This document shows, piece by piece, positions 1 through 64,000 of a DNA stretch of 64,000 nucleotides. Position 1 is the first letter of the stretch, and each line of letters starts with the position of its first letter. The notes beneath the pieces are model-generated. The model did not search any database, was not told where the DNA came from, and saw nothing but the letters and a program-made list of their open reading frames with translations. A program made the position numbers and the translations under genes. This stretch comes from an uncultured Pelagibacteraceae bacterium. Lineage in GTDB: Bacteria; Pseudomonadota; Alphaproteobacteria; Pelagibacterales; Pelagibacteraceae. Where the stretch lies: positions 36,796 through 100,795 of the forward strand of contig CACNTB010000003.1 of NCBI GenBank assembly GCA_902623305.1, in the 5' to 3' direction.

Positions 1-15
1 ACCGTTACGCTTCAT
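1..15 (-). CDS. 5' end of a minus-strand CDS truncated by the window edge (MKRNG...), probably another prepilin
   Basis: Reverse complement of 1-15 is ATGAAGCGTAACGGT (MKRNG), directly abutting the TAG stop of the upstream pilin; resembles the leaders MNKKG^FTLIE and MKLQG^FTLIE nearby. Confidence 0.5.
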
Positions 16-552
16 CTATTCCTGAAAATATACAAATTCTTCAATTATATTACTACCTGAACAAGGTTCTTTCAAACAAGTCATAAAATTTAATCTCGCC
101 ATATTATTTACATTTCCAGTTGAACTTATATTTACTTGGCCAACTGTATACCCAAAACCAGATCTAACTCCTGGTGCAATTGTATTATATGGATTTTTAA
201 AACCTTTTAATACTCCCCAATCATAACCTCCAGATCTATATGCCTTTACATTTACAAGTGCCTCAGCAACTTTTTGAGCGCCTAAGCCATTAGGATGAAA
301 AACATTAACACCATATGTATTATTACAAATTACGTGACCTTCCATAATAGAGTTTTCTCCCATACTACATTTCATAAGTTCTGATTTTGTATATTTAATT
401 GATTGAACGTGATTAGTTTTTACACTGTTGACTTTAGCTGCACTCGTATACCCATTATAAGCAACAACACCTACTGCAGCAAGAATACCGATGATAGCTA
501 CTACTACTAGGAGTTCTATTAGGGTGAAGGCTTTAATTAAATGTTGTTTCAT
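16..552 (-). CDS. type IV pilin-like / pseudopilin protein (prepilin N-terminal methylation motif)
   Basis: MKQHLIKA^FTLIELLVVVAIIGILAAVGVVAYNGYT. The supplied ORF starts at 639, but the internal ATG at 552 gives a normal short prepilin leader. Confidence 0.88.
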   Translation of the reverse strand: MKQHLIKAFTLIELLVVVAIIGILAAVGVVAYNGYTSAAKVNSVKTNHVQSIKYTKSELMKCSMGENSIMEGHVICNNTYGVNVFHPNGLGAQKVAEALVNVKAYRSGGYDWGVLKGFKNPYNTIAPGVRSGFGYTVGQVNISSTGNVNNMARLNFMTCLKEPCSGSNIIEEFVYFQE

Positions 553-997
553 AATTAATACCTCTGCATCTAGTTCTGACATATGGTCCATACGTTGAGA
601 GCATTCCATCTTTATAAGGTATTCCATTCCAAGTAACAAACTCTACATTGCCGTGAAAATCTGGGTTGTATGGATCTTTAATAAAATTAGTTATATGTTT
701 TCCTATAACATTTGTCATCATACCTGGTGAAGTAGCATTAGCACAATTGTAATTAAATTTAGCCCCTGGAGTATTTTTCCAATACTGTGCTTGGAGTTCT
801 ATTGATGAATTAACCTGGCATAACATATATTTTTCATTAACCAACTTTCCATAAAGTTGAAAATTATTTTTACATACTGCTTCCTTTGCACTAGCTGTAT
901 ACCCATTATAAGCAACTACTCCTACTGCAGCTAGAATACCGATGATGGCTACTACGACTAGTAATTCTATTAGAGTAAATGCTTTAGATTCAATCAT
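533..997 (-). CDS. type IV pilin-like protein
   Basis: MIESKA^FTLIELLVVVAIIGILAAVGVVAYNGYTASAK; divergent C-terminal domain. Confidence 0.9.
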   Translation of the reverse strand: MIESKAFTLIELLVVVAIIGILAAVGVVAYNGYTASAKEAVCKNNFQLYGKLVNEKYMLCQVNSSIELQAQYWKNTPGAKFNYNCANATSPGMMTNVIGKHITNFIKDPYNPDFHGNVEFVTWNGIPYKDGMLSTYGPYVRTRCRGINYETTFN

Positions 998-1436
998 TTT
1001 TTATTTTCATTTTTTCACCAGTGCCATTCCAGTAGCCTTTCTTATATACTTCGGCATCTTTAGAATAGCTTATAAATTGTAAAGCTTCCTCTCCCCAAAT
1101 ATTATCAGTAATATTTATGTTTTTTCTTTGATCTATAATACCAATTGAAAAATGTTGCTCATTCATACTTGGTACTTTAATTCCTATTAAGGTACCACAG
1201 GTTGAACAAAAAAGATTTATCATTGATCGACCATGATCAGTTTGCTTATCCTCATATGAAGTTGGTTTATCGCCTAAATATTTAATATCATTTTCATTAA
1301 AAAGAACAAAAGATCTAAAAGCACTTCCACTAGTATTTTGGCACCAATTGCAATTACAATTTACTTTCCAAGTTGGTTCACCATCAATTTCAAAAGATAC
1401 TTTCTCACATTTACATCGACCACTATATTTTTTCAT
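990..1436 (-). CDS. GFA/CENP-V family (glutathione-dependent formaldehyde-activating-like) protein
   Basis: Zn-binding pattern GRCKCEKVSFEI...CNCNWCQNTSGSAFRSF...FCSTCGTLIG. Confidence 0.85.
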   Translation of the reverse strand: MKKYSGRCKCEKVSFEIDGEPTWKVNCNCNWCQNTSGSAFRSFVLFNENDIKYLGDKPTSYEDKQTDHGRSMINLFCSTCGTLIGIKVPSMNEQHFSIGIIDQRKNINITDNIWGEEALQFISYSKDAEVYKKGYWNGTGEKMKIKND

Positions 1437-1441
1437 TACAT

Positions 1442-2212
1442 TTAACTAGTTTCTCTTCTTATTTGCTCAATTTTAATCTTTTTTTGTAGACCTCTATTTT
1501 TGTCATAAAGCAGATTAAATCTAATTTTATTATTTGTTTTCACAGTTATTGATTTAGCGTTTCTAACTTCTAAATTATCTGCAACAGCACTTATTGGCCT
1601 TTTTGAAGGATTTAAATTTGTTATAACAATTTTTGTTTTATCATTAACAATTTTACCCTTCCATCTTCTGGGCCTAAAAGCACTTATTGGAGAAATAGAT
1701 AGTTTTTTTGAATGAAGACTTAAAATAGGGCCATGAACAGAAAGATTATAAGCAGTACTACCAGCTGGTGTTGATACTAACACCCCATCTGAAACTAATT
1801 TTTTAATTATTTGTTTTGAACCTTGATTAATAGATAATGAGGCAGCTTGCCTGCTTTGTCTAAGTACAGAAACTTCATTAATTGCAATATGTCTTTTTGT
1901 TTGATTATTTTTATTTTTAACAATCATTTCTAAAGGTGAAATTGAGATCATATTTGCTTTATTAAGATTTTTTATAATATCTTTTGATGAAAATTTATTC
2001 ATAAGAAAACCATAATTTCCAGAATTAATCCCATAAAAATTTTTGTTAGAATTTTTATTTTTTTTGAGTGTTTGAAGCATAAATCCATCACCACCAATAA
2101 TAATAATAAGATTTTCTTTTTTGAACTGATTTGACTTAATTTTTTTTAATAATAAATTTTTAATTTTCGAAGATTTCTTATTTTTATCTGAGATTATTTG
2201 TAGTTTATTCAT
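1442..2212 (-). CDS. nadK: NAD kinase
   Basis: IIIGGDGFMLQTL, INSGNYGFLMN, DGVLVSTPAGSTAYNLSVHGPIL motifs. Confidence 0.93.
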   Translation of the reverse strand: MNKLQIISDKNKKSSKIKNLLLKKIKSNQFKKENLIIIIGGDGFMLQTLKKNKNSNKNFYGINSGNYGFLMNKFSSKDIIKNLNKANMISISPLEMIVKNKNNQTKRHIAINEVSVLRQSRQAASLSINQGSKQIIKKLVSDGVLVSTPAGSTAYNLSVHGPILSLHSKKLSISPISAFRPRRWKGKIVNDKTKIVITNLNPSKRPISAVADNLEVRNAKSITVKTNNKIRFNLLYDKNRGLQKKIKIEQIRRETS

Positions 2213-2216
2213 TTAA

Positions 2217-2302
2217 TGGTGCCCTCGGCCAGACTCGAACTGGCACTCCGCAAGCGGCAAGGATTTTAAGTCCTTTGTGTCTACCAATTTCACCACGAGG
2301 GC
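2217..2302 (-). tRNA. tRNA-Leu (anticodon UAA), CCA encoded
   Basis: Minus strand GCCCTCGTGGTGAAATTGGTAGACACAAAGGACTTAAAATCCTT...GTTCGAGTCTGGCCGAGGGCACCA; paired acceptor stem, long variable arm, TTCGAGTC T-loop. Confidence 0.95.
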
Positions 2303-2431
2303 ATTAATGAATATCATGAGTGTTTATGCCAATATTTATAATTGAACAAGAGGAATAAGTAAATTTTTTTTATTTTATCTTCCTATCGTCTAGTCTACGT
2401 CTAGTTGTCCTATAAAATCCTACATCTAAAA

Positions 2432-2452
2432 AGTTCTATTAGGGTGAAAGCT
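2432..2452 (-). pseudogene. decayed remnant of a prepilin 5' end (AFTLIEL)
   Basis: agttctattagggtgaaagct differs by one base from the intact pilin segment agttctattagggtgaaggct at ~511-531; translates RAFTLIELF then reaches a stop. Confidence 0.75.
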
Positions 2453-2459
2453 CTGTTCT

Positions 2460-2966
2460 TTAACAATAGCCTCCGTACTCAGATATATCTATCTGATCAG
2501 TAAGTTTATCTTTATTATCATTATAGACAGTTTCTATATGAATTATTGGTTTTGAGTTCGTGCATCTACTATAAAATTCAACAGACCCTTTTATCCCTCT
2601 TGGGCCAAAGTTTATTGCGGGATATGTTGGATCATTAAAAGGATGATCTTTTATAACACATCTTAAATGATAAACCATATTATTCATAACTGTGCTTACA
2701 GATGCAGGAAAAGTTTTAATATTTTGCGATCTACCACAGTTAAAATCTTTTGTTGAGAGTCTATTATTAAAATAACCGCCATTTATATTTGCTTGCAAAA
2801 ATGTTGTGTGCAAAAATTTTACTGCAGTTTTGTGATTAGCTTTAGCAGCATTAATTTTAGCACTACTCGTATACCCATTATAAGCAACTACCCCTACAGC
2901 AGCCAAGATTCCTATGATTGCTACTACGACTAAGAGTTCTATTAGAGTGAAGGCTTTTTGTTTCAT
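2460..2966 (-). CDS. type IV pilin-like protein
   Basis: MKQKA^FTLIELLVVVAIIGILAAVGVVAYNGYTSSAK. Confidence 0.9.
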   Translation of the reverse strand: MKQKAFTLIELLVVVAIIGILAAVGVVAYNGYTSSAKINAAKANHKTAVKFLHTTFLQANINGGYFNNRLSTKDFNCGRSQNIKTFPASVSTVMNNMVYHLRCVIKDHPFNDPTYPAINFGPRGIKGSVEFYSRCTNSKPIIHIETVYNDNKDKLTDQIDISEYGGYC

Positions 2967-3505
2967 TGATTTGGTGTGATTATTTCAGAATCTTGCATTT
3001 TTTTTCCATCCAGCCACCACATTACTTTAAATTTTCCATTAGTATCTGCATTACTTGAACAGTAAGGAGACCTCGGACAAATAACAATTGAAACTAATCC
3101 ATCTACCTCACCATCACCAGATCCAACACCTGCATGAGCATCTCCAACAACTTTGGTAGGGCAATGATTGCTTGCTGTCCAATTAGTTGCTGCTCCAGAT
3201 AATTTATAAGGATTTCTCAAATTATATCTCCATGATAAAAAAACAGCTGCACATTCTTGAAATTTAACTCCATTAGTATGCACAGGACAAGGTAATCCAA
3301 ACGCAGTTGCAGAACTATCCATTTCACACTTTGCAATTTCTTGTCTCATAACTTTAACAGTTGTTTTAAAATTATTTTTTACTACAGCTTTTTTTGCACT
3401 ATTCGTATACCCATTATAAGCAACCACACCTACAGCAGCGAGAATACCTATGATAGCTACCACGACTAGGAGTTCTATTAATGTGAAGGCTTTATGGTTA
3501 GCCAT
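2963..3505 (-). CDS. type IV pilin-like protein
   Basis: MANHKA^FTLIELLVVVAIIGILAAVGVVAYNGYTNSAK; 4-bp overlap with the next pilin. Confidence 0.9.
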   Translation of the reverse strand: MANHKAFTLIELLVVVAIIGILAAVGVVAYNGYTNSAKKAVVKNNFKTTVKVMRQEIAKCEMDSSATAFGLPCPVHTNGVKFQECAAVFLSWRYNLRNPYKLSGAATNWTASNHCPTKVVGDAHAGVGSGDGEVDGLVSIVICPRSPYCSSNADTNGKFKVMWWLDGKKMQDSEIITPNQ

Positions 3506-3576
3506 ATAAATTTAAAGTTTTCACAAGCTCAGGGTTTTCAAACTAGTTTTCAATCCATTTTTTAATTAGCTGAGTT

Positions 3577-3864
3577 TTAATTCCCCTCAACTAAAACTAG
3601 ATGAGCTTTGGCCGCTAATTCTCTAACCGCTTTAGCCGCTTGATATTTTTCTGACTCATAGAATTTACGAGCAGCATCAATGCTTTCAAATTCAATTAAT
3701 ACAACAGTTCCTAAATTTTCACCTTCTCTTACGTCAGGACTAGGTTCACGAACAAGAACTTTGCCGCCGTGCTCTCCAATAGTTGGTCCAGACATTTGTT
3801 TAAACTTTTCCATACCTTCTTTATCGTGTTCTTTAAGATGTGCTATCAAATATCCTTTGCTCAT
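3577..3864 (-). CDS. DUF1330 domain protein
   Basis: GYLIAHLKEHDKEGMEKFKQMSGPTIGEHGGKVLVRE...VVLIEFESIDAARKFYESEKYQAAKAVRE. Confidence 0.88.
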   Translation of the reverse strand: MSKGYLIAHLKEHDKEGMEKFKQMSGPTIGEHGGKVLVREPSPDVREGENLGTVVLIEFESIDAARKFYESEKYQAAKAVRELAAKAHLVLVEGN

Positions 3865-3932
3865 GTTTTTCTCCTTTATGTTTTAATGTAACAAATCCTG
3901 AACCATGAGTCTAAATTTTTCTGTATTTGAAA

Positions 3933-6638
3933 TTAATTATTTTTTATGTTTCTAATTAATAACTCTTTTTCAGTTCTAAGTCTTTGATTGTCCTTAATTA
4001 ATTGAATAATTAATTCTTTCATTACTTGGTTTTCTTTATTTAGCTTGTTTGCAACTAATGCAAGTCTTTCTTTTTCTCTAATAATTTGTAACTGATCAAA
4101 TAATTTCTCAAGTTCAGGGTCTAATTTTTCATCTTCTTCTCTTTCTTTTGCTCTTTTTTTAGCAATTCTTTGAAGTTTTTTACTGATTGATAAATTTATA
4201 TTATTATTAATTAGGTTGTCCTGATCACTATGTTCAAGATTTAAACTTACACTAATATCTTCTGAATTTTTAGTTAAAGAAAACCCAATTTTTTTTGCAA
4301 CAGCTCCATTCATGGTATGGTCTTGGGATATATCTTCTTTAAATCCTGCACCGTTAATATCATCCATTTTAACTTTACCGCTTATAGTTTTGTTGAAAGC
4401 TAAACCAAAATAAGGTTTTAAAATAAAACCATTTTCATTATTTATTGAATAATCAACCTCAAAACCAGCTCCTAGAACTTGATCGATTGCATCATCAACT
4501 GATAAATCTCCATGAGTAAAGTTTGATAAATATTTTGGTATTCTATGAGCGCCATACTCTCCAATTATTGTTAAAGACAAATCATTATTGTCTTGAATTT
4601 TTTTATTTAATTTATAATTAGAATTTAATGCAATAAACTGACCTAGGAAGTTATTTCTTATTATTTGCCCAGACTCGGTTTCAATATCAGTAATTTTATT
4701 ACTAGAAATACCAAATAATGCCTTAATTGAAAGATTATTTGAATTTGTTTTCATATCATAACCAAAGGCTAAGTTTTCACTTTTACTTTTTTCCTTACTG
4801 TTGAAATTAGCATTTTGTTCAAAATAAGTTAAAAAAGCCCTTGTTTTTTCTTCATCAAAATCATTTTTTAAAAAATAGCCTGAAGCACCCTTGATGGAAT
4901 TTTCATAAATATTATTTCTTTTAGCTTGGGTATAAAATGTTGATCTTTCTTTTACGTCATTCAATGACTTAAAAATATTATTCAAAGTATTACTAAAAAT
5001 TTCTGTTCTATATCTTTTATTATTACTAACAACATCTAATTCTTCTCCATAAATCCTTAGATAACCATTAGTTTCTGAATTATCTGAGTCTAAATTTTTA
5101 TTAGCATCTAATATTTGATATGTATCATTTCCACATAAATTATTCGTTATTGAAATATTTGTTTTTCCATGTAACTCAATATCTTGGTCTTTTGAAATAC
5201 TACAATCTAATGTCATTGTAGTAGTTGTACTATTTAATTCAATTTCACCAACATAAGTACCCTCACTTTTAGTAACTATTTCTAATCCTGTGTTATTCGA
5301 ATTTGCCATGACAATGGAATTGTCACCTCCCGTAATAGTTCCCGAATTATTAATTGTTAAGCCATTAAAATTTTTATTGTCGTGATAATCTCCAACTTTA
5401 ATACCATCTGCATCACCATTGGATGCACTAATAGTTCCAAAATTATTTAGAACTACATTTTCACCAGCCTCTGCAGATGTAGAACTATTTCCAAATCCTA
5501 TACCAAAGTGATTCTGATTATGTTCACCTGTTACTGTAATGTTGCCATGGTTATTTATAGTAAGGTTCTTTGTTCTCCCGGCTCCTATACCACCTGTTGT
5601 TGATGTTATTGTTCCTGTATTATTGATAGTTGTTCCACCTGTATTTCTAGCTACTTGTATTGCTGCTCCAAATGCAGATTCTATAGTTCCACTATTAGTA
5701 ATTGTATGAGAGGCATCACTATCCCCCTGTCTATCAATAAGAACTGTACCGGTGTTAGTACCTGTATTTGTCGAGCTTATCGTTCCTGAATTTGTAAAAG
5801 TAACACCAGAGCACTCTCTACAATAAATACTATTTCTATCTGAAGTTATTGTTCCACGATTATCTATTGTAAGATTTGATCCAAATTCTGTGTCTATACC
5901 ATACCTGTTTGCACTTTCAATTGTTGCTCCTTGATAATTTATAATTTCACTATCAGTGAGAAATTTTCCTATGATTGGATCTGTACCTGAGGTGGTTTCG
6001 ATTATTCCACCATCATAGTTATAAATTTTAACTCCTCTACTTTTTTTACCTTCCCCTCCGCTACCTAACCAGATTGTATTATTTAGTGAACTGATTGTTC
6101 CATAATTATTTAATATAAGTCCAACTGCTGTTGATCCTGATACTGATAATGTAGATTGACAATTGCTATTGTCTCCAGGCTGATTACACCAACCAATATT
6201 TCTTCCCTCAATTGCGTTAGCTCCCTCAGCACTTATTGTGGCTCCAGAATTATTTGTGATTGTAACATTTTCTGCATAATCCAAATATATAGCTTCATTG
6301 TTATCTGAGTTGATGGTTCCACTATTAGTTATCGTAGTGTCAAGTGAAGACTCAGCATATATTGTTTTTTGCTTATTAGAATTATTGGCTGTTTCAATTG
6401 TTCCGTTATTTGTTATCTCTACTCCTTTTTCATCTTCAAGATCTACACTCTTATGATCATTAACTGATATTGATCCCGAAGATGTTACTGTAAGACTATC
6501 ATTATCTTGGCATGTTTGCTGAATTGTTAATGCTATTGATACCGTATCATCGCAATTTAAAGAAATAAAACCGTATGAGGGATTTATAAATAGAACTAAA
6601 AATTTAAATAAGAAATAAAATATAAATAATTTTTTCAT
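3933..6638 (-). CDS. autotransporter-like surface protein (signal peptide, NxGTI beta-helix repeats, beta-barrel-like region, C-terminal coiled coil)
   Basis: N-terminal hydrophobic signal; about ten repeats such as ITNNGTIE, ITNSGTINS, LNNYGTISS, INNTGTITS; alternating-strand region ~600-815; charged heptad-like tail. Confidence 0.75.
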   Translation of the reverse strand: MKKLFIFYFLFKFLVLFINPSYGFISLNCDDTVSIALTIQQTCQDNDSLTVTSSGSISVNDHKSVDLEDEKGVEITNNGTIETANNSNKQKTIYAESSLDTTITNSGTINSDNNEAIYLDYAENVTITNNSGATISAEGANAIEGRNIGWCNQPGDNSNCQSTLSVSGSTAVGLILNNYGTISSLNNTIWLGSGGEGKKSRGVKIYNYDGGIIETTSGTDPIIGKFLTDSEIINYQGATIESANRYGIDTEFGSNLTIDNRGTITSDRNSIYCRECSGVTFTNSGTISSTNTGTNTGTVLIDRQGDSDASHTITNSGTIESAFGAAIQVARNTGGTTINNTGTITSTTGGIGAGRTKNLTINNHGNITVTGEHNQNHFGIGFGNSSTSAEAGENVVLNNFGTISASNGDADGIKVGDYHDNKNFNGLTINNSGTITGGDNSIVMANSNNTGLEIVTKSEGTYVGEIELNSTTTTMTLDCSISKDQDIELHGKTNISITNNLCGNDTYQILDANKNLDSDNSETNGYLRIYGEELDVVSNNKRYRTEIFSNTLNNIFKSLNDVKERSTFYTQAKRNNIYENSIKGASGYFLKNDFDEEKTRAFLTYFEQNANFNSKEKSKSENLAFGYDMKTNSNNLSIKALFGISSNKITDIETESGQIIRNNFLGQFIALNSNYKLNKKIQDNNDLSLTIIGEYGAHRIPKYLSNFTHGDLSVDDAIDQVLGAGFEVDYSINNENGFILKPYFGLAFNKTISGKVKMDDINGAGFKEDISQDHTMNGAVAKKIGFSLTKNSEDISVSLNLEHSDQDNLINNNINLSISKKLQRIAKKRAKEREEDEKLDPELEKLFDQLQIIREKERLALVANKLNKENQVMKELIIQLIKDNQRLRTEKELLIRNIKNN

Positions 6639-7120
6639 TAGTCTAAAATTATATCAGTACTACAAAGATGATTATCTCCTTCACATCTCTTTCCAGAACA
6701 TGGAGTTTTAACACAAGTCATTACTTTAATTTTTAATCCGGGTGATAACATTCTATTATATCCAACGTGTTCATCGATAACTATTCCTCCACCATGGGTT
6801 ACAGCTTGTTCTGATGGAAAATATGGATTTTTAAATCCTGATAAAGATCTTTCTACAGCTTTCGCCACAAAATCTTTCCAATCATTTAAACCTTGTTTTG
6901 AACAATCTAATTCATTATTCATTGCTGTTGATGCACCTGTTGAACATTTCATAACTTCAGTTGTTATATATTTAACTACATTTTTATGGTTCGCTGTTGC
7001 TGCCGATTTTTTTGCACTTGAAGTATAACCGTTATATGCAACAACACCTACAGCAGCAAGAATACCAATGATTGCTACAACGACAAGAAGTTCTATTAGG
7101 GTAAAACCTTTTTTATTCAT
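6638..7120 (-). CDS. type IV pilin-like protein
   Basis: MNKKG^FTLIELLVVVAIIGILAAVGVVAYNGYTSSAKK. Confidence 0.9.
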   Translation of the reverse strand: MNKKGFTLIELLVVVAIIGILAAVGVVAYNGYTSSAKKSAATANHKNVVKYITTEVMKCSTGASTAMNNELDCSKQGLNDWKDFVAKAVERSLSGFKNPYFPSEQAVTHGGGIVIDEHVGYNRMLSPGLKIKVMTCVKTPCSGKRCEGDNHLCSTDIILD

Positions 7121-7643
7121 AAGATACTGTTGTCTCCATATATTGTGTTGATCCTGAACTATTTCCTAAATTTGAACATATCTTAATTCTGTATGCATCT
7201 AATTTAAATACTGATAAATATCCTCCTTGTTGAGAATGAGAAGGACAAGCAGTCATAAAACCAGGTGGTGAACAGTTTGTAACATTTAATTTACACCATG
7301 AACCATAGGGTGGACTTGATCCATAAAATGGACTTTCCCAATTCATTCCATAAATAGTTTGATTCATGTAATTTATGAAATTATCTATAGTCACTGGACA
7401 ACTAATATTTTTTTTTGTCCCATTGATATCTAAGTATTCTATAGTTTCACCCATATTACATTGTATCGCTTTTGCGCCTATCATTTTTGTGATCGAGGCG
7501 TGATTAGCTTTGGTGGCAGCAACCCTAGCACTATTAGTATACCCATTATAAGCAATTACTCCAACAGCAGCTAGGATACCGATGATTGCTACTACGACTA
7601 ATAGTTCTATTAGGGTGAAGCCTTGAAGTTTCATATTAGGCAT
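7113..7643 (-). CDS. type IV pilin-like protein
   Basis: MPNMKLQG^FTLIELLVVVAIIGILAAVGVIAYNGYTNSAR. Confidence 0.9.
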   Translation of the reverse strand: MPNMKLQGFTLIELLVVVAIIGILAAVGVIAYNGYTNSARVAATKANHASITKMIGAKAIQCNMGETIEYLDINGTKKNISCPVTIDNFINYMNQTIYGMNWESPFYGSSPPYGSWCKLNVTNCSPPGFMTACPSHSQQGGYLSVFKLDAYRIKICSNLGNSSGSTQYMETTVSYE

Positions 7644-7665
7644 TTTTATAAGATTTTCTTTACTT

Positions 7666-8073
7666 TCATTTGTTAGACAATAATCCTTCCTTTAAATACC
7701 TTTGGTCTAAATTACAATCTTTGTAACCCCTCTTAACTACGTTTAGATATCTTTCAGTAGGAAATTTGAATGGCGTTTTTTTTACCATTGTATAAGTCAT
7801 CACTTTTTTTCCATAATAATAAAAGTAGTATTTTTTATAAAGAATTGGAAAATCTTCATATACATCTAATTTTTTTTCATCGCTTTTAGAAATTTCAAAT
7901 AATGCACCTGGAACAATAGAATTTTTTTTAGGCTCTATGTCTGCGGCTCTATACTTGCTTCTGAAAGTTAACCTGAAATCTTTTAAATTTATTTTTTTTA
8001 AGAAAATACTATTTTTACATCTTCGTTTCATTTGAAAATGATGAAGATTACTACCATAAGCAAAATACAACAT
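7666..8073 (-). CDS. gamma-glutamylcyclotransferase (AIG2-like) family protein
   Basis: MLYFAYGSNL N-terminus, VPGALFEI, DVYEDFPILY. Confidence 0.85.
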   Translation of the reverse strand: MLYFAYGSNLHHFQMKRRCKNSIFLKKINLKDFRLTFRSKYRAADIEPKKNSIVPGALFEISKSDEKKLDVYEDFPILYKKYYFYYYGKKVMTYTMVKKTPFKFPTERYLNVVKRGYKDCNLDQRYLKEGLLSNK

Positions 8074-8822
8074 TATCTATCAACTACCTCAATTTTTTTA
8101 TCATTTATAAATTCTAAAATTTGAGAATTACAATTATCAATTTTATTTTGATCTTCAGACCTTATTACTATTGAGACACCTAATTTACCTGCATGAAAAA
8201 AAGGGTAGCTTCCTATTTCAACATCTTGATTATCATTTTGAACTTTAGTTAATGATTTAGCTATTTCACTTTCAACAGTTTTTAAACTTATAGTAAGACT
8301 TTTAATTGGCTTTCCTCCTACTATGCGATTAGTTAAACCTCCCAGCATTGATTTTAAAATAGATGGAACTCCTGGTAATGAAAATACATTTTCAACATTA
8401 AAACCTGGGGCGCCACTTGTTGGATTTAAAATTAATTTTGCATTCTCTGGCATCCAGGCCATCTTTTGTCTACCATCATTAAATTCTCCTGGTTGGTAAT
8501 AAGCCTCTAAAATTTCAAAGGCCTCTTTATGAACTTCATATTTTATTCCAAATGCTTTTGAAACTGATTGAGCAGTAATATCGTCATGAGTTGGTCCAAT
8601 ACCACCAGTTGTAAATACATAGTCGTAGCTTGATCTAAGAAAATTGAGAGTTTCAACAATTGTTTTTTCAATATCGGGTATTACTCTAACTTCAGCTACA
8701 TTAACTCCTATAGAGTTAAGCCAAATTGCTAATGTTGATGTATTGGTATCCTGGGTTCTCCCAGATAATATTTCATTACCAATTATTAAAATCGATGCAT
8801 TAACTTTTACTTTTTTATTCAT
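8073..8822 (-). CDS. CinA-like molybdopterin-binding domain protein (competence/damage-inducible family)
   Basis: ILIIGNEILSGRTQDTNTSTLA, FTTGGIGPTHDDITAQSV, LPGVPSILKSM. Confidence 0.9.
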   Translation of the reverse strand: MNKKVKVNASILIIGNEILSGRTQDTNTSTLAIWLNSIGVNVAEVRVIPDIEKTIVETLNFLRSSYDYVFTTGGIGPTHDDITAQSVSKAFGIKYEVHKEAFEILEAYYQPGEFNDGRQKMAWMPENAKLILNPTSGAPGFNVENVFSLPGVPSILKSMLGGLTNRIVGGKPIKSLTISLKTVESEIAKSLTKVQNDNQDVEIGSYPFFHAGKLGVSIVIRSEDQNKIDNCNSQILEFINDKKIEVVDR

Positions 8823-8842
8823 ATGAAATATATAATTTATTA

Positions 8843-9541
8843 ATGGAATTTACCAAGTCTTTAGTAAAAGGCAAACTAATCAAACGTTATAAAAGGTTTT
8901 TTACTGACGTTAAACTCGATAAAGGAATTGTCACAGCTCATTGCCCTAACACGGGATCGATGAAAGGTTTGTTAAATGAAGGTAATGAAGTTTATTTGCT
9001 TCCTAATAATGATCCAAAACGAAAGCTTAAATATGGATTAGAAATTATTAAATCTAGAAAAAATTTAGTTGGGGTGAATACTCACATGGCAAATAGAATT
9101 GTTGAGCATGGTCTTCAAAATAATCTTATTAACGAACTTAAAAATAATGACAATATAAAGCCGGAGGTTTTTTTTAATAAAGAAACAAGATTTGACTTTC
9201 TATTAGAAAAAAAGGGTCAAAAAAGCTTTGTTGAGGTTAAAAATGTTACTTTATTTCGAAATGAAGATACTGCTGAATTTCCTGATGCGCCAACAGCTAG
9301 AGGAATTAAGCATTTATTAACCCTTATTGATGCCATAAAAAAAAGTTATAAAACATACTTAATATTTTTAGTTCAAATTCAAAATATGAAATATTTTAAA
9401 ATTGCTAAAGATATAGATGAGGAATATTACAACGCCTACCTAAAAGCTAAAAAAGCAGGTGTTAATTTTTTGGCTTATAGATGTGATATAAGTTCTAAGA
9501 AAATTTTTATAGATAAAAAATTAAAAATTATAGATGACTGA
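8843..9541 (+). CDS. sfsA: sugar fermentation stimulation protein SfsA
   Basis: KRYKRFFTDVKLDKGIVTAHCPNTGSMKGLL, VEVKNVTL, FPDAPTARGIKHL. Confidence 0.93.
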   Translation: MEFTKSLVKGKLIKRYKRFFTDVKLDKGIVTAHCPNTGSMKGLLNEGNEVYLLPNNDPKRKLKYGLEIIKSRKNLVGVNTHMANRIVEHGLQNNLINELKNNDNIKPEVFFNKETRFDFLLEKKGQKSFVEVKNVTLFRNEDTAEFPDAPTARGIKHLLTLIDAIKKSYKTYLIFLVQIQNMKYFKIAKDIDEEYYNAYLKAKKAGVNFLAYRCDISSKKIFIDKKLKIIDD

Positions 9542-10304
9542 TTATAAAGAAAAATTTGAAAAAATGAGAGTTGCAGGAAAACTTGCTGCAAGAACTTTAG
9601 ATATGTTAACTGAAAATATCAAAGAAGGTGTTTCTACAGATTATATCGACAAGTTAGGATATGAGTTTATTAGAGATAATGGTGGTTATTCAGCTCCATT
9701 ATATTATAGAGGATTTACAAAATCTTTATGCACATCATTAAATCATGTTATATGTCACGGAATACCGTCTGACAGAATTTTACAAGAGGGTGATGCTGTA
9801 AATGTTGATATAACTGCAATTGTTGATGAGCACTATGGTGATACAAGTAGAATGTTTTGTATCGGGAAAACTCAAGTAAAATTAAACAATCTCATTGATG
9901 CTACTTACGATTCTATGATGAGAGCTATTAAAATTTTAAAACCTGGAATTAAGCTAGGTGATATAGGACATGCAATTCAGTCTTTTGTAGAAGAGAAAGG
10001 TTTTTCAGTTGTGAGAGATTTTTGTGGTCACGGAATTAGCACGACATTTCATGAACCGCCGAATATTTTACATTATGGTAATAAGAACTCAGGTATGGAA
10101 TTAAGACCTGGTATGACATTTACCATAGAGCCAATGATTAATGCAGGTAAATACGATGTTAAAATCTTAAATGATGGTTGGACAGCTGTAACTAAAGATA
10201 AATCTTTATCTGCACAATTTGAGCATACAATAGGAATTACTGAAAATGGTTATGAAATCTTTACAGAATCTGTTAAAGGTTATTCAAAGCCTCCATACTT
10301 ATAA
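9534..10304 (+). CDS. map: methionine aminopeptidase type I
   Basis: LNHVICHGIP, GDAVNVDITAIVDEHYGDTSRMF, GHGISTTFHEPPNI, TIEPMI. Confidence 0.95.
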   Translation: MTDYKEKFEKMRVAGKLAARTLDMLTENIKEGVSTDYIDKLGYEFIRDNGGYSAPLYYRGFTKSLCTSLNHVICHGIPSDRILQEGDAVNVDITAIVDEHYGDTSRMFCIGKTQVKLNNLIDATYDSMMRAIKILKPGIKLGDIGHAIQSFVEEKGFSVVRDFCGHGISTTFHEPPNILHYGNKNSGMELRPGMTFTIEPMINAGKYDVKILNDGWTAVTKDKSLSAQFEHTIGITENGYEIFTESVKGYSKPPYL

Positions 10305-10307
10305 TTA

Positions 10308-11600
10308 ATGATTAAAAGATACTCGCGAAAAGAATTAACTGATATTTGGTCAGAAGAAAATAAATACAAGATCTGGTTAGATGTTGAAGTCGCAGCTGCT
10401 GAGGCGATGGAGAAACTTGGTCAAATTCCAAAAGGTGTTGCTTCTGTTGTAAGAAAAAAAGCTAGAATTAATGTAAGCAGAATTCATAAAATAGAGTCTG
10501 AAGTAAAACATGATGTTATTGCTTTTCTTACGACTGTTACTGAAAAAGCTGGAATTAAGGCACGATACCTGCATCAAGGAATGACATCATCAGATGTTGT
10601 AGATACAAGTTTTAACATTCAACTGATTCAATCAGGTAAAATTATTTTAAAAAATATTGATCAAATTTTAAAAGTTTTAAAAAAACAGGCAAAAAAATAT
10701 AAATTTACTCCGTGCATGGGAAGAAGCCACGGTATCCATGCTGAACCAATTACATTTGGTTTAAAACTGGCTTCGTTTTACGAAGAATTTAAAAGAAATA
10801 GAAAAAGACTAAAAGATGCTATTGATGAAGTTTCTACTTGTGCAATTTCCGGCGCTGTAGGTACATTTGCTAACATTAATCCTAATGTCGAAAAACATGT
10901 GGCAAAAAAATTAGGTTTAAAAGTTGAACCTATTTCCACACAAGTAATTCCAAGAGATAGACATGCATTTTATTTCTCTGTTTTAGGAATTGTTGCAGGA
11001 TCCATTGAAAGAGTAGCTGTTGAAATAAGACACTTACAAAGAACTGAAGTTTATGAACTTCAAGAATATTTTTCTAAAAATCAAAAAGGATCCTCTGCGA
11101 TGCCTCATAAAAAAAATCCTATTTTATGTGAAAATCTTACCGGTTTAGCTAGAATGGTTAGGAGTGCTGTTATACCAGCTCTTGAAAATATAGCTCTTTG
11201 GCATGAAAGAGATATATCTCACTCAAGTGTGGAAAGAAACATTGGGCCTGATGCTAACATAACAACCGATTTTGCATTGGTAAGGCTAACAAATATTTTA
11301 GATAACATGATTGTTTATCCTAAAAAAATGCTTGAAAATTTAAATTTAACAAAAGGTTTAATTTTTTCTCAAGAAGTTATGCTGGAATTAACTAAAACAG
11401 GGTTAAGCAGAGAAAAATCATATAAGATGGTACAATCTTATGCAAAAAAATGTTTTGCTGAGAATTTAAATTTAATTGATGTTATTTCATCTGATAAATT
11501 TATAATGAGTAAAATTTCACCTAAAAAATTAAAGTCTATATTTAATTATTCTAAACACTTTAAAAATGTCAATTTTATCTTTAGAAGAGTTTTTAAATAA
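10308..11600 (+). CDS. purB: adenylosuccinate lyase
   Basis: [23 protein letters not shown], signature [11 protein letters not shown]. Confidence 0.95.
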
Positions 11601-12385
11601 TGAAAAAAGGGAAAAAATTATACGAAGGAAAAGCTAAAATTATTTATGCAACAAATGATAAAAATTTAGTTATCCAGTATTTTAAAGATGATGCAACTGC
11701 TTTCAATAATCAAAAAAAAACTACCATTGAAGGTAAAGGTGTTCTAAACAACAGAATATCGGAACACATACTCTCTAACCTCTCTCAAATAGGTATTAAA
11801 AATCATTTAGTTAAAAGATTAAATATGCGTGAACAAATTATAAAACTTGTCGAAATAATTCCGATCGAATTCATTGTGAGAAATGTTGCAACAGGTTCTA
11901 TTACTAAAAGATTGGGTATCGAGGATGGTACTGTTTTAAAAGAACCTTTAATTGAATACTGCTTAAAAGATGACAAACTTGGAGATCCATTAATATCTGA
12001 AGAACATATATTTGCATTTGATTGGGCGTCAAAGGTAGAAATAGATAAAATTAAAAAAATGGTTTTAAGAATTAATGATTTTATGATTGGGATGTTTAGA
12101 GGTGTAGGAATAAAACTTATCGATTTTAAATTAGAATTTGGAAGAACTAAAATTGATGGAAAAAATGATGTTATTTTAGCTGATGAAATTAGTCCTGATA
12201 CATGCAGATTATGGGACAGCATCACAGAAAAAAAATTAGATAAAGATCGATTTAGAAAAGATCTGGGCGATTTAATTCCAGCCTATACTGAAGTTGCTAA
12301 AAGATTAGGTATTCTCCATGAACAATCTAATGTTTCAGCAGTAAATGTTACTAAATTATCTTCAGTTAAAAGAAAGAAAAAATGA
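11600..12385 (+). CDS. purC: phosphoribosylaminoimidazole-succinocarboxamide synthase
   Basis: [51 protein letters not shown]. Confidence 0.95.
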
Positions 12386-12624
12386 AAATTTCTGTAATTA
12401 TTACTTTAAAAAAAGATGTTCTTGATCCACAAGGAAAAGTTATTCATCAAACTTTAGATGGAATGGGTTTTGATGATGTTAATGAAGTTAGACAAGGTAA
12501 ATATTTTGAAATAGATACTAAAGAAATTGATAACGACAAAGCAAAAGCAAAAGTTGAAGAAATGTGTAAAAAACTTTTGGCAAATCTTGTAATAGAAAAT
12601 TATAAAATTATTGATCCAAAGTAA
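12382..12624 (+). CDS. purS: phosphoribosylformylglycinamidine synthase subunit PurS
   Basis: 80 aa, [32 protein letters not shown]. Confidence 0.93.
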
Positions 12625-12627
12625 TTA

Positions 12628-13311
12628 ATGAAATCATCAGTTATTACTTTTCCTGGTTCAAATTGTGACAGAGACATGGATGTTGCTTTGAAGAAATTTG
12701 GATTTAAAAATAAGATGGTTTGGCATGATGATGCTGACTTACCAAAAAGTGATTTGGTTGTATTACCAGGAGGATTTTCATATGGTGATTACTTGAGGTG
12801 TGGAAGTATGGCTTCTAAATCAAAAATAATGCAATCGGTAATTAATTTTGCAAATTCAGGTGGAATGGTTATGGGTATCTGTAACGGATTTCAAATATTG
12901 GTAGAAACTGGTTTAGTACCCGGTGTTTTACTTAGAAACAAATATCTAGAATTTATTTGCAAAAATGTTTTTGTGAAAATTAAAGATAAAAAAAATAAAT
13001 ATTTTAAAAATATTGATAACGAGGTTTTAGAATTTCATATAGCTCATAATGAGGGTAATTATTTTTGCACAACCGATCAATTGAAAGAAATTGAAGATAA
13101 TAATCAAATAGCTATTAATTATTGTGATGAATATGGAAAAGTAGAAGATCATTTTAATCCTAATGGATCCATAAAAAATATTGCAGGTATATTTAATAAA
13201 GATAAAAATGTCCTAGGGATGATGCCCCACCCTGAAAGAATGATCGATAAATCTCTATCTGGTGAGGATGGATCATTATTTTTTAATAATCTAATAAATA
13301 ACTTAAAATGA
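12628..13311 (+). CDS. purQ: phosphoribosylformylglycinamidine synthase subunit PurQ
   Basis: Class I amidotransferase GICNGFQIL, VLPGGFSYGDYLRCG, MMPHPERM. Confidence 0.95.
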   Translation: MKSSVITFPGSNCDRDMDVALKKFGFKNKMVWHDDADLPKSDLVVLPGGFSYGDYLRCGSMASKSKIMQSVINFANSGGMVMGICNGFQILVETGLVPGVLLRNKYLEFICKNVFVKIKDKKNKYFKNIDNEVLEFHIAHNEGNYFCTTDQLKEIEDNNQIAINYCDEYGKVEDHFNPNGSIKNIAGIFNKDKNVLGMMPHPERMIDKSLSGEDGSLFFNNLINNLK

Positions 13312-15500
13312 TTGTAAACGAAAAATTAGCAATTGATCATGGTTTAAAGAAAGATGAATATTCTAAAATTTGTAAACTATTAAGCAGAACTCCCAATATT
13401 ACTGAACTAGGAATTTTTTCTGCAATGTGGAATGAACATTGTTCTTATAAATCATCAAGATTACATCTGAAAAAACTCCCTACTAAAGGAAAAAAAGTTA
13501 TTCAGGGACCTGGTGAAAATGCTGGGGTTATTGATATTGAAGATAATGATGCAATAGTTTTTAAAATAGAAAGTCATAATCACCCATCTTTTATTGAACC
13601 TTATCAGGGTGCAGCAACAGGTGTTGGGGGGATAATGAGAGATGTATTTACTATGGGTGCAAGACCAATAGCTAATTTAAACTCAATACATTTTGGTTCG
13701 CCACAACATAAAAAAACTAAAAATTTATTAAGAGGTGTTGTGCATGGCATAGGTGGTTATGGAAACTGCATGGGTGTTCCAACTATCGCTGGCCAAACAA
13801 GTTTTGATAGCTCCTATAATGGTAATATTTTGGTAAATGCCATGACATTAGGATTAGTCAAAAAAGATAAAATTTTCTACTCTAAAGCTGCTGGGTTAAA
13901 CAAACCGGTTATATATGTTGGGTCTAAAACTGGAAGAGATGGAATTCATGGAGCAAGTATGGCCTCAGCCAGTTTTGATGACAAAATTGAAGAAAAAAAA
14001 CCAACTGTTCAAGTTGGAGATCCATTTACTGAAAAACTATTACTTGAAGCTTGTTTAGAGTTAATGGCAGGAGATTCTATCATAGCTATCCAAGATATGG
14101 GTGCTGCTGGTTTAACCTCTTCAAGTATTGAAATGGCATCAAAAGGAAACTTGGGAATAGAAATTAATCTAAACAAAGTGCCATGTAGAGAATCCAAGAT
14201 GACACCTTATGAAATTATGCTTTCTGAAAGCCAAGAAAGAATGTTGATTGTTTTAGAAAATGGTAAAGAAGAACAGGCAAAAAAAATATTTGATAAATGG
14301 AACTTAGATTTTGCGGTAATTGGTAAAACTAATAAATCCAAAAAAATAGAACTTTATTTTGATGAAGAAAAAATAGCAGATATTCCAGTTAATACGTTGG
14401 TTGAAAATTCTCCTATGTATGATCGAAAATGGAAAAAAGCAAAATTACCTAAAAAAAATAAAATAAAAAAAGAAGATATTAAACATTTAAAAATTATTGA
14501 TGTATTAAAGAAAATTTTAGCACAACCAAACATATGTAGTAAAGAATGGATTTGGCAACAGTATGATCATACTGTAATGGGAGATACTATACAGAAACCA
14601 GGTGGAGATGCAGGTGTTATAAGAGTTCATGGAACAGATAAAGCAGTTGCTGCTTCTGTAGACTCTTCAGCAGTTTATTGTTGGGCCCACCCTTTAACTG
14701 GTGGAAAGCAAGTAGTTTGTGAAAGTTTTAGAAACTTAATTTCTGTTGGAGCAAAACCAGTTGCCATAACTAATTGTTTAAATTTTGGTAGTCCAGAAAA
14801 TGAGGAAAATATGGGAGAGTTTGTTGAATGTGTTCAAGGAATTGGTGAGGCAAGCGAATATCTAAAGTTTCCAGTAGTTTCTGGAAATGTATCTTTCTAC
14901 AATCAAACAAAAGACAAGGGTATAAAACCTACGCCTACAATTGGTGGAGTTGGGTTAATCAAAGATTATAAAAATATGATCACTATTGAGTTTAAAGTAG
15001 TTGATAATTTGGTTTTAGTTATAGGAAAAACTGAAGGACACATTGATCAAAGTTTATTTGCAAGAAATATTTTAGACGAAAAAAATGGACCTCCGCCCGA
15101 GGTAAATCTATTTAATGAAAAAAATAATGGTGAAACATTACTGAAATTAATTGATAATAAATTAATAAAAAGTGCGCATGATGTTTCCTTAGGTGGCATA
15201 ATTACTGCAGTAGCGAAAATGTGTATAAAAGGAGGGAAAGGAATAAATTTAAGCAAACCAAAATATTTAATTAGTGAAATGGAATACTTCTTCTCTGAAG
15301 ATCAAGGAAGATACATAATAGAAATTGATAAAAAAGATTATAAGAAAGTCATTGATTTATTGAATAAAAATGCAGTCCATTTTGATCAACTTGGCACAAT
15401 TTGTGAAAATGAACTATATATTAACGATAAGACAAAAGTTACAATTGACGAATTATCAACTTCTAATAAAAGTTGGCTATCAAACTATATGAGTAAATAA
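13308..15500 (+). CDS. purL: phosphoribosylformylglycinamidine synthase subunit PurL
   Basis: FKIESHNHPSFIEPYQGAATGVGGI(M)RD, DMGAAGLTSSS; 730 aa. Confidence 0.95.
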   Translation: MIVNEKLAIDHGLKKDEYSKICKLLSRTPNITELGIFSAMWNEHCSYKSSRLHLKKLPTKGKKVIQGPGENAGVIDIEDNDAIVFKIESHNHPSFIEPYQGAATGVGGIMRDVFTMGARPIANLNSIHFGSPQHKKTKNLLRGVVHGIGGYGNCMGVPTIAGQTSFDSSYNGNILVNAMTLGLVKKDKIFYSKAAGLNKPVIYVGSKTGRDGIHGASMASASFDDKIEEKKPTVQVGDPFTEKLLLEACLELMAGDSIIAIQDMGAAGLTSSSIEMASKGNLGIEINLNKVPCRESKMTPYEIMLSESQERMLIVLENGKEEQAKKIFDKWNLDFAVIGKTNKSKKIELYFDEEKIADIPVNTLVENSPMYDRKWKKAKLPKKNKIKKEDIKHLKIIDVLKKILAQPNICSKEWIWQQYDHTVMGDTIQKPGGDAGVIRVHGTDKAVAASVDSSAVYCWAHPLTGGKQVVCESFRNLISVGAKPVAITNCLNFGSPENEENMGEFVECVQGIGEASEYLKFPVVSGNVSFYNQTKDKGIKPTPTIGGVGLIKDYKNMITIEFKVVDNLVLVIGKTEGHIDQSLFARNILDEKNGPPPEVNLFNEKNNGETLLKLIDNKLIKSAHDVSLGGIITAVAKMCIKGGKGINLSKPKYLISEMEYFFSEDQGRYIIEIDKKDYKKVIDLLNKNAVHFDQLGTICENELYINDKTKVTIDELSTSNKSWLSNYMSK

Positions 15501-15730
15501 TGGCAATGGATTTAAAAGAAATTGAAAATTTTATAAAAGAAGCAATGCCTGATGCAATTGTTGAAATACAAGATTTGGCAGGTGATGGAAATCATTATTC
15601 AGCTACCGTTACTTCGTCTCAATTTTCTGGAAAAAGTAAAATTGAGCAACATAAAATGGTTTACAATTCATTAAAAGGTAGAATGGGTAATGAACTGCAT
15701 GCATTAGCAATTAAAACAAAGGAGAGTTAA
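15500..15730 (+). CDS. BolA family protein
   Basis: Short protein with DGNHYSATVTSSQFSGKSKIEQHKMVYNSL...ELHALAIKT. Confidence 0.93.
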   Translation: MAMDLKEIENFIKEAMPDAIVEIQDLAGDGNHYSATVTSSQFSGKSKIEQHKMVYNSLKGRMGNELHALAIKTKES

Positions 15731-16069
15731 ATGGACCAACAAACAAATGATTTAATAAAAGATGAAATTGAAAACAACGAAGTATGTTTGTTTATGAAAG
15801 GCACACCTGACGCTCCCCAATGTGGATTTTCAATGGCTACTTCAAATATTTTAAAAATCCTTGAAGTTAATTTTAAAGGTATAAATGTTTTAGAAAATCA
15901 AAATTTAAGAGAGGGTATTAAAGTTTTTAGCGATTGGCCAACCATCCCACAGCTTTATGTTAAAAATGAATTTATAGGTGGATGCGACATTGTTAAAGAA
16001 ATGTATGAAAGTGGTGAATTAGTAAAACTTTTTGAAAGCAAAAATATAAGTTTTAAGGCTAAAAGCTAA
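15731..16069 (+). CDS. grxD: monothiol glutaredoxin, Grx4 family
   Basis: [37 protein letters not shown]. Confidence 0.95.
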
Positions 16070-16687
16070 TTATCTAGAATAATATTCAATTACTAAATTG
16101 GGCTCCATAACAATTGGATATGGAACTTCTTCAAATTTTGGTACTCTAACAAACTTTAGTTTTTTGTTTTTTTCATCCATCTGAATATATTCTGGAGTTT
16201 CTCTTTCTTTATTTGCAAGTGCAATATCAATTATTGCAAGTTGTTTAGATTTATCTCTTATCTCAATTGAATCTTCTTCTCTAACTAAATAGCTTCCAAT
16301 ATTCACCTTTTTACCATTTACTTTTACATGGCCATGATTGATTAATTGTCTAGCTGAAAAAATTGTTGTTGCAAATTTTGCTCTATAAATCACAGCATCT
16401 AATCTTCTTTCAAGAAGACCAATTAAATTTTCTCCAGTATCACCTTTAAGCATTACTGCTTTTTTGTAAATATTTCTAAATTGTCTCTCGTTAATGTTGC
16501 CATAATATGCTTTTAATTTTTGCTTTGCTTGAAGCTGTATTCCATAATCAGATGGCTTTGATGTTTTTGTTTGACCATGTTGTCCTGGTCCATAAGCTCT
16601 AGTATTAAAAGGACTTTTAGGTCTTCCCCAAAGGTTAACTTTTAATCTTCTGTCTACTTTATGTTTAGAGTTTAATCTTTTTGTCAT
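16070..16687 (-). CDS. rpsD: 30S ribosomal protein S4
   Basis: S4 domain [37 protein letters not shown]. Confidence 0.97.
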
Positions 16688-16727
16688 TTAATAGTGGGCT
16701 TTATAAACTTACTCATCATTTTGTCAA

Positions 16728-17441
16728 TCAACGTTTTTTACCCAAACTTGCAAATACCCCTGATAAAATACGTGTTTCTTTAGTTGATAATTCCATCCTA
16801 TAAAAAATATTTCTCAAGTTTTCAAGCATTATCGGTTTCTTCTCTTTTGATTTAAAAAAGTTAATCTCTTCAAGATTCTGTATACAAAGTTTTGCCATAG
16901 AAACTATCTCTTTTTTAGATGCTGATTTAACTTTATTTGATTTCTTAAAAGAAGATGATTTTAAATTAATTATGCTTGATAGATAATGAGCAATTATTAT
17001 TAAGCTGTGAGATAAATTTAATGATTTAAAATCAGGATTTGTTGGAATTTGCAGAGTATAATTTGCATAGCTTATTTCATTGTTTGACAAACCAGATGAT
17101 TCTGAGCCAAATAAAAAAGCTATTTTTTTTTTATAATTAATTTCTTTTAAATCTTCTAGCTGGATATGTTTAATATTTTTGTTTCTAAATCTTGCTGATG
17201 TTGCAATTACAATATCAATATTTTTTAAAGATTTTTCTAAATTTTCAAAATTCTTTGCTTTATTAATTATATTTTTTGCTCCTACTGAGGTTGCTAAAAT
17301 TTTATCATTTGGAAATATTGGTTTAGGATCAATAACAACAAGTTTATTAAAATTAAAATTTTTCATTCCTCTTGCACATGCTCCTATATTTTCTGAGAGT
17401 TGAGGTCTGTGTAGAATGAAAGAAATATTATTAACCGACAT
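16728..17441 (-). CDS. trmJ: SpoU/TrmJ-family RNA methyltransferase
   Basis: ISFILHRPQLSENIGACARGMKNF, FLFGSESSGLSNNEI, IPTNPDFKSLNLSHSL. Confidence 0.88.
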   Translation of the reverse strand: MSVNNISFILHRPQLSENIGACARGMKNFNFNKLVVIDPKPIFPNDKILATSVGAKNIINKAKNFENLEKSLKNIDIVIATSARFRNKNIKHIQLEDLKEINYKKKIAFLFGSESSGLSNNEISYANYTLQIPTNPDFKSLNLSHSLIIIAHYLSSIINLKSSSFKKSNKVKSASKKEIVSMAKLCIQNLEEINFFKSKEKKPIMLENLRNIFYRMELSTKETRILSGVFASLGKKR

Positions 17442-18304
17442 TAATCTATGCCATGATTTCTATTATAATTAGAAATAGCTGATGGTTTGATATCATTTAA
17501 ATATTTAGGATCTACTGTCCAAGTAGAAACTTTTAATGGATAACATTTTGCTGCATCAGATGAATGTTCAGAACCACAATCACCACCTGGACAAGCAGAA
17601 AGTGCACCCAATAAATCTGTTTCAGCGAAAAATTCTAAATAATCACCAGGTCTAACAGGACTTGCTTTCATAAAGTATTGTTTAGTATCATTTGTAAATC
17701 CAGTTAGCATAAAAACATTTAATACATCATGAACTATTTTTTCTGCGTGATCTAATTGAATATTTTTTTCTCTAACCAAAGCCCTAGTTAAATTTGAATG
17801 ACAACAATAATGATAATCGTTATTGCTCAAAAGTTTTGATGTATAAGGATCACATCTAGTACCAATTACGTCATGAACTGATCCTCCATCTTTATCATAA
17901 TCATACCAATCTAAAGTATCCCAAGTTATTGTTGCTAAAGATCTAAGATAAGGAAAACTACTAAACATTTTGTCTCCAACAGAAAGATGAGTTCCATATA
18001 GTGCTCTTGTTTTTCCTGAGTAGAATTTTTCCTCTAAATTATTTAAATTAAATAAATTTAAATCACCTACTTGAGGCCCTTCTACACTTTCAATTCTAAA
18101 AAACTCACCAAATTTAACTTCAAACGTTTTTGCATCTCTTGGAGGTATAATAACCTCCTCTTTTTTAACCAAGTATTCTCGAGCAGAATGTAAAATACTT
18201 AAATTTTTTTCCTCAATATTAGTATTTGGGTAACAAACTATTGGTTTAGCTCCTATTCTATCTTTTAGATCAGATGGTTTTTCTGAAAATTTTTTAATTT
18301 TCAT
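17441..18304 (-). CDS. DUF1989 / urea carboxylase-associated family protein
   Basis: VEGPQVGDLNLFN, GDKMFSSFPYLRSLATI, CDPYTSKLL, HDVLNVFMLTG, DYLEFFAETDLLGALSACPGGDCG. Confidence 0.85.
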   Translation of the reverse strand: MKIKKFSEKPSDLKDRIGAKPIVCYPNTNIEEKNLSILHSAREYLVKKEEVIIPPRDAKTFEVKFGEFFRIESVEGPQVGDLNLFNLNNLEEKFYSGKTRALYGTHLSVGDKMFSSFPYLRSLATITWDTLDWYDYDKDGGSVHDVIGTRCDPYTSKLLSNNDYHYCCHSNLTRALVREKNIQLDHAEKIVHDVLNVFMLTGFTNDTKQYFMKASPVRPGDYLEFFAETDLLGALSACPGGDCGSEHSSDAAKCYPLKVSTWTVDPKYLNDIKPSAISNYNRNHGID

Positions 18305-18306
18305 TC

Positions 18307-19908
18307 TTACGAACTTCCAGGGGCTTTGTCCTTAAACAACTTATAATCCAGACTGTCTACTAAAGCTTTGAAGGATGCATCAATGATATTTGGTGATACT
18401 CCAATAGTAAACCAGTTAACACCCTTCGAATCTGTACTTTCAATACTAACTCTTGTTACAGCTTCTGTACCAGTGTTTAAAATTCTAACTTTGTAATCAA
18501 CTAGTCTTAAATCTTTTAAGTATTCTGAATATTTAGCAAGTTTGTTAACATTCTTTCTAATTGCATTGTCTAGAGCATTAACTGGTCCATTTCCTTGTCC
18601 TTCACACAAAATTTTGTCTCCATCTACTTCTAATTGAGCTTTTGCATAAGAAACTATTTCTCCTGCATTATCTTTCTTTACCGAAACATCATATTCATTA
18701 ATAGAAATATATCTTGGTATCTCTCCCATTAATCTACGAGCTAACAACTCAAAGGATGCGTCAGCACCATCATAACTGTAACCAATAAATTCTCGATCTT
18801 TAACTTCATCTAAAAGTTTTTTAATTTTTGGATCTCTTTTCTCTACTTTAATTCCTATTAAATTCAATCTCGACATTATATTAGATTGTCCTGATTGATC
18901 TGAAACTACAATATTTCTAGAGTTTCCAACTTCTTCCGGATTTATGTGCTCATAAGTTTTAGGATCTTTTTGAACTGCTGATACATGCATTCCACCCTTG
19001 TGAGAAAAAGCAGAAGCTCCTACATAAGGTAAATGTTTATTGGGTTTTCTATTTAATATCTCATCTAATAATCTTGAGCATTGAGTTAAGTTTTTTAAAT
19101 TTTCTCTTTTAATACTTAGTTCAAACTTATCAGAAAAATCTTTCTTTAAAAAAAATGAGGGAATTAATGACATTAAATTAGCATTTCCACATCTTTCCCC
19201 TAAACCATTGATTGTGCCCTGGACTTGTCTAACACCAGCTTGAACTGCTGCAAGACTATTGGCTACTGCATTTTCGGTATCATTATGAGCATGAATTCCT
19301 AAATTTTTTCCAGGAATTTGTTTGCTAACTTTAGATATAATTTCTGTTATCTCGTGTGGGAGTGTACCGCCGTTAGTATCACATAACACAATCCATCTAG
19401 CACCATTATCAAAAGCAGCTTTTAAACATGACATTGCATATTCTGGATTAGCTTTATATCCATCAAAAAAATGTTCAGCATCAAACATGAACTCTTTTCC
19501 AGATTTAACAATATGTTTTGTGCTTTCACTTATATTCATTAAATTCTGCTCATTACTTATTCCTAATGCGACCTCCACTTGAAAATCCCAAGATTTTCCA
19601 AACAAGCAAACAGAAGTACTTTTTGAATTAATCAATGATGAGAGCATAGGGTCATTTTCTGCACTGTGTTCAGATTTTTTAGTCATTCCAAATGCAGTTA
19701 ATTTCGCTGATTTAAAATTATGATCCTTATTGAAAAACTCAGTATCGGTTGGATTTGCACCTGGCCAACCTCCTTCAACATAATCCACACCCAATTTATC
19801 TAAAGCTATTGAGATTTTTTCCTTATCATCAATTGAAAAATCTACACCTTGGGTTTGTGCTCCGTCACGCAGCGTTGTGTCAAATATATAAAGTTGTTCC
19901 TTACTCAT
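18307..19908 (-). CDS. cimA: citramalate synthase
   Basis: IFDTTLRDGAQTQGVDFSIDDK, VEGGWPGANPTDTEFF; HMGL domain plus LeuA dimerisation domain. Confidence 0.93.
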   Translation of the reverse strand: MSKEQLYIFDTTLRDGAQTQGVDFSIDDKEKISIALDKLGVDYVEGGWPGANPTDTEFFNKDHNFKSAKLTAFGMTKKSEHSAENDPMLSSLINSKSTSVCLFGKSWDFQVEVALGISNEQNLMNISESTKHIVKSGKEFMFDAEHFFDGYKANPEYAMSCLKAAFDNGARWIVLCDTNGGTLPHEITEIISKVSKQIPGKNLGIHAHNDTENAVANSLAAVQAGVRQVQGTINGLGERCGNANLMSLIPSFFLKKDFSDKFELSIKRENLKNLTQCSRLLDEILNRKPNKHLPYVGASAFSHKGGMHVSAVQKDPKTYEHINPEEVGNSRNIVVSDQSGQSNIMSRLNLIGIKVEKRDPKIKKLLDEVKDREFIGYSYDGADASFELLARRLMGEIPRYISINEYDVSVKKDNAGEIVSYAKAQLEVDGDKILCEGQGNGPVNALDNAIRKNVNKLAKYSEYLKDLRLVDYKVRILNTGTEAVTRVSIESTDSKGVNWFTIGVSPNIIDASFKALVDSLDYKLFKDKAPGSS

Positions 19909-21260
19909 TTAAATTTCCAAGTCGTTTTACCATCTTTATCTTCTATTAAAACACCTTTGTCTAAAAGCTCATTTCTAATTTTATCAGCTTCTTGGTAATT
20001 TTTGCTATTTCTAGCCTTATTTCTTTCCTGAATTTTTTGTAAAATTTCTTTTTCAGAAATTAAAGCATTGCTAATTTTAAATTTAAGCCAATTTTCTTTA
20101 CTTTCATTTAATAGTCCTACAAATTGACAAGCAGAAACGAATAAAGATTTATCTTCATCGTTACCTTTTTGAGCTTTGTCATATAATTGATGTAAATTAG
20201 CAATATATCCAGGAGTGTTTAAATCATCATAAAGTGGCTGAAGAATTTCATCAGAAATCTTAGAATTATTTTCAATATCTAAATATGAATTGTACCATTT
20301 ATTTATTGTGTTTTGACAGTCGACCAGAAGTTTATCATTCCAATCTAATGGTTGTTTATAATGCGCGCTCAGTAAAGCTAATCTTAAAACTTGACCACTT
20401 ATCTTGTCTCTAAAATCTTTTATTTTTAAAATATTTCCCTGAGACTTGGCCATCTTTTCATTAGACATAGTGATGAATGCATTATGCATCCAAAATTTTG
20501 CAAATATTTTTGTATCATTTGCACATCTTGATTGAGCTATTTCATTTTCATGATGAGGAAATAACAAATCTATACCACCACCATGAACATCAAACTCATC
20601 TCCTAAAAATTTCTTTGACATTGCAGAACACTCGAGATGCCATCCTGGTCTTCCTTTTCCCCATGGAGAATCCCATGATGGTTCATCATCATCTGAAGGT
20701 TTCCATAAAACAAAATCTTCTGAATTTTTTTTATTTTCACTGACTTCTACTCTTGATCCAGCAATAAGTTCATCTAATTTTTTATTTGATAGTTGACCAT
20801 AATCCCTAAATTTTTTGACTTCAAAATAAACATGATTATTATTTTCATAGGCAAATCCTTTTTTTATTAATTCAGAAATCATTTCAATCATCAAATCTAT
20901 ATTTTCTGTTGCTTTAGGTTGATGAGTTGGTTCTTCACAATTTAAGTAATGACAATCTTCACTAAAACTTTTAGTTATCTTGCTTGTTAATTCTGAAATT
21001 GAAATATTATTTTCTTTTGAAGATTTAATAATTTTATCATCTACATCAGTAATATTTCGCACATAAGTAACTTTAGGATAATTTTTTTTAAAAATTTTAT
21101 ATAAAATATCAAATACAACTATTGGTCTTGCGTTCCCAATATGGGGATCATCATAAACGGTTGGACCACATACGTACATTCTAATGTTATTTTTATCTAG
21201 TGGAACAAACTTCTCTTTTTTATTTGTAAGATTGTTTGTTAAAAAAATATCTTTACTCAT
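19905..21260 (-). CDS. cysS: cysteinyl-tRNA synthetase
   Basis: MYVCGPTVYDDPHIGNARPIVVFD, GWHLECSAMS, HENEIAQS. Confidence 0.97.
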   Translation of the reverse strand: MSKDIFLTNNLTNKKEKFVPLDKNNIRMYVCGPTVYDDPHIGNARPIVVFDILYKIFKKNYPKVTYVRNITDVDDKIIKSSKENNISISELTSKITKSFSEDCHYLNCEEPTHQPKATENIDLMIEMISELIKKGFAYENNNHVYFEVKKFRDYGQLSNKKLDELIAGSRVEVSENKKNSEDFVLWKPSDDDEPSWDSPWGKGRPGWHLECSAMSKKFLGDEFDVHGGGIDLLFPHHENEIAQSRCANDTKIFAKFWMHNAFITMSNEKMAKSQGNILKIKDFRDKISGQVLRLALLSAHYKQPLDWNDKLLVDCQNTINKWYNSYLDIENNSKISDEILQPLYDDLNTPGYIANLHQLYDKAQKGNDEDKSLFVSACQFVGLLNESKENWLKFKISNALISEKEILQKIQERNKARNSKNYQEADKIRNELLDKGVLIEDKDGKTTWKFK

Positions 21261-21305
21261 TATTTTAGGAATATACTTAAAAAATAGATTTGTGAATCTA
21301 TTTGA

Positions 21306-22043
21306 TTAATTTGGAATTTTGCATACAGGAATTGGCTCCATTTTATGCAAATTTTGTTTTCTAATAGTTTCGTATTTAGCTCGATTAGTAGAATTCGGAT
21401 TATCCATAGCTTCTTCTAATTCTTCATATTTTAGTCCAAGTTGACCTTCATCAGTTCTTCCATCGTCCCATAAACCATCAGTAGGGGCTGCGTCTATAAT
21501 TTCTTTTAATATTCCAAGCTCTTTTCCGAGTTCCCAAACTTCGGTTTTATTACAATCTGCAATTGGCGATATATCTACCCCACCATCTCCGTATTTTGTG
21601 TAAAATCCAATACCAAAATCTTCAACTTTATTTCCAGTTCCAACTACTATTCCTTTGTTGGCTGCTGCTACTTGGTAAAGCGTAGTCATTCTTAATCTTG
21701 CTCTAGAATTTGCCATACCATGTTCATTAGCAAATTTAGATAAACTTGAACTAAATGCTAAAAATAATTCATCCAAATTAATTGTATGAGCCTCTACGTT
21801 TTTAAAATTTTTAACTAACCATTCTTGATGTTTTAAACTCAAATCATGCTGGTGTGATTTTTGTTTAATTGGCATTGATAAGACAATAGTCTTTAAACCA
21901 GTCATTGCACTTAATGTACTTGATACTGATGAATCTATTCCTCCAGAAATTCCTATAACCAATGACTCTGCTTTACTTGGCATATTATTTGCATAATCTT
22001 TAATCCAATTTGATATAAACTTTACTTTTTCTGAAGCATTCAT
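21306..22043 (-). CDS. nadE: NAD synthetase (ammonia-dependent type)
   Basis: VIGISGGIDSSVSSTLSA, GTGNKVEDFGIGFYTKYGDGGVDISPI. Confidence 0.94.
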   Translation of the reverse strand: MNASEKVKFISNWIKDYANNMPSKAESLVIGISGGIDSSVSSTLSAMTGLKTIVLSMPIKQKSHQHDLSLKHQEWLVKNFKNVEAHTINLDELFLAFSSSLSKFANEHGMANSRARLRMTTLYQVAAANKGIVVGTGNKVEDFGIGFYTKYGDGGVDISPIADCNKTEVWELGKELGILKEIIDAAPTDGLWDDGRTDEGQLGLKYEELEEAMDNPNSTNRAKYETIRKQNLHKMEPIPVCKIPN

Positions 22044-22081
22044 AAATTCAAGGTATTAAATATTTAAAATATTACAATGTC

Positions 22082-23467
22082 TTAAGATGCCGCTCTGTCT
22101 GCATTTTTAGAATAAGAGCTATTCTTTTTAATCTCATCTGAAATTAAAAATGCTAATTCTAAAGCTTGGTTTGCATTTAGTCTTGGGTCACAATGCGTAT
22201 GGTATCTAGATGATAAGTCTTTTTCAGATATTTTTTGAGCACCCCCAATACATTCAGTAACATTTTGACCAGTAAGCTCTATATGAAGACCGCCAGCATA
22301 ACTACCTTCGCTAAGATGACATGCAAATACATTTTTAACTTCTTTAAGTACACTGTTAAATGGCCTTGTCTTAAATCCTGTTGCAGCCTGAATTGTGTTT
22401 CCATGACATGGATCGCATGACCAGATTACATTTAAACCTTCCTTTTTAATTGCTCTTATAAGTTTAGGTAAATGTTTTGAAACATTGTCTGCCCCAAATC
22501 TTGAAATCAACGTAATTTTACCTTTTTCATTTCTAGGATTAATTCTGTTACACAAATTAATTAAATCATCGGCTTTTAAAGTTGGTCCACATTTAATTCC
22601 AATTGGATTTTCTATTCCTCTACAAAACTCAACATGTCCTCCATCTAATTGTCTAGTTCTATCTCCAATCCATACAAAATGAGCTGAGGTGTCGTGATTT
22701 TCTCCTGTTGTAGAATCTACTCGAGTCATTTTTTCCTCAAAAGGAAGCAATAAAGCTTCGTGAGAAGTCCAAAAATTAACTGTTTTTAATCTTCGATTAA
22801 AATCTGAATTAATCCCACATGCATCCATAAATGCTAGAGCGTCAGCAATTCTATCTTCTAAATCTTTAAATCTTTTTAATTCAGGAGAATTTTTGATAAA
22901 TCCTAAATTCCAATTATGAACATTTTTTAAATCTGCAAACCCACCATGGCAAAAAGCCCTGATTAAATTTAAAGTTGCTGCAGATTGAGAATAAGCTTTA
23001 AACAACCTTTTTGGATCTGGAATTCTCGCTTTTTCGGTAAACTCCATTCCATTTATGTTATCACCTAAATAACTCGGTAGCTCAACACCATTTTTTGTTT
23101 CGACGGGTGAACTTCTTGGTTTTGAAAATTGCCCAGCAATTCTTCCAACTTTTACAACTGGTAAAGATGCTGAGTAAGTTAATACTAAAGACATTTGTAA
23201 CATCAGTTTAAATGTATCTCTGATGTTATCTGGATTAAATTCAGCGAAACTCTCAGCACAATCCCCTCCCTGAAGCAAAAATGCTTTACCATCGACAACT
23301 TCAGCTAACTGATTCTTTAGATGTCTAGTTTCTCCAGCAAAGACTAAAGGTGGAAATTTTTCAATCTTGGTCAAAACCATTTCCAGCTCCTTTTTATCTG
23401 GATACTCTGGAATGTGTTTGACCGGATATTTTCTCCAACTATTTTTTTTCCAATTTTTCATATTCAA
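22082..23467 (-). CDS. class II 3-deoxy-7-phosphoheptulonate synthase (plant-type DAHP synthase)
   Basis: [53 protein letters not shown]. Confidence 0.95.
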
Positions 23468-23496
23468 CCAAAAAGTGTTTTAACAGAGTTTAAAGT

Positions 23497-25317
23497 TTAT
23501 TCAACAGTGACAGATTTGGCTAAATTTCTAGGCTTATCAATGTCGTAACCTTTTTTAAGAGCAGAGTAATACGCAAGTTTTTGTAGTGGAATAGTCAATA
23601 GAAATGGAAGCAAGTCGTCATTTGTATTCTCAACTTCAATAGTTTCCCAAATATTTTCTGATACTACTTCATCTTTACTTTTATTGGTTATCAATAAGAC
23701 CTTTGCTCCTCTTGCAATAACTTCCTGCATGTTTGAAATTGTTTTTTTATAATAATTATCTCTTGGAGCCAAAACTACTACGGGCATTCCCTCTTCAATT
23801 AAAGCTAATGGCCCATGCTTCATTTCACCTGCTGGGTATCCTTCAGCATGAACGTATGAAAGTTCTTTGAGTTTTAATGCGCCTTCTAAAGCTATCGGAT
23901 ATGAATAACCTCTCCCTAGAAACATTGAGCCCTTTGCCTCGTTAAATGTTGATGATATTGCCTGAATATCGTTATCATGTAATAAAGTTTTTTCTATTAA
24001 TCCTGGTAAATCTTTTAAATCTTTAATCTTTTCTTGATATTCTTGTTTTTCAATTTCATGTCTCAATGATCCAATTTTTAAAGCTAAAATATACAAAACA
24101 AGTATTTGTCCTAAAAAAGCTTTTGTTGAAGCCACTCCGACTTCAGGTCCACAATGAATTGGTAACACAAAATTAGAGTCTCTTGCTATCGAGCTCTCAA
24201 TCACATTAACAACAGCACATGTTTTCATATTATTTTTGTTACAAAGATCTAAAGCTGCATAAGTATCTGCAGTCTCACCTGATTGTGAAACAAAAATATA
24301 TAAAGTATCCTTTTTAAATCTATTTTTTCTATATCTAAACTCTGATGCTATATCTGTGCTAACATCTAAAGTTGTAAGTTCCTCAAACCAATATTTCGCC
24401 ATCAAACAAGAATGATATGCAGTTCCACATCCAACTAAGGTTATTGATTTAATATCTTCAATTTGCCATGGAAAATTAAAGATATTTATATCTTTATTTA
24501 CATTATCTATGTATTCTTTAATTCCCGTTTTAATTGTTGTTGGCTGTTCTTCTATTTCTTTTGCCATAAAATGTTTAAAATCACCTTTGTCATAACTTGC
24601 TTCATCTGATGATAATTCTAATATCTTTTTATTTACTTTTTTTCCTTCTTCATTAAAAAAAAGAACTTGATCTTTTTTAACAATACAAAATTCACCATCA
24701 TCAAGGTATGTGATTTTATTTGTCATTGATTTCAAAGCATATGAGTCTGAGCCTAGATAATTTTCATTAGGACCATATCCAACTGCTAAAGGTGAGCCCC
24801 TTCTGGCGCCAACAATTAAATCTGGCATATCCTTAAATACGATTCCAAGTGCAAAACTACCATGAAGTTGTTTTAATGTTATTGTTATAGCTTCTTCTAG
24901 TTCTAAAGTTTTTAAATTTTCTGTTATTAAATGAACAATTACTTCGGTATCAGTCTGTGATTTAAATTTGTGACCTTTGTTAATTAAATGTTTTTTTATT
25001 ATTGTAGAGTTTTCAATTATTCCATTGTGAACTACTGATACGTTATGGGATGAATGAGGATGCGCATTTAAACTATTTGGAATTCCGTGAGTTGCCCATC
25101 TTACATGTCCTATCCCAATATTACCTCTCAAGTTTTTTAAATCAAAATTATTTTCTAAGTTATCTACTCTTCCCTCTGATTTTACTTCATTGATTTCACC
25201 ATCTGAAAGTGTAGCTATACCTGCTGAATCGTATCCTCTATACTCTAATTTTTTTAAGGAATTAATTATATTTGCAGAAACAGGTTTGTTACTTGATATT
25301 CCAATAATCCCACACAT
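23497..25317 (-). CDS. glmS: glutamine--fructose-6-phosphate aminotransferase
   Basis: MCGIIGISS, LEYRGYDSAGIA, IGHVRWATHG, two SIS domains, C-terminal DKPRNLAKSVTVE. Confidence 0.97.
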   Translation of the reverse strand: MCGIIGISSNKPVSANIINSLKKLEYRGYDSAGIATLSDGEINEVKSEGRVDNLENNFDLKNLRGNIGIGHVRWATHGIPNSLNAHPHSSHNVSVVHNGIIENSTIIKKHLINKGHKFKSQTDTEVIVHLITENLKTLELEEAITITLKQLHGSFALGIVFKDMPDLIVGARRGSPLAVGYGPNENYLGSDSYALKSMTNKITYLDDGEFCIVKKDQVLFFNEEGKKVNKKILELSSDEASYDKGDFKHFMAKEIEEQPTTIKTGIKEYIDNVNKDINIFNFPWQIEDIKSITLVGCGTAYHSCLMAKYWFEELTTLDVSTDIASEFRYRKNRFKKDTLYIFVSQSGETADTYAALDLCNKNNMKTCAVVNVIESSIARDSNFVLPIHCGPEVGVASTKAFLGQILVLYILALKIGSLRHEIEKQEYQEKIKDLKDLPGLIEKTLLHDNDIQAISSTFNEAKGSMFLGRGYSYPIALEGALKLKELSYVHAEGYPAGEMKHGPLALIEEGMPVVVLAPRDNYYKKTISNMQEVIARGAKVLLITNKSKDEVVSENIWETIEVENTNDDLLPFLLTIPLQKLAYYSALKKGYDIDKPRNLAKSVTVE

Positions 25318-25320
25318 AAA

Positions 25321-25932
25321 TTATTTTTTCTTTCTTTTATAATTTTTAACTTCTAATTGTGGTGATCTTGTTATTGCTAAAGAATTTGTTTTAACATCCT
25401 TAGTAATTACTGATCCAGCTCCAACAATACTATCTTTGTTTAAGGTGATTGGGGCAACCAATGAAGAATTTGAGCCTATGAATACTTTATCTCTAATCTT
25501 TGTTTTATTTTTATTTACACCATCATAGTTACAAGTAATAGTTCCGGCACCTATATTTACTGATTTTCCAATTAGGGCATCTCCCACATAAGATAAATGA
25601 TTTACTTTAGATTTATTTCCTAAAGTACTTTTTTTAATTTCAACAAAATTACCTACTTTAGATCCTGACTTTAAAATTGTTTTGGGTCTTATTCTGGCAT
25701 AAGGACCAATTTCAACTTTACTTTCAATTTTGCAAGATTCCAAATGTGAAAAAGATTTTATAATTACATTGTCCCCTATTCTAACCTTAGAACCTATAAC
25801 AACATAAGGTTCTATAGTTACTTTTTTTCCAATCTTTGTATCTTTTGAAAAAAAAATAGTTTCAGGACCAATCATTTTAACCCCTGATCTAATAAATTTC
25901 TCTCTAAGTTTTTTTTGAGTTGAGTCTTTCAT
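25321..25932 (-). CDS. GlmU acetyltransferase-domain protein (left-handed beta helix only)
   Basis: IGPYARIRPKTIL, NFVEIKKSTLGNKSKVNHLSYVGDALIGKSVNIGAGTITCNYDG; no pyrophosphorylase domain. Confidence 0.9.
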   Translation of the reverse strand: MKDSTQKKLREKFIRSGVKMIGPETIFFSKDTKIGKKVTIEPYVVIGSKVRIGDNVIIKSFSHLESCKIESKVEIGPYARIRPKTILKSGSKVGNFVEIKKSTLGNKSKVNHLSYVGDALIGKSVNIGAGTITCNYDGVNKNKTKIRDKVFIGSNSSLVAPITLNKDSIVGAGSVITKDVKTNSLAITRSPQLEVKNYKRKKK

Positions 25933-26001
25933 TTTTCTATTATTTATATTAAGTATATTGTTTAATTAATTCACAATTTATTTCTTTAAAATACTTTAAT
26001 A

Positions 26002-26667
26002 ATGAAACAAAAATTTACAATTTTATTTGATTTAGATGGCACTTTGGTTGACACAGCTCCAGATTTAATACGTGCTCATAATCATGTAATGAAAAAATTT
26101 GGTTATCCTACAAAAACTTTGGGAGAGTTAAAAAATGCTGTAGGCAAAGGAGCAAAAGCAATGATGGCAAAAGCTAATGGTCAATGGAAGTGGTTTGATG
26201 AAAAAATTCAAAACGAAATGACCGATGAATTTCTGACTTTTTATGGAAAAAATATTTTACATGAAAGTAAATTGATTAATGGTGTAAAGGAATTTTTAGC
26301 TTGGTGTAAAAATGAAAATATTTCTATGGCTGTATGCACCAATAAAACTGAACACTTAGCAGTTGATCTTTTAAAAAAAATTGGGATTTATGAATATTTT
26401 GAGTATGTTGCAGGTTATAATACTTTTGAATATTGCAAACCAGATCCTCGGCATTTAACAACTACAATTGAAATTTTAGATGGTGATAAAGATAAATCGA
26501 TTATGATAGGTGACAGCGAGACAGATGCTAATGCTGCTAAAGCTGCAGAAATTCCAATAATATTACTAAAATATGGATATACAGAAAAAAGATCTGATGA
26601 AATTTATCATAATCACATAATAAAAGACTTTGTAGGTATTGAGAAAATAATATCTAAATATCTTTAA
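26002..26667 (+). CDS. gph: HAD family phosphatase, phosphoglycolate phosphatase-like
   Basis: FDLDGTLVDTAPDL, CTNKTEHLAVDLLKKIG, CKPDPRHL, MIGDSETDANAAKAA. Confidence 0.9.
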   Translation: MKQKFTILFDLDGTLVDTAPDLIRAHNHVMKKFGYPTKTLGELKNAVGKGAKAMMAKANGQWKWFDEKIQNEMTDEFLTFYGKNILHESKLINGVKEFLAWCKNENISMAVCTNKTEHLAVDLLKKIGIYEYFEYVAGYNTFEYCKPDPRHLTTTIEILDGDKDKSIMIGDSETDANAAKAAEIPIILLKYGYTEKRSDEIYHNHIIKDFVGIEKIISKYL

Positions 26668-26720
26668 TATTGATTAATTTATTTTAACTATTAAAACAAA
26701 TTTACAAATTAGGAGTTTTT

Positions 26721-28223
26721 TTGTTATTACATTCAGTTAAAGTATATCCGTCGAAAAATAATCTTCCAAAGAAGAAACAGCTTGCTTGGAAAATTGCAGA
26801 GATAGCAAGTGACAATGCAAAATTAAATAAAGATGCAATTGAAATGGTTATCAACAGAATAATAGATAACGCTTCAGTTGCTATCGCATCATTAAATAGA
26901 AAACCAGTAATTTCATCTAGAGAAATGGCCTTAAGACACTCTAGAAAAAATGGTGCAACGTTATTTGGAGTAAATTCAAAATTAAAATTTGATTGTGAAT
27001 GGGCAGCATGGTCTAACGGAACCGCTGTTAGAGAATTAGATTTTCATGATACTTTCTTAGCAGCAGATTATAGTCATCCAGGCGATAACATTCCACCTCT
27101 TATTAGTGTAGCACAACAAAATAAAAAAAGTGGATTGGATTTATTAAGAGGAATAATTACTGCATATGAAGTTCAGGTAAATTTAGTTAAGGGTATTTGT
27201 TTGCATAAGCATAAAGTAGACCATATTGCTCATTTAGGTCCTAGTGTAGCTGCAGGATTAGGAACTATGTTAAAATTAAATACCGAAACTATTTATCAAG
27301 CTGTTCAACAGGCTTTACACACAACAATATCTACAAGACAATCTAGAAAAGGAGAAATTTCAAGTTGGAAAGCTTATGCTCCTGCACATGCAGGTAAACT
27401 TGCTATCGAAGCTGTAGATAGAGCTATGAGAGGTGAAGGTGCTCCAAGTCCAATATATGAAGGTGAGGATAGTGTAATAGCAAGAATATTAGATGGTAAA
27501 AAAGCTAACTACAAAGTGCCATTACCAAAAAAAGGTGAAAGTAAAAAAGCTATTTTAGAAACATACACAAAAGAATATTCTGCAGAATATCAATCTCAAG
27601 CATTGATAGATTTAGCCAAAAAACTAAAAACTAAAATTAATAATTTAAATCGTATTAAAAAAATCGATATTTTTACAAGTCATCATACTCATTATGTAAT
27701 TGGAACAGGTGCTAATGACCCTCAAAAAATGGACCCTAATGCGAGCAGAGAAACACTAGATCATTCTATAATGTATATTTTTGCTGTAGCTTTAGAAGAT
27801 GGAAATTGGCATCACGTAAAATCTTATACAAAAAGCAGAGCAAATAGAAAAAGTACCATTAAGATTTGGAGATCAATCAAAACATATGAGGACAAAAAAT
27901 GGACAAAAAAATATCATGATCCAAATCCAAAAAATAAGGCGTTTGGTGCTAAAGTAGTTGTAACGCTTAATAATGGAAAAAAAATAACAGAGGAACTTTA
28001 TAGAGCAGATGCTCATCCGTATGGAGCTAGACCATTTAAGAGGGAAAATTATATAAATAAATTTTTAACCTTAACTGATAGTATTTTAGATAAAAAAGAG
28101 AGCGATCGTTTTTTAAAAACAGTTCAAAATTTAAAGAATTTAAAATCTGGTCAACTTCATAAATTAAATATTGAAGTAAGAAAAAGCAAATTAAAAAGAA
28201 ATAATAAAAAAGGAATCTTTTAA
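26721..28223 (+). CDS. prpD: MmgE/PrpD family protein, 2-methylcitrate dehydratase (TTG start)
   Basis: [29 protein letters not shown]; upstream AGGAG then TTG; operon with prpB/prpC. Confidence 0.9.
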
Positions 28224-29119
28224 TGCACTTTGTAGAAAAAGAACCTAGTCAAAAAAGATTAGATTTTGACCAGAAATTAAAATCAAACAAAATATTAAGA
28301 GTACCTGGTGCATACAATCCTTTAACAGCAAAATTAATTGAAGAAATTGGTTATGACGCAGTTTATGTATCCGGTGGAGTAATGGCTAACGATCTTGGAT
28401 TTCCAGATATTGGCTTAACAACACTACAAGATGTTAGTACTAGATCTTATTTAATTTCTAGAGTAACAAATCTTCCAACAATTGTTGATATAGATACGGG
28501 GTTTAAATCATGCAAAGAAACAATAGAAACATTTGAAGAATTTGGAATAACAGGCGTTCATTTAGAAGATCAAATTGAGAGAAAAAGATGTGGGCATTTA
28601 GATAACAAAGAACTTATCTCAACTAATGCTATGGTTAAAAAAATTAAAGAATGCGTTGCTGTCAAAAAAGATCAAAATTTTAAGATTATCGCTCGTTCAG
28701 ATGCAAAAAGTGTTGAAGGAATTGATAAAATGATTGAAAGATGCAAAGCCTATATTGATGCTGGTGCTGAAATTATATTCCCAGAAGCTCTTCAAGATGA
28801 AAAAGATTTTGAAAAAGTTCGTAAAGAATTGTCTGGTTACTTGTTAGCAAATATGACTGAATTTGGTAAATCGAAATTATTTAATTATAAAGAATTAGAA
28901 AATTTTGGATATAACATAGTCATTTATCCAGTGACTACACAAAGATTGGCTATGAAAAATGTAGAAGATGGATTAAGGGACATTTATGCGAATGGACACC
29001 AAAACAATATTATAGATAAAATGCAAACTAGAAAAAGACTTTATGAATTGGTTGATTACGAGAAATATAATTCATTAGATGAAAAAATTTATAATTTTAG
29101 TACAGAAGGACATGAATAA
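28223..29119 (+). CDS. prpB: methylisocitrate lyase
   Basis: PGAYNPLTAKLIEEIGYDAVYVSGG, DIDTGF, HLEDQIERKRCGHLDNKEL. Confidence 0.94.
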   Translation: MHFVEKEPSQKRLDFDQKLKSNKILRVPGAYNPLTAKLIEEIGYDAVYVSGGVMANDLGFPDIGLTTLQDVSTRSYLISRVTNLPTIVDIDTGFKSCKETIETFEEFGITGVHLEDQIERKRCGHLDNKELISTNAMVKKIKECVAVKKDQNFKIIARSDAKSVEGIDKMIERCKAYIDAGAEIIFPEALQDEKDFEKVRKELSGYLLANMTEFGKSKLFNYKELENFGYNIVIYPVTTQRLAMKNVEDGLRDIYANGHQNNIIDKMQTRKRLYELVDYEKYNSLDEKIYNFSTEGHE

Positions 29120-30243
29120 TGAGTGATGATATAAAAAAAGGCTTGCTTGGAATAGTCGTAGATGAAACAGAAGTTTCTAAAGTAATGCCTGAAATTAACT
29201 CTCTTACTTATAGAGGATATGCCGCTCAAGATCTTTGTGAATATTGCAGATTTGAGGAGGTTGCCTACTTAATTTTAAACAAAGACTTACCTAACACTAT
29301 TGAGTTAAGGAAATTTGAAAAAGAAGAAAGAAATAACAGAGAACTTACAAAAAATTTATATGAAATAATTAAACATATGCCAAAAAAATCTCATCCAATG
29401 GATGTTGCTAGAACTGCAGTAAGCGTCATGGGATTGGAAGATAAAGAAACGACTGATTCTTCACAAGAAGCAAATATGAGAAAAGCACTAAGAATATTTG
29501 CAAAAACACCAACGGCTTTAGCTGCATTTTATAGAATTAGAAAAGGAAAAAAAATAATAAAACCTAAAAAAACATTAACTTTTGCTGAAAACTTTTTCTA
29601 TATGTGTTTTGGAAAAGTCCCACAAAAAGAAATTGTAAAAGCTTTTGATGTATCTTTAATTTTATATGCTGAGCATAGTTTTAATGTCTCAACATTTACA
29701 GCAAGAACAATTACAAGCAGCCTATCTGACATACATGGAGCAATCACAGGAGCCATTGCCAGTTTAAAAGGTCCTTTGCATGGTGGCGCTAATGAAGAAG
29801 TTATGCATATGATGAACAAAATTAAAAAACCTGAAAATGCTCTTAAATGGATAAATAATGCATTAAAAAATAAAGAGGTTGTTATGGGGTTTGGGCATAG
29901 AGTTTATAAGTCTGGTGACTCAAGGGTTCCAACCATGAGAGAATATTTTGGAAAAGTTGCTAAGGTAAAAAAAGACAAAAAATTTGAAAAAATTTATGAC
30001 ATTGTTGAAAAAGTAATGATTAAAGAAAAAAATATTTATCCAAACGTTGATTATCCTACAGGTCCGACTTACCACTTGATGGGATTTGATACAGACTTTT
30101 TTACTCCAATTTTTGTGATTTCAAGAATTACAGGTTGGTCAGCACATATAATGGAGCAACATGCTGCTAACAAGCTTATTAGACCTCTAGCAAGCTACAA
30201 AGGTAATAAGCATCGAAAAGTGATGCAACTTAATCAGAGATAA
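29119..30243 (+). CDS. prpC: 2-methylcitrate synthase / citrate synthase family
   Basis: YRGYAAQDL, GPLHGGANEEVMHMM, GFGHRVYKSGDSR. Confidence 0.93.
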   Translation: MSDDIKKGLLGIVVDETEVSKVMPEINSLTYRGYAAQDLCEYCRFEEVAYLILNKDLPNTIELRKFEKEERNNRELTKNLYEIIKHMPKKSHPMDVARTAVSVMGLEDKETTDSSQEANMRKALRIFAKTPTALAAFYRIRKGKKIIKPKKTLTFAENFFYMCFGKVPQKEIVKAFDVSLILYAEHSFNVSTFTARTITSSLSDIHGAITGAIASLKGPLHGGANEEVMHMMNKIKKPENALKWINNALKNKEVVMGFGHRVYKSGDSRVPTMREYFGKVAKVKKDKKFEKIYDIVEKVMIKEKNIYPNVDYPTGPTYHLMGFDTDFFTPIFVISRITGWSAHIMEQHAANKLIRPLASYKGNKHRKVMQLNQR

Positions 30244-30246
30244 GTT

Positions 30247-30636
30247 TTAAAATATTATCAAAATTAAAAAAATAATTTGGATAAAGTTGATAATAACTGA
30301 CATCATATGAAGATTTTTAAATTTTTTGTTTTCATTGCTATCTCTAAATTTATTAATTAATGGCATTAATATAAAGTTTGAAATTCCAAAAAGAATTGTT
30401 ATTGATGAAATCAAATAAAAATTTAAAGAATAGTTTTGAATAAAAATAAAACATAATATTGCAAACAGGCAAATTACTAGATTCACATTGTAGTAATATG
30501 GAAATATTTTTCTTATAAATATTCTTGCATTTTCCTCTTTTAAAGATTTGAAAGTTATTGGAGCAACAACAAAAGAAAAAAATAACATTATTCCCAATAC
30601 AACAGATGGCAAAAAAATAGTTAATTGAGAAATCAT
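30247..30636 (-). CDS. DUF4149-like small integral membrane protein
   Basis: Four predicted TM segments; FLPSVVLGIMLFFSFVVAPITFKSL. Confidence 0.65.
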   Translation of the reverse strand: MISQLTIFLPSVVLGIMLFFSFVVAPITFKSLKEENARIFIRKIFPYYYNVNLVICLFAILCFIFIQNYSLNFYLISSITILFGISNFILMPLINKFRDSNENKKFKNLHMMSVIINFIQIIFLILIIF

Positions 30637-30637
30637 A

Positions 30638-30940
30638 TTATAAGACTATTTCAAATCCCTCAAATTGAGGAGCACCTAAATAAAGATCTTTATGCTGTCC
30701 AGCATTTTTATGAGCTAACCGAAATTCCTCAGATTTTGTCCAATTGATAAAATCCTCTTTAGAATCCCAAACACTATGAGATGCGTACAAAGTATAATCT
30801 GCATGTTTTTCGCTTTTTAATAAATTAAATTTTTTGAACCCTTTTACACCTTGCAAATATGTATCTCTTTCTCTCCAAATTTTTTCAAATTGAGTTTCTT
30901 TATCTGAAAAAATTTTAAATCTATTCATTGCAATAAACAT
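30638..30940 (-). CDS. antibiotic biosynthesis monooxygenase (ABM)-like protein
   Basis: FIAMNRFKIFSDKETQFEKIWRERDTYLQGVKGFKKFNLL...YASHSVWDSKEDFINWTKSEEFRLAH. Confidence 0.85.
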   Translation of the reverse strand: MFIAMNRFKIFSDKETQFEKIWRERDTYLQGVKGFKKFNLLKSEKHADYTLYASHSVWDSKEDFINWTKSEEFRLAHKNAGQHKDLYLGAPQFEGFEIVL

Positions 30941-30945
30941 ATTTT

Positions 30946-31506
30946 TTACAAATAAGAGATTACTTTGTTGGGTTCAGGTCTTCTTCTTTCATTGGGTTCT
31001 TCAGTTTTATGACCTAAATAAATAAATCCTGATATCTTATCAATACCCAATCTGCCGCCAAAATATTCTATAACTTTGTCATTATAAGCATACCACTCTG
31101 TTAACCATTGTGCGGCATACCCTAAAGATTGTGCGCAAGATAATAAATTCATACATACTGCACCTGATGACAATGTCATCTCCCACTCAGGAATTTTTGG
31201 GTGATCAACGGGTGTGTATAAAACAGCTAAAATTATGGAAGCTCTTTGCAATCTTCTAGACTCAATTTCTAATTGTGCTGCATTTGCGTGTGGATTTATT
31301 TTTTTATATTCGTCTAAAATTATATTTTCGTCTATGTATTTAAGTTTATCTCCAGTTATTACTTTAATTTTCCATGGATTTAGAGCTCCATGATCAGGAA
31401 CTCTTATTCCCGCTTCTAAAATTTTTTCCAAATGTTCATCCGGGATTTCTTTTGTAGACATTTTTCTCGCTAATACCGATCTTCTTTTTGAGAAGAAATT
31501 ATTCAT
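30946..31506 (-). CDS. nitroreductase family protein
   Basis: RRSVLARKMS, EAGIRVPDHGALNPWKIKVI, MNLLSCAQSLGYAAQWLTEW, FIYLGHKTEEPNERRRP. Confidence 0.9.
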   Translation of the reverse strand: MNNFFSKRRSVLARKMSTKEIPDEHLEKILEAGIRVPDHGALNPWKIKVITGDKLKYIDENIILDEYKKINPHANAAQLEIESRRLQRASIILAVLYTPVDHPKIPEWEMTLSSGAVCMNLLSCAQSLGYAAQWLTEWYAYNDKVIEYFGGRLGIDKISGFIYLGHKTEEPNERRRPEPNKVISYL

Positions 31507-31602
31507 AAAATTTATTAATTATTTTATTAGACATAGATCATATGCTATCAAATTATATGAGAAAAATATGGAACATCATGACGCAAATTGAGTAATAATA
31601 AA

Positions 31603-32220
31603 TTAATTTTTTTTTACTGCTAAAACATTTTCATTATCAATTTTTTTTAAGTCATATCCTTCAGAAATTAATTTATTTTCTATTTCTTTTAATTTAGGAC
31701 CTTCTTTAAAAGTACCATCGAAGTGTTTAGACTCAAACTGTATCGAATTAATATCAGTTTTTTTATAATTAATAGATTTTAAAATTTCATATTCTGCGCC
31801 CTCAACATCTATTTGTAGTTTATCTATTGATTCAATTTCAAATTTTTCAATTAAGCCATCGAAAGTAATAAATTCAATTTCAATCTCATCTATATCTTCA
31901 TCCTCAATTTTAAATCTTTTTGTTCTATGGTCTAAAATATGATTTTTATTAAATGAACCAATTCCACTTGCCCAATGTTTACCTAGTTTTGATATCGATT
32001 TTTCATTAACATAATAAAACTTACTTATTTTATTTTCTGAAAAAATAGCATTCGTACAAATTTGAATATTATTTGAACTTATAAATCTTTCTTTCAATTT
32101 GTTGTAGTTATAAGGAACTGGCTCCACTAGTAAAATATTTTGTTTAGCAAATTTGGATAAAACATCGTTTAGCCAAACACCAAAATGTGCTCCAATTACA
32201 ACTAAACCAAATTTTTTCAC
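31603..32220 (-). CDS. FkbM family methyltransferase
   Basis: LVVIGAHFGVWLND, LLVEPVPYNYNKLKERF, DKLQIDVEGAEYEILKSI. Confidence 0.85.
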   Translation of the reverse strand: MKKFGLVVIGAHFGVWLNDVLSKFAKQNILLVEPVPYNYNKLKERFISSNNIQICTNAIFSENKISKFYYVNEKSISKLGKHWASGIGSFNKNHILDHRTKRFKIEDEDIDEIEIEFITFDGLIEKFEIESIDKLQIDVEGAEYEILKSINYKKTDINSIQFESKHFDGTFKEGPKLKEIENKLISEGYDLKKIDNENVLAVKKN

Positions 32221-32230
32221 TTAATTGTTT

Positions 32231-33262
32231 TTAACTAAAAGCTTCTGCCCAGGTTCCTTGTGTTGATGCTTTTGAATACTCTGTTGCACGACCTTCGAAA
32301 AAGTTCATGTGCTCTACGGCATTGAGCATAGTATCTAACCACGTCAAAGGATTTTTATCAATATCATAAATTGGTTCTAGTCCTAACTGAACTAATCTTC
32401 GGTTACCAATAAATCTGATATAATCTTTAACTTCCTTTGCAGTTAATCCTTCCATTGGACCCATTTCAAACGCCAAATCAATAAAAGCATCTTCATGTTC
32501 AATAATAGTTCTACAAGCTTCATAAAGTTCTTTTTTAAGTTTTGGAGTCCAAATTTCAGGATTTTCTTTTATAAATTCTTTGAAAATTCTGATCATTGAG
32601 TTGCAATGAAGAGTTTCATCTCTTACTGACCAAGTAACGATCTGGCCCATTCCTTTCATTTTATTATGTCTTGGAAAATTTAATAAAATTGCAAAACTTG
32701 CAAATAATTGCAACCCTTCTGTGAAAGCACTAAATACAGCTACAGTTTTTGCAATATCTTCTTTTGAATTTACATTAAAGTCTTGCATGTAATCATACTT
32801 ATCTTTCATTTCTTTATATTTCATAAATGCAGAATATTCAGACTCAGGCATTCCAATTGTATCTAATAAATGTGAATAAGCTGCTACATGCACAGTTTCC
32901 ATAGCAGCAAAAGCTGTCATCATCATTAAAACTTCTGTAGGTTTAAATACTGTTGTGTAATGTCTTAAATAACAATTATTAACCTCAACATCAGCTTGAG
33001 TAAAAAATCTAAAGATCTGAGTTAATAAATTTTTTTCTGGTCCAGACAAATTTTTTTGCCAGTCTCTAACGTCATCACCAAGTGGAACTTCTTCAGGTAA
33101 CCAATGAATTCGTTGTTGAGTCAACCAAGCATCGTAACACCACGGATATCTAAATGGTTTATAGACAGGGTTTTCTACTAATAGTCCCATTTTGTTTGGT
33201 TGAATAATTTCTTTTTTTTTGGTTTGTATAATTTCTGAATTTACTTTCTCTGCTACTGACAT
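32231..33262 (-). CDS. nrdB: ribonucleoside-diphosphate reductase beta subunit
   Basis: FFTQADVEVNNCYLRHY, AAMETVHVAAYSHLLD, DETLHCNSMIR. The supplied ORF uses GTG at 33271; ATG at 33262 with upstream GGAG is preferred. Confidence 0.93.
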   Translation of the reverse strand: MSVAEKVNSEIIQTKKKEIIQPNKMGLLVENPVYKPFRYPWCYDAWLTQQRIHWLPEEVPLGDDVRDWQKNLSGPEKNLLTQIFRFFTQADVEVNNCYLRHYTTVFKPTEVLMMMTAFAAMETVHVAAYSHLLDTIGMPESEYSAFMKYKEMKDKYDYMQDFNVNSKEDIAKTVAVFSAFTEGLQLFASFAILLNFPRHNKMKGMGQIVTWSVRDETLHCNSMIRIFKEFIKENPEIWTPKLKKELYEACRTIIEHEDAFIDLAFEMGPMEGLTAKEVKDYIRFIGNRRLVQLGLEPIYDIDKNPLTWLDTMLNAVEHMNFFEGRATEYSKASTQGTWAEAFS

Positions 33263-35190
33263 GATAGACACTCCTCGTATTCTGGTTCTTCGGTTTTAGT
33301 TGATTTATTTTTATATACATTAGCCATAATATCTGTCGATTTTGCATCATTGATATTTTCAGCTCTTTGAATTGATTTTGATCTACAGTAATAAAGGCTC
33401 TTTAAACCTTTCTTCCACGCATCAAAATGAATTTTATGCAATTCTTTTTTATGAACATCTGCAGGCAAAAATAAATTTACAGATTGAGCTTGCGAAATAT
33501 AAGGCGTTCTGTCACCACTAAGTTCAATTATCCAATTTTGGTTAAGTTCAAAAGCTGTTTTAAATACATCTTTTTCTAAATCTGTTAAGAAATCTAGATG
33601 GCTAACTGACCCTTGATTAGTAGTAATTGTAGACCATGTTTCGTCATCATTTTTGCCATGACTTTGTAATATTTCTTCTAGATATCTGTTTCTAACATTA
33701 AAAGAACCCGATAAAGTTTTATGTGTATAGCTATTTGCAGCTATAGGCTCTACTCCTGGAGATGCTCCTCCACAAATAATTGAAATTGAAGCTGTTGGAG
33801 CTATTGCAGTTTTATTTGAAAATCTTTCCTTGTAACCATACTCAGCTGCGTCTGGACAAGCGCCTCTTTCTTCAGCTAAATCTTTAGAAGCTTGATTTAC
33901 TTTTTCATCAATATTTTTAAATATTTTTTTATTCCATGATTTTGCCATTACTGACTCAAGAGGAATTCTATTTTTTTGTAAAAAAGAGTGAAAGCCCATT
34001 ACACCTAAACCAACACTTCTCTCTCTCTCAGCTGAATACTTTGCGTCTTTAAACTGATCAGGAGCTTTGTTGATAAAATCTGATAAGACATTATCTAAAA
34101 ATCTCATCACATCATTAATCATATCTGGATCATCTTTCCACTCGTCATATTTTTCTAAATTTAAAGAAGATAAACAACATACAGCTGTCCTATCTCTTCC
34201 ATCTTTATCGATACCTGTCGGTAAAGTTATTTCACTGCACAAGTTTGAAGTTTTAACTGTAAGGTTTGCTAACTTGTGGTGCTGTGGAATTTGTCTATTA
34301 ACAGTATCAATGTAAATAATATATGGTTCACCTGTTTCTATTCTTGCTGTTAATAATCTAATCCATAAATTTCTTGCTGAAATAGTTTGTTGTATAGTTC
34401 CATCAGCAGGACTTTTTAATGCCCACTGCTCATCGGTTTCAACTGCTCTCATAAATGCGTCTGAAACTAAAACACCATGATGTAAATTCAAAGCTTTTCT
34501 ATTTGGGTCTCCCCCTGTTGGTCTTCTCATCTCTATAAATTCTTCAATCTCAGGATGATCAATTGGAAGATAGCAAGCTGCCGACCCTCTTCTTAATGAA
34601 CCTTGACTAATTGCCATTGTCAATGAATCCATAACTTTAATAAATGGAATTATGCCTGAGGTTTTTCCAACTTTACCAATTTTTTCTCCAATGGATCTTA
34701 AGTTACCCCAATAGCTTCCTATACCACCGCCTTTTGCAGCTAACCAAACATTTTCACTCCAAAGATCTAAAATTCCACCCAAGCTGTCTGATGCTTCGTT
34801 TAAAAAACATGAAATTGGTAAACCTCTTTTTGTTCCACCATTTGACAATACAGGTGTAGCAGGCATGAACCAAAGATTGCTAATATAATTATAAATTCTT
34901 TGTGCATGTAAGTTGTCATCAGAGTATGTGCTTGCTACCCTTGCGAATAAATCTTGAAAAGACTCATTTAGACCAAGATATCTATCTTTTAAAGTTGCTT
35001 TACCGAAGTCAGTAAGATTCGCGTCTTTAGAACGATCAATCTTAATTATTATACCTTTGTCATTTTGAAAAAGTTCAGTCTCATTGTTTAATGAAAAAAG
35101 ATCTGGTCTATTTCCTTTTGAAACTTCTTTAATTTCTGGGCTATATTCAGAGACAGCTTGTTTGAGTGCTTGTGAAAGAATCTTATTCAT
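33253..35190 (-). CDS. nrdA: ribonucleoside-diphosphate reductase alpha subunit
   Basis: SLRRGSAACYLPIDHPEIEEFIEMRRPTGGD, TAPTASISIICGGASPGVEP, C-terminal ECLSCQ. Confidence 0.95.
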   Translation of the reverse strand: MNKILSQALKQAVSEYSPEIKEVSKGNRPDLFSLNNETELFQNDKGIIIKIDRSKDANLTDFGKATLKDRYLGLNESFQDLFARVASTYSDDNLHAQRIYNYISNLWFMPATPVLSNGGTKRGLPISCFLNEASDSLGGILDLWSENVWLAAKGGGIGSYWGNLRSIGEKIGKVGKTSGIIPFIKVMDSLTMAISQGSLRRGSAACYLPIDHPEIEEFIEMRRPTGGDPNRKALNLHHGVLVSDAFMRAVETDEQWALKSPADGTIQQTISARNLWIRLLTARIETGEPYIIYIDTVNRQIPQHHKLANLTVKTSNLCSEITLPTGIDKDGRDRTAVCCLSSLNLEKYDEWKDDPDMINDVMRFLDNVLSDFINKAPDQFKDAKYSAERERSVGLGVMGFHSFLQKNRIPLESVMAKSWNKKIFKNIDEKVNQASKDLAEERGACPDAAEYGYKERFSNKTAIAPTASISIICGGASPGVEPIAANSYTHKTLSGSFNVRNRYLEEILQSHGKNDDETWSTITTNQGSVSHLDFLTDLEKDVFKTAFELNQNWIIELSGDRTPYISQAQSVNLFLPADVHKKELHKIHFDAWKKGLKSLYYCRSKSIQRAENINDAKSTDIMANVYKNKSTKTEEPEYEECLSCQ

Positions 35191-35224
35191 AAATTTTAAT
35201 TATATTTTGTTATTAATACGAAAA

Positions 35225-35240
35225 CAACTATATGTTGTAG
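35225..35240. promoter_or_regulatory. NrdR-box-like element 1 upstream of nrdA
   Basis: caaCtAtATgTtGtag, near-palindrome close to the NrdR consensus acaCwAtATaTwGtgt. Confidence 0.65.
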
Positions 35241-35255
35241 GCGTTTAAAGTAAAT

Positions 35256-35271
35256 ACACTATATAAACTTT
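35256..35271. promoter_or_regulatory. NrdR-box-like element 2 upstream of nrdA
   Basis: acaCtAtATaaacttt, core C 31 bp from that of box 1 (three helical turns), the usual tandem geometry. Confidence 0.6.
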
Positions 35272-35280
35272 CGTACAATA

Positions 35281-35295
35281 GAACATTTATAGAAC
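35281..35295. promoter_or_regulatory. alphaproteobacterial LexA-box-like motif GAAC-N7-GAAC
   Basis: GAACATTTATAGAAC, reverse complement GTTCTATAAATGTTC, inside the nrdA/phosphomutase divergent promoter region. Confidence 0.45.
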
Positions 35296-35370
35296 GCGAC
35301 AATATGATATGCAATAAAAAAATAAATTTTTTTGCAAGAAATTAACAAAAAAAAGGTAAGAAAATAGGTA

Positions 35371-36825
35371 ATGAATCAAAACATAAAAATAGACCCATAT
35401 GGTTTTAGAGAATACGACGCCCGATGGTTGTACGAAAAGGACATAAATTTAGAGGGAATAGAGAATCTTGGAAAAGGACTTGGTACACAGATAAAAATAC
35501 ATGCCAAAAAAGATAATCCTAGAATCATAGTAGGCCATGATTATCGTTCTTATAGTGAGGAAATAAAAAAAGCTCTTAAAAAAGGATTAATATCTACAGG
35601 ATGCAATATAGAAGATATTGGTCTGTCTTTATCTCCCATGGTTTATTTTGCACAATTTAATTTAGATGCAGATGCAGTTGCAATGATTACAGCAAGCCAC
35701 AATGAAAATGGTTGGACAGGTGTAAAAATGGGTATCAAAAAAGGTCTTACTCATGCACCTGAAGAAATGAAAGAATTAAAAGAAATTACTTTAAATGAAA
35801 AATTTATAAAAGGTGATGGTAATGAAAAACAAATAAAAGATTTTGATAAAATTTATAAGAGCGACTTAATTAATAAAAATAAAATTAAGAAAAAAATAAA
35901 AGCTGTGGTGGCTTGCGGGAATGGAACAGCAGGTGTCTTTGCTCCAGATATTCTAAGAGGTATTGGATGTGAAGTAATAGAATTAGATTGTGACCTAGAT
36001 TGGAATTTTCCTAAATACAATCCAAATCCTGAAGATCTAGAAATGCTTCACGAAATAGCAAAAGTAGTTAAAGAAAACAATGCTGATATAGGTTTTGGTT
36101 TTGATGGTGATGGAGATAGGGTTGGTGTTATTGATGATAAAGGTAATGAAATATTTTCAGATAAAATAGGTCTTCTGATAGCTAGAAATTTATCAAGCAA
36201 ACATAAAAATTCTAAATTTATAGTAGATGTAAAATCAACGGGTTTATACTCAAAAGATAGAATATTATTAGAAAACAATTGTGAAACAATTTATTGGAAA
36301 ACTGGTCATTCACATATAAAAAGGAAAGTAAATACTGAAAAAGCATTAGCTGGATTTGAGAAAAGTGGTCATTTCTTCTTTAATCAGCCATTAGGTTTTG
36401 GATATGATGATGGTATCAATTCAGCAATTCAAGTATGTCACTTACTAGATAATCAAAATAAAAAAATTAGTGAAATTATTGGTGAGTTACCTAACACATT
36501 TCAAACACCAACAATGGCACCTTTTTGCAAAGATGAAGAGAAATATATTGTTGTTGAAGAGCTAGTTAAACAAATTAAAAACTTAAAAGAAAATAAAACT
36601 GAAATAGATGGTCAAGTTATTAATGATATTTTAACTGTTAATGGTGTTAGATTTTCATTTGAAGATGGTTCGTGGGGGCTTATAAGAGCTTCTTCAAATA
36701 AACCATCTTTGGTGATTGTTACTGAAAGCCCAACTTCAGATGAAAGAAAGAAAAAAATCTTTGATTTTATTGACAATTTATTACAAAAAACAGGTAAAGT
36801 AGGAAAATATGATCAGAAAATCTAA
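35371..36825 (+). CDS. phosphomannomutase/phosphoglucomutase (alpha-D-phosphohexomutase family)
   Basis: FREYDARW, AMITASHNENGWTGVKMG, GFGFDGDGDRVGVID, FEKSGHFFF. Confidence 0.93.
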   Translation: MNQNIKIDPYGFREYDARWLYEKDINLEGIENLGKGLGTQIKIHAKKDNPRIIVGHDYRSYSEEIKKALKKGLISTGCNIEDIGLSLSPMVYFAQFNLDADAVAMITASHNENGWTGVKMGIKKGLTHAPEEMKELKEITLNEKFIKGDGNEKQIKDFDKIYKSDLINKNKIKKKIKAVVACGNGTAGVFAPDILRGIGCEVIELDCDLDWNFPKYNPNPEDLEMLHEIAKVVKENNADIGFGFDGDGDRVGVIDDKGNEIFSDKIGLLIARNLSSKHKNSKFIVDVKSTGLYSKDRILLENNCETIYWKTGHSHIKRKVNTEKALAGFEKSGHFFFNQPLGFGYDDGINSAIQVCHLLDNQNKKISEIIGELPNTFQTPTMAPFCKDEEKYIVVEELVKQIKNLKENKTEIDGQVINDILTVNGVRFSFEDGSWGLIRASSNKPSLVIVTESPTSDERKKKIFDFIDNLLQKTGKVGKYDQKI

Positions 36826-37925
36826 TTTTTAAAATTATCGTTGTCAGGTTTATTTTCTAAACTACCTTCATCAGCTTTAGTTTCTAAATTATCTTTATTC
36901 TGATTATTTTCTTTTTCGTCAATTTCATCACTATAAAATTTTTTAATCAGCTCCTCTTCTTTTAATCGTTGCTCTTCATCAAATTTTTTCTCCCATTCTT
37001 TCATTCGCCTGTTTTCCTCATCATCTCTCTCTTTTTGAGCTATTTCAGCTAATCGAATTCTTTCGTTTTCTTCCTCAATTCTTTTTTGTCTTTCCTCTTC
37101 AATTTTCAATTCTTTTTCTCTTTGACGTCTTTCATTTTCATTATTTATTCTTTCACGTTCAGCTTCTTTAATTTCTTTTTCCTTAATTCTTAATTCCTCT
37201 TCCTTGGCTCTTTGCTCAGCCTCTTCCTTTAAAATCTGTCTTTGAATTTCTTGCCGTCTTTCATTTTCAAGGTCTCTTAACCTTTCCTCCATTTCTTTAA
37301 GTTTTTCTTGCTCATATTTCAGCTTCCTAGCTGCCTCTCTTAATCTTTGTTCTTCCTCAATTTTATTTTTCCTTTCAATTTCTTTTAATCTTATTTTTTC
37401 TTGTCTTTCTTTTTCTTTTTCATCTCTTATCTTTTGAGCCTCTAGTTCTTTATTTTTTAATTTTTCCTCTTTAATTCTAATGTTTTCTTCTCTAATTCTT
37501 TGTCTCTCTAACATTTTTAGCCTTAAATCCTCTTCTTTAAGCTTTCTGGCTTCCTCTCTAAGTTTTCTAGTCTCCTCGTCTTTAATTTTTTTCTGTTCTA
37601 TTTTAATTCTTTGAGCTTCTACTTTTCGTCTTTTTTCATCATTCTTTTTTTCTTGTTTTTCATTTTCAATGATTAATTTTTTTTGAAAAAGAAGTTTCTT
37701 TCTTTCTTCTTTAAGTTCATCTTGTTTAGCTTTTTTTGCTAATTTTTTTTCTAAAATTAATTCTCTTTTCTTCTCTTTCTCTAATTGTTTTTGTAATGCT
37801 AGATCTTTTTTGACTTTGTTTTTTTTAATTGTATTTAATAAAGAGGAGAATTTCTTTTTTGATTTATCTAATGGATCAAATAAATTTTTTTTAATTTTTT
37901 TATTAATGTCTTTTATTGAAACCAT
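36822..37925 (-). CDS. K/E/R-rich coiled-coil protein of unknown function
   Basis: 367 aa, almost entirely charged heptad-like sequence (KEEERQRREKELKIEEERQ...); long clean ORF. Confidence 0.8.
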   Translation of the reverse strand: MVSIKDINKKIKKNLFDPLDKSKKKFSSLLNTIKKNKVKKDLALQKQLEKEKKRELILEKKLAKKAKQDELKEERKKLLFQKKLIIENEKQEKKNDEKRRKVEAQRIKIEQKKIKDEETRKLREEARKLKEEDLRLKMLERQRIREENIRIKEEKLKNKELEAQKIRDEKEKERQEKIRLKEIERKNKIEEEQRLREAARKLKYEQEKLKEMEERLRDLENERRQEIQRQILKEEAEQRAKEEELRIKEKEIKEAERERINNENERRQREKELKIEEERQKRIEEENERIRLAEIAQKERDDEENRRMKEWEKKFDEEQRLKEEELIKKFYSDEIDEKENNQNKDNLETKADEGSLENKPDNDNFKN

Positions 37926-38033
37926 TTTTTAAAGTATCAATTAGTATTATAACCCTAAATATAATGTATGGCTAAATTGAGTTTTTCAAAAATCTAAATA
38001 CAACTTTAGATTGTTACTACTTAAATCTGTTAA

Positions 38034-38134
38034 TAAAATTTTTTTACAACTATTAAGTGTTAATGAAATTTTAGAGAATCAACTATTTTGAATTGTGAGG
38101 TGATGGAGGGAGACTGAAGTCACCTCTTTTTTTT
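38034..38134 (+). ncRNA. candidate small RNA (promoter-like -10 to terminator)
   Basis: TTGTTA (38011-38016) - N17 - TAAAAT (38034-38039), then GAGGTGA/TCACCTC hairpin and T8; no ORF; flanking genes are on the other strand. Confidence 0.45.
38097..38134 (+). terminator. Rho-independent terminator
   Basis: GAGGTGA-tggagggagactgaag-TCACCTC followed by TTTTTTTT. Confidence 0.75.
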
Positions 38135-38139
38135 GCTTA

Positions 38140-38925
38140 TTAGAATTTTAAGTATTCATAAAAAAATTTAATCGAAATAACTAAAAGAAAAATTCCAAAA
38201 AACTTACTAATTTTATTCTTATCAATACTATGAACTGTTTTAGCCCCTAACCTAGCCATAAAAGTTGTAATCGGTATGAAAATTAAAAAAGCAGGAATAT
38301 TTATAAAACCAATACTTAGTGGAAGCCTTGAATTTAAATAATTTCCTGAAATTAAAAAACCTATTGCTCCAAATAGAGCAATTAAAAAACCTATAGCTGC
38401 TGCACTTCCAATGGCTTTATTTATTGAATATCCAAAAAACTTAAGGATAGGCACATTCATTACGGCTCCTCCTATGCCCATAGGAGCAGATATAAACCCA
38501 ACAAGAAAACCAAGAATTACTTTTAGATGTAATTTCATTTTAACAATTATGTTTTGTTCCTTTTCTTTTATTAAAAGTAAGTAAATTCCTAAAAATAATA
38601 TCATTATAGAGAAAAACAAAACCAAGGATTTAGTTTTCAAAGAAGCTGCAAAAACAGTACCAACAATAACACCCAGTATAACAAACAAACCATATTTTTT
38701 AACAATATTAAAATCAACAGCTTTAAATTTATGATGTGTTAAAACTGAAACAGTAGATGTTGGTATTATAATTGCAAAAGAAGTTCCAACTGCAAGGTGC
38801 ATAATATATTGAGGATCAATTTTTAAAGAACCAAAAATAAAATATAAAAAAGGAACAGTTATCAACCCTCCACCTATACCAAATAATCCAGCAACAAAAC
38901 CTACTGGTATAGCTGTTAAAGCCAT
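38140..38925 (-). CDS. TauE/SafE family sulfite exporter-like membrane protein
   Basis: GFVAGLFGIGGGLITVPFLYFIF, GFVSAPMGIGGAVMNVP. Confidence 0.92.
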   Translation of the reverse strand: MALTAIPVGFVAGLFGIGGGLITVPFLYFIFGSLKIDPQYIMHLAVGTSFAIIIPTSTVSVLTHHKFKAVDFNIVKKYGLFVILGVIVGTVFAASLKTKSLVLFFSIMILFLGIYLLLIKEKEQNIIVKMKLHLKVILGFLVGFISAPMGIGGAVMNVPILKFFGYSINKAIGSAAAIGFLIALFGAIGFLISGNYLNSRLPLSIGFINIPAFLIFIPITTFMARLGAKTVHSIDKNKISKFFGIFLLVISIKFFYEYLKF

Positions 38926-38965
38926 TAATAAAATAATATAGCTGTATTCGTTTGTTAAAATTGAA

Positions 38966-39958
38966 TTAAGCAGACTGCCCTACTCTAGTATCTACATTGT
39001 TGTATTTAATTTTATCCATGATATGATCAATTTTTTTCACATCAGCATCTCTTACACACATGTTTTCGCTTAAATACCTTTTCCAGTAACTAGCTCCTGT
39101 TTGACCATGAAATAAACCAAGTGTATGTCTCATGATTTGATTCAACCTTGTTCCTTTTTTTAATTCTTCTTTCACATAAGGAATAAGTTGTTCAATTACA
39201 TCTTTTCTACTTGGAACATCGTCATTCTTAAATATTTCTCTTTCAATATCTGCTAATAAATAAGGAGTATGATATGCAGCTCTTCCGATCATTACACCAT
39301 CTGTTTTTTCTAAATGGGGTTTTATTTCATTTACTGAAGTTATTCCTCCATTGATAATAATCTCTTCATTAGGAAAATCTTTTTTCAATTTATAAACATA
39401 TTCGTATTTTAGAGGAGGAATATTTAAGTTTTGCTTAGGTGTAAATTTACCTAACATTGCTTTTCTTGCATGAATGATGAAAGTTTTAACTCCAGTTTCT
39501 TTTAAGATAGAAATAAAACTATGTAAATTTTCATAATCTTCTACATCATCGTAACCAATTCTTGTTTTTATAGTTACTGGTAGTTTTGTAACTGATTGCA
39601 TTTTACTCAAACAATCTGCCACTAAATTTGGCTCTTTCATTAAACAAGCGCCAAATCTATTTTTTTCAACTTTTTTACTAGGGCAACCTAAGTTTAGATT
39701 GATTTCATCATAACCAAAATCTTCACCTATTTTAGTGGCTTCAGCTAAAAGTTTTGGAGAAGATCCTCCTAATTGAAGTGCTACAGGTTTTTCATTAATA
39801 TTAAACTCTAATAACTTTTTTTTATCTCCTCTATTTATAGCTTCATCGACTACCATCTCAGTATAAAGAAGAGTATTTTTGGATATTAATCTAAGAAAAA
39901 ATCGCTCATGACGATCTGTGCAATCCATCATAGGAGCAACTGATACTTTCCTATTCAT
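38966..39958 (-). CDS. dusA: tRNA-dihydrouridine synthase A
   Basis: VSVAPMMDCTDRHERFFLRL, LQLGGSSPKLLAEATK, NLNLGCPSKKVEKNRFGACLM. Confidence 0.94.
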   Translation of the reverse strand: MNRKVSVAPMMDCTDRHERFFLRLISKNTLLYTEMVVDEAINRGDKKKLLEFNINEKPVALQLGGSSPKLLAEATKIGEDFGYDEINLNLGCPSKKVEKNRFGACLMKEPNLVADCLSKMQSVTKLPVTIKTRIGYDDVEDYENLHSFISILKETGVKTFIIHARKAMLGKFTPKQNLNIPPLKYEYVYKLKKDFPNEEIIINGGITSVNEIKPHLEKTDGVMIGRAAYHTPYLLADIEREIFKNDDVPSRKDVIEQLIPYVKEELKKGTRLNQIMRHTLGLFHGQTGASYWKRYLSENMCVRDADVKKIDHIMDKIKYNNVDTRVGQSA

Positions 39959-39980
39959 GGTATAACTTTATATTATTTTT

Positions 39981-40517
39981 TTATGAGTTTGAAGCTTCAG
40001 TGTCATCTGAAGATACGTCTGCTTCTTGATTTTCTGATTCTGAAACTTCATCTAAAGAAACTTCTCCTTGCTCATTCATAGTTTCTTCACCTACTGAATT
40101 ATCAACTTCTGATATAGCTGTTTCAGATAGCTCGGCCAAATCTTCTTTAGTTACTTGAATTTTTTCTGGAGTTTTTCTCGCTCTTTTTGACGGCAAAATA
40201 GGTGCTCCACTTTTTGAAATTTCACCTTTGTATAAGTTTTCAAATTCATCACCTATTTCTTCATCATCCTCTGCTGTATCATCTATTTGCTCAACATGTT
40301 TTCTAAGTTTATAAACAGCACTCTCAGTTAAATCTGAAACTTTAATTTTTTTTTCTGCAATTTCTCTTAGAGAAATTACTGTGTTTTTATCATTATCTCT
40401 ATCTATTGTTGGTTCTATTCCTGCATTTAACTGAGTAGCTCTTTCTTTAGCAACTAATACTAATTCGTAAGGGCTCTCTACTTTATCTATACAGTCTTCT
40501 ACAGTTACTCTAGCCAT
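39981..40517 (-). CDS. rpoZ: RNA polymerase omega subunit with long acidic C-terminal extension
   Basis: MARVTVEDCIDKVESPYELVLVAKERATQLNAG, VISLREIAEKKI. Confidence 0.93.
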   Translation of the reverse strand: MARVTVEDCIDKVESPYELVLVAKERATQLNAGIEPTIDRDNDKNTVISLREIAEKKIKVSDLTESAVYKLRKHVEQIDDTAEDDEEIGDEFENLYKGEISKSGAPILPSKRARKTPEKIQVTKEDLAELSETAISEVDNSVGEETMNEQGEVSLDEVSESENQEADVSSDDTEASNS

Positions 40518-40560
40518 GCGCAGTATCTATACAGTGAGCCTTTAAAAATCAAGGGCTATT

Positions 40561-41766
40561 TTATAAATTATAAGGATTCAGCTTATTTTTAACCAAATAA
40601 AGAAGGATTATAGAGCTAAAAATATAGGCTCCTGAAACAACAGCTATATGTTCAATCGAAAAACCAATATCAATCAAAAATCCAAATAAAGCTGTACCAA
40701 AAGCTGTTGAAAATACCATTAGTGCAGTTGTTAAGGCCTTTATAGATCCAATATATTTAACACCATAAATCTCGGCCCATGTTGAAGAACCAAGAACATT
40801 TGCTAGGCCATTAGTTACTCCAAGTAAACCAAAAAATACAAAAGAAGATAAGGGTGCATCAAAAAAGTAAAGAACCACAGTTGAAAAAAAAAGTGGGACA
40901 TTCATGTAAATTAATAATTTTCTGCTTGAAAATTTATCTATTAAAAAACCAGAGATAAAAAGAGTAATCACTGATAAAATTGAGTAGGCCATAAATGATT
41001 GTGCAATCACGTAGGGTCCCCACTCTTTAGAAGAAGATATAAAAGACTGATAAACAAAAGATCCTGTTGCAATCCATGGCATTGCTAACATCGTCATACA
41101 AATGATGTAAAATCTATAATCTTTTAAAACCTCTATTCTTTTCCATTGTTTAATTTCTTTATTATTCTCTTCTAATTTAGATTCCTCTCTTGTATCAAGC
41201 TTAACATCTTTAACTAAAATAAATGTTGCAGCGGGTAAAATTAATATAATCAAAATAGAAATTGAAACCCAAATGTCTCTCCATTCTATAAAAGTTAATA
41301 AAAAAACAATTAAAACTGGCATAACAAATTCAGCCAATGACAATCCTAACCAACCTGTACTTAAAGCTCTTCCTCTATTTTTTTCAAAAAAACGAGATAT
41401 GGTGGTTGTTGCTGTGTGACTTGATAATCCTTGTCCAGCTAATCGCATTAAAAAAATTCCTATAAATAAAAAAATAACAGATGAAATTTTTGAAAATATA
41501 AAGCAAGAGGCAGATAGAAAAATAATTACATAAGAAGCAAATTTTAAAATGTTTACGTCATCAATTTTTTTTCCAATCCAAACTAAAACAATACTACTTA
41601 GTAAAGTTGCTGATGCGTAAATTGAGCCAAATTGTCCATGTGTAATTGATAGGGCGTCTCTAATACTAGAATTAAATAGACCAAGAAAAAAACTCTGTCC
41701 AAAACTTGAAAAAAATGTAAAAATAAATCCAAATACAATTACTTTTAAACTTAAACTTTTAAACAT
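40561..41766 (-). CDS. MFS transporter
   Basis: About 12 TM segments, GKKIDD loop, FEKNRGRALSTGWLG. Confidence 0.88.
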   Translation of the reverse strand: MFKSLSLKVIVFGFIFTFFSSFGQSFFLGLFNSSIRDALSITHGQFGSIYASATLLSSIVLVWIGKKIDDVNILKFASYVIIFLSASCFIFSKISSVIFLFIGIFLMRLAGQGLSSHTATTTISRFFEKNRGRALSTGWLGLSLAEFVMPVLIVFLLTFIEWRDIWVSISILIILILPAATFILVKDVKLDTREESKLEENNKEIKQWKRIEVLKDYRFYIICMTMLAMPWIATGSFVYQSFISSSKEWGPYVIAQSFMAYSILSVITLFISGFLIDKFSSRKLLIYMNVPLFFSTVVLYFFDAPLSSFVFFGLLGVTNGLANVLGSSTWAEIYGVKYIGSIKALTTALMVFSTAFGTALFGFLIDIGFSIEHIAVVSGAYIFSSIILLYLVKNKLNPYNL

Positions 41767-41777
41767 AGAAAAAAATT

Positions 41778-42647
41778 ATGACTTGTAATGTTGCTTTCAT
41801 AGGTCTTGGTGTTATGGGCTACCCAATGGCTGGATATATATCAAAAGCCGGACATAATGTAACTGTTTTTAATAGAACAAAATCAAAAGCTGAAAAATGG
41901 ATTGGTGAATATAAAGGCAAAATAGCAGAAACTCCTTCAGAAGCAGCAAAGGATGCTGAATATATTTTTACATGTGTTGGTAATGATAACGACTTAAGAG
42001 AGGTAACGTTTGGAGAAAATGGTGCTTTCAAAAATATTCAAAAAGGTGCAGTCTATGTTGACAACACAACCGCTTCAGCAACTATAGCAAGAGAGATATA
42101 CGAATATTCAAAAAAAAATGGATTTGGAGCATTAGACGCACCGGTTTCTGGTGGTCAAGCAGGTGCTGAAAATGGTGCTTTAACTGTAATGATTGGTGGT
42201 GATCAAGCTGACTTTGATAAAGCACAAGATAAGATAGATTGTTATAGCAAAAAAATGAAATTATTGGGATCAGCTGGTAGTGGTCAACTAGCTAAGATGG
42301 TTAATCAAATATGTATAGCAGGTTTGGTTCAGGGTTTGTCAGAAGGAATAAATTTTGGAATGAAGGCTGGATTAAATATGGAAGACGTCATTGAAGTGAT
42401 TTCGAAAGGAGCAGCACAATCTTGGCAAATGGAAAATAGATATAAAACTATGATTGAGGATAAATTTGATTTTGGTTTTGCAGTAGATTGGATGAGAAAA
42501 GATTTAAAAATCGCTATGGATGAAGCTAAAAATAATGGATCATTATTACCTATAACAGAAATAGTTGACAAATATTACGGAGAAATACAGGAGATGAAAG
42601 GTAACAGATGGGATACCTCAAGTTTAATCAAAAGATTTAGGAAGTAA
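41778..42647 (+). CDS. 3-hydroxyisobutyrate dehydrogenase-family NAD(P)-dependent oxidoreductase
   Basis: VAFIGLGVMGYPMAGYISKAGH, DAPVSGGQAGAENGALTVMIGG, GQLAKMVNQI. Confidence 0.92.
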   Translation: MTCNVAFIGLGVMGYPMAGYISKAGHNVTVFNRTKSKAEKWIGEYKGKIAETPSEAAKDAEYIFTCVGNDNDLREVTFGENGAFKNIQKGAVYVDNTTASATIAREIYEYSKKNGFGALDAPVSGGQAGAENGALTVMIGGDQADFDKAQDKIDCYSKKMKLLGSAGSGQLAKMVNQICIAGLVQGLSEGINFGMKAGLNMEDVIEVISKGAAQSWQMENRYKTMIEDKFDFGFAVDWMRKDLKIAMDEAKNNGSLLPITEIVDKYYGEIQEMKGNRWDTSSLIKRFRK

Positions 42648-42648
42648 C

Positions 42649-43248
42649 ATGCTACCCTCGTACTATGAGGATTTCTCAGAAATTAAAAAAAAAATTTGGT
42701 CTTTATTAGATAATGCTGTTAAGGACAGAAATTCTCCATTTAGGATCCCAGTTTTCGCTTGTGGAAATCAAAATGATATTGATGGAAGAATTGTTGTATT
42801 AAGAAAATCAGATCAAACAAATAATCTTGTGCAATTTCATAGCGATATAAGATCAGATAAAATTGAAAAATTGAAAGCTAATAAAAATGCTGCAATGTTA
42901 TTTTATGATAAAGACGAAAAGATACAGGTTAGATTAAAAGTAAAATGTATTATTAATCACAATAATGATGTAGCAAAAGAATCTTGGTCTAAAACTCAAC
43001 ATATTAGTAGAAAATGTTACTTAGTTGATCATGGTCCAGGAACAAAGTCAGACCTCCCAACTTCTGGACTGAAATTAGAATTGGATAATTTTGATTATAC
43101 AAAAGAACAAAGTGAAGAAGGTTACAAAAATTTTACTGTAATTCAGTGCAAGATTAAATCTATCGAGTGGTTATATTTAGCAGCTAAAGGCCATCGAAGA
43201 GCTAAATTTGATATTGAAAATAATAAACAAACCTGGTTAGTTCCTTAA
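42649..43248 (+). CDS. pyridoxamine 5'-phosphate oxidase-family FMN-binding protein
   Basis: VVLRKSDQTNNLVQFHSDIRSDKIEKLKANKNAAMLFYDK...C-terminal RRAKFDIE. Confidence 0.8.
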   Translation: MLPSYYEDFSEIKKKIWSLLDNAVKDRNSPFRIPVFACGNQNDIDGRIVVLRKSDQTNNLVQFHSDIRSDKIEKLKANKNAAMLFYDKDEKIQVRLKVKCIINHNNDVAKESWSKTQHISRKCYLVDHGPGTKSDLPTSGLKLELDNFDYTKEQSEEGYKNFTVIQCKIKSIEWLYLAAKGHRRAKFDIENNKQTWLVP

Positions 43249-43249
43249 A

Positions 43250-43963
43250 ATGAAAATAGTTAATCTGATAGCTTTCAAAATAATTTTAATAAGTTTAATA
43301 AACTTGAATGTTGTTAGTGCTGAAAGTAAAAATGAATTATCAATAGGTATTGCTATTGGGACTGGTATTATGGAAAATGTTAAAGGAATGCATACTCCGG
43401 TTACTGGTAATCCTGGTACAAATGTAAAAGGCTTAGTTTTAGATGACGATAGTTTAAATACAATATATTCACTAAGTATTGATTATAATAAATATCTAAA
43501 AGATAATTTATATTTAAATTCAGGTATTTCTTTCGCTCGCCATTATACTGTTGATACAAATATTACTTTTGATGGTGGATATAATTCAGAATTTCCAGAT
43601 ATACATTTTAGGGGCTTGGCTTTAGAATTGGGTCCAAGTTACCGATTTAATAAAATTTTAAATTTTACACCCTATATAGGTTTAAACGCTTCTAGCTTTC
43701 TGGGTTTTCAGTCTGATACAAACTATGCTGCTAATGGAAGTGGCGTATATGGAGAAGGAGGCGCAGAAACGTTTGTTAAATGTTTTGGTATGACACCTAA
43801 CTTAGGTTTTTTTATAAATTCAGGTTTTTTAAAAAACTATGGATTTTCAATAGAAAATTTAATTTTGTCATGTGATAATGATCATAATAGAAGCATGACC
43901 GAAGGCTACACAGCTGATTTTAATATAGTTCATTACAGATTGGATTACCGAATAAACTTTTAA
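43250..43963 (+). CDS. outer-membrane beta-barrel-like protein
   Basis: Signal peptide ending NVVSA^ES, alternating strand pattern, C-terminal IVHYRLDYRINF ending in aromatic residue. Confidence 0.7.
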   Translation: MKIVNLIAFKIILISLINLNVVSAESKNELSIGIAIGTGIMENVKGMHTPVTGNPGTNVKGLVLDDDSLNTIYSLSIDYNKYLKDNLYLNSGISFARHYTVDTNITFDGGYNSEFPDIHFRGLALELGPSYRFNKILNFTPYIGLNASSFLGFQSDTNYAANGSGVYGEGGAETFVKCFGMTPNLGFFINSGFLKNYGFSIENLILSCDNDHNRSMTEGYTADFNIVHYRLDYRINF

Positions 43964-43982
43964 ATAAATGACAAATCTTTTC

Positions 43983-44273
43983 TCATATCCCTTTAATAAT
44001 TATATTTGTACCCTCGGAATTATCTAATCTTATTTGTTTTATTGGTTTATATTCTTCAGAATTATACCATTCTAATGCTTTTTCATATGTAGGGAATTTA
44101 AGAATAATAATTCTAGGAAATTTTGTTTCTCCATCAAAAATTTGAAATTCACCAGCTCTTACTAAAAATTCTCCACCAAATTTTTTTACAAGTGGAGTAA
44201 CTTTTTCGACATATTCTTTATAATTTTCAGGGTTCGTGATTTTTAATTGTGCTATTACATATCCTGCTGGCAT
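43983..44273 (-). CDS. DUF1330 domain protein (second copy)
   Basis: AGYVIAQLKITNPENYKEYVEKVTPLVKKFGGEFLVRAG...EWYNSEEYKPIKQIR. Confidence 0.88.
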   Translation of the reverse strand: MPAGYVIAQLKITNPENYKEYVEKVTPLVKKFGGEFLVRAGEFQIFDGETKFPRIIILKFPTYEKALEWYNSEEYKPIKQIRLDNSEGTNIIIKGI

Positions 44274-44329
44274 TATTTTCTCCTATATAAAAAAGTTAAC
44301 TAAAAAACTTATAAATATTTCTTAATACT

Positions 44330-45232
44330 TTAATTTAGCAATTTTTCTTCTTTAGGAGCAAGCACTACTGCTAAAATTCCTCCTAAAACTATCAACGAGC
44401 TACCCGCTATCTCTCTCCAACCAAATGGTTCGTTTGTAAGTATACCTGAGCTTATTACTCCAACAACAATTTCTGCAAGAAAAAGAATTGAACATAAACC
44501 TGCTCCTAATTTACTTGGAGCCCAAAGTATTACTATTGCAGTAGGAATAAAATAAAAAACAGATATTACAAATAAAAAAGAAGACATAGAAATGAAAGCT
44601 TCAATAGCAGGCATTTCTCCAAGGTAATCAACTAAAAAAAATCCAGCAACTATATTAAATAAAGCTCCATAGAAAAAAAAAGAAAATACAATTGGAAATA
44701 CGCCGTCAGTTTTAAGAACTTCAAGTCTTATCATTCCTCCAGCAAATATTGCACCACCCGCTAAAGCCAACCAATCTCCAGCATTTTCTGGAAGGGGTAT
44801 AATAGTTTGTTTACTAAAAACTATCCATAAACCACCAAGAGCTAGGCCCAATGTAAGCACTCTTTCTAAACCCGGTCTTTTTTTTAAAAATAATATTTCA
44901 AAAATTGTCGTCCAAATTGGCGTCATATAAAATAATATTAAAGCTCGAACAACATCAGTTAAAAGAAAACTTAAAGCATAACAAATAAAACCACCACCAA
45001 CTAGTAAACCAGTGATGGGTAACTCTAAACCTGTTTCTTTTTTTTTAATTAATCTCCAAATAGCTATTGGTAACAATATTAAAAATCCAATTATCATTTG
45101 AGCAATAGTTCCCCATCCACCTGTGAGACCACCTTCAACAAGTATTCTTTGTGGTAACCAATAAATTCCCCAAGACCCAGCTGAAAAAGCTAAAGCAAAA
45201 GCAATTTTAAAATGATGAGGGTGTCTAGTCAT
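44330..45232 (-). CDS. EamA/DMT family transporter
   Basis: About 10 TM segments, repeated EamA layout, GLGLALGGLWIVF-like motifs. Confidence 0.85.
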   Translation of the reverse strand: MTRHPHHFKIAFALAFSAGSWGIYWLPQRILVEGGLTGGWGTIAQMIIGFLILLPIAIWRLIKKKETGLELPITGLLVGGGFICYALSFLLTDVVRALILFYMTPIWTTIFEILFLKKRPGLERVLTLGLALGGLWIVFSKQTIIPLPENAGDWLALAGGAIFAGGMIRLEVLKTDGVFPIVFSFFFYGALFNIVAGFFLVDYLGEMPAIEAFISMSSFLFVISVFYFIPTAIVILWAPSKLGAGLCSILFLAEIVVGVISSGILTNEPFGWREIAGSSLIVLGGILAVVLAPKEEKLLN

Positions 45233-45423
45233 TAATATAAATTAGTTATAATTAAAAATTGATTTAGAAGATTATAAAAGTTTTTGGCTATTACCTTAAA
45301 ATTTTTTGCAGATTTTGAATTAACGGGATAATATTAAATTATCAGGTTGTATTCAAATTATATATTCATCTTTTTTTAAAATAAATCAGTTGAAAAAAAA
45401 ATTTAATATGTAAAAATTATTTT

Positions 45424-45571
45424 AGGAGGTTATAACTATGAAGTCAGCACCAGATACTTAGCTGGTGAGAATCAAATCAATTAAAACTAGAAATAAAATC
45501 CATTATATGGATTTAGCCAAAGGGCATAAATAAGGGGAGCTCTTACGGCACAACCTAAGAGCGACCCCCTT
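45424..45571. other. hairpin-rich intergenic element with SD and 7-codon mini-ORF (MKSAPDT); possible structured RNA
   Basis: AGGAGG at 45424-45429, ATG at 45438 to TAG at 45461; hairpins CACCAG/CTGGTG, AAATCCA/TGGATTT and AAGGGG..CTCTTA/TAAGAG..CCCCTT. Confidence 0.4.
45532..45571 (-). terminator. possible terminator of the gamma carbonic anhydrase gene (compound hairpin)
   Basis: Minus strand AAGGGGGTCGCTCTTAggttgtgccgTAAGAGCTCCCCTTATTTAT starts ~5 bp after the stop codon. Confidence 0.45.
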
Positions 45572-45576
45572 CTTAA

Positions 45577-46089
45577 TTAAAAAATACTTTTAGAATATTT
45601 TTTCCAATTATCTTGGTAGTGATTAGTATTTTCCCAAACTGCTTTTTTTTCCTCTTCAGTTACTTCTCTAACTACTTTTCCTGGAGAACCAACTACTAAA
45701 GAGTTGTCAGGAATTATTTTATTTTCAGTGATAAGGGATTTAGCTCCGATAATACAATTTTTTCCAATATTGGCTTTATTTAAGATGACAGCTCCAATTC
45801 CAATTAAACTGTTGTCTCCAATAGTACATCCATGAAGCATAACTAAATGGCCAACAGTAACATTTTTTCCTACTTTTAGAGGGCAGCCCGGATCTGTGTG
45901 CAATACGCTTCCATCTTGTACATTAGATCCTTCACCAATATGAATATTTTCAATATCTCCTCTAAGAACTGCGTTAAACCAAATACTTGTATTTTTTTCT
46001 AAAGTAACATCTCCTATTATTGTGGCATTAGGAGCTACCCAATTTTCGCCAGAGTTTTTTGGTTTTTTATCTTTTAAATCATAAAACAT
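45577..46089 (-). CDS. gamma carbonic anhydrase-like hexapeptide protein
   Basis: GDVTLEKNTSIWFNAVLRGDIENIHIGEGSNVQDGSVLHTD, VGHLVMLHGCTIGDNSLIGIGA. Confidence 0.93.
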   Translation of the reverse strand: MFYDLKDKKPKNSGENWVAPNATIIGDVTLEKNTSIWFNAVLRGDIENIHIGEGSNVQDGSVLHTDPGCPLKVGKNVTVGHLVMLHGCTIGDNSLIGIGAVILNKANIGKNCIIGAKSLITENKIIPDNSLVVGSPGKVVREVTEEEKKAVWENTNHYQDNWKKYSKSIF

Positions 46090-46108
46090 AATCTATATAT
46101 TTTACATT

Positions 46109-46663
46109 ATGCCCATTCAAACTCCAATATGTGATTTTGGTCAAAAAGCTATTCCATTTGAATTAAAATCTACTGAAAATAAAATTCTATCATTAAATGA
46201 TATCAAAGGTGAAAATGGAACTTTGATAATGTTCATTTGTAATCATTGCCCATATGTAAAAGCTATTACAAAAGAATTGGTTGAAGATTGTAGTGAATTA
46301 AACAAAATTGGTATCAGCTCAGTAGCTATCTGCTCAAATGACTTTATTAATTATCCAGATGACTCGTTTGATAACATGATTAAGTTTTCAAATGAAAATC
46401 ATTTCAATTTTCCTTACTTGCATGACGAAACTCAAGAAGTTGCTAAAGCATATGATGCTGTATGCACTCCTGATTTCTTTGGCTATAATAAAAATTTAGA
46501 ACTTCAATACAGAGGGCGATTAAAAGAGCTCAAAAAATTTATTCCAGTTAAAGACGGAGAAAGTGATCTACTAACAGCTATGAAGCAAATAGCTGAAACC
46601 GGAAAAGGTCCTAGAGATCAAATACCAAGTGCAGGCTGTGGTATTAAATGGAAGTATGATTAA
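46109..46663 (+). CDS. thioredoxin-like/redoxin family protein
   Basis: GTLIMFICNHCPYVKAITKEL, AVCTPDFFGY, C-terminal PSAGCGIKWK. Confidence 0.88.
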   Translation: MPIQTPICDFGQKAIPFELKSTENKILSLNDIKGENGTLIMFICNHCPYVKAITKELVEDCSELNKIGISSVAICSNDFINYPDDSFDNMIKFSNENHFNFPYLHDETQEVAKAYDAVCTPDFFGYNKNLELQYRGRLKELKKFIPVKDGESDLLTAMKQIAETGKGPRDQIPSAGCGIKWKYD

Positions 46664-47745
46664 TGTATCTAATTGTAACTAGATCATTCCCACCTGAACT
46701 TGGTGGCATGCAAAATCTAATGTGGGGCCTTTCAAGAGAACTGTCTAAAAACTTTATGATAAAAGTTTTTGCAGATCATATAGAAGGTCACAAAGAATTT
46801 GATGAGCAAGCTTCTTTTTCTATCGAGAGAGTTGGAGGAATTAAACTACTTAGAAAATATAGGAAAGCACAATTAATTAATGAATATATCAAAGAAAATA
46901 AAATTGATGGTGTTATTGCTGATCATTGGAAAAGTTTAGAACTTATTAAAACTTCAAAAAAAAAATACTGTTTAATTCATAGTAAAGAAATCAACCATCC
47001 AAAAGGCTCTAGTCAAAATAAAAGAGTGGTTAGTGTTTTAAATAATGTTGAAAAAGTTATAGCAAATTCTCAGTTTACAAAAAATCTAGCGATAGAACTT
47101 GGTGTTAATACAAATAATGTAATTGTAATAAATCCAGGTGTGGATCCTATCGAGGAATTAAACAAAAAAACTTTAGATAAAGTTGAAAGTATACTTAAAG
47201 TTAAAAATCCAAGACTGATCACTGTTTCAAGATTTGACAAGCGAAAAAATCATGAAAAAATAATAATGGCATTGAGAAATTTAAAACAAATTTATCCTGA
47301 TATTGTTTACATTTGTGTTGGGTATGGAGAAGAAGAAGAAAATATAAAAAAACTAATCAAAGAACTAGATCTTGAGGCGCAAGTAATGTTTTTTAAAAAT
47401 ATTAGTAATGATTTAAAAAATGCATTAGTTTCAAAATCAAATATCTTTGTAATGCCTTCAATAATTCATAAAAAATCAGTTGAAGGTTTTGGTATTGCGT
47501 ATGTTGAAGCTGCACAATGTGGTGTTCCATCGATTGGTGGTAAAGATGGTGGAGCTGCAGATGCAATTGATCATGAAAAAACTGGTTTAATATGTGATGG
47601 TAACAGTCTCGATGATATTTATTCCTCAATTAATTCAATGTTGGAAAATAAAAAATATTTAGAGCTTGGAAAAAATGCAAAAGAATTTGTGAATAAATTT
47701 CAATGGTCAAAAATAGTTGAAGAATACAAAAAGATACTAAATTGA
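46663..47745 (+). CDS. glycosyltransferase family 4 (group 1)
   Basis: SFPPELGGMQNLMWGLSREL, VNPGVDP-like, EGFGIAYVEAAQCGVPSIGGKDGGA. Confidence 0.9.
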   Translation: MYLIVTRSFPPELGGMQNLMWGLSRELSKNFMIKVFADHIEGHKEFDEQASFSIERVGGIKLLRKYRKAQLINEYIKENKIDGVIADHWKSLELIKTSKKKYCLIHSKEINHPKGSSQNKRVVSVLNNVEKVIANSQFTKNLAIELGVNTNNVIVINPGVDPIEELNKKTLDKVESILKVKNPRLITVSRFDKRKNHEKIIMALRNLKQIYPDIVYICVGYGEEEENIKKLIKELDLEAQVMFFKNISNDLKNALVSKSNIFVMPSIIHKKSVEGFGIAYVEAAQCGVPSIGGKDGGAADAIDHEKTGLICDGNSLDDIYSSINSMLENKKYLELGKNAKEFVNKFQWSKIVEEYKKILN

Positions 47746-48632
47746 TTTCAAATAATAAATTAGCAATTTTTTTAATTATAATCTCAGTTTTTTGTGGAAC
47801 ATTAATGTTAACCTTTTTAAAATTAGCACAAGAGGAAGTTAATGTTTATGTTGCAGGATTTTTCAGATTTTTATTTGGTTTACTAGTTATTTTTCCTTAC
47901 ATGTTAAAATCTAAATTTACAGTTTTTAGAACAAAACATCATAAAAAACATTTTTTAAGAGCGTTTTTAAATTTACCTTCAATGCTTTTGTATTTCTCAG
48001 CTTTAGTAATGATGCCAATTGAAAAAGCTACAGCAATTTCTTTTGTTGTTCCTTTCATAGTAACTATTTTAGCTGTTTTGTTTCTTGGAGAAAAAATTTA
48101 CATATATAGAAGTTTTGCACTAATATTAGGATTTATTGGAATGTTGATAATTTTAAGACCAGGAATAATTGAAATATCTACCGGTGTTTATATGGCACTA
48201 GCCTCATCTTTTATGTGGTCAATAGTGATTATAATTACAAAAACTATTACAAAAGATGATAGCTCAATTACAATTTTATCTTATGGATACACGTATATGA
48301 CAATTTTTAGTTTCATTATTGCGTTGTTTTATTGGCAAACACCGAGTTTAAAAATTTTAATTTATTTATTTTTTGCAGGTCTATCTGGCACTTTGTTACA
48401 TCTTTGTATTAATCACGCTTATAAACTAGTAGATGTGAGCATGACTCAACCCTATTCTTTTCTAAGTTTAGTCTTTGCTTCTTTAATTGGCTATTATGTT
48501 TTTAGCGAAACACCCGATCTCTTCACTTGGATTGGTGCTAGTGTTATATTTTTAGGTGTTTTCATCATGTCGTATCGTGAAATGAAGCTTGATAAAGAAA
48601 TTATTAGAAAAAGAATAGATATTAAATCTTAA
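47742..48632 (+). CDS. EamA/DMT family transporter
   Basis: 10 TM segments, FLGEKIYIYRSFALILGFIGMLIILRPG; TTG/ATT-type start. Confidence 0.88.
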   Translation: MISNNKLAIFLIIISVFCGTLMLTFLKLAQEEVNVYVAGFFRFLFGLLVIFPYMLKSKFTVFRTKHHKKHFLRAFLNLPSMLLYFSALVMMPIEKATAISFVVPFIVTILAVLFLGEKIYIYRSFALILGFIGMLIILRPGIIEISTGVYMALASSFMWSIVIIITKTITKDDSSITILSYGYTYMTIFSFIIALFYWQTPSLKILIYLFFAGLSGTLLHLCINHAYKLVDVSMTQPYSFLSLVFASLIGYYVFSETPDLFTWIGASVIFLGVFIMSYREMKLDKEIIRKRIDIKS

Positions 48633-50128
48633 TTTTTCACCTTAAAAGTTTTATAAATATGCCAAACTACAATTAAAATTGTAGTTACTAGGATGCATGC
48701 AGTTAATGTTCTGTCCCACAAAAATTCCCACGAACCATTACTTAATAACAACGACCTTCTAAGATTTTCTTCCATTAATCCACCAAGTACAAAAGCTAAT
48801 ATTAAAGGTGGCATTGGAAAATCATATAATCTTAAAAAGGTTGCAACTACAGCTATTCCAATCATTAAATAAATATCAAAATTATTAAATGACATTACAT
48901 AAATCCCAGTGACGGAGAAAAATAAAATAAGAGGAATTAAATAATTTTTAGGAACAGCAAGAATTCTAGCTATGTAAGGAATAAGTGGTAAGTTTAATAT
49001 CAGTAAAATTACCATTCCAATATACATAGACATTATTATTGACCAAAAAATCTCAGGATTAGTCATATAAAGTCTAGGACCAGGCTGAACCCCAAAACCT
49101 AAAAGAGCCCCTAGCATTACAGCTGTAGTTCCACTCCCAGGAATTCCTAAAGTTAGCATTGGCACAAAAGAACCTGAGCAAGCAGCGTTGTTTGCAGTTT
49201 CTGGTGCCGACAAACCATTTACACTGCCTTTACCAAATTTTTCTTTTTCCTCATCACTAACTACGTTTCGTTCCATTCCATAAGCTAAAAAAGATGCAAT
49301 TGTTGCACCAGCTCCAGGTAAAACACCAATTAAAAAACCAATTACTGATGATCTTGGAATTGTTTTATACATTTTAGTTCGTTCTTCTTTATTAATCTTA
49401 ATCGAGCCTAATTCAGTTAAAGAAACTTGTTTAGCAGCACTGGTTGGATCATTTCTTTTTAAAATAATTGTTAATGCTTCACTCATTGCAAAAGTTGCCA
49501 TCACAACTAGTACGAAACTAATCCCATCCGTTAAGTTCATATTATTAAATGTAAATCTTGTAATATCAGACAAACTATCTTGGCCAACAGATGCTAACAT
49601 CAATCCAAGTACTACCATCATCATTGCTTTTAAAAATTGTCCTTTAGATGAAAAAGCAGCAATTGCTGTTAAACCTAAAATCATCAAGGCAAAATAATCA
49701 GGTGATCTAAAAGATAAACTTACTTTTGATAAACTTGGTGCCATAAATAATAAATAAATTGCAGATAATGTTCCCCCTGCAAACGAACTCCATGCAGCAA
49801 TCGCTAGAGCCTTACCCGCTTTACCTTGTTGTGCCATAGGATAACCATCAAATGAAGTTGCAACAGTTCCAGGAACACCAGGTGCATTTAATAATATAGA
49901 AGAAGTAGAACCACCAAATACTGCTCCATAATAAACTCCAGCCATCAAAATTAATCCTGTTGCAGGATCAAAACCATAAGTAATTGGTATCATTAATGCA
50001 ATTGCTGTCATTGGACCAAGACCAGGAAGCATTCCAATGATTGTTCCAAAAAAACAACCAACCATAACCATTAATATATTTTGAAAAGTAAGTGCAGTTG
50101 TTAATCCAATTAATATTCCTTCGATCAT
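48629..50128 (-). CDS. tctA: tripartite tricarboxylate transporter large membrane subunit
   Basis: GTIIGMLPGLGPMTAIALMIPITYG, YGGAVFGGS-like, GIPGSGTTAVMLGALLG. Confidence 0.94.
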   Translation of the reverse strand: MIEGILIGLTTALTFQNILMVMVGCFFGTIIGMLPGLGPMTAIALMIPITYGFDPATGLILMAGVYYGAVFGGSTSSILLNAPGVPGTVATSFDGYPMAQQGKAGKALAIAAWSSFAGGTLSAIYLLFMAPSLSKVSLSFRSPDYFALMILGLTAIAAFSSKGQFLKAMMMVVLGLMLASVGQDSLSDITRFTFNNMNLTDGISFVLVVMATFAMSEALTIILKRNDPTSAAKQVSLTELGSIKINKEERTKMYKTIPRSSVIGFLIGVLPGAGATIASFLAYGMERNVVSDEEKEKFGKGSVNGLSAPETANNAACSGSFVPMLTLGIPGSGTTAVMLGALLGFGVQPGPRLYMTNPEIFWSIIMSMYIGMVILLILNLPLIPYIARILAVPKNYLIPLILFFSVTGIYVMSFNNFDIYLMIGIAVVATFLRLYDFPMPPLILAFVLGGLMEENLRRSLLLSNGSWEFLWDRTLTACILVTTILIVVWHIYKTFKVKN

Positions 50129-50595
50129 CCCATAACTCCTATTGATTGTAAGAATGGATCTCTCAAGTATATATCAAGGATACCATGTAGGAGATACATA
50201 AAGGCAGCAACAAATGGAAATGATAATAAAAACATTAAAATCCATCTTCGTTCTCCTAAAAAATAATAAGAAGCAAATAAAAATAATGAAGTGGTTAAAA
50301 AATAACCAACTTTTAAAATTGTAGCTCCATAAATAATAGCAATTAGTATAAGTATACCTGTTTTTTTATATTCTAAATTTTTATGATCAACTTTAATAGT
50401 ATTTGGGTCTGGTAAAATAAGTTTTAATCCAGAAAAAAATAATCCTGCGTAACCTAAATAAATTGGGAATGTTCTTGCATTAAATGGTGCATTTTCATCA
50501 AATGCAAATACTTGAATTTGGTAAGCGGTATATAAATAAAATGCCGAAAAAATAAAAAAGAGCAGTGATATAATTTTTGTAGTATTTATATTCAC
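50125..50595 (-). CDS. tctB: tripartite tricarboxylate transporter small membrane subunit
   Basis: 156 aa, four TM segments, located between tctA and tctC. Confidence 0.88.
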   Translation of the reverse strand: MNINTTKIISLLFFIFSAFYLYTAYQIQVFAFDENAPFNARTFPIYLGYAGLFFSGLKLILPDPNTIKVDHKNLEYKKTGILILIAIIYGATILKVGYFLTTSLFLFASYYFLGERRWILMFLLSFPFVAAFMYLLHGILDIYLRDPFLQSIGVMG

Positions 50596-50622
50596 TGCTC
50601 TAATTTCAAATAATCCTAAGGA

Positions 50623-51603
50623 TTATATAACTCCTAGTTTTTTCATAAGAGCTGTCATTTCTTGAGTTTGTTTTTCTAAGAAAGAAACAAACTTGCCTTC
50701 TGGATTATATATATTAACCCAAGCATTTCTTGCTCTGACAGTTTCCCATTCAGGAGTTTTTTGAACATCGCCAAGCATTTTTGCAATAGCTGATCTATCA
50801 GCATTGCTCATACCTGGAGGGCCAAAGAAACCTCTCCAGTTAACGAATTGTACATCGTATCCTTGTTCTTTAAGAGTTGGTGCATCTGGTGCATCAGAAA
50901 CTCTTGAAGGGGCAGTGATACCAATAATTCTTACTTGGTCTCTTGCACCCATCAATTCACCTAAACCAGTTGAAATGATTTGAGTTTCTCCAGATAAAAG
51001 TCCAGCTAAAGCTTTTCCACCAGCATCATAAGGAATGTATTGAACAGCATTCGGATCTGCACCTGCAGCTTGGAAAGCTAAAGCACCAATTAAATGGTCC
51101 ATACTTCCTCTTACTGATCCTCCAGCCATTTTAACTGAATTTGGATCTTTTTTATATGCATCAACTACATCTTTAAAATTTTTAAAAGATGAACTTTTTG
51201 CAACTGCAATAGCACCGTAGTCACCAATTACACCAGCGATTGGCACAACATCTTTATAAGATAAAGTTCCACTTCCTTTTACATAACCTTTGTGTCTAGT
51301 AATTGATCTTAATACTAATGGTGTTGATTGAACTAAAACTGTATTAGCAGGTTTAGTATTGATCATGTAAGCTAAAGCTTTACCACCACCACCACCTGAC
51401 ATATTTTCAAATGATGCACTACTTAACATTCCAGCTTTTGTTAAAGCTTCTCCAGTACCTCTAGCAGTTCCATCCCAACCACCACCAGCACCACCACCAA
51501 TTACAAAGTGCAATTTATCAATTGCGACAGAGCTTGTAGTTGTTGCTGAGAATAATAGGATTGCTGAAAATAATACTGAAACTATTTTTTTTAAGTTTTT
51601 CAT
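50623..51603 (-). CDS. tctC: tripartite tricarboxylate transporter substrate-binding protein
   Basis: Signal peptide; VIGGGAGGGWDGTARG, GGSVRGSMDHLIGAL, DAPTLKEQGYDVQFVNWRGFFGP. Confidence 0.92.
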   Translation of the reverse strand: MKNLKKIVSVLFSAILLFSATTTSSVAIDKLHFVIGGGAGGGWDGTARGTGEALTKAGMLSSASFENMSGGGGGKALAYMINTKPANTVLVQSTPLVLRSITRHKGYVKGSGTLSYKDVVPIAGVIGDYGAIAVAKSSSFKNFKDVVDAYKKDPNSVKMAGGSVRGSMDHLIGALAFQAAGADPNAVQYIPYDAGGKALAGLLSGETQIISTGLGELMGARDQVRIIGITAPSRVSDAPDAPTLKEQGYDVQFVNWRGFFGPPGMSNADRSAIAKMLGDVQKTPEWETVRARNAWVNIYNPEGKFVSFLEKQTQEMTALMKKLGVI

Positions 51604-51818
51604 TATTTATCCCTCTCTAATTTAAAAATGTAAGTTAATTATAGTCTTAATCCTTATTCAACCTCTAATTAAGTAACACAACTTTTAATTGAAAGCTTTT
51701 TCTAAAAAAAATATTAATAAAACTTAGAATTTAATTAATTTCAAAAATTAAATTTTCACTTTATTAACTAATATATTTTTTCTTATCTTTTACATAGTAG
51801 ATGATAGAAGTTTAATGA

Positions 51819-52895
51819 ATGATTAAACATCAAATCAAATCTTATCTTGAAAATATTAAACAAGTATTTTCAATTGAATTTATTTCTGTACTGATAATTT
51901 CTTTTCCTGGCGCAATTATTGCTGACTATTTTAATATTCCTCTAGCTTGGTTTTTAGGACCTATGATTATCACGTCAATTGCTGCTTTATCAGGTCTAAA
52001 AATTATCATGCCTAAAATTGTATTAAGTTTTATCTTGATAATTTTAGGTTTACATATTGGAAATTACATAGACCAAAATCTATTTAATCAAATGCTTGAT
52101 TGGATTTGGACTTCATTAATTATGTTAATTTACATAATAATTTGTATTTTAGTTGTCGCTAAATACCTTCAAAAATTTGCAAATTATGGTGAAAAGGCTT
52201 CAATATTTTCAGCAGCTCCTGGTGCACTTGGTCCTTTAATGATTTTAGCTGAAAATGAAAAAACAGATTTATCTCAAGTTGCAACCTCTCACTTAATTAG
52301 ATTAATCATCATAATAACTGTTATTCCATTTATTATAGTTAATAATACTGACAATAATATTTTGTTAAATGATGACTTTAATTATTTAGCACAAAATCAT
52401 TTAAATTTAATTTTACTTATTATTACATCTTTATTTTTTATTTTTGTTTTTGATAAAATTAGAATTCCTGCTGCTTTACTTTCTGGAACATTATTTGCGA
52501 GTGGTTTGTTACAAATTACAGATATAGCCTCATATAAATTACCAGATGAAACAGTAAATTTTTGTCTACTAATTCTTGGTTCTTCAGTTGGTTGTAGGTT
52601 TGCTGAAAAAACTGTTAAAGAGATAGCCAATAATTCTCTTCATAGTATTGTGGCTACTACTATTTTAGTAGTATTGGGTTTAGTTACAGCTTATGTTGCA
52701 ACATTTTTTGTTGAGACAAATATTTTAACTCTAATTTTGTCTTTTAGTCCTGGTGGAATTTATGAAGTTGCAGTTATAGCAATTGCATTTGATTTAGACC
52801 CAGACTTTGTTGCTTTTCACCACATAATAAGATTACTTTTTATACTTTTCACGGTTCCAGTATTTATAAGAGTATTAGAAAAAATTAAGAAATAA
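51819..52895 (+). CDS. AbrB family membrane protein
   Basis: Duplicated AbrB layout: PLAWFLGPMIITSIAAL, ILGLHIG, AAPGALGPLMIL, SFSPGGIYEVAVIAIA. Confidence 0.9.
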   Translation: MIKHQIKSYLENIKQVFSIEFISVLIISFPGAIIADYFNIPLAWFLGPMIITSIAALSGLKIIMPKIVLSFILIILGLHIGNYIDQNLFNQMLDWIWTSLIMLIYIIICILVVAKYLQKFANYGEKASIFSAAPGALGPLMILAENEKTDLSQVATSHLIRLIIIITVIPFIIVNNTDNNILLNDDFNYLAQNHLNLILLIITSLFFIFVFDKIRIPAALLSGTLFASGLLQITDIASYKLPDETVNFCLLILGSSVGCRFAEKTVKEIANNSLHSIVATTILVVLGLVTAYVATFFVETNILTLILSFSPGGIYEVAVIAIAFDLDPDFVAFHHIIRLLFILFTVPVFIRVLEKIKK

Positions 52896-53826
52896 TTTCA
52901 GAAAATCTTTCAAAAACTTTTTCTACAGAGAGTTTAGATAATTCAGGAGCTTGTATTGCTTTGAAATTTTCTCTTTCAATACTTACTTTATAAGGAGTTG
53001 TATGTGATCCAAATAAAGCAATTCCTTTTGACCCTAAGTGTGCTGACATATGTGCTGGTCCAGTATCATTAGCAACAACAAATGAGCTATCTTTAATTAA
53101 TGTTGCTAACTGAGAAATATCTAAAGCTTTACCATTATCTAAAACGCAAATTGCATTTATATTTGATGCATCTTTAATTTCACTTGGCCCAGGTGCAATT
53201 ACTACTTTAAATTTGTTTTCTGATTTTTCATTAATCATAGAAATTAATTCATTGTAATAAGGCCATTTCTTTGAGGTTAAATGAGGCGAACAAAATGGAA
53301 AAAGAAGAATATATTTATCTAATTGATGATGATTTTTTATTTGAGATATGTCTGTTGTGCTCCATGAAAAATCAGGTTTCAAAGTATGATTTGTATTTAT
53401 GCCAGAAGTTTTTAATTGATAATCAAATCTAGACAAAACAGAGTCTTTATCAAAATCTTGTTTTGTGGTTCCTACGGGTAATGTTGTATCAGTAGATGAC
53501 CAAGTATCTTTAGTTGCTTTTGGAAATAAAATTTTTTTATAAAAAGCTGTTCTACTTGAGTTCTGAAGATCATAAACTTTAGAGAAATTATATTTTTTTA
53601 TGTTTTTCATTAATGAATATAAGTAAATCAGGTTAAGTCTTGATAATCGCTTATCTAAAATAACATCAGAAATATGTGGATTTTTTTTAAATAAATCAAA
53701 GTATGGTTTAGTTGTGAGCAAATAAATTTCATCTTTTTTATGATTTTCAGATATATCTTGAATTGCACCGCAAGCTTGAGCTATATCACCCAAGGATCCA
53801 TGTTTAATGATTAAAATATTAGACAT
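52885..53826 (-). CDS. glycosyltransferase family 9 (heptosyltransferase-like)
   Basis: ILIIKHGSLGDIAQACGAI, VVANDTGPAHMSAHLGSKGIALFGSHTTP. Confidence 0.92.
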   Translation of the reverse strand: MSNILIIKHGSLGDIAQACGAIQDISENHKKDEIYLLTTKPYFDLFKKNPHISDVILDKRLSRLNLIYLYSLMKNIKKYNFSKVYDLQNSSRTAFYKKILFPKATKDTWSSTDTTLPVGTTKQDFDKDSVLSRFDYQLKTSGINTNHTLKPDFSWSTTDISQIKNHHQLDKYILLFPFCSPHLTSKKWPYYNELISMINEKSENKFKVVIAPGPSEIKDASNINAICVLDNGKALDISQLATLIKDSSFVVANDTGPAHMSAHLGSKGIALFGSHTTPYKVSIERENFKAIQAPELSKLSVEKVFERFSEIIS

Positions 53827-53858
53827 ATTTTTAACAATTTAACATAGTATAAAATTTA

Positions 53859-54248
53859 ATGAATAAAATTATAGTAGAAGTATCAGTAGGTGAGCTTTTA
53901 GACAAAATTTCAATCTTAGAAATTAAAAAAGAAAAAATTAAAGACCTTGAAAAACTTAAATACATATCGAATGAACATTCGATTCTTAAAGATCAGTTTG
54001 AAAAAAATGTTAAATCTGATGCTAAATTAAATAAACTATTCCAAGATTTAAAAGAAATTAATGTAAAACTTTGGGTTATAGAGGACGACAAAAGAGATTG
54101 TGAAAAAAATAAAGACTTTGGTGATAAATTTATAAAATTATCTAGAGATGTACATTTTTTAAATGATGATCGAGCAAAAATTAAACTAAAAATTAATAAT
54201 CACACTGGATCAAGCATCAAAGAAATTAAAGAGTATACTTCTTACTGA
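53859..54248 (+). CDS. DUF6165-like small coiled protein
   Basis: IIVEVSVGELLDKISILEIKKEKIKDLEKLKYI...WVIEDDKRDCEKNKDFGDKFI. Confidence 0.7.
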   Translation: MNKIIVEVSVGELLDKISILEIKKEKIKDLEKLKYISNEHSILKDQFEKNVKSDAKLNKLFQDLKEINVKLWVIEDDKRDCEKNKDFGDKFIKLSRDVHFLNDDRAKIKLKINNHTGSSIKEIKEYTSY

Positions 54249-55090
54249 TGAAAAATCTTAAAGATTATAAAAACAATGTTTATTCACAGCATGGTGAGGA
54301 TGGAATTATCGAAGAAATTTTTAAAAGATTAAGTCAGAATAATGATTTTCAATATTGTGAATTTGGTGCATGGGATGGAATTCACCTTTCTAATACTTGT
54401 GCATTAATTAAAAAAAACGATTGTAAGGCTTTATTAATTGAACCAAACAAAGAAAAATATAATGAATTATGTAAAAATTTTCCATCTAACAAAATAATAA
54501 AATTAAATAACTTTGTAGAAGTTGAGGGTAAAAATTCTTTAGACAATCTGTTAAAGGAAAATAAGTTTAATGTAAATTTTGACTTTTTGAGCATAGATGT
54601 TGATTCCATAGATTATTATATATTTGAATCACTTAAAATTTATAAACCAAAAGTAATTTGTATTGAGTTCAATCCAACAATTCCTAATGAAGTATATTTT
54701 GTTCAAAAAAATGATGGATCTATAAATCAGGGTTCGTCAGCAAAAGCTTTGATTGAACTAGCAAATAAAAAAAAATACTTTGCAGCATGTGCAACGGAAA
54801 CTAATTTATTTTTTGTTCATGAAGATTTTAAAAAAAATGTGATTGGAGATATTGATCTAAGTATAGATGACCTTGTTAACGACAAAAATATAAAAAATTT
54901 TATATTTTATGGGTATGATGGATCAATTTTTACTTCAAAACAAATCAGATTACCGTGGCATAACTTTTTAGTTAAAGATATAAATCAACTAAACAAATAT
55001 TTAAGAAAGTATCCAAGAAATTATAATTTTTTAGAAAAAATTTTGTTTAAAATTTTAAGAAGATTAAATAACCTTTTTAATAAATCTTAG
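54248..55090 (+). CDS. FkbM-like methyltransferase-fold protein
   Basis: YSQHGEDGIIEEIF, YCEFGAWDGIHLSNTCALI, LLIEPNKEKYNEL, DFLSIDVDSIDYYIFESL. Confidence 0.7.
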   Translation: MKNLKDYKNNVYSQHGEDGIIEEIFKRLSQNNDFQYCEFGAWDGIHLSNTCALIKKNDCKALLIEPNKEKYNELCKNFPSNKIIKLNNFVEVEGKNSLDNLLKENKFNVNFDFLSIDVDSIDYYIFESLKIYKPKVICIEFNPTIPNEVYFVQKNDGSINQGSSAKALIELANKKKYFAACATETNLFFVHEDFKKNVIGDIDLSIDDLVNDKNIKNFIFYGYDGSIFTSKQIRLPWHNFLVKDINQLNKYLRKYPRNYNFLEKILFKILRRLNNLFNKS

Positions 55091-55859
55091 GAAACCAATC
55101 TTTTCTCATTAAATCTCCAGTTTTTAAATTTATACCATCAAATGGAGGTGAAGTTGGCCCTCCTCTATCAATGTATTTAACGTCATCCCCTATAAATCTC
55201 ATTGAAAATGCTCTTCGAGATTTAGAAGAATTGTTTCCCGTTGAACCATGTACAGTTTTAAAATTAAATAAAACACTATCGCCAAGACTTAATTCTGGAA
55301 TAAAAATATTTTTTTCAAATTCTTTAAATGATGGCAAATCCATAAAAGAACTATCATCATCATACCAAGATCGGTTATTTGACCATTTTGTAGGTCTAAT
55401 TAACTTTGGCCATTTGTGAGAACCTAAAATCAATTTAATATTATTTTTATGATCAACTTCATCTAATGGAATCCAAAAACTTCCTGTATCAGTACCATCA
55501 ACACAATAATAAGGCATATCTTGATGCCATGGTGTTTCTTTATAAGTACCTGGATCTTTTATAAAAATATGTTCATGAAAAATTTGGATTGATTTAGAAT
55601 TAGTTGCTTCAGCAACTATTTGGGCTCCAAGCGAATTATATATACAATCCTTAAATTCTTCTATTCTCTCCCAGTTACAATAATCCTCAAAAAATCTTCC
55701 ATTATCATCAGTTACATTTTCTCTTCCGTGCTTACTTGGACTATCTAAAACTTTTTGAAATCCTTTTCTAAGTGGCTCAATCCAATCTTTAAATACATTT
55801 TTAATTATAATTACACCATAATTTTGATAATCTTTAATTTGTCTATCTGATAAAAACAT
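55077..55859 (-). CDS. phytanoyl-CoA dioxygenase (PhyH) family protein
   Basis: TPWHQDMPYY (HxD), GSFWIPLDEVD, LGSHKWP, VHGSTGNNSSKSRRAFSMRFIGDD. Confidence 0.92.
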   Translation of the reverse strand: MFLSDRQIKDYQNYGVIIIKNVFKDWIEPLRKGFQKVLDSPSKHGRENVTDDNGRFFEDYCNWERIEEFKDCIYNSLGAQIVAEATNSKSIQIFHEHIFIKDPGTYKETPWHQDMPYYCVDGTDTGSFWIPLDEVDHKNNIKLILGSHKWPKLIRPTKWSNNRSWYDDDSSFMDLPSFKEFEKNIFIPELSLGDSVLFNFKTVHGSTGNNSSKSRRAFSMRFIGDDVKYIDRGGPTSPPFDGINLKTGDLMRKDWFPKIY

Positions 55860-55861
55860 TT

Positions 55862-56539
55862 TTATTGTTGAAAGCTATACTTTTTCTCTAAATATTTAAT
55901 TACATTATGAATGATAAAAGTCATAAACAAATAAATTCCTCCAGCAACAATGAATACTTCGATTGGTTTAAAAGTTGTTGAAATTATATATTTAGCAACA
56001 CCAGTTAAATCCATCAAAGTTACTGTACTTGCTAAAGAAGTTCCTTTCATCATCAATATTATTTCATTTCCGTATGCTGGTAATGATTGTCGGATCGCGA
56101 TTGGAATTTGAATTTTGTAAAAAATTATTTTATTTGATATTCCTAAACTTTTTCCAGCTTCAATAATACCTGGTTTTATTGTTTGAAATGCTGATCTTAA
56201 AATTTCTGAGGTATATGCGCCAGTGTTTAAAGTAAATGCTATTATTGCGCACCAATAAGGTTCTTTTAAAATAACCCATAAAAATGTTGTTCTTAAATAT
56301 TCGATTTGTCCTAATCCAAAATAAATTATGAAAATCTGGACCAATAATGGGGTTCCTCTAAATATATATGAATAACCATAAGCAAATTTATTAATAAATA
56401 TATTTTTATTTAATCTTAAAATTGCAAAAAAAAGTCCTAAAAATAATCCAAAAAATAATGATGCAGATAATAATTTTAAAGTAACTACTGTTGCGCCTAA
56501 GAGTTTAGGAAAGCTAGTGATCATTAAATCAAAATCCAT
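55862..56539 (-). CDS. amino-acid-type ABC transporter permease
   Basis: YIFRGTPLLVQIFIIYFGLGQ, EILRSAFQTIKPGIIEAGKSLGIS. Confidence 0.93.
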   Translation of the reverse strand: MDFDLMITSFPKLLGATVVTLKLLSASLFFGLFLGLFFAILRLNKNIFINKFAYGYSYIFRGTPLLVQIFIIYFGLGQIEYLRTTFLWVILKEPYWCAIIAFTLNTGAYTSEILRSAFQTIKPGIIEAGKSLGISNKIIFYKIQIPIAIRQSLPAYGNEIILMMKGTSLASTVTLMDLTGVAKYIISTTFKPIEVFIVAGGIYLFMTFIIHNVIKYLEKKYSFQQ

Positions 56540-57231
56540 TAATACCCCCTACTATACCTAACTTCTAACTTGTTAATTAATTTCATACTCACATAAGTAA
56601 GCATCAGATATAATACTGCTGCAAATGAATAGAAAAATAATGGATCTCTTGTTGAACCAGCTGCAATATATGATTGTCTCATAATCTCAACCAGGCCTGT
56701 TACTGAAATAAGAGAGGTGTCTTTTAAAGTTATTTGCCAAACATTACTTAAATTTGGAATAGCAAGTCTTAACATTTGGGGCAGTATTATTTTATAAAAT
56801 TGCCCAAACTTATTGATTCCAAGAACCTTTGCGGCTTCAAATTGACCTTTGTCTATAGATTGTATGGCGCCTCTAAATACTTCTGTTGAATAGGCACCAG
56901 AAATAATCCCAATAGCCATTGAGCCAGTTATAAAGGCGTTAATTTCTATGTATTCATAATAACCAAAAATAGAAGCTACATACATGATGGCTCCACTACC
57001 ACCAAAAAAGAAAAGATATATTACTAATAGTTCAGGAACTCCTCTGATTACTGTTGTATAAAAATTACCAACTAAATTTAAAGTTTTATATTTTGAAAGT
57101 TTTAAAGGCGTAAAAATTAATGCAAAAAAGAAACCAACCAACATTGCTGTAATTGATACAGCAATTGTCATTAGGGTTGCGTAAAATAACTCATCTCCCC
57201 AACCTGTTTTACCAAATGCTAGAAGTTCCAT
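56539..57231 (-). CDS. amino-acid-type ABC transporter permease
   Basis: YTTVIRGVPELLVIYLFFFGG, EVFRGAIQSIDKGQFEAAKVLGI. Confidence 0.93.
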   Translation of the reverse strand: MELLAFGKTGWGDELFYATLMTIAVSITAMLVGFFFALIFTPLKLSKYKTLNLVGNFYTTVIRGVPELLVIYLFFFGGSGAIMYVASIFGYYEYIEINAFITGSMAIGIISGAYSTEVFRGAIQSIDKGQFEAAKVLGINKFGQFYKIILPQMLRLAIPNLSNVWQITLKDTSLISVTGLVEIMRQSYIAAGSTRDPLFFYSFAAVLYLMLTYVSMKLINKLEVRYSRGY

Positions 57232-57275
57232 ATAGATTGGCGACTATATATTATAGTCGCCAAATCTGAAAATGA

Positions 57276-58127
57276 TTACATAGATGCGTCGAAACCAAAG
57301 TGTTTAATAGCAAGTTTGCTAATAATACCTTTTTTTCGAGCTATATTAATTGCTCTGTTGAAATCCTTAAGTAATTTTGCATCTCTTTTTCCAATTGCAT
57401 CATCACCACCTTGTCTAATTCCAACACCTACACCATTACCAAATGCGCCACCTGAAAATGTTGGTCCAACTAACACAACTGGTTTACCTGATTTATCAGC
57501 GTAGTCTGTAAATGCAACTGCTGCAGCTAATGCAACATCACATCTTCCAGATGTTAAATCTAGGTTAACTTCATCTTGAGTTTTGTAAGTTCTAACATTT
57601 ACACTTCCAACATCACCTGACTCTAAAAAGTTTTGATGAATAGTTCCAGTTTGTGTACAAACAGTTTTACCAGCAAGTGCTCCAGTTAAAGTTTTAAGAG
57701 CCTTTTTTACGTCAGATCCACCTAAAGAAAGATTAATACCTTCTGGAGTATCCATTCCCTCTAAACTTGAACCTTTCATCACTGCAAGAGATGCTACTTC
57801 GTCTGCATATCCCTGAGAAAAAGTAATTGTTTTTTGTCTTTCAGCTGTAATTGACATACCTGCCATTATCGCATCAAATTTTCTCATCAATAAAGCAGGG
57901 ATCATTCCATCCCAATCTTGTTCAACTATCGTACACTCATGTTTCATGATTGCACAAAGCTCTTGAGCTAATTCAACCTCAAAACCAATAAGATTACCAG
58001 ATGCATCTTTTGAATTCCATGGAGGATAAGCTCCTTCAGTTCCAATTTTTACTTTATCAGCAAATACGTTACCGATTAGTAGTAAAGAAGCTAGAACTGT
58101 TAAAATAGTTTTTTTGAATATATTCAT
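57276..58127 (-). CDS. amino-acid-type ABC transporter substrate-binding protein
   Basis: Signal peptide; VKIGTEGAYPPWNSKDASGNLIGFEVELAQELC, DGMIPALLMRKFDAIMAGMSIT. Confidence 0.94.
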   Translation of the reverse strand: MNIFKKTILTVLASLLLIGNVFADKVKIGTEGAYPPWNSKDASGNLIGFEVELAQELCAIMKHECTIVEQDWDGMIPALLMRKFDAIMAGMSITAERQKTITFSQGYADEVASLAVMKGSSLEGMDTPEGINLSLGGSDVKKALKTLTGALAGKTVCTQTGTIHQNFLESGDVGSVNVRTYKTQDEVNLDLTSGRCDVALAAAVAFTDYADKSGKPVVLVGPTFSGGAFGNGVGVGIRQGGDDAIGKRDAKLLKDFNRAINIARKKGIISKLAIKHFGFDASM

Positions 58128-58186
58128 TATTTTCTCCTTTAATTAGAAACAATTATTTCACAATTTTAAATAAGAAAAAAGAAAAA

Positions 58187-59227
58187 TTAATGATTTATAG
58201 AAGAGGAAAAATTCCAAGAACAATCAAAACTAGGTATATAAACTCTTGATAATTTTGCGTTCCCAAAATTTTGATTAAAAACATTCAGCCAGTTTTCAAC
58301 CTGTTGTGGTTTTTTGTCCTGACTGCCGACTTGTGCTGTAATAACTCCCTTTGGTTTTAATATTCTAACTAATGAATCCATATTTTTTGCAGCTAAATCT
58401 ATACAAAATTGATCGTCATTTAGATCGACAAAAATGTGATCATAAGTATCATCACCAACTAATTTAATACTTTTGAAAGCATCACCCCAAACACATTTTA
58501 CAGAATTTTTTTCAGTTGCTTTTTTTCCAATATCTCCGAGATGTTTGTTGCAAACATCAACTACCTCAGGGTCTAGTTCATACCAATCTATAAAGTTAAA
58601 ATTTTTTGAAATACATTCTCTTGCAACTCCCCCATCTCCACCACCAATAATTGCAGCTCTTTCATTATCTTTATTTAAATCTAAACCAGAACCTACAAAG
58701 GTTGAGCTATATAAATGCTCATCAGTTGATGCAACTTGTATTTCACCATCAATAAATAAAGATTTACCAAATTGCTCTAAATCTAAAATTTCTATATGTT
58801 GACCAACTTTAGATTTAAAATCCTCTAAAACATCATTCACTACATACGATTTTTGTAAGCCTGGTGAACTGTAAATGTCATGATAAAGTGATTTTGTATC
58901 TCTATTAAATTCTTTTTTAACTATTCTTTTGTGTTCAAATTCTTTCTTTATAATATCTATGGCAACTGAAGGATTTATTTTTCCACAAGTAAAAAAATCA
59001 AAACTTATAATACCTTTTTCTGGAAATGTATGAAAACTAATGTGACTTTCCGCTAACAATGCAAGAATTGTAAAACCCTGAGGTTCGAATTTATATTTAG
59101 ATATATTGAGAATTGTTACTTTTGCAGCTTTTGCAATATCATTAATTAACTTTTCAAATACTTTGGGATCGTATTCTTTTGTTGTACCAATAATGTCTAG
59201 AGTTATGTGTTCTCCAACTTTAGTCAT
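58187..59227 (-). CDS. S-adenosylmethionine decarboxylase - spermidine synthase fusion (SpeD::SpeE)
   Basis: N-terminal AdoMetDC with LLAESHISFHTFPEKG pyruvoyl-site motif; C-terminal aminopropyltransferase with AAIIGGGDGGVARECI and DHIFVDLND. Confidence 0.92.
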   Translation of the reverse strand: MTKVGEHITLDIIGTTKEYDPKVFEKLINDIAKAAKVTILNISKYKFEPQGFTILALLAESHISFHTFPEKGIISFDFFTCGKINPSVAIDIIKKEFEHKRIVKKEFNRDTKSLYHDIYSSPGLQKSYVVNDVLEDFKSKVGQHIEILDLEQFGKSLFIDGEIQVASTDEHLYSSTFVGSGLDLNKDNERAAIIGGGDGGVARECISKNFNFIDWYELDPEVVDVCNKHLGDIGKKATEKNSVKCVWGDAFKSIKLVGDDTYDHIFVDLNDDQFCIDLAAKNMDSLVRILKPKGVITAQVGSQDKKPQQVENWLNVFNQNFGNAKLSRVYIPSFDCSWNFSSSINH

Positions 59228-59230
59228 TAG

Positions 59231-59863
59231 CTATCCTCTTTTATAATTCTTTGCTTTGGATAATACTTTTTTCATTTCATTAATTGAAAGAATCTTTGGC
59301 TTACCCAATTTAAGGCTCGTTATATACTGAAGCGATATATTTTCAACCTCTTCAGCGAGTTCAAATGCTTTTGACAAATTTTCATCAAATGCAATCTGTC
59401 CGTGATTTGAAATTAAACAAGCTTTTCGACCCTTTAAAGCTTTCAAAATATTTTTTGACAATTCTCTTGTTCCAAATGTTGCGTATTTTGCACATTTGAT
59501 ATCATGACCTCCAGCCATTGCTACCATATAATGAAAAGAAGGTATTCCTCTCTTGTGAGTAGAAACTGCTGTAGCACATGTTGAATGTGCATGAACAATT
59601 GCTTTTGCCTCTTTTTTGTTTCTATAGATATCTTGATGAAACTTCCACTCAGATGAAGGAATTCCTTTTTTTTTATCAAAGTGTCCATTAAGGGAAACAA
59701 AAACTATATCATTGTTCTTTAACGCTGAGTATTTTTTTCCTGAAGGAGTAATTAAAAAACCATCTTTGTATCTTGATGAAATATTGCCAGATCTTAATGC
59801 TGATAACTTTTTTGAATTCAGCATTTTTGAATATCTTATTATTTCAGATCTTAAATTTTTCAT
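59231..59863 (-). CDS. class II aldolase/adducin family protein (candidate 5-methylthioribulose-1-phosphate aldolase)
   Basis: [54 protein letters not shown]; located in MTA salvage operon. Confidence 0.85.
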
Positions 59864-60931
59864 TTAAATAATTTTTTTAAACCATCAAAAGAAGCTTCAG
59901 TAATCCCTCTTTCAGTAATTAATCCTGTCACGTATTTTGCAGGCGTAATATCAAATGCTAAGTTCATTGCTTTGCTATTTTTAGGATATATCAAAACTTT
60001 CTTAATTTTATTATTCTCATCTATACCTTCAACGTGTGATAATTCCTCTGAATTTCTTTCTTCAATGGGAATATCTTTTGCATCTTTAATATCCCAATCA
60101 ATTGTTGAACTTGGAAGGGCTACATAAAAGGGAACATTATTATCATGAGCGGCTAATGCTTTAAGATAAGTTCCAATTTTATTGCAAACATCTCCGTTGG
60201 ATAAGGTTCTATCAGTTCCTACAATACACATATCAACCTCGCCCCTTTGCATTAAAATACCCCCCTGTATTATCAGCGATAATAGTGTTGGGAATTTCCT
60301 CTTCGTTTAATTCATATGAAGTTAAGTTTGCACCTTGATTTCTTGGTCTTGTTTCATCTACCCATACATGAACAGGTATTCCTTTTTTATGAGCATGGTA
60401 AATTGGCGATGTTGCTGTGCCCCAATTAATAGTTGCTAACCAACCTGCATTACAATGTGTTAATATGTTTACTGTGTCTTTCTTTTTATTATAAATTTCT
60501 TCAATTAATTTTAATCCATTAATACCAATATTTTCACAAAACTTATCATCTTCATCACATATTTCTTTTGCCTCATTTAAAGCTATACTTAATATTTGAT
60601 CACTGTTAATTCCTGTTAATTTTTTTATCATTCGGTCTACTGCCCACTTTAAATTAATAGCAGTAGGTCTTGATTGAATTAATTCTTTTGCACTTTTTTT
60701 AATAAATTCTGGATCATTATTTTCTTGTACTGCCAAAGCTAGACCATAAGCAGCTGTTCCACCGATTAGAGGTGCTCCTCTTACCTCCATTACTTTAATT
60801 GCATTAATTGCATCTTTTACTGTCTTTAGTTCTTTAATTATAAATTGGTGAGGAAGTTTTGTTTGATCAATAATCTTAACAACATTATTTTCAAACCAAA
60901 TAGTTCGATACTCTTTTCCATCGATTTTCAT
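59860..60931 (-). pseudogene. mtnA: S-methyl-5-thioribose-1-phosphate isomerase, split into two ORFs by a +1-type frameshift at a G6 tract
   Basis: ORF 60931-60233 (MEVRGAPLIGGTAAYGLALA...IADNTGG) and ORF 60252-59860 ([29 protein letters not shown]...); removing one G from the run gives [25 protein letters not shown]. Confidence 0.88.
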
Positions 60932-61857
60932 TAAATTTTCGACTCTATGAAATCTAAAATTGTAGGATTATAATATTGAAAACAATCTCCTAAAGCCATG
61001 TAATGTCCATTTTTAACTTTTTCTTCCCATCTTTCTCCACTATTTATTCCAATTCTACTGCATTTTTTATTGTTAATTTTAAAGTCTTCGCTAATTACAA
61101 TTCTTTTTACGCCTGGTATTTCTTCTACCCAATCAGACAATAATCCATCATAAGGGTCTTTGGGATGAGTAAAAACTAAAATAGGAAGATTTTTTGCTTT
61201 ACTAATATCTTTAATTTGATTTTCTCTTAAAACTGCTGGTCCAGGTTTTTTCTTTTTAAATTTTTCTAAAGCTTTTTCTATTCCAACTTTTTTAACTTTA
61301 TATGTTTTAGACAATTTTCCATAACAAGCAGGGTGAGTAGAAATTCCTCCAGCAACCTTGTCAGGATATTTTGAAATCAACATCATGGTTGCCCAACCTC
61401 CACATGATTGTCCTGCCATAAATATTTGGTTATTTGGTATACCCAATTCTACAAATTTTTTAATTAAATCTAAATTAGCGTCAACCCTTTTATCTAATTT
61501 AGTTATTCCTTTATATGGAAAATCAAATTTTTTTTTCCAAAGTCTTTTCCAATCATCACCACCCAAATGATCTGTACAAAAGCTATATACTAAAACCTCT
61601 TTATCTTTTACTTTTTTACCTGACAAAGAAGCAATATTTCGAATATTATTTTTCCATACACAATTTTTTGAGGGTTTATCATGATCATCTTGACCATGAT
61701 TATAAATTATTAGAATTTTATTTTTTGGATCTTTTACCTCAAAATCAGTATTTAATTTCCACTCACCACTAAGAAAACCACTTTTAAGCAATTTATCTGC
61801 ATGTAAAGGGCTAGAAAATAAAAAAATAATTAGAAAACCAAATAAATATTTTTTCAT
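60931..61857 (-). CDS. secreted alpha/beta hydrolase (dienelactone hydrolase/prolyl oligopeptidase-like)
   Basis: Signal peptide MKKYLFGFLIIFLFSSPLHA; nucleophile elbow AGQSCGGWATMM; VFTHPKDPYDGL. Confidence 0.8.
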   Translation of the reverse strand: MKKYLFGFLIIFLFSSPLHADKLLKSGFLSGEWKLNTDFEVKDPKNKILIIYNHGQDDHDKPSKNCVWKNNIRNIASLSGKKVKDKEVLVYSFCTDHLGGDDWKRLWKKKFDFPYKGITKLDKRVDANLDLIKKFVELGIPNNQIFMAGQSCGGWATMMLISKYPDKVAGGISTHPACYGKLSKTYKVKKVGIEKALEKFKKKKPGPAVLRENQIKDISKAKNLPILVFTHPKDPYDGLLSDWVEEIPGVKRIVISEDFKINNKKCSRIGINSGERWEEKVKNGHYMALGDCFQYYNPTILDFIESKI

Positions 61858-62726
61858 TTGTTAAGCACCCTTCCCGCAATTGTTTTTAATTTATCTTTTG
61901 TTTTTTGAGTTCTTTTTTCAGGATCAGTAATTATTGCAACATCCAAACAATTGTTTGTTGGATCATTTGGATCAATATAATTTTCAAAATTATCAATTAA
62001 ATTTTTAATCATAGTTTTTGCTTTTTCAGCATTATTCAATAATACTTTAATCACCTTCTTAACGTCAACATTTTCATGATCAGGATGCCAACAATCAAAA
62101 TCGGTGACCATTGAAACAGATGCATATCTTATTTCTGCTTCTCTTGCTAATTTTGCTTCAGGCATATTGGTCATACCAATCACATCTGCTTTCCATGATC
62201 TATATAAATTAGACTCAGCTAATGTAGAAAATTGTGGTCCTTCCATAACAACATAAGTTCCATTTCTTTGATAATCTATTTCTGATTTTTTTATAGCCTC
62301 TTCACAAGCGTTCATTAAACCGATTGATGTTGGATAAGCCATTGATACATGAGCAACAATCTCATCATCAAAAAAAGTTTTATTTCTTGCGAAAGTTCTG
62401 TCAACAAATTGGTCTATAATTACAAATTTTCCAGGAGGCAAATCTTCTTTAAGCGAGCCCACAGCAGAAACAGAAACAATATCTGTTACGCCTAATTGCT
62501 TAAGTGCATCTATATTTGCCCTAAAATTTATATTTGTTGGAGAAATAAAATGTCCTCTGCCATGCCTAGGTAAAAAGTAAACTTCTTTACTATTGTATTT
62601 GGTTTTTAGGATTTGATCAGATGGTTTTCCCCAAGGAGTTTTTAAATCAAGTAATTCTCTTTCTTTGAATTCCTCAACATCATAAAGACCACTGCCACCA
62701 ATAATTGCTAATTTATTTGTTGTCAT
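61854..62726 (-). CDS. mtnP: 5'-methylthioadenosine phosphorylase
   Basis: AIIGGSGLYDVEEF, LPRHGRGHFISPTNINFRANI, MEGPQFSTLAESNLYRSWKADVIGMTNMPEAKLAREAEI. Confidence 0.95.
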   Translation of the reverse strand: MTTNKLAIIGGSGLYDVEEFKERELLDLKTPWGKPSDQILKTKYNSKEVYFLPRHGRGHFISPTNINFRANIDALKQLGVTDIVSVSAVGSLKEDLPPGKFVIIDQFVDRTFARNKTFFDDEIVAHVSMAYPTSIGLMNACEEAIKKSEIDYQRNGTYVVMEGPQFSTLAESNLYRSWKADVIGMTNMPEAKLAREAEIRYASVSMVTDFDCWHPDHENVDVKKVIKVLLNNAEKAKTMIKNLIDNFENYIDPNDPTNNCLDVAIITDPEKRTQKTKDKLKTIAGRVLNK

Positions 62727-62767
62727 AATTAAAAATATATTTATTTATACTTTTATAATTAACTATT

Positions 62768-63295
62768 ATGAACTTAAAAGATTATATTAGATCAATACCT
62801 GATTATCCTAAAAAAGGTATTCTATTTAGAGATATTACTACTCTAATAAAAAATGAAAATGCATTTGCAGAAACTATTAATAAAATTGTGATTCACTCTA
62901 AGGAGTTTAATGTTGATAAAATAGCAGCAATTGAGTCTAGAGGATTTGTCTTTGCATCGGCTGTTTCATATATTTTAAAAAAACCTTTTATAATGCTAAG
63001 AAAAAAAAACAAATTACCAGCTGATGTGCACTCAGTTGATTTTGAATTAGAATATGGAAAAGCCACTATTGAGGTACATAAAGATTCTATTAGAGAAAAT
63101 GACTCAGTTTTAATAATAGATGATTTAATTGCAACCGGAGGAACCGCTGAAGCAGCGGCAAAACTTGTTGAAATTTCAAAAGGTAATGTTGTTGCATTTA
63201 TATTTGTAATAAACTTGTTCGATTTAGGTGGAAGTGACGCTCTAAGTAAAAAAGGCTATAAAATTAAAAGTTTAATTGAATTTCCTGGACACTAA
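62768..63295 (+). CDS. apt: adenine phosphoribosyltransferase
   Basis: SIPDYPKKGILFRDITTLI, IESRGFVFA, VLIIDDLIATGGTAEAA. Confidence 0.95.
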   Translation: MNLKDYIRSIPDYPKKGILFRDITTLIKNENAFAETINKIVIHSKEFNVDKIAAIESRGFVFASAVSYILKKPFIMLRKKNKLPADVHSVDFELEYGKATIEVHKDSIRENDSVLIIDDLIATGGTAEAAAKLVEISKGNVVAFIFVINLFDLGGSDALSKKGYKIKSLIEFPGH

Positions 63296-63999
63296 TTTTT
63301 GATTTTAGGTCTATAGGAAGATTTTTTTCCCATCATTGCAGCAAGATAGCCATGACATCTATTAAAATAAATTTTTTTTTTTAAATGATTTTTAAATATT
63401 GAATAAAAAAAATATTTTGTAGTAGCAGAAAAAAAAATCGGGAGACCATCTATTATTGCAAAAATATAACCATAATGTTTTCTATTAAAATAAAACTTTG
63501 ACCAAATCCAATGCCAATTTCTAGAGATTTCAATCTCATTTTCATATATTTTATTTACAGCTTTCCCACCAAGGTGATTAATTTTAGATTTGGGAACGAT
63601 ATAAATTTTTTGGTTTATCTCATTTATTCTTTTACAAAGATCATCATTTTCAAGAAAAAGGAAAAAATTTTCATCAAATAAATAAAAGTTTTCAAAACTA
63701 TTCAATCTTTTTAAATTCAATAACATAGCATAACCATCTACACTTTTTACTTGAAATGGTTCATCAATAGATATTAGTTTTTTTTTTAACAGTTTGTAGT
63801 TTGGGTATTCTTTGTTAGATGAAATAGGAGCAAGTATAGCAAAATCTTTAAGTAATTTTGATCCCTTTATTAACTCATTAATAGTGTCTCTTTCTAGAAT
63901 TACATCTGGATTAAGAATTAATGCAAAATTTGTTTTTACATTTTTTATACCCAAATTATTACCTGTGCCCATACCAAGATTTTCGGAAGATAAAATGTA
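63292..63999 (-). CDS. glycosyltransferase family 2 (5' end truncated by window edge)
   Basis: Frame stays open past the listed start (YILSSENLGMGTGNNLGIKN...); LILNPDVILERD, NFFLFLENDDLCKRI. Confidence 0.85.
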   Translation of the reverse strand, partial: YILSSENLGMGTGNNLGIKNVKTNFALILNPDVILERDTINELIKGSKLLKDFAILAPISSNKEYPNYKLLKKKLISIDEPFQVKSVDGYAMLLNLKRLNSFENFYLFDENFFLFLENDDLCKRINEINQKIYIVPKSKINHLGGKAVNKIYENEIEISRNWHWIWSKFYFNRKHYGYIFAIIDGLPIFFSATTKYFFYSIFKNHLKKKIYFNRCHGYLAAMMGKKSSYRPKIKN

Positions 64000-64000
64000 T

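What the first reader, a model, noticed from the sequence alone, without database searches (positions are those of the whole stretch)
45424..45571. Hairpin-rich orphan intergenic element with a strong Shine-Dalgarno and a 7-codon ORF
AGGAGG is followed by ATGAAGTCAGCACCAGATACTTAG (MKSAPDT*). Its stop lies at the edge of a CACCAG/CTGGTG hairpin, then come an AAATCCA/TGGATTT hairpin and a compound GC-rich stem (AAGGGG..CTCTTA/TAAGAG..CCCCTT). This looks like a leader-peptide/attenuator or structured RNA, but the next gene on this strand is over 500 bp away. The last stem may simply terminate the minus-strand carbonic anhydrase gene.
Basis: partly seen in the sequence, partly recalled or inferred. 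Interest (0 to 1): 0.6.

Follow-up and report, generated by a model that had tools for sequence, protein, structure and literature searches.

The report
Orphan SAR11 RNA with tiny ORF
A free-standing RNA gene of about 150 bases, absent from RNA databases, recurs in SAR11 ocean bacteria: it starts with a strong ribosome-binding site and a 6-9-codon gene ending Pro-Pro-Asp-Thr, ends with three folded hairpins, and never controls a neighbouring gene, so it probably acts on its own.

Summary
The element is one copy of a conserved, unnamed RNA family of SAR11 (Pelagibacteraceae). A model of its three 3' hairpins alone found it in about 40% of 297 Pelagibacterales genomes, usually once per genome, and in a third genus; no genome of other orders matched. 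Sixteen of 22 base pairs show compensatory changes. All 50 intact model-found loci examined carry a strong Shine-Dalgarno and an in-frame ATG mini-ORF ending P-(D/E)-(T/I)-stop, with synonymous codons, all three stop codons and lengths differing by whole codons. Rfam has no match. The 2009 P. ubique RNA survey lists the corresponding intergenic region without assigning an RNA. The leader/attenuator reading is not supported: the next gene is convergent in 142 of 145 loci, across about 15 neighbour families. The 'carbonic anhydrase terminator' reading fails too: elsewhere that gene has no element beside it. An upstream inverted repeat with exact 45-nt spacing and promoter-like sites suggests an autonomous transcription unit that changes genomic location between lineages. 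Most likely it is a translated, dual-function small RNA whose 5' ribosome pauses at the PP(D/E)T-stop end. Transcription, pausing and target are not shown; a pure micropeptide gene remains the main rival.

The parts
45324..45400 (.). Upstream conserved module: CGGGA..TATTAAA, then half-site AGGTTGTATTCAA (45344-45356) and, exactly 45 nt on, TTGAAA (45390-45395); an inverted repeat with promoter-like -35 sites facing both ways. Probably promoter/operator (inferred).
   Evidence: spacing 45 in 125 of 129 distinct upstream regions; GGTTGTATTCAA identical in 125 of 129; exact AGGTTGTATTCAA nearly unique per genome
45390..45417 (+). Candidate promoter: TTGAAA, 16 nt, AAAAAT with TG before it; would start the RNA just upstream of the Shine-Dalgarno (inferred)
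   Evidence: consensus match; the same geometry was read by eye in other copies. Information content does not single out one -10.
45424..45429 (+). Strong Shine-Dalgarno AGGAGG (AAGGAGGT in most relatives)
   Evidence: AGGAGGT in 39 of 48 distinct copies
45438..45461 (+). 7-codon ORF MKSAPDT*; family consensus M..(P)P(D/E)(T/I)*, 6-9 codons
   Evidence: 50 of 50 structure-model loci; three stop codons, synonymous changes, in-frame length changes
45448..45467 (+). CACCAG/CTGGTG stem at the ORF end; specific to this copy and close relatives, not a family feature
45496..45514 (+). Hairpin 2 (AAATCCAT/ATGGATTT)
   Evidence: all 6 modelled pairs have compensatory changes
45516..45525 (+). Hairpin 3 (GCC-AAAG-GGC); GCG/CGC and GAC/GTC in distant relatives
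45532..45571 (+). Hairpin 4, compound stem with a 3'-side 2-3 nt bulge; probable 3' end of the RNA, possibly a terminator shared with the convergent gene
   Evidence: compensatory pairs in both stem halves; one search finds no canonical terminator with a U-run
45577..46089 (-). Convergent neighbour, gamma-carbonic-anhydrase-like protein (170 aa); not part of the element

Best explanation
It is one copy of an undescribed, stand-alone small RNA gene of SAR11 that is also translated. Inferred mechanism: RNA polymerase starts just upstream of the Shine-Dalgarno from a conserved, probably regulated promoter module. A ribosome loads at the near-perfect Shine-Dalgarno next to the RNA's 5' end, makes a 6-9-residue peptide and pauses at its conserved P-P-(D/E)-(T/I)-stop end. 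The paused or recycling ribosome caps and protects the RNA, or gates its folding, while the three-hairpin 3' domain does the work in trans and the last hairpin ends the transcript. Shown by comparison: the structured RNA, the coding constraint and the independence from neighbouring genes. Inferred: start site, ribosome pausing, trans action. Rough confidence: autonomous structured RNA with translated mini-ORF 0.85; the ribosome-pausing step 0.35.
For: Covariation: 16 of 22 pairs with changes on both sides, 84 such cells against 19.3 +- 3.7 in shuffles; score 0.413 against 0.154, and far above slid versions; first model similar. The models held no ORF sequence, yet all 50 intact loci taken from them have Shine-Dalgarno + ATG + ...P(D/E)x-stop: 20 distinct ORFs, stops TAG/TAA/TGA, Thr ACT/ACA, Asp GAC/GAT or Glu GAA, 6 to 9 codons. 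Genus g12 and G009 carry MSPPET* and MSPPEI*. Downstream gene convergent in 142 of 145 loci, in most clusters within about 25 nt. Upstream module with fixed 45-nt spacing. PPD was found only among pausing PPX motifs, and PPE also pauses, in E. coli lacking EF-P (PMC4140641). Rfam: no match.
Against: No RNA or ribosome data were available. This very copy reads APDT, and three relatives (L186-L188) read LPDT, so the strong PP pause motif is not universal. The CCACCT that encodes Pro-Pro is also complementary to the Shine-Dalgarno (6 of 7 pairs in 37 of 48 distinct copies), so part of the PP conservation may be RNA pairing. No conserved unpaired seed was seen that would identify a base-pairing target. 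Twenty near-complete genomes of the genus lack it, so it is not essential. The G-U against A-C count favours the + strand only modestly (21 against 10).
Confidence: 0.55

Rival explanations
1. A micropeptide gene: the product is the short peptide, and the 3' hairpins only stabilise and terminate its mRNA.
For: The peptide C-terminus is under coding constraint, with a strong Shine-Dalgarno and synonymous changes.
Against: Hairpins 2 and 3 lie outside any terminator and covary, which is more than a 3' end needs. The N-terminal half of the peptide is unconserved (MLILS, MNQM, MLRIT, MKS). Known short peptide antibiotics need nearby modification genes (from memory), and none recurs beside this element.
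Confidence: 0.25
2. A small mobile or selfish intergenic cassette (MITE-like) in which the RNA is a passenger or part of its own maintenance.
For: Single copy at different places in different lineages; closed sites elsewhere (carbonic anhydrase gaps of -4 to 18 nt); patchy presence with remnants (G051, G164) and a decayed copy (G260).
Against: One copy per genome, stable within a lineage, no terminal repeats or target duplications noticed, not found in viral contigs or phage records; strong purifying selection on structure and ORF.
Confidence: 0.1
3. Cis-acting leader peptide/attenuator, as first proposed.
For: Shine-Dalgarno, short ORF and following hairpins resemble amino-acid biosynthesis leaders (resemblance from memory).
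Against: No downstream gene on the same strand: convergent neighbour in 142 of 145 loci, many neighbour families; no run of one amino acid's codons; no alternative antiterminator pairing common to the family.
Confidence: 0.03
4. Only the terminator of the minus-strand carbonic anhydrase gene, the rest being chance.
For: The last stem lies 5 nt from that gene's stop codon, and in some relatives a T-run follows it on the minus strand.
Against: The same element abuts over a dozen unrelated genes, and orthologous carbonic anhydrase genes elsewhere have no such stem. It does not explain the Shine-Dalgarno, ORF, hairpins 2-3 or upstream module.
Confidence: 0.02

Closest known systems
Dual-function (coding) small RNAs such as SgrS/SgrT, Spot 42/SpfP, AzuCR (from memory)
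   Same: Stand-alone small RNA with its own ribosome-binding site and short ORF plus structured non-coding part
   Different: Those encode proteins of about 15-43 residues; here 6-9 codons with only the last four conserved, the ORF is at the very 5' end, and no conserved base-pairing seed was seen
Structured RNA candidates of 'Cand. Pelagibacter ubique' (Meyer et al. 2009, PMC2704228: rpsB, rpsL, ffh, SAM-V; pntA, babIM, rhtB, SAR11_0636 elements)
   Same: Same bacteria, GC-rich structured intergenic RNAs; the IGR holding this element (762678-763012) is in their Table 1 with 76 BLAST hits
   Different: No RNA was assigned to that IGR; the named motifs lie elsewhere and no short ORF was found described for them
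Leader-peptide attenuators and arrest peptides (trp/his leaders, ErmCL, TnaC; from memory)
   Same: Strong SD, very short ORF, possible ribosome pausing at its end, hairpins after it
   Different: No regulated gene in cis; conserved PP(D/E)T-stop rather than codons for a sensed amino acid
5' stabilisers made of a strong SD (STAB-SD, ermC leader; from memory)
   Same: Strong SD near the 5' end with a possible paused ribosome
   Different: Described on mRNAs, not on a separate structured small RNA

Membership tests
Rfam 15 families | Score above a family's gathering threshold | tested here: not met
   (window and 12 divergent loci): nothing on the element; one search lists only chance-level matches
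Leader-peptide attenuator | Regulated gene downstream on the same strand | tested here: not met
   142 of 145 convergent
Leader-peptide attenuator | Mutually exclusive terminator/antiterminator conserved in the family | tested here: not met
   independent hairpins only; first hairpin not conserved
Dual-function small RNA | Separate transcription unit | tested here: inconclusive
   Independence from neighbours and upstream promoter-like module shown; no transcript data
Dual-function small RNA | Translated ORF | tested here: inconclusive
   Coding constraint met; translation itself not testable here
Dual-function small RNA | Trans-acting non-coding function | not testable with these tools
   Needs genetics or RNA interactome data
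Intrinsic terminator | GC stem followed by a run of U on the transcribed strand | tested here: not met
   none on either strand at this copy; the stem alone is conserved
tmRNA / SRP RNA / RNase P RNA | Identity with the known gene of P. ubique | tested here: not met
   PMC2704228 Table 1 places all three elsewhere; no Rfam match on the element

The most novel reading that the evidence does not exclude
A ribosome-operated trans-acting RNA: a free small RNA whose activity or stability is set by a ribosome paused on a built-in 6-9-codon PP(D/E)T-stop ORF, so that it reports translation or EF-P status to the cell without controlling any adjacent gene.
Probability: 0.2. Interest if true: 0.88.

Novelty: new variant of a known kind. 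Interest (0 to 1): 0.7.

Why it matters
SAR11 are among the most abundant cells in the ocean and have very streamlined genomes with almost no spare intergenic DNA, so a single-copy, structure-conserved RNA gene that stays while its genomic address changes should be doing something worth its cost. The family is absent from Rfam and was passed over in the one RNA survey of P. ubique found here. It has one of the shortest conserved coding sequences (6-9 codons), and its ending matches a known ribosome-pausing motif, which makes its role directly testable by ribosome profiling and metatranscriptomes.

Tried and rejected
Rfam at gathering and at permissive thresholds: only chance matches. Viral and phage origin: three viral-contig pattern scans and a phage blastn found nothing. 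Other orders of the class: no match in the 289 genomes sampled beyond the two same-genus ones. Weak R1 hits in genera g2 and g4 (G015, G098) lack the ORF and look like chance. dif/Xer site for the upstream inverted repeat: P. ubique is reported to lack dif/Xer (PMC2731167), so rejected. An RNA hairpin for the upstream repeat: the left arm is almost invariant while the right arm loses pairing in many copies (as few as 5 of 13 pairs), so read as a DNA site. 6S RNA: no Rfam match and a different fold.

Full report
WHAT WAS CLAIMED AND CHECKED. The + strand of 45415-45580 folds far better than shuffles (z -4.7), and the - strand also does (z -3.4). The flanking genes are a gamma-carbonic-anhydrase-like protein (45577-46089, -) and a DMT-type transporter (44330-45232, -) (names are my reading). 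The next + strand gene is at 46109. Rfam has no match on the element at gathering threshold, and only chance-level ones at a permissive threshold.

THE ELEMENT IS A CONSERVED FAMILY. A blastn search of 197 genomes of the family gave homologues of about 68-81% identity in the same genus and one in another genus (several short hits there are chance). I then built a covariance model, R1, from the three 3' hairpins only, without the ORF. In 297 genomes of the order R1 matched 117, at least two of them spurious. The more diverse model R2 matched 115, 77 of the 150 best genomes, nearly always at one place; second weak hits are the opposite strand of the same stem. Of 289 genomes sampled across the class only two, both of the same genus, matched. 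R2 with laxer filters found it in a third genus (G009). Twenty near-complete genomes of the genus had no convincing match with either the model or an ORF pattern.

STRUCTURE. On the 30 sequences of A2, 10 pairs change on both sides. On the 31 more diverse sequences of A5, 16 of 22 pairs do, with 84 such cells against 19.3 +- 3.7 in shuffles. Hairpin 3 changes from GCC/GGC to GCG/CGC and GAC/GTC. A5 was fitted to the model, which favours the structure, but the covariation score of slid controls falls to 0.05-0.12 against 0.41. G-U cells outnumber A-C cells 21 to 10, a mild sign for the + strand.

THE MINI-ORF IS CODING-CONSTRAINED. All 50 intact loci taken from the structure-only models carry GGAGG, a spacer, ATG and an in-frame ORF ending P-(D/E)-x-stop: 20 distinct ORFs of 6-9 codons. 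Stops are TAG, TAA and TGA; the Thr codon is ACT or ACA; D is GAC or GAT, or E as GAA. Distant genera encode MSPPET* and MSPPEI*. L184 (G260) is a decayed copy without a clear ORF. Caveat: CCACCT, which encodes Pro-Pro, is also complementary to the Shine-Dalgarno (6 of 7 pairs in 37 of 48 distinct copies), so the PP part may serve RNA pairing as well; this window's copy has APDT and fits neither perfectly.

IT IS NOT A LEADER. In 149 distinct loci the next downstream gene is convergent in 142, same-strand in 3 (all about 90-300 nt away) and undetermined in 4, over 15 neighbour clusters (first pass). Where this carbonic anhydrase gene lies in other genomes, the gap to its neighbour is -4 to 18 nt with no element. 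The element therefore sits at different addresses in different lineages. Remnants of its left half remain in two negative genomes.

UPSTREAM MODULE. In the genus, 142 of 149 copies have GGTTGTATTCAA or a one-base variant upstream; a TTGA follows exactly 45 nt later in 125 of 129 distinct cases, usually 36-40 nt before the Shine-Dalgarno. In many copies the two form a perfect 13-bp inverted repeat; in others the right arm has diverged while the left has not, so this looks like a DNA site. On the minus strand the same sequence reads TTGAAT, 17 nt, TAgatT, a possible divergent promoter. AGGTTGTATTCAA is nearly unique per genome. Promoter and operator function are inferred.

LITERATURE. One genome is inferred to be P. 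ubique HTCC1062: its contig is 1,308,759 nt (the strain's size, from memory) and its hit at 762689-762770 falls inside the IGR 762678-763012 between SAR11_0785 and qacH. Table 1 of Meyer et al. 2009 (PMC2704228) lists that IGR with 76 BLAST hits and no RNA assigned, below their cut of 200. The other papers found in the held library did not show this RNA in the passages read. PPD occurs only among pausing PPX sites, and PPE also pauses, in efp-deleted E. coli (PMC4140641).

CONCLUSION. Shown: a new family of structured RNA with a coding-constrained mini-ORF, independent of its neighbours. Inferred: transcription, ribosome pausing at PP(D/E)T-stop, trans action. Main rival: a micropeptide gene with an elaborate 3' end.

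Noticed in passing
window 45324-45400; L004, L010, L013 and others upstream of the SD: Inverted repeat AGGTTGTATTCAA...TTGAATACAACCT with exact 45-nt spacing and promoter-like sites facing both ways; the leftward -10 and start region (TAGATTCCCGATATC) is strongly conserved although no conserved leftward gene was found.
   Followed up: partly
L210 (G051) and L217 (G164), around 1500: Genomes without the RNA keep the left half of the module (TTTATTAAATAGCTAGGTTGTATTCAATTATT) next to a gene end: probable remnants of a lost element.
   Followed up: partly
L184 (G260:C6:25789-25867): Decayed copy: hairpins recognisable, Shine-Dalgarno and start codon lost.
   Followed up: no
L189 (HTCC1062 inferred), DUF952 gene SAR11_0785 next to the element: SAR11_0785, convergent with the element, was 1.52-fold up (p 0.051, late) in iron limitation (PMC2864753); a weak lead to the condition.
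   Followed up: no
L012 1891-1977: Glycine riboswitch about 400 nt from an element copy.
   Followed up: no
window 2220-2302, minus strand: The only Rfam hit in the window is a tRNA.
   Followed up: no
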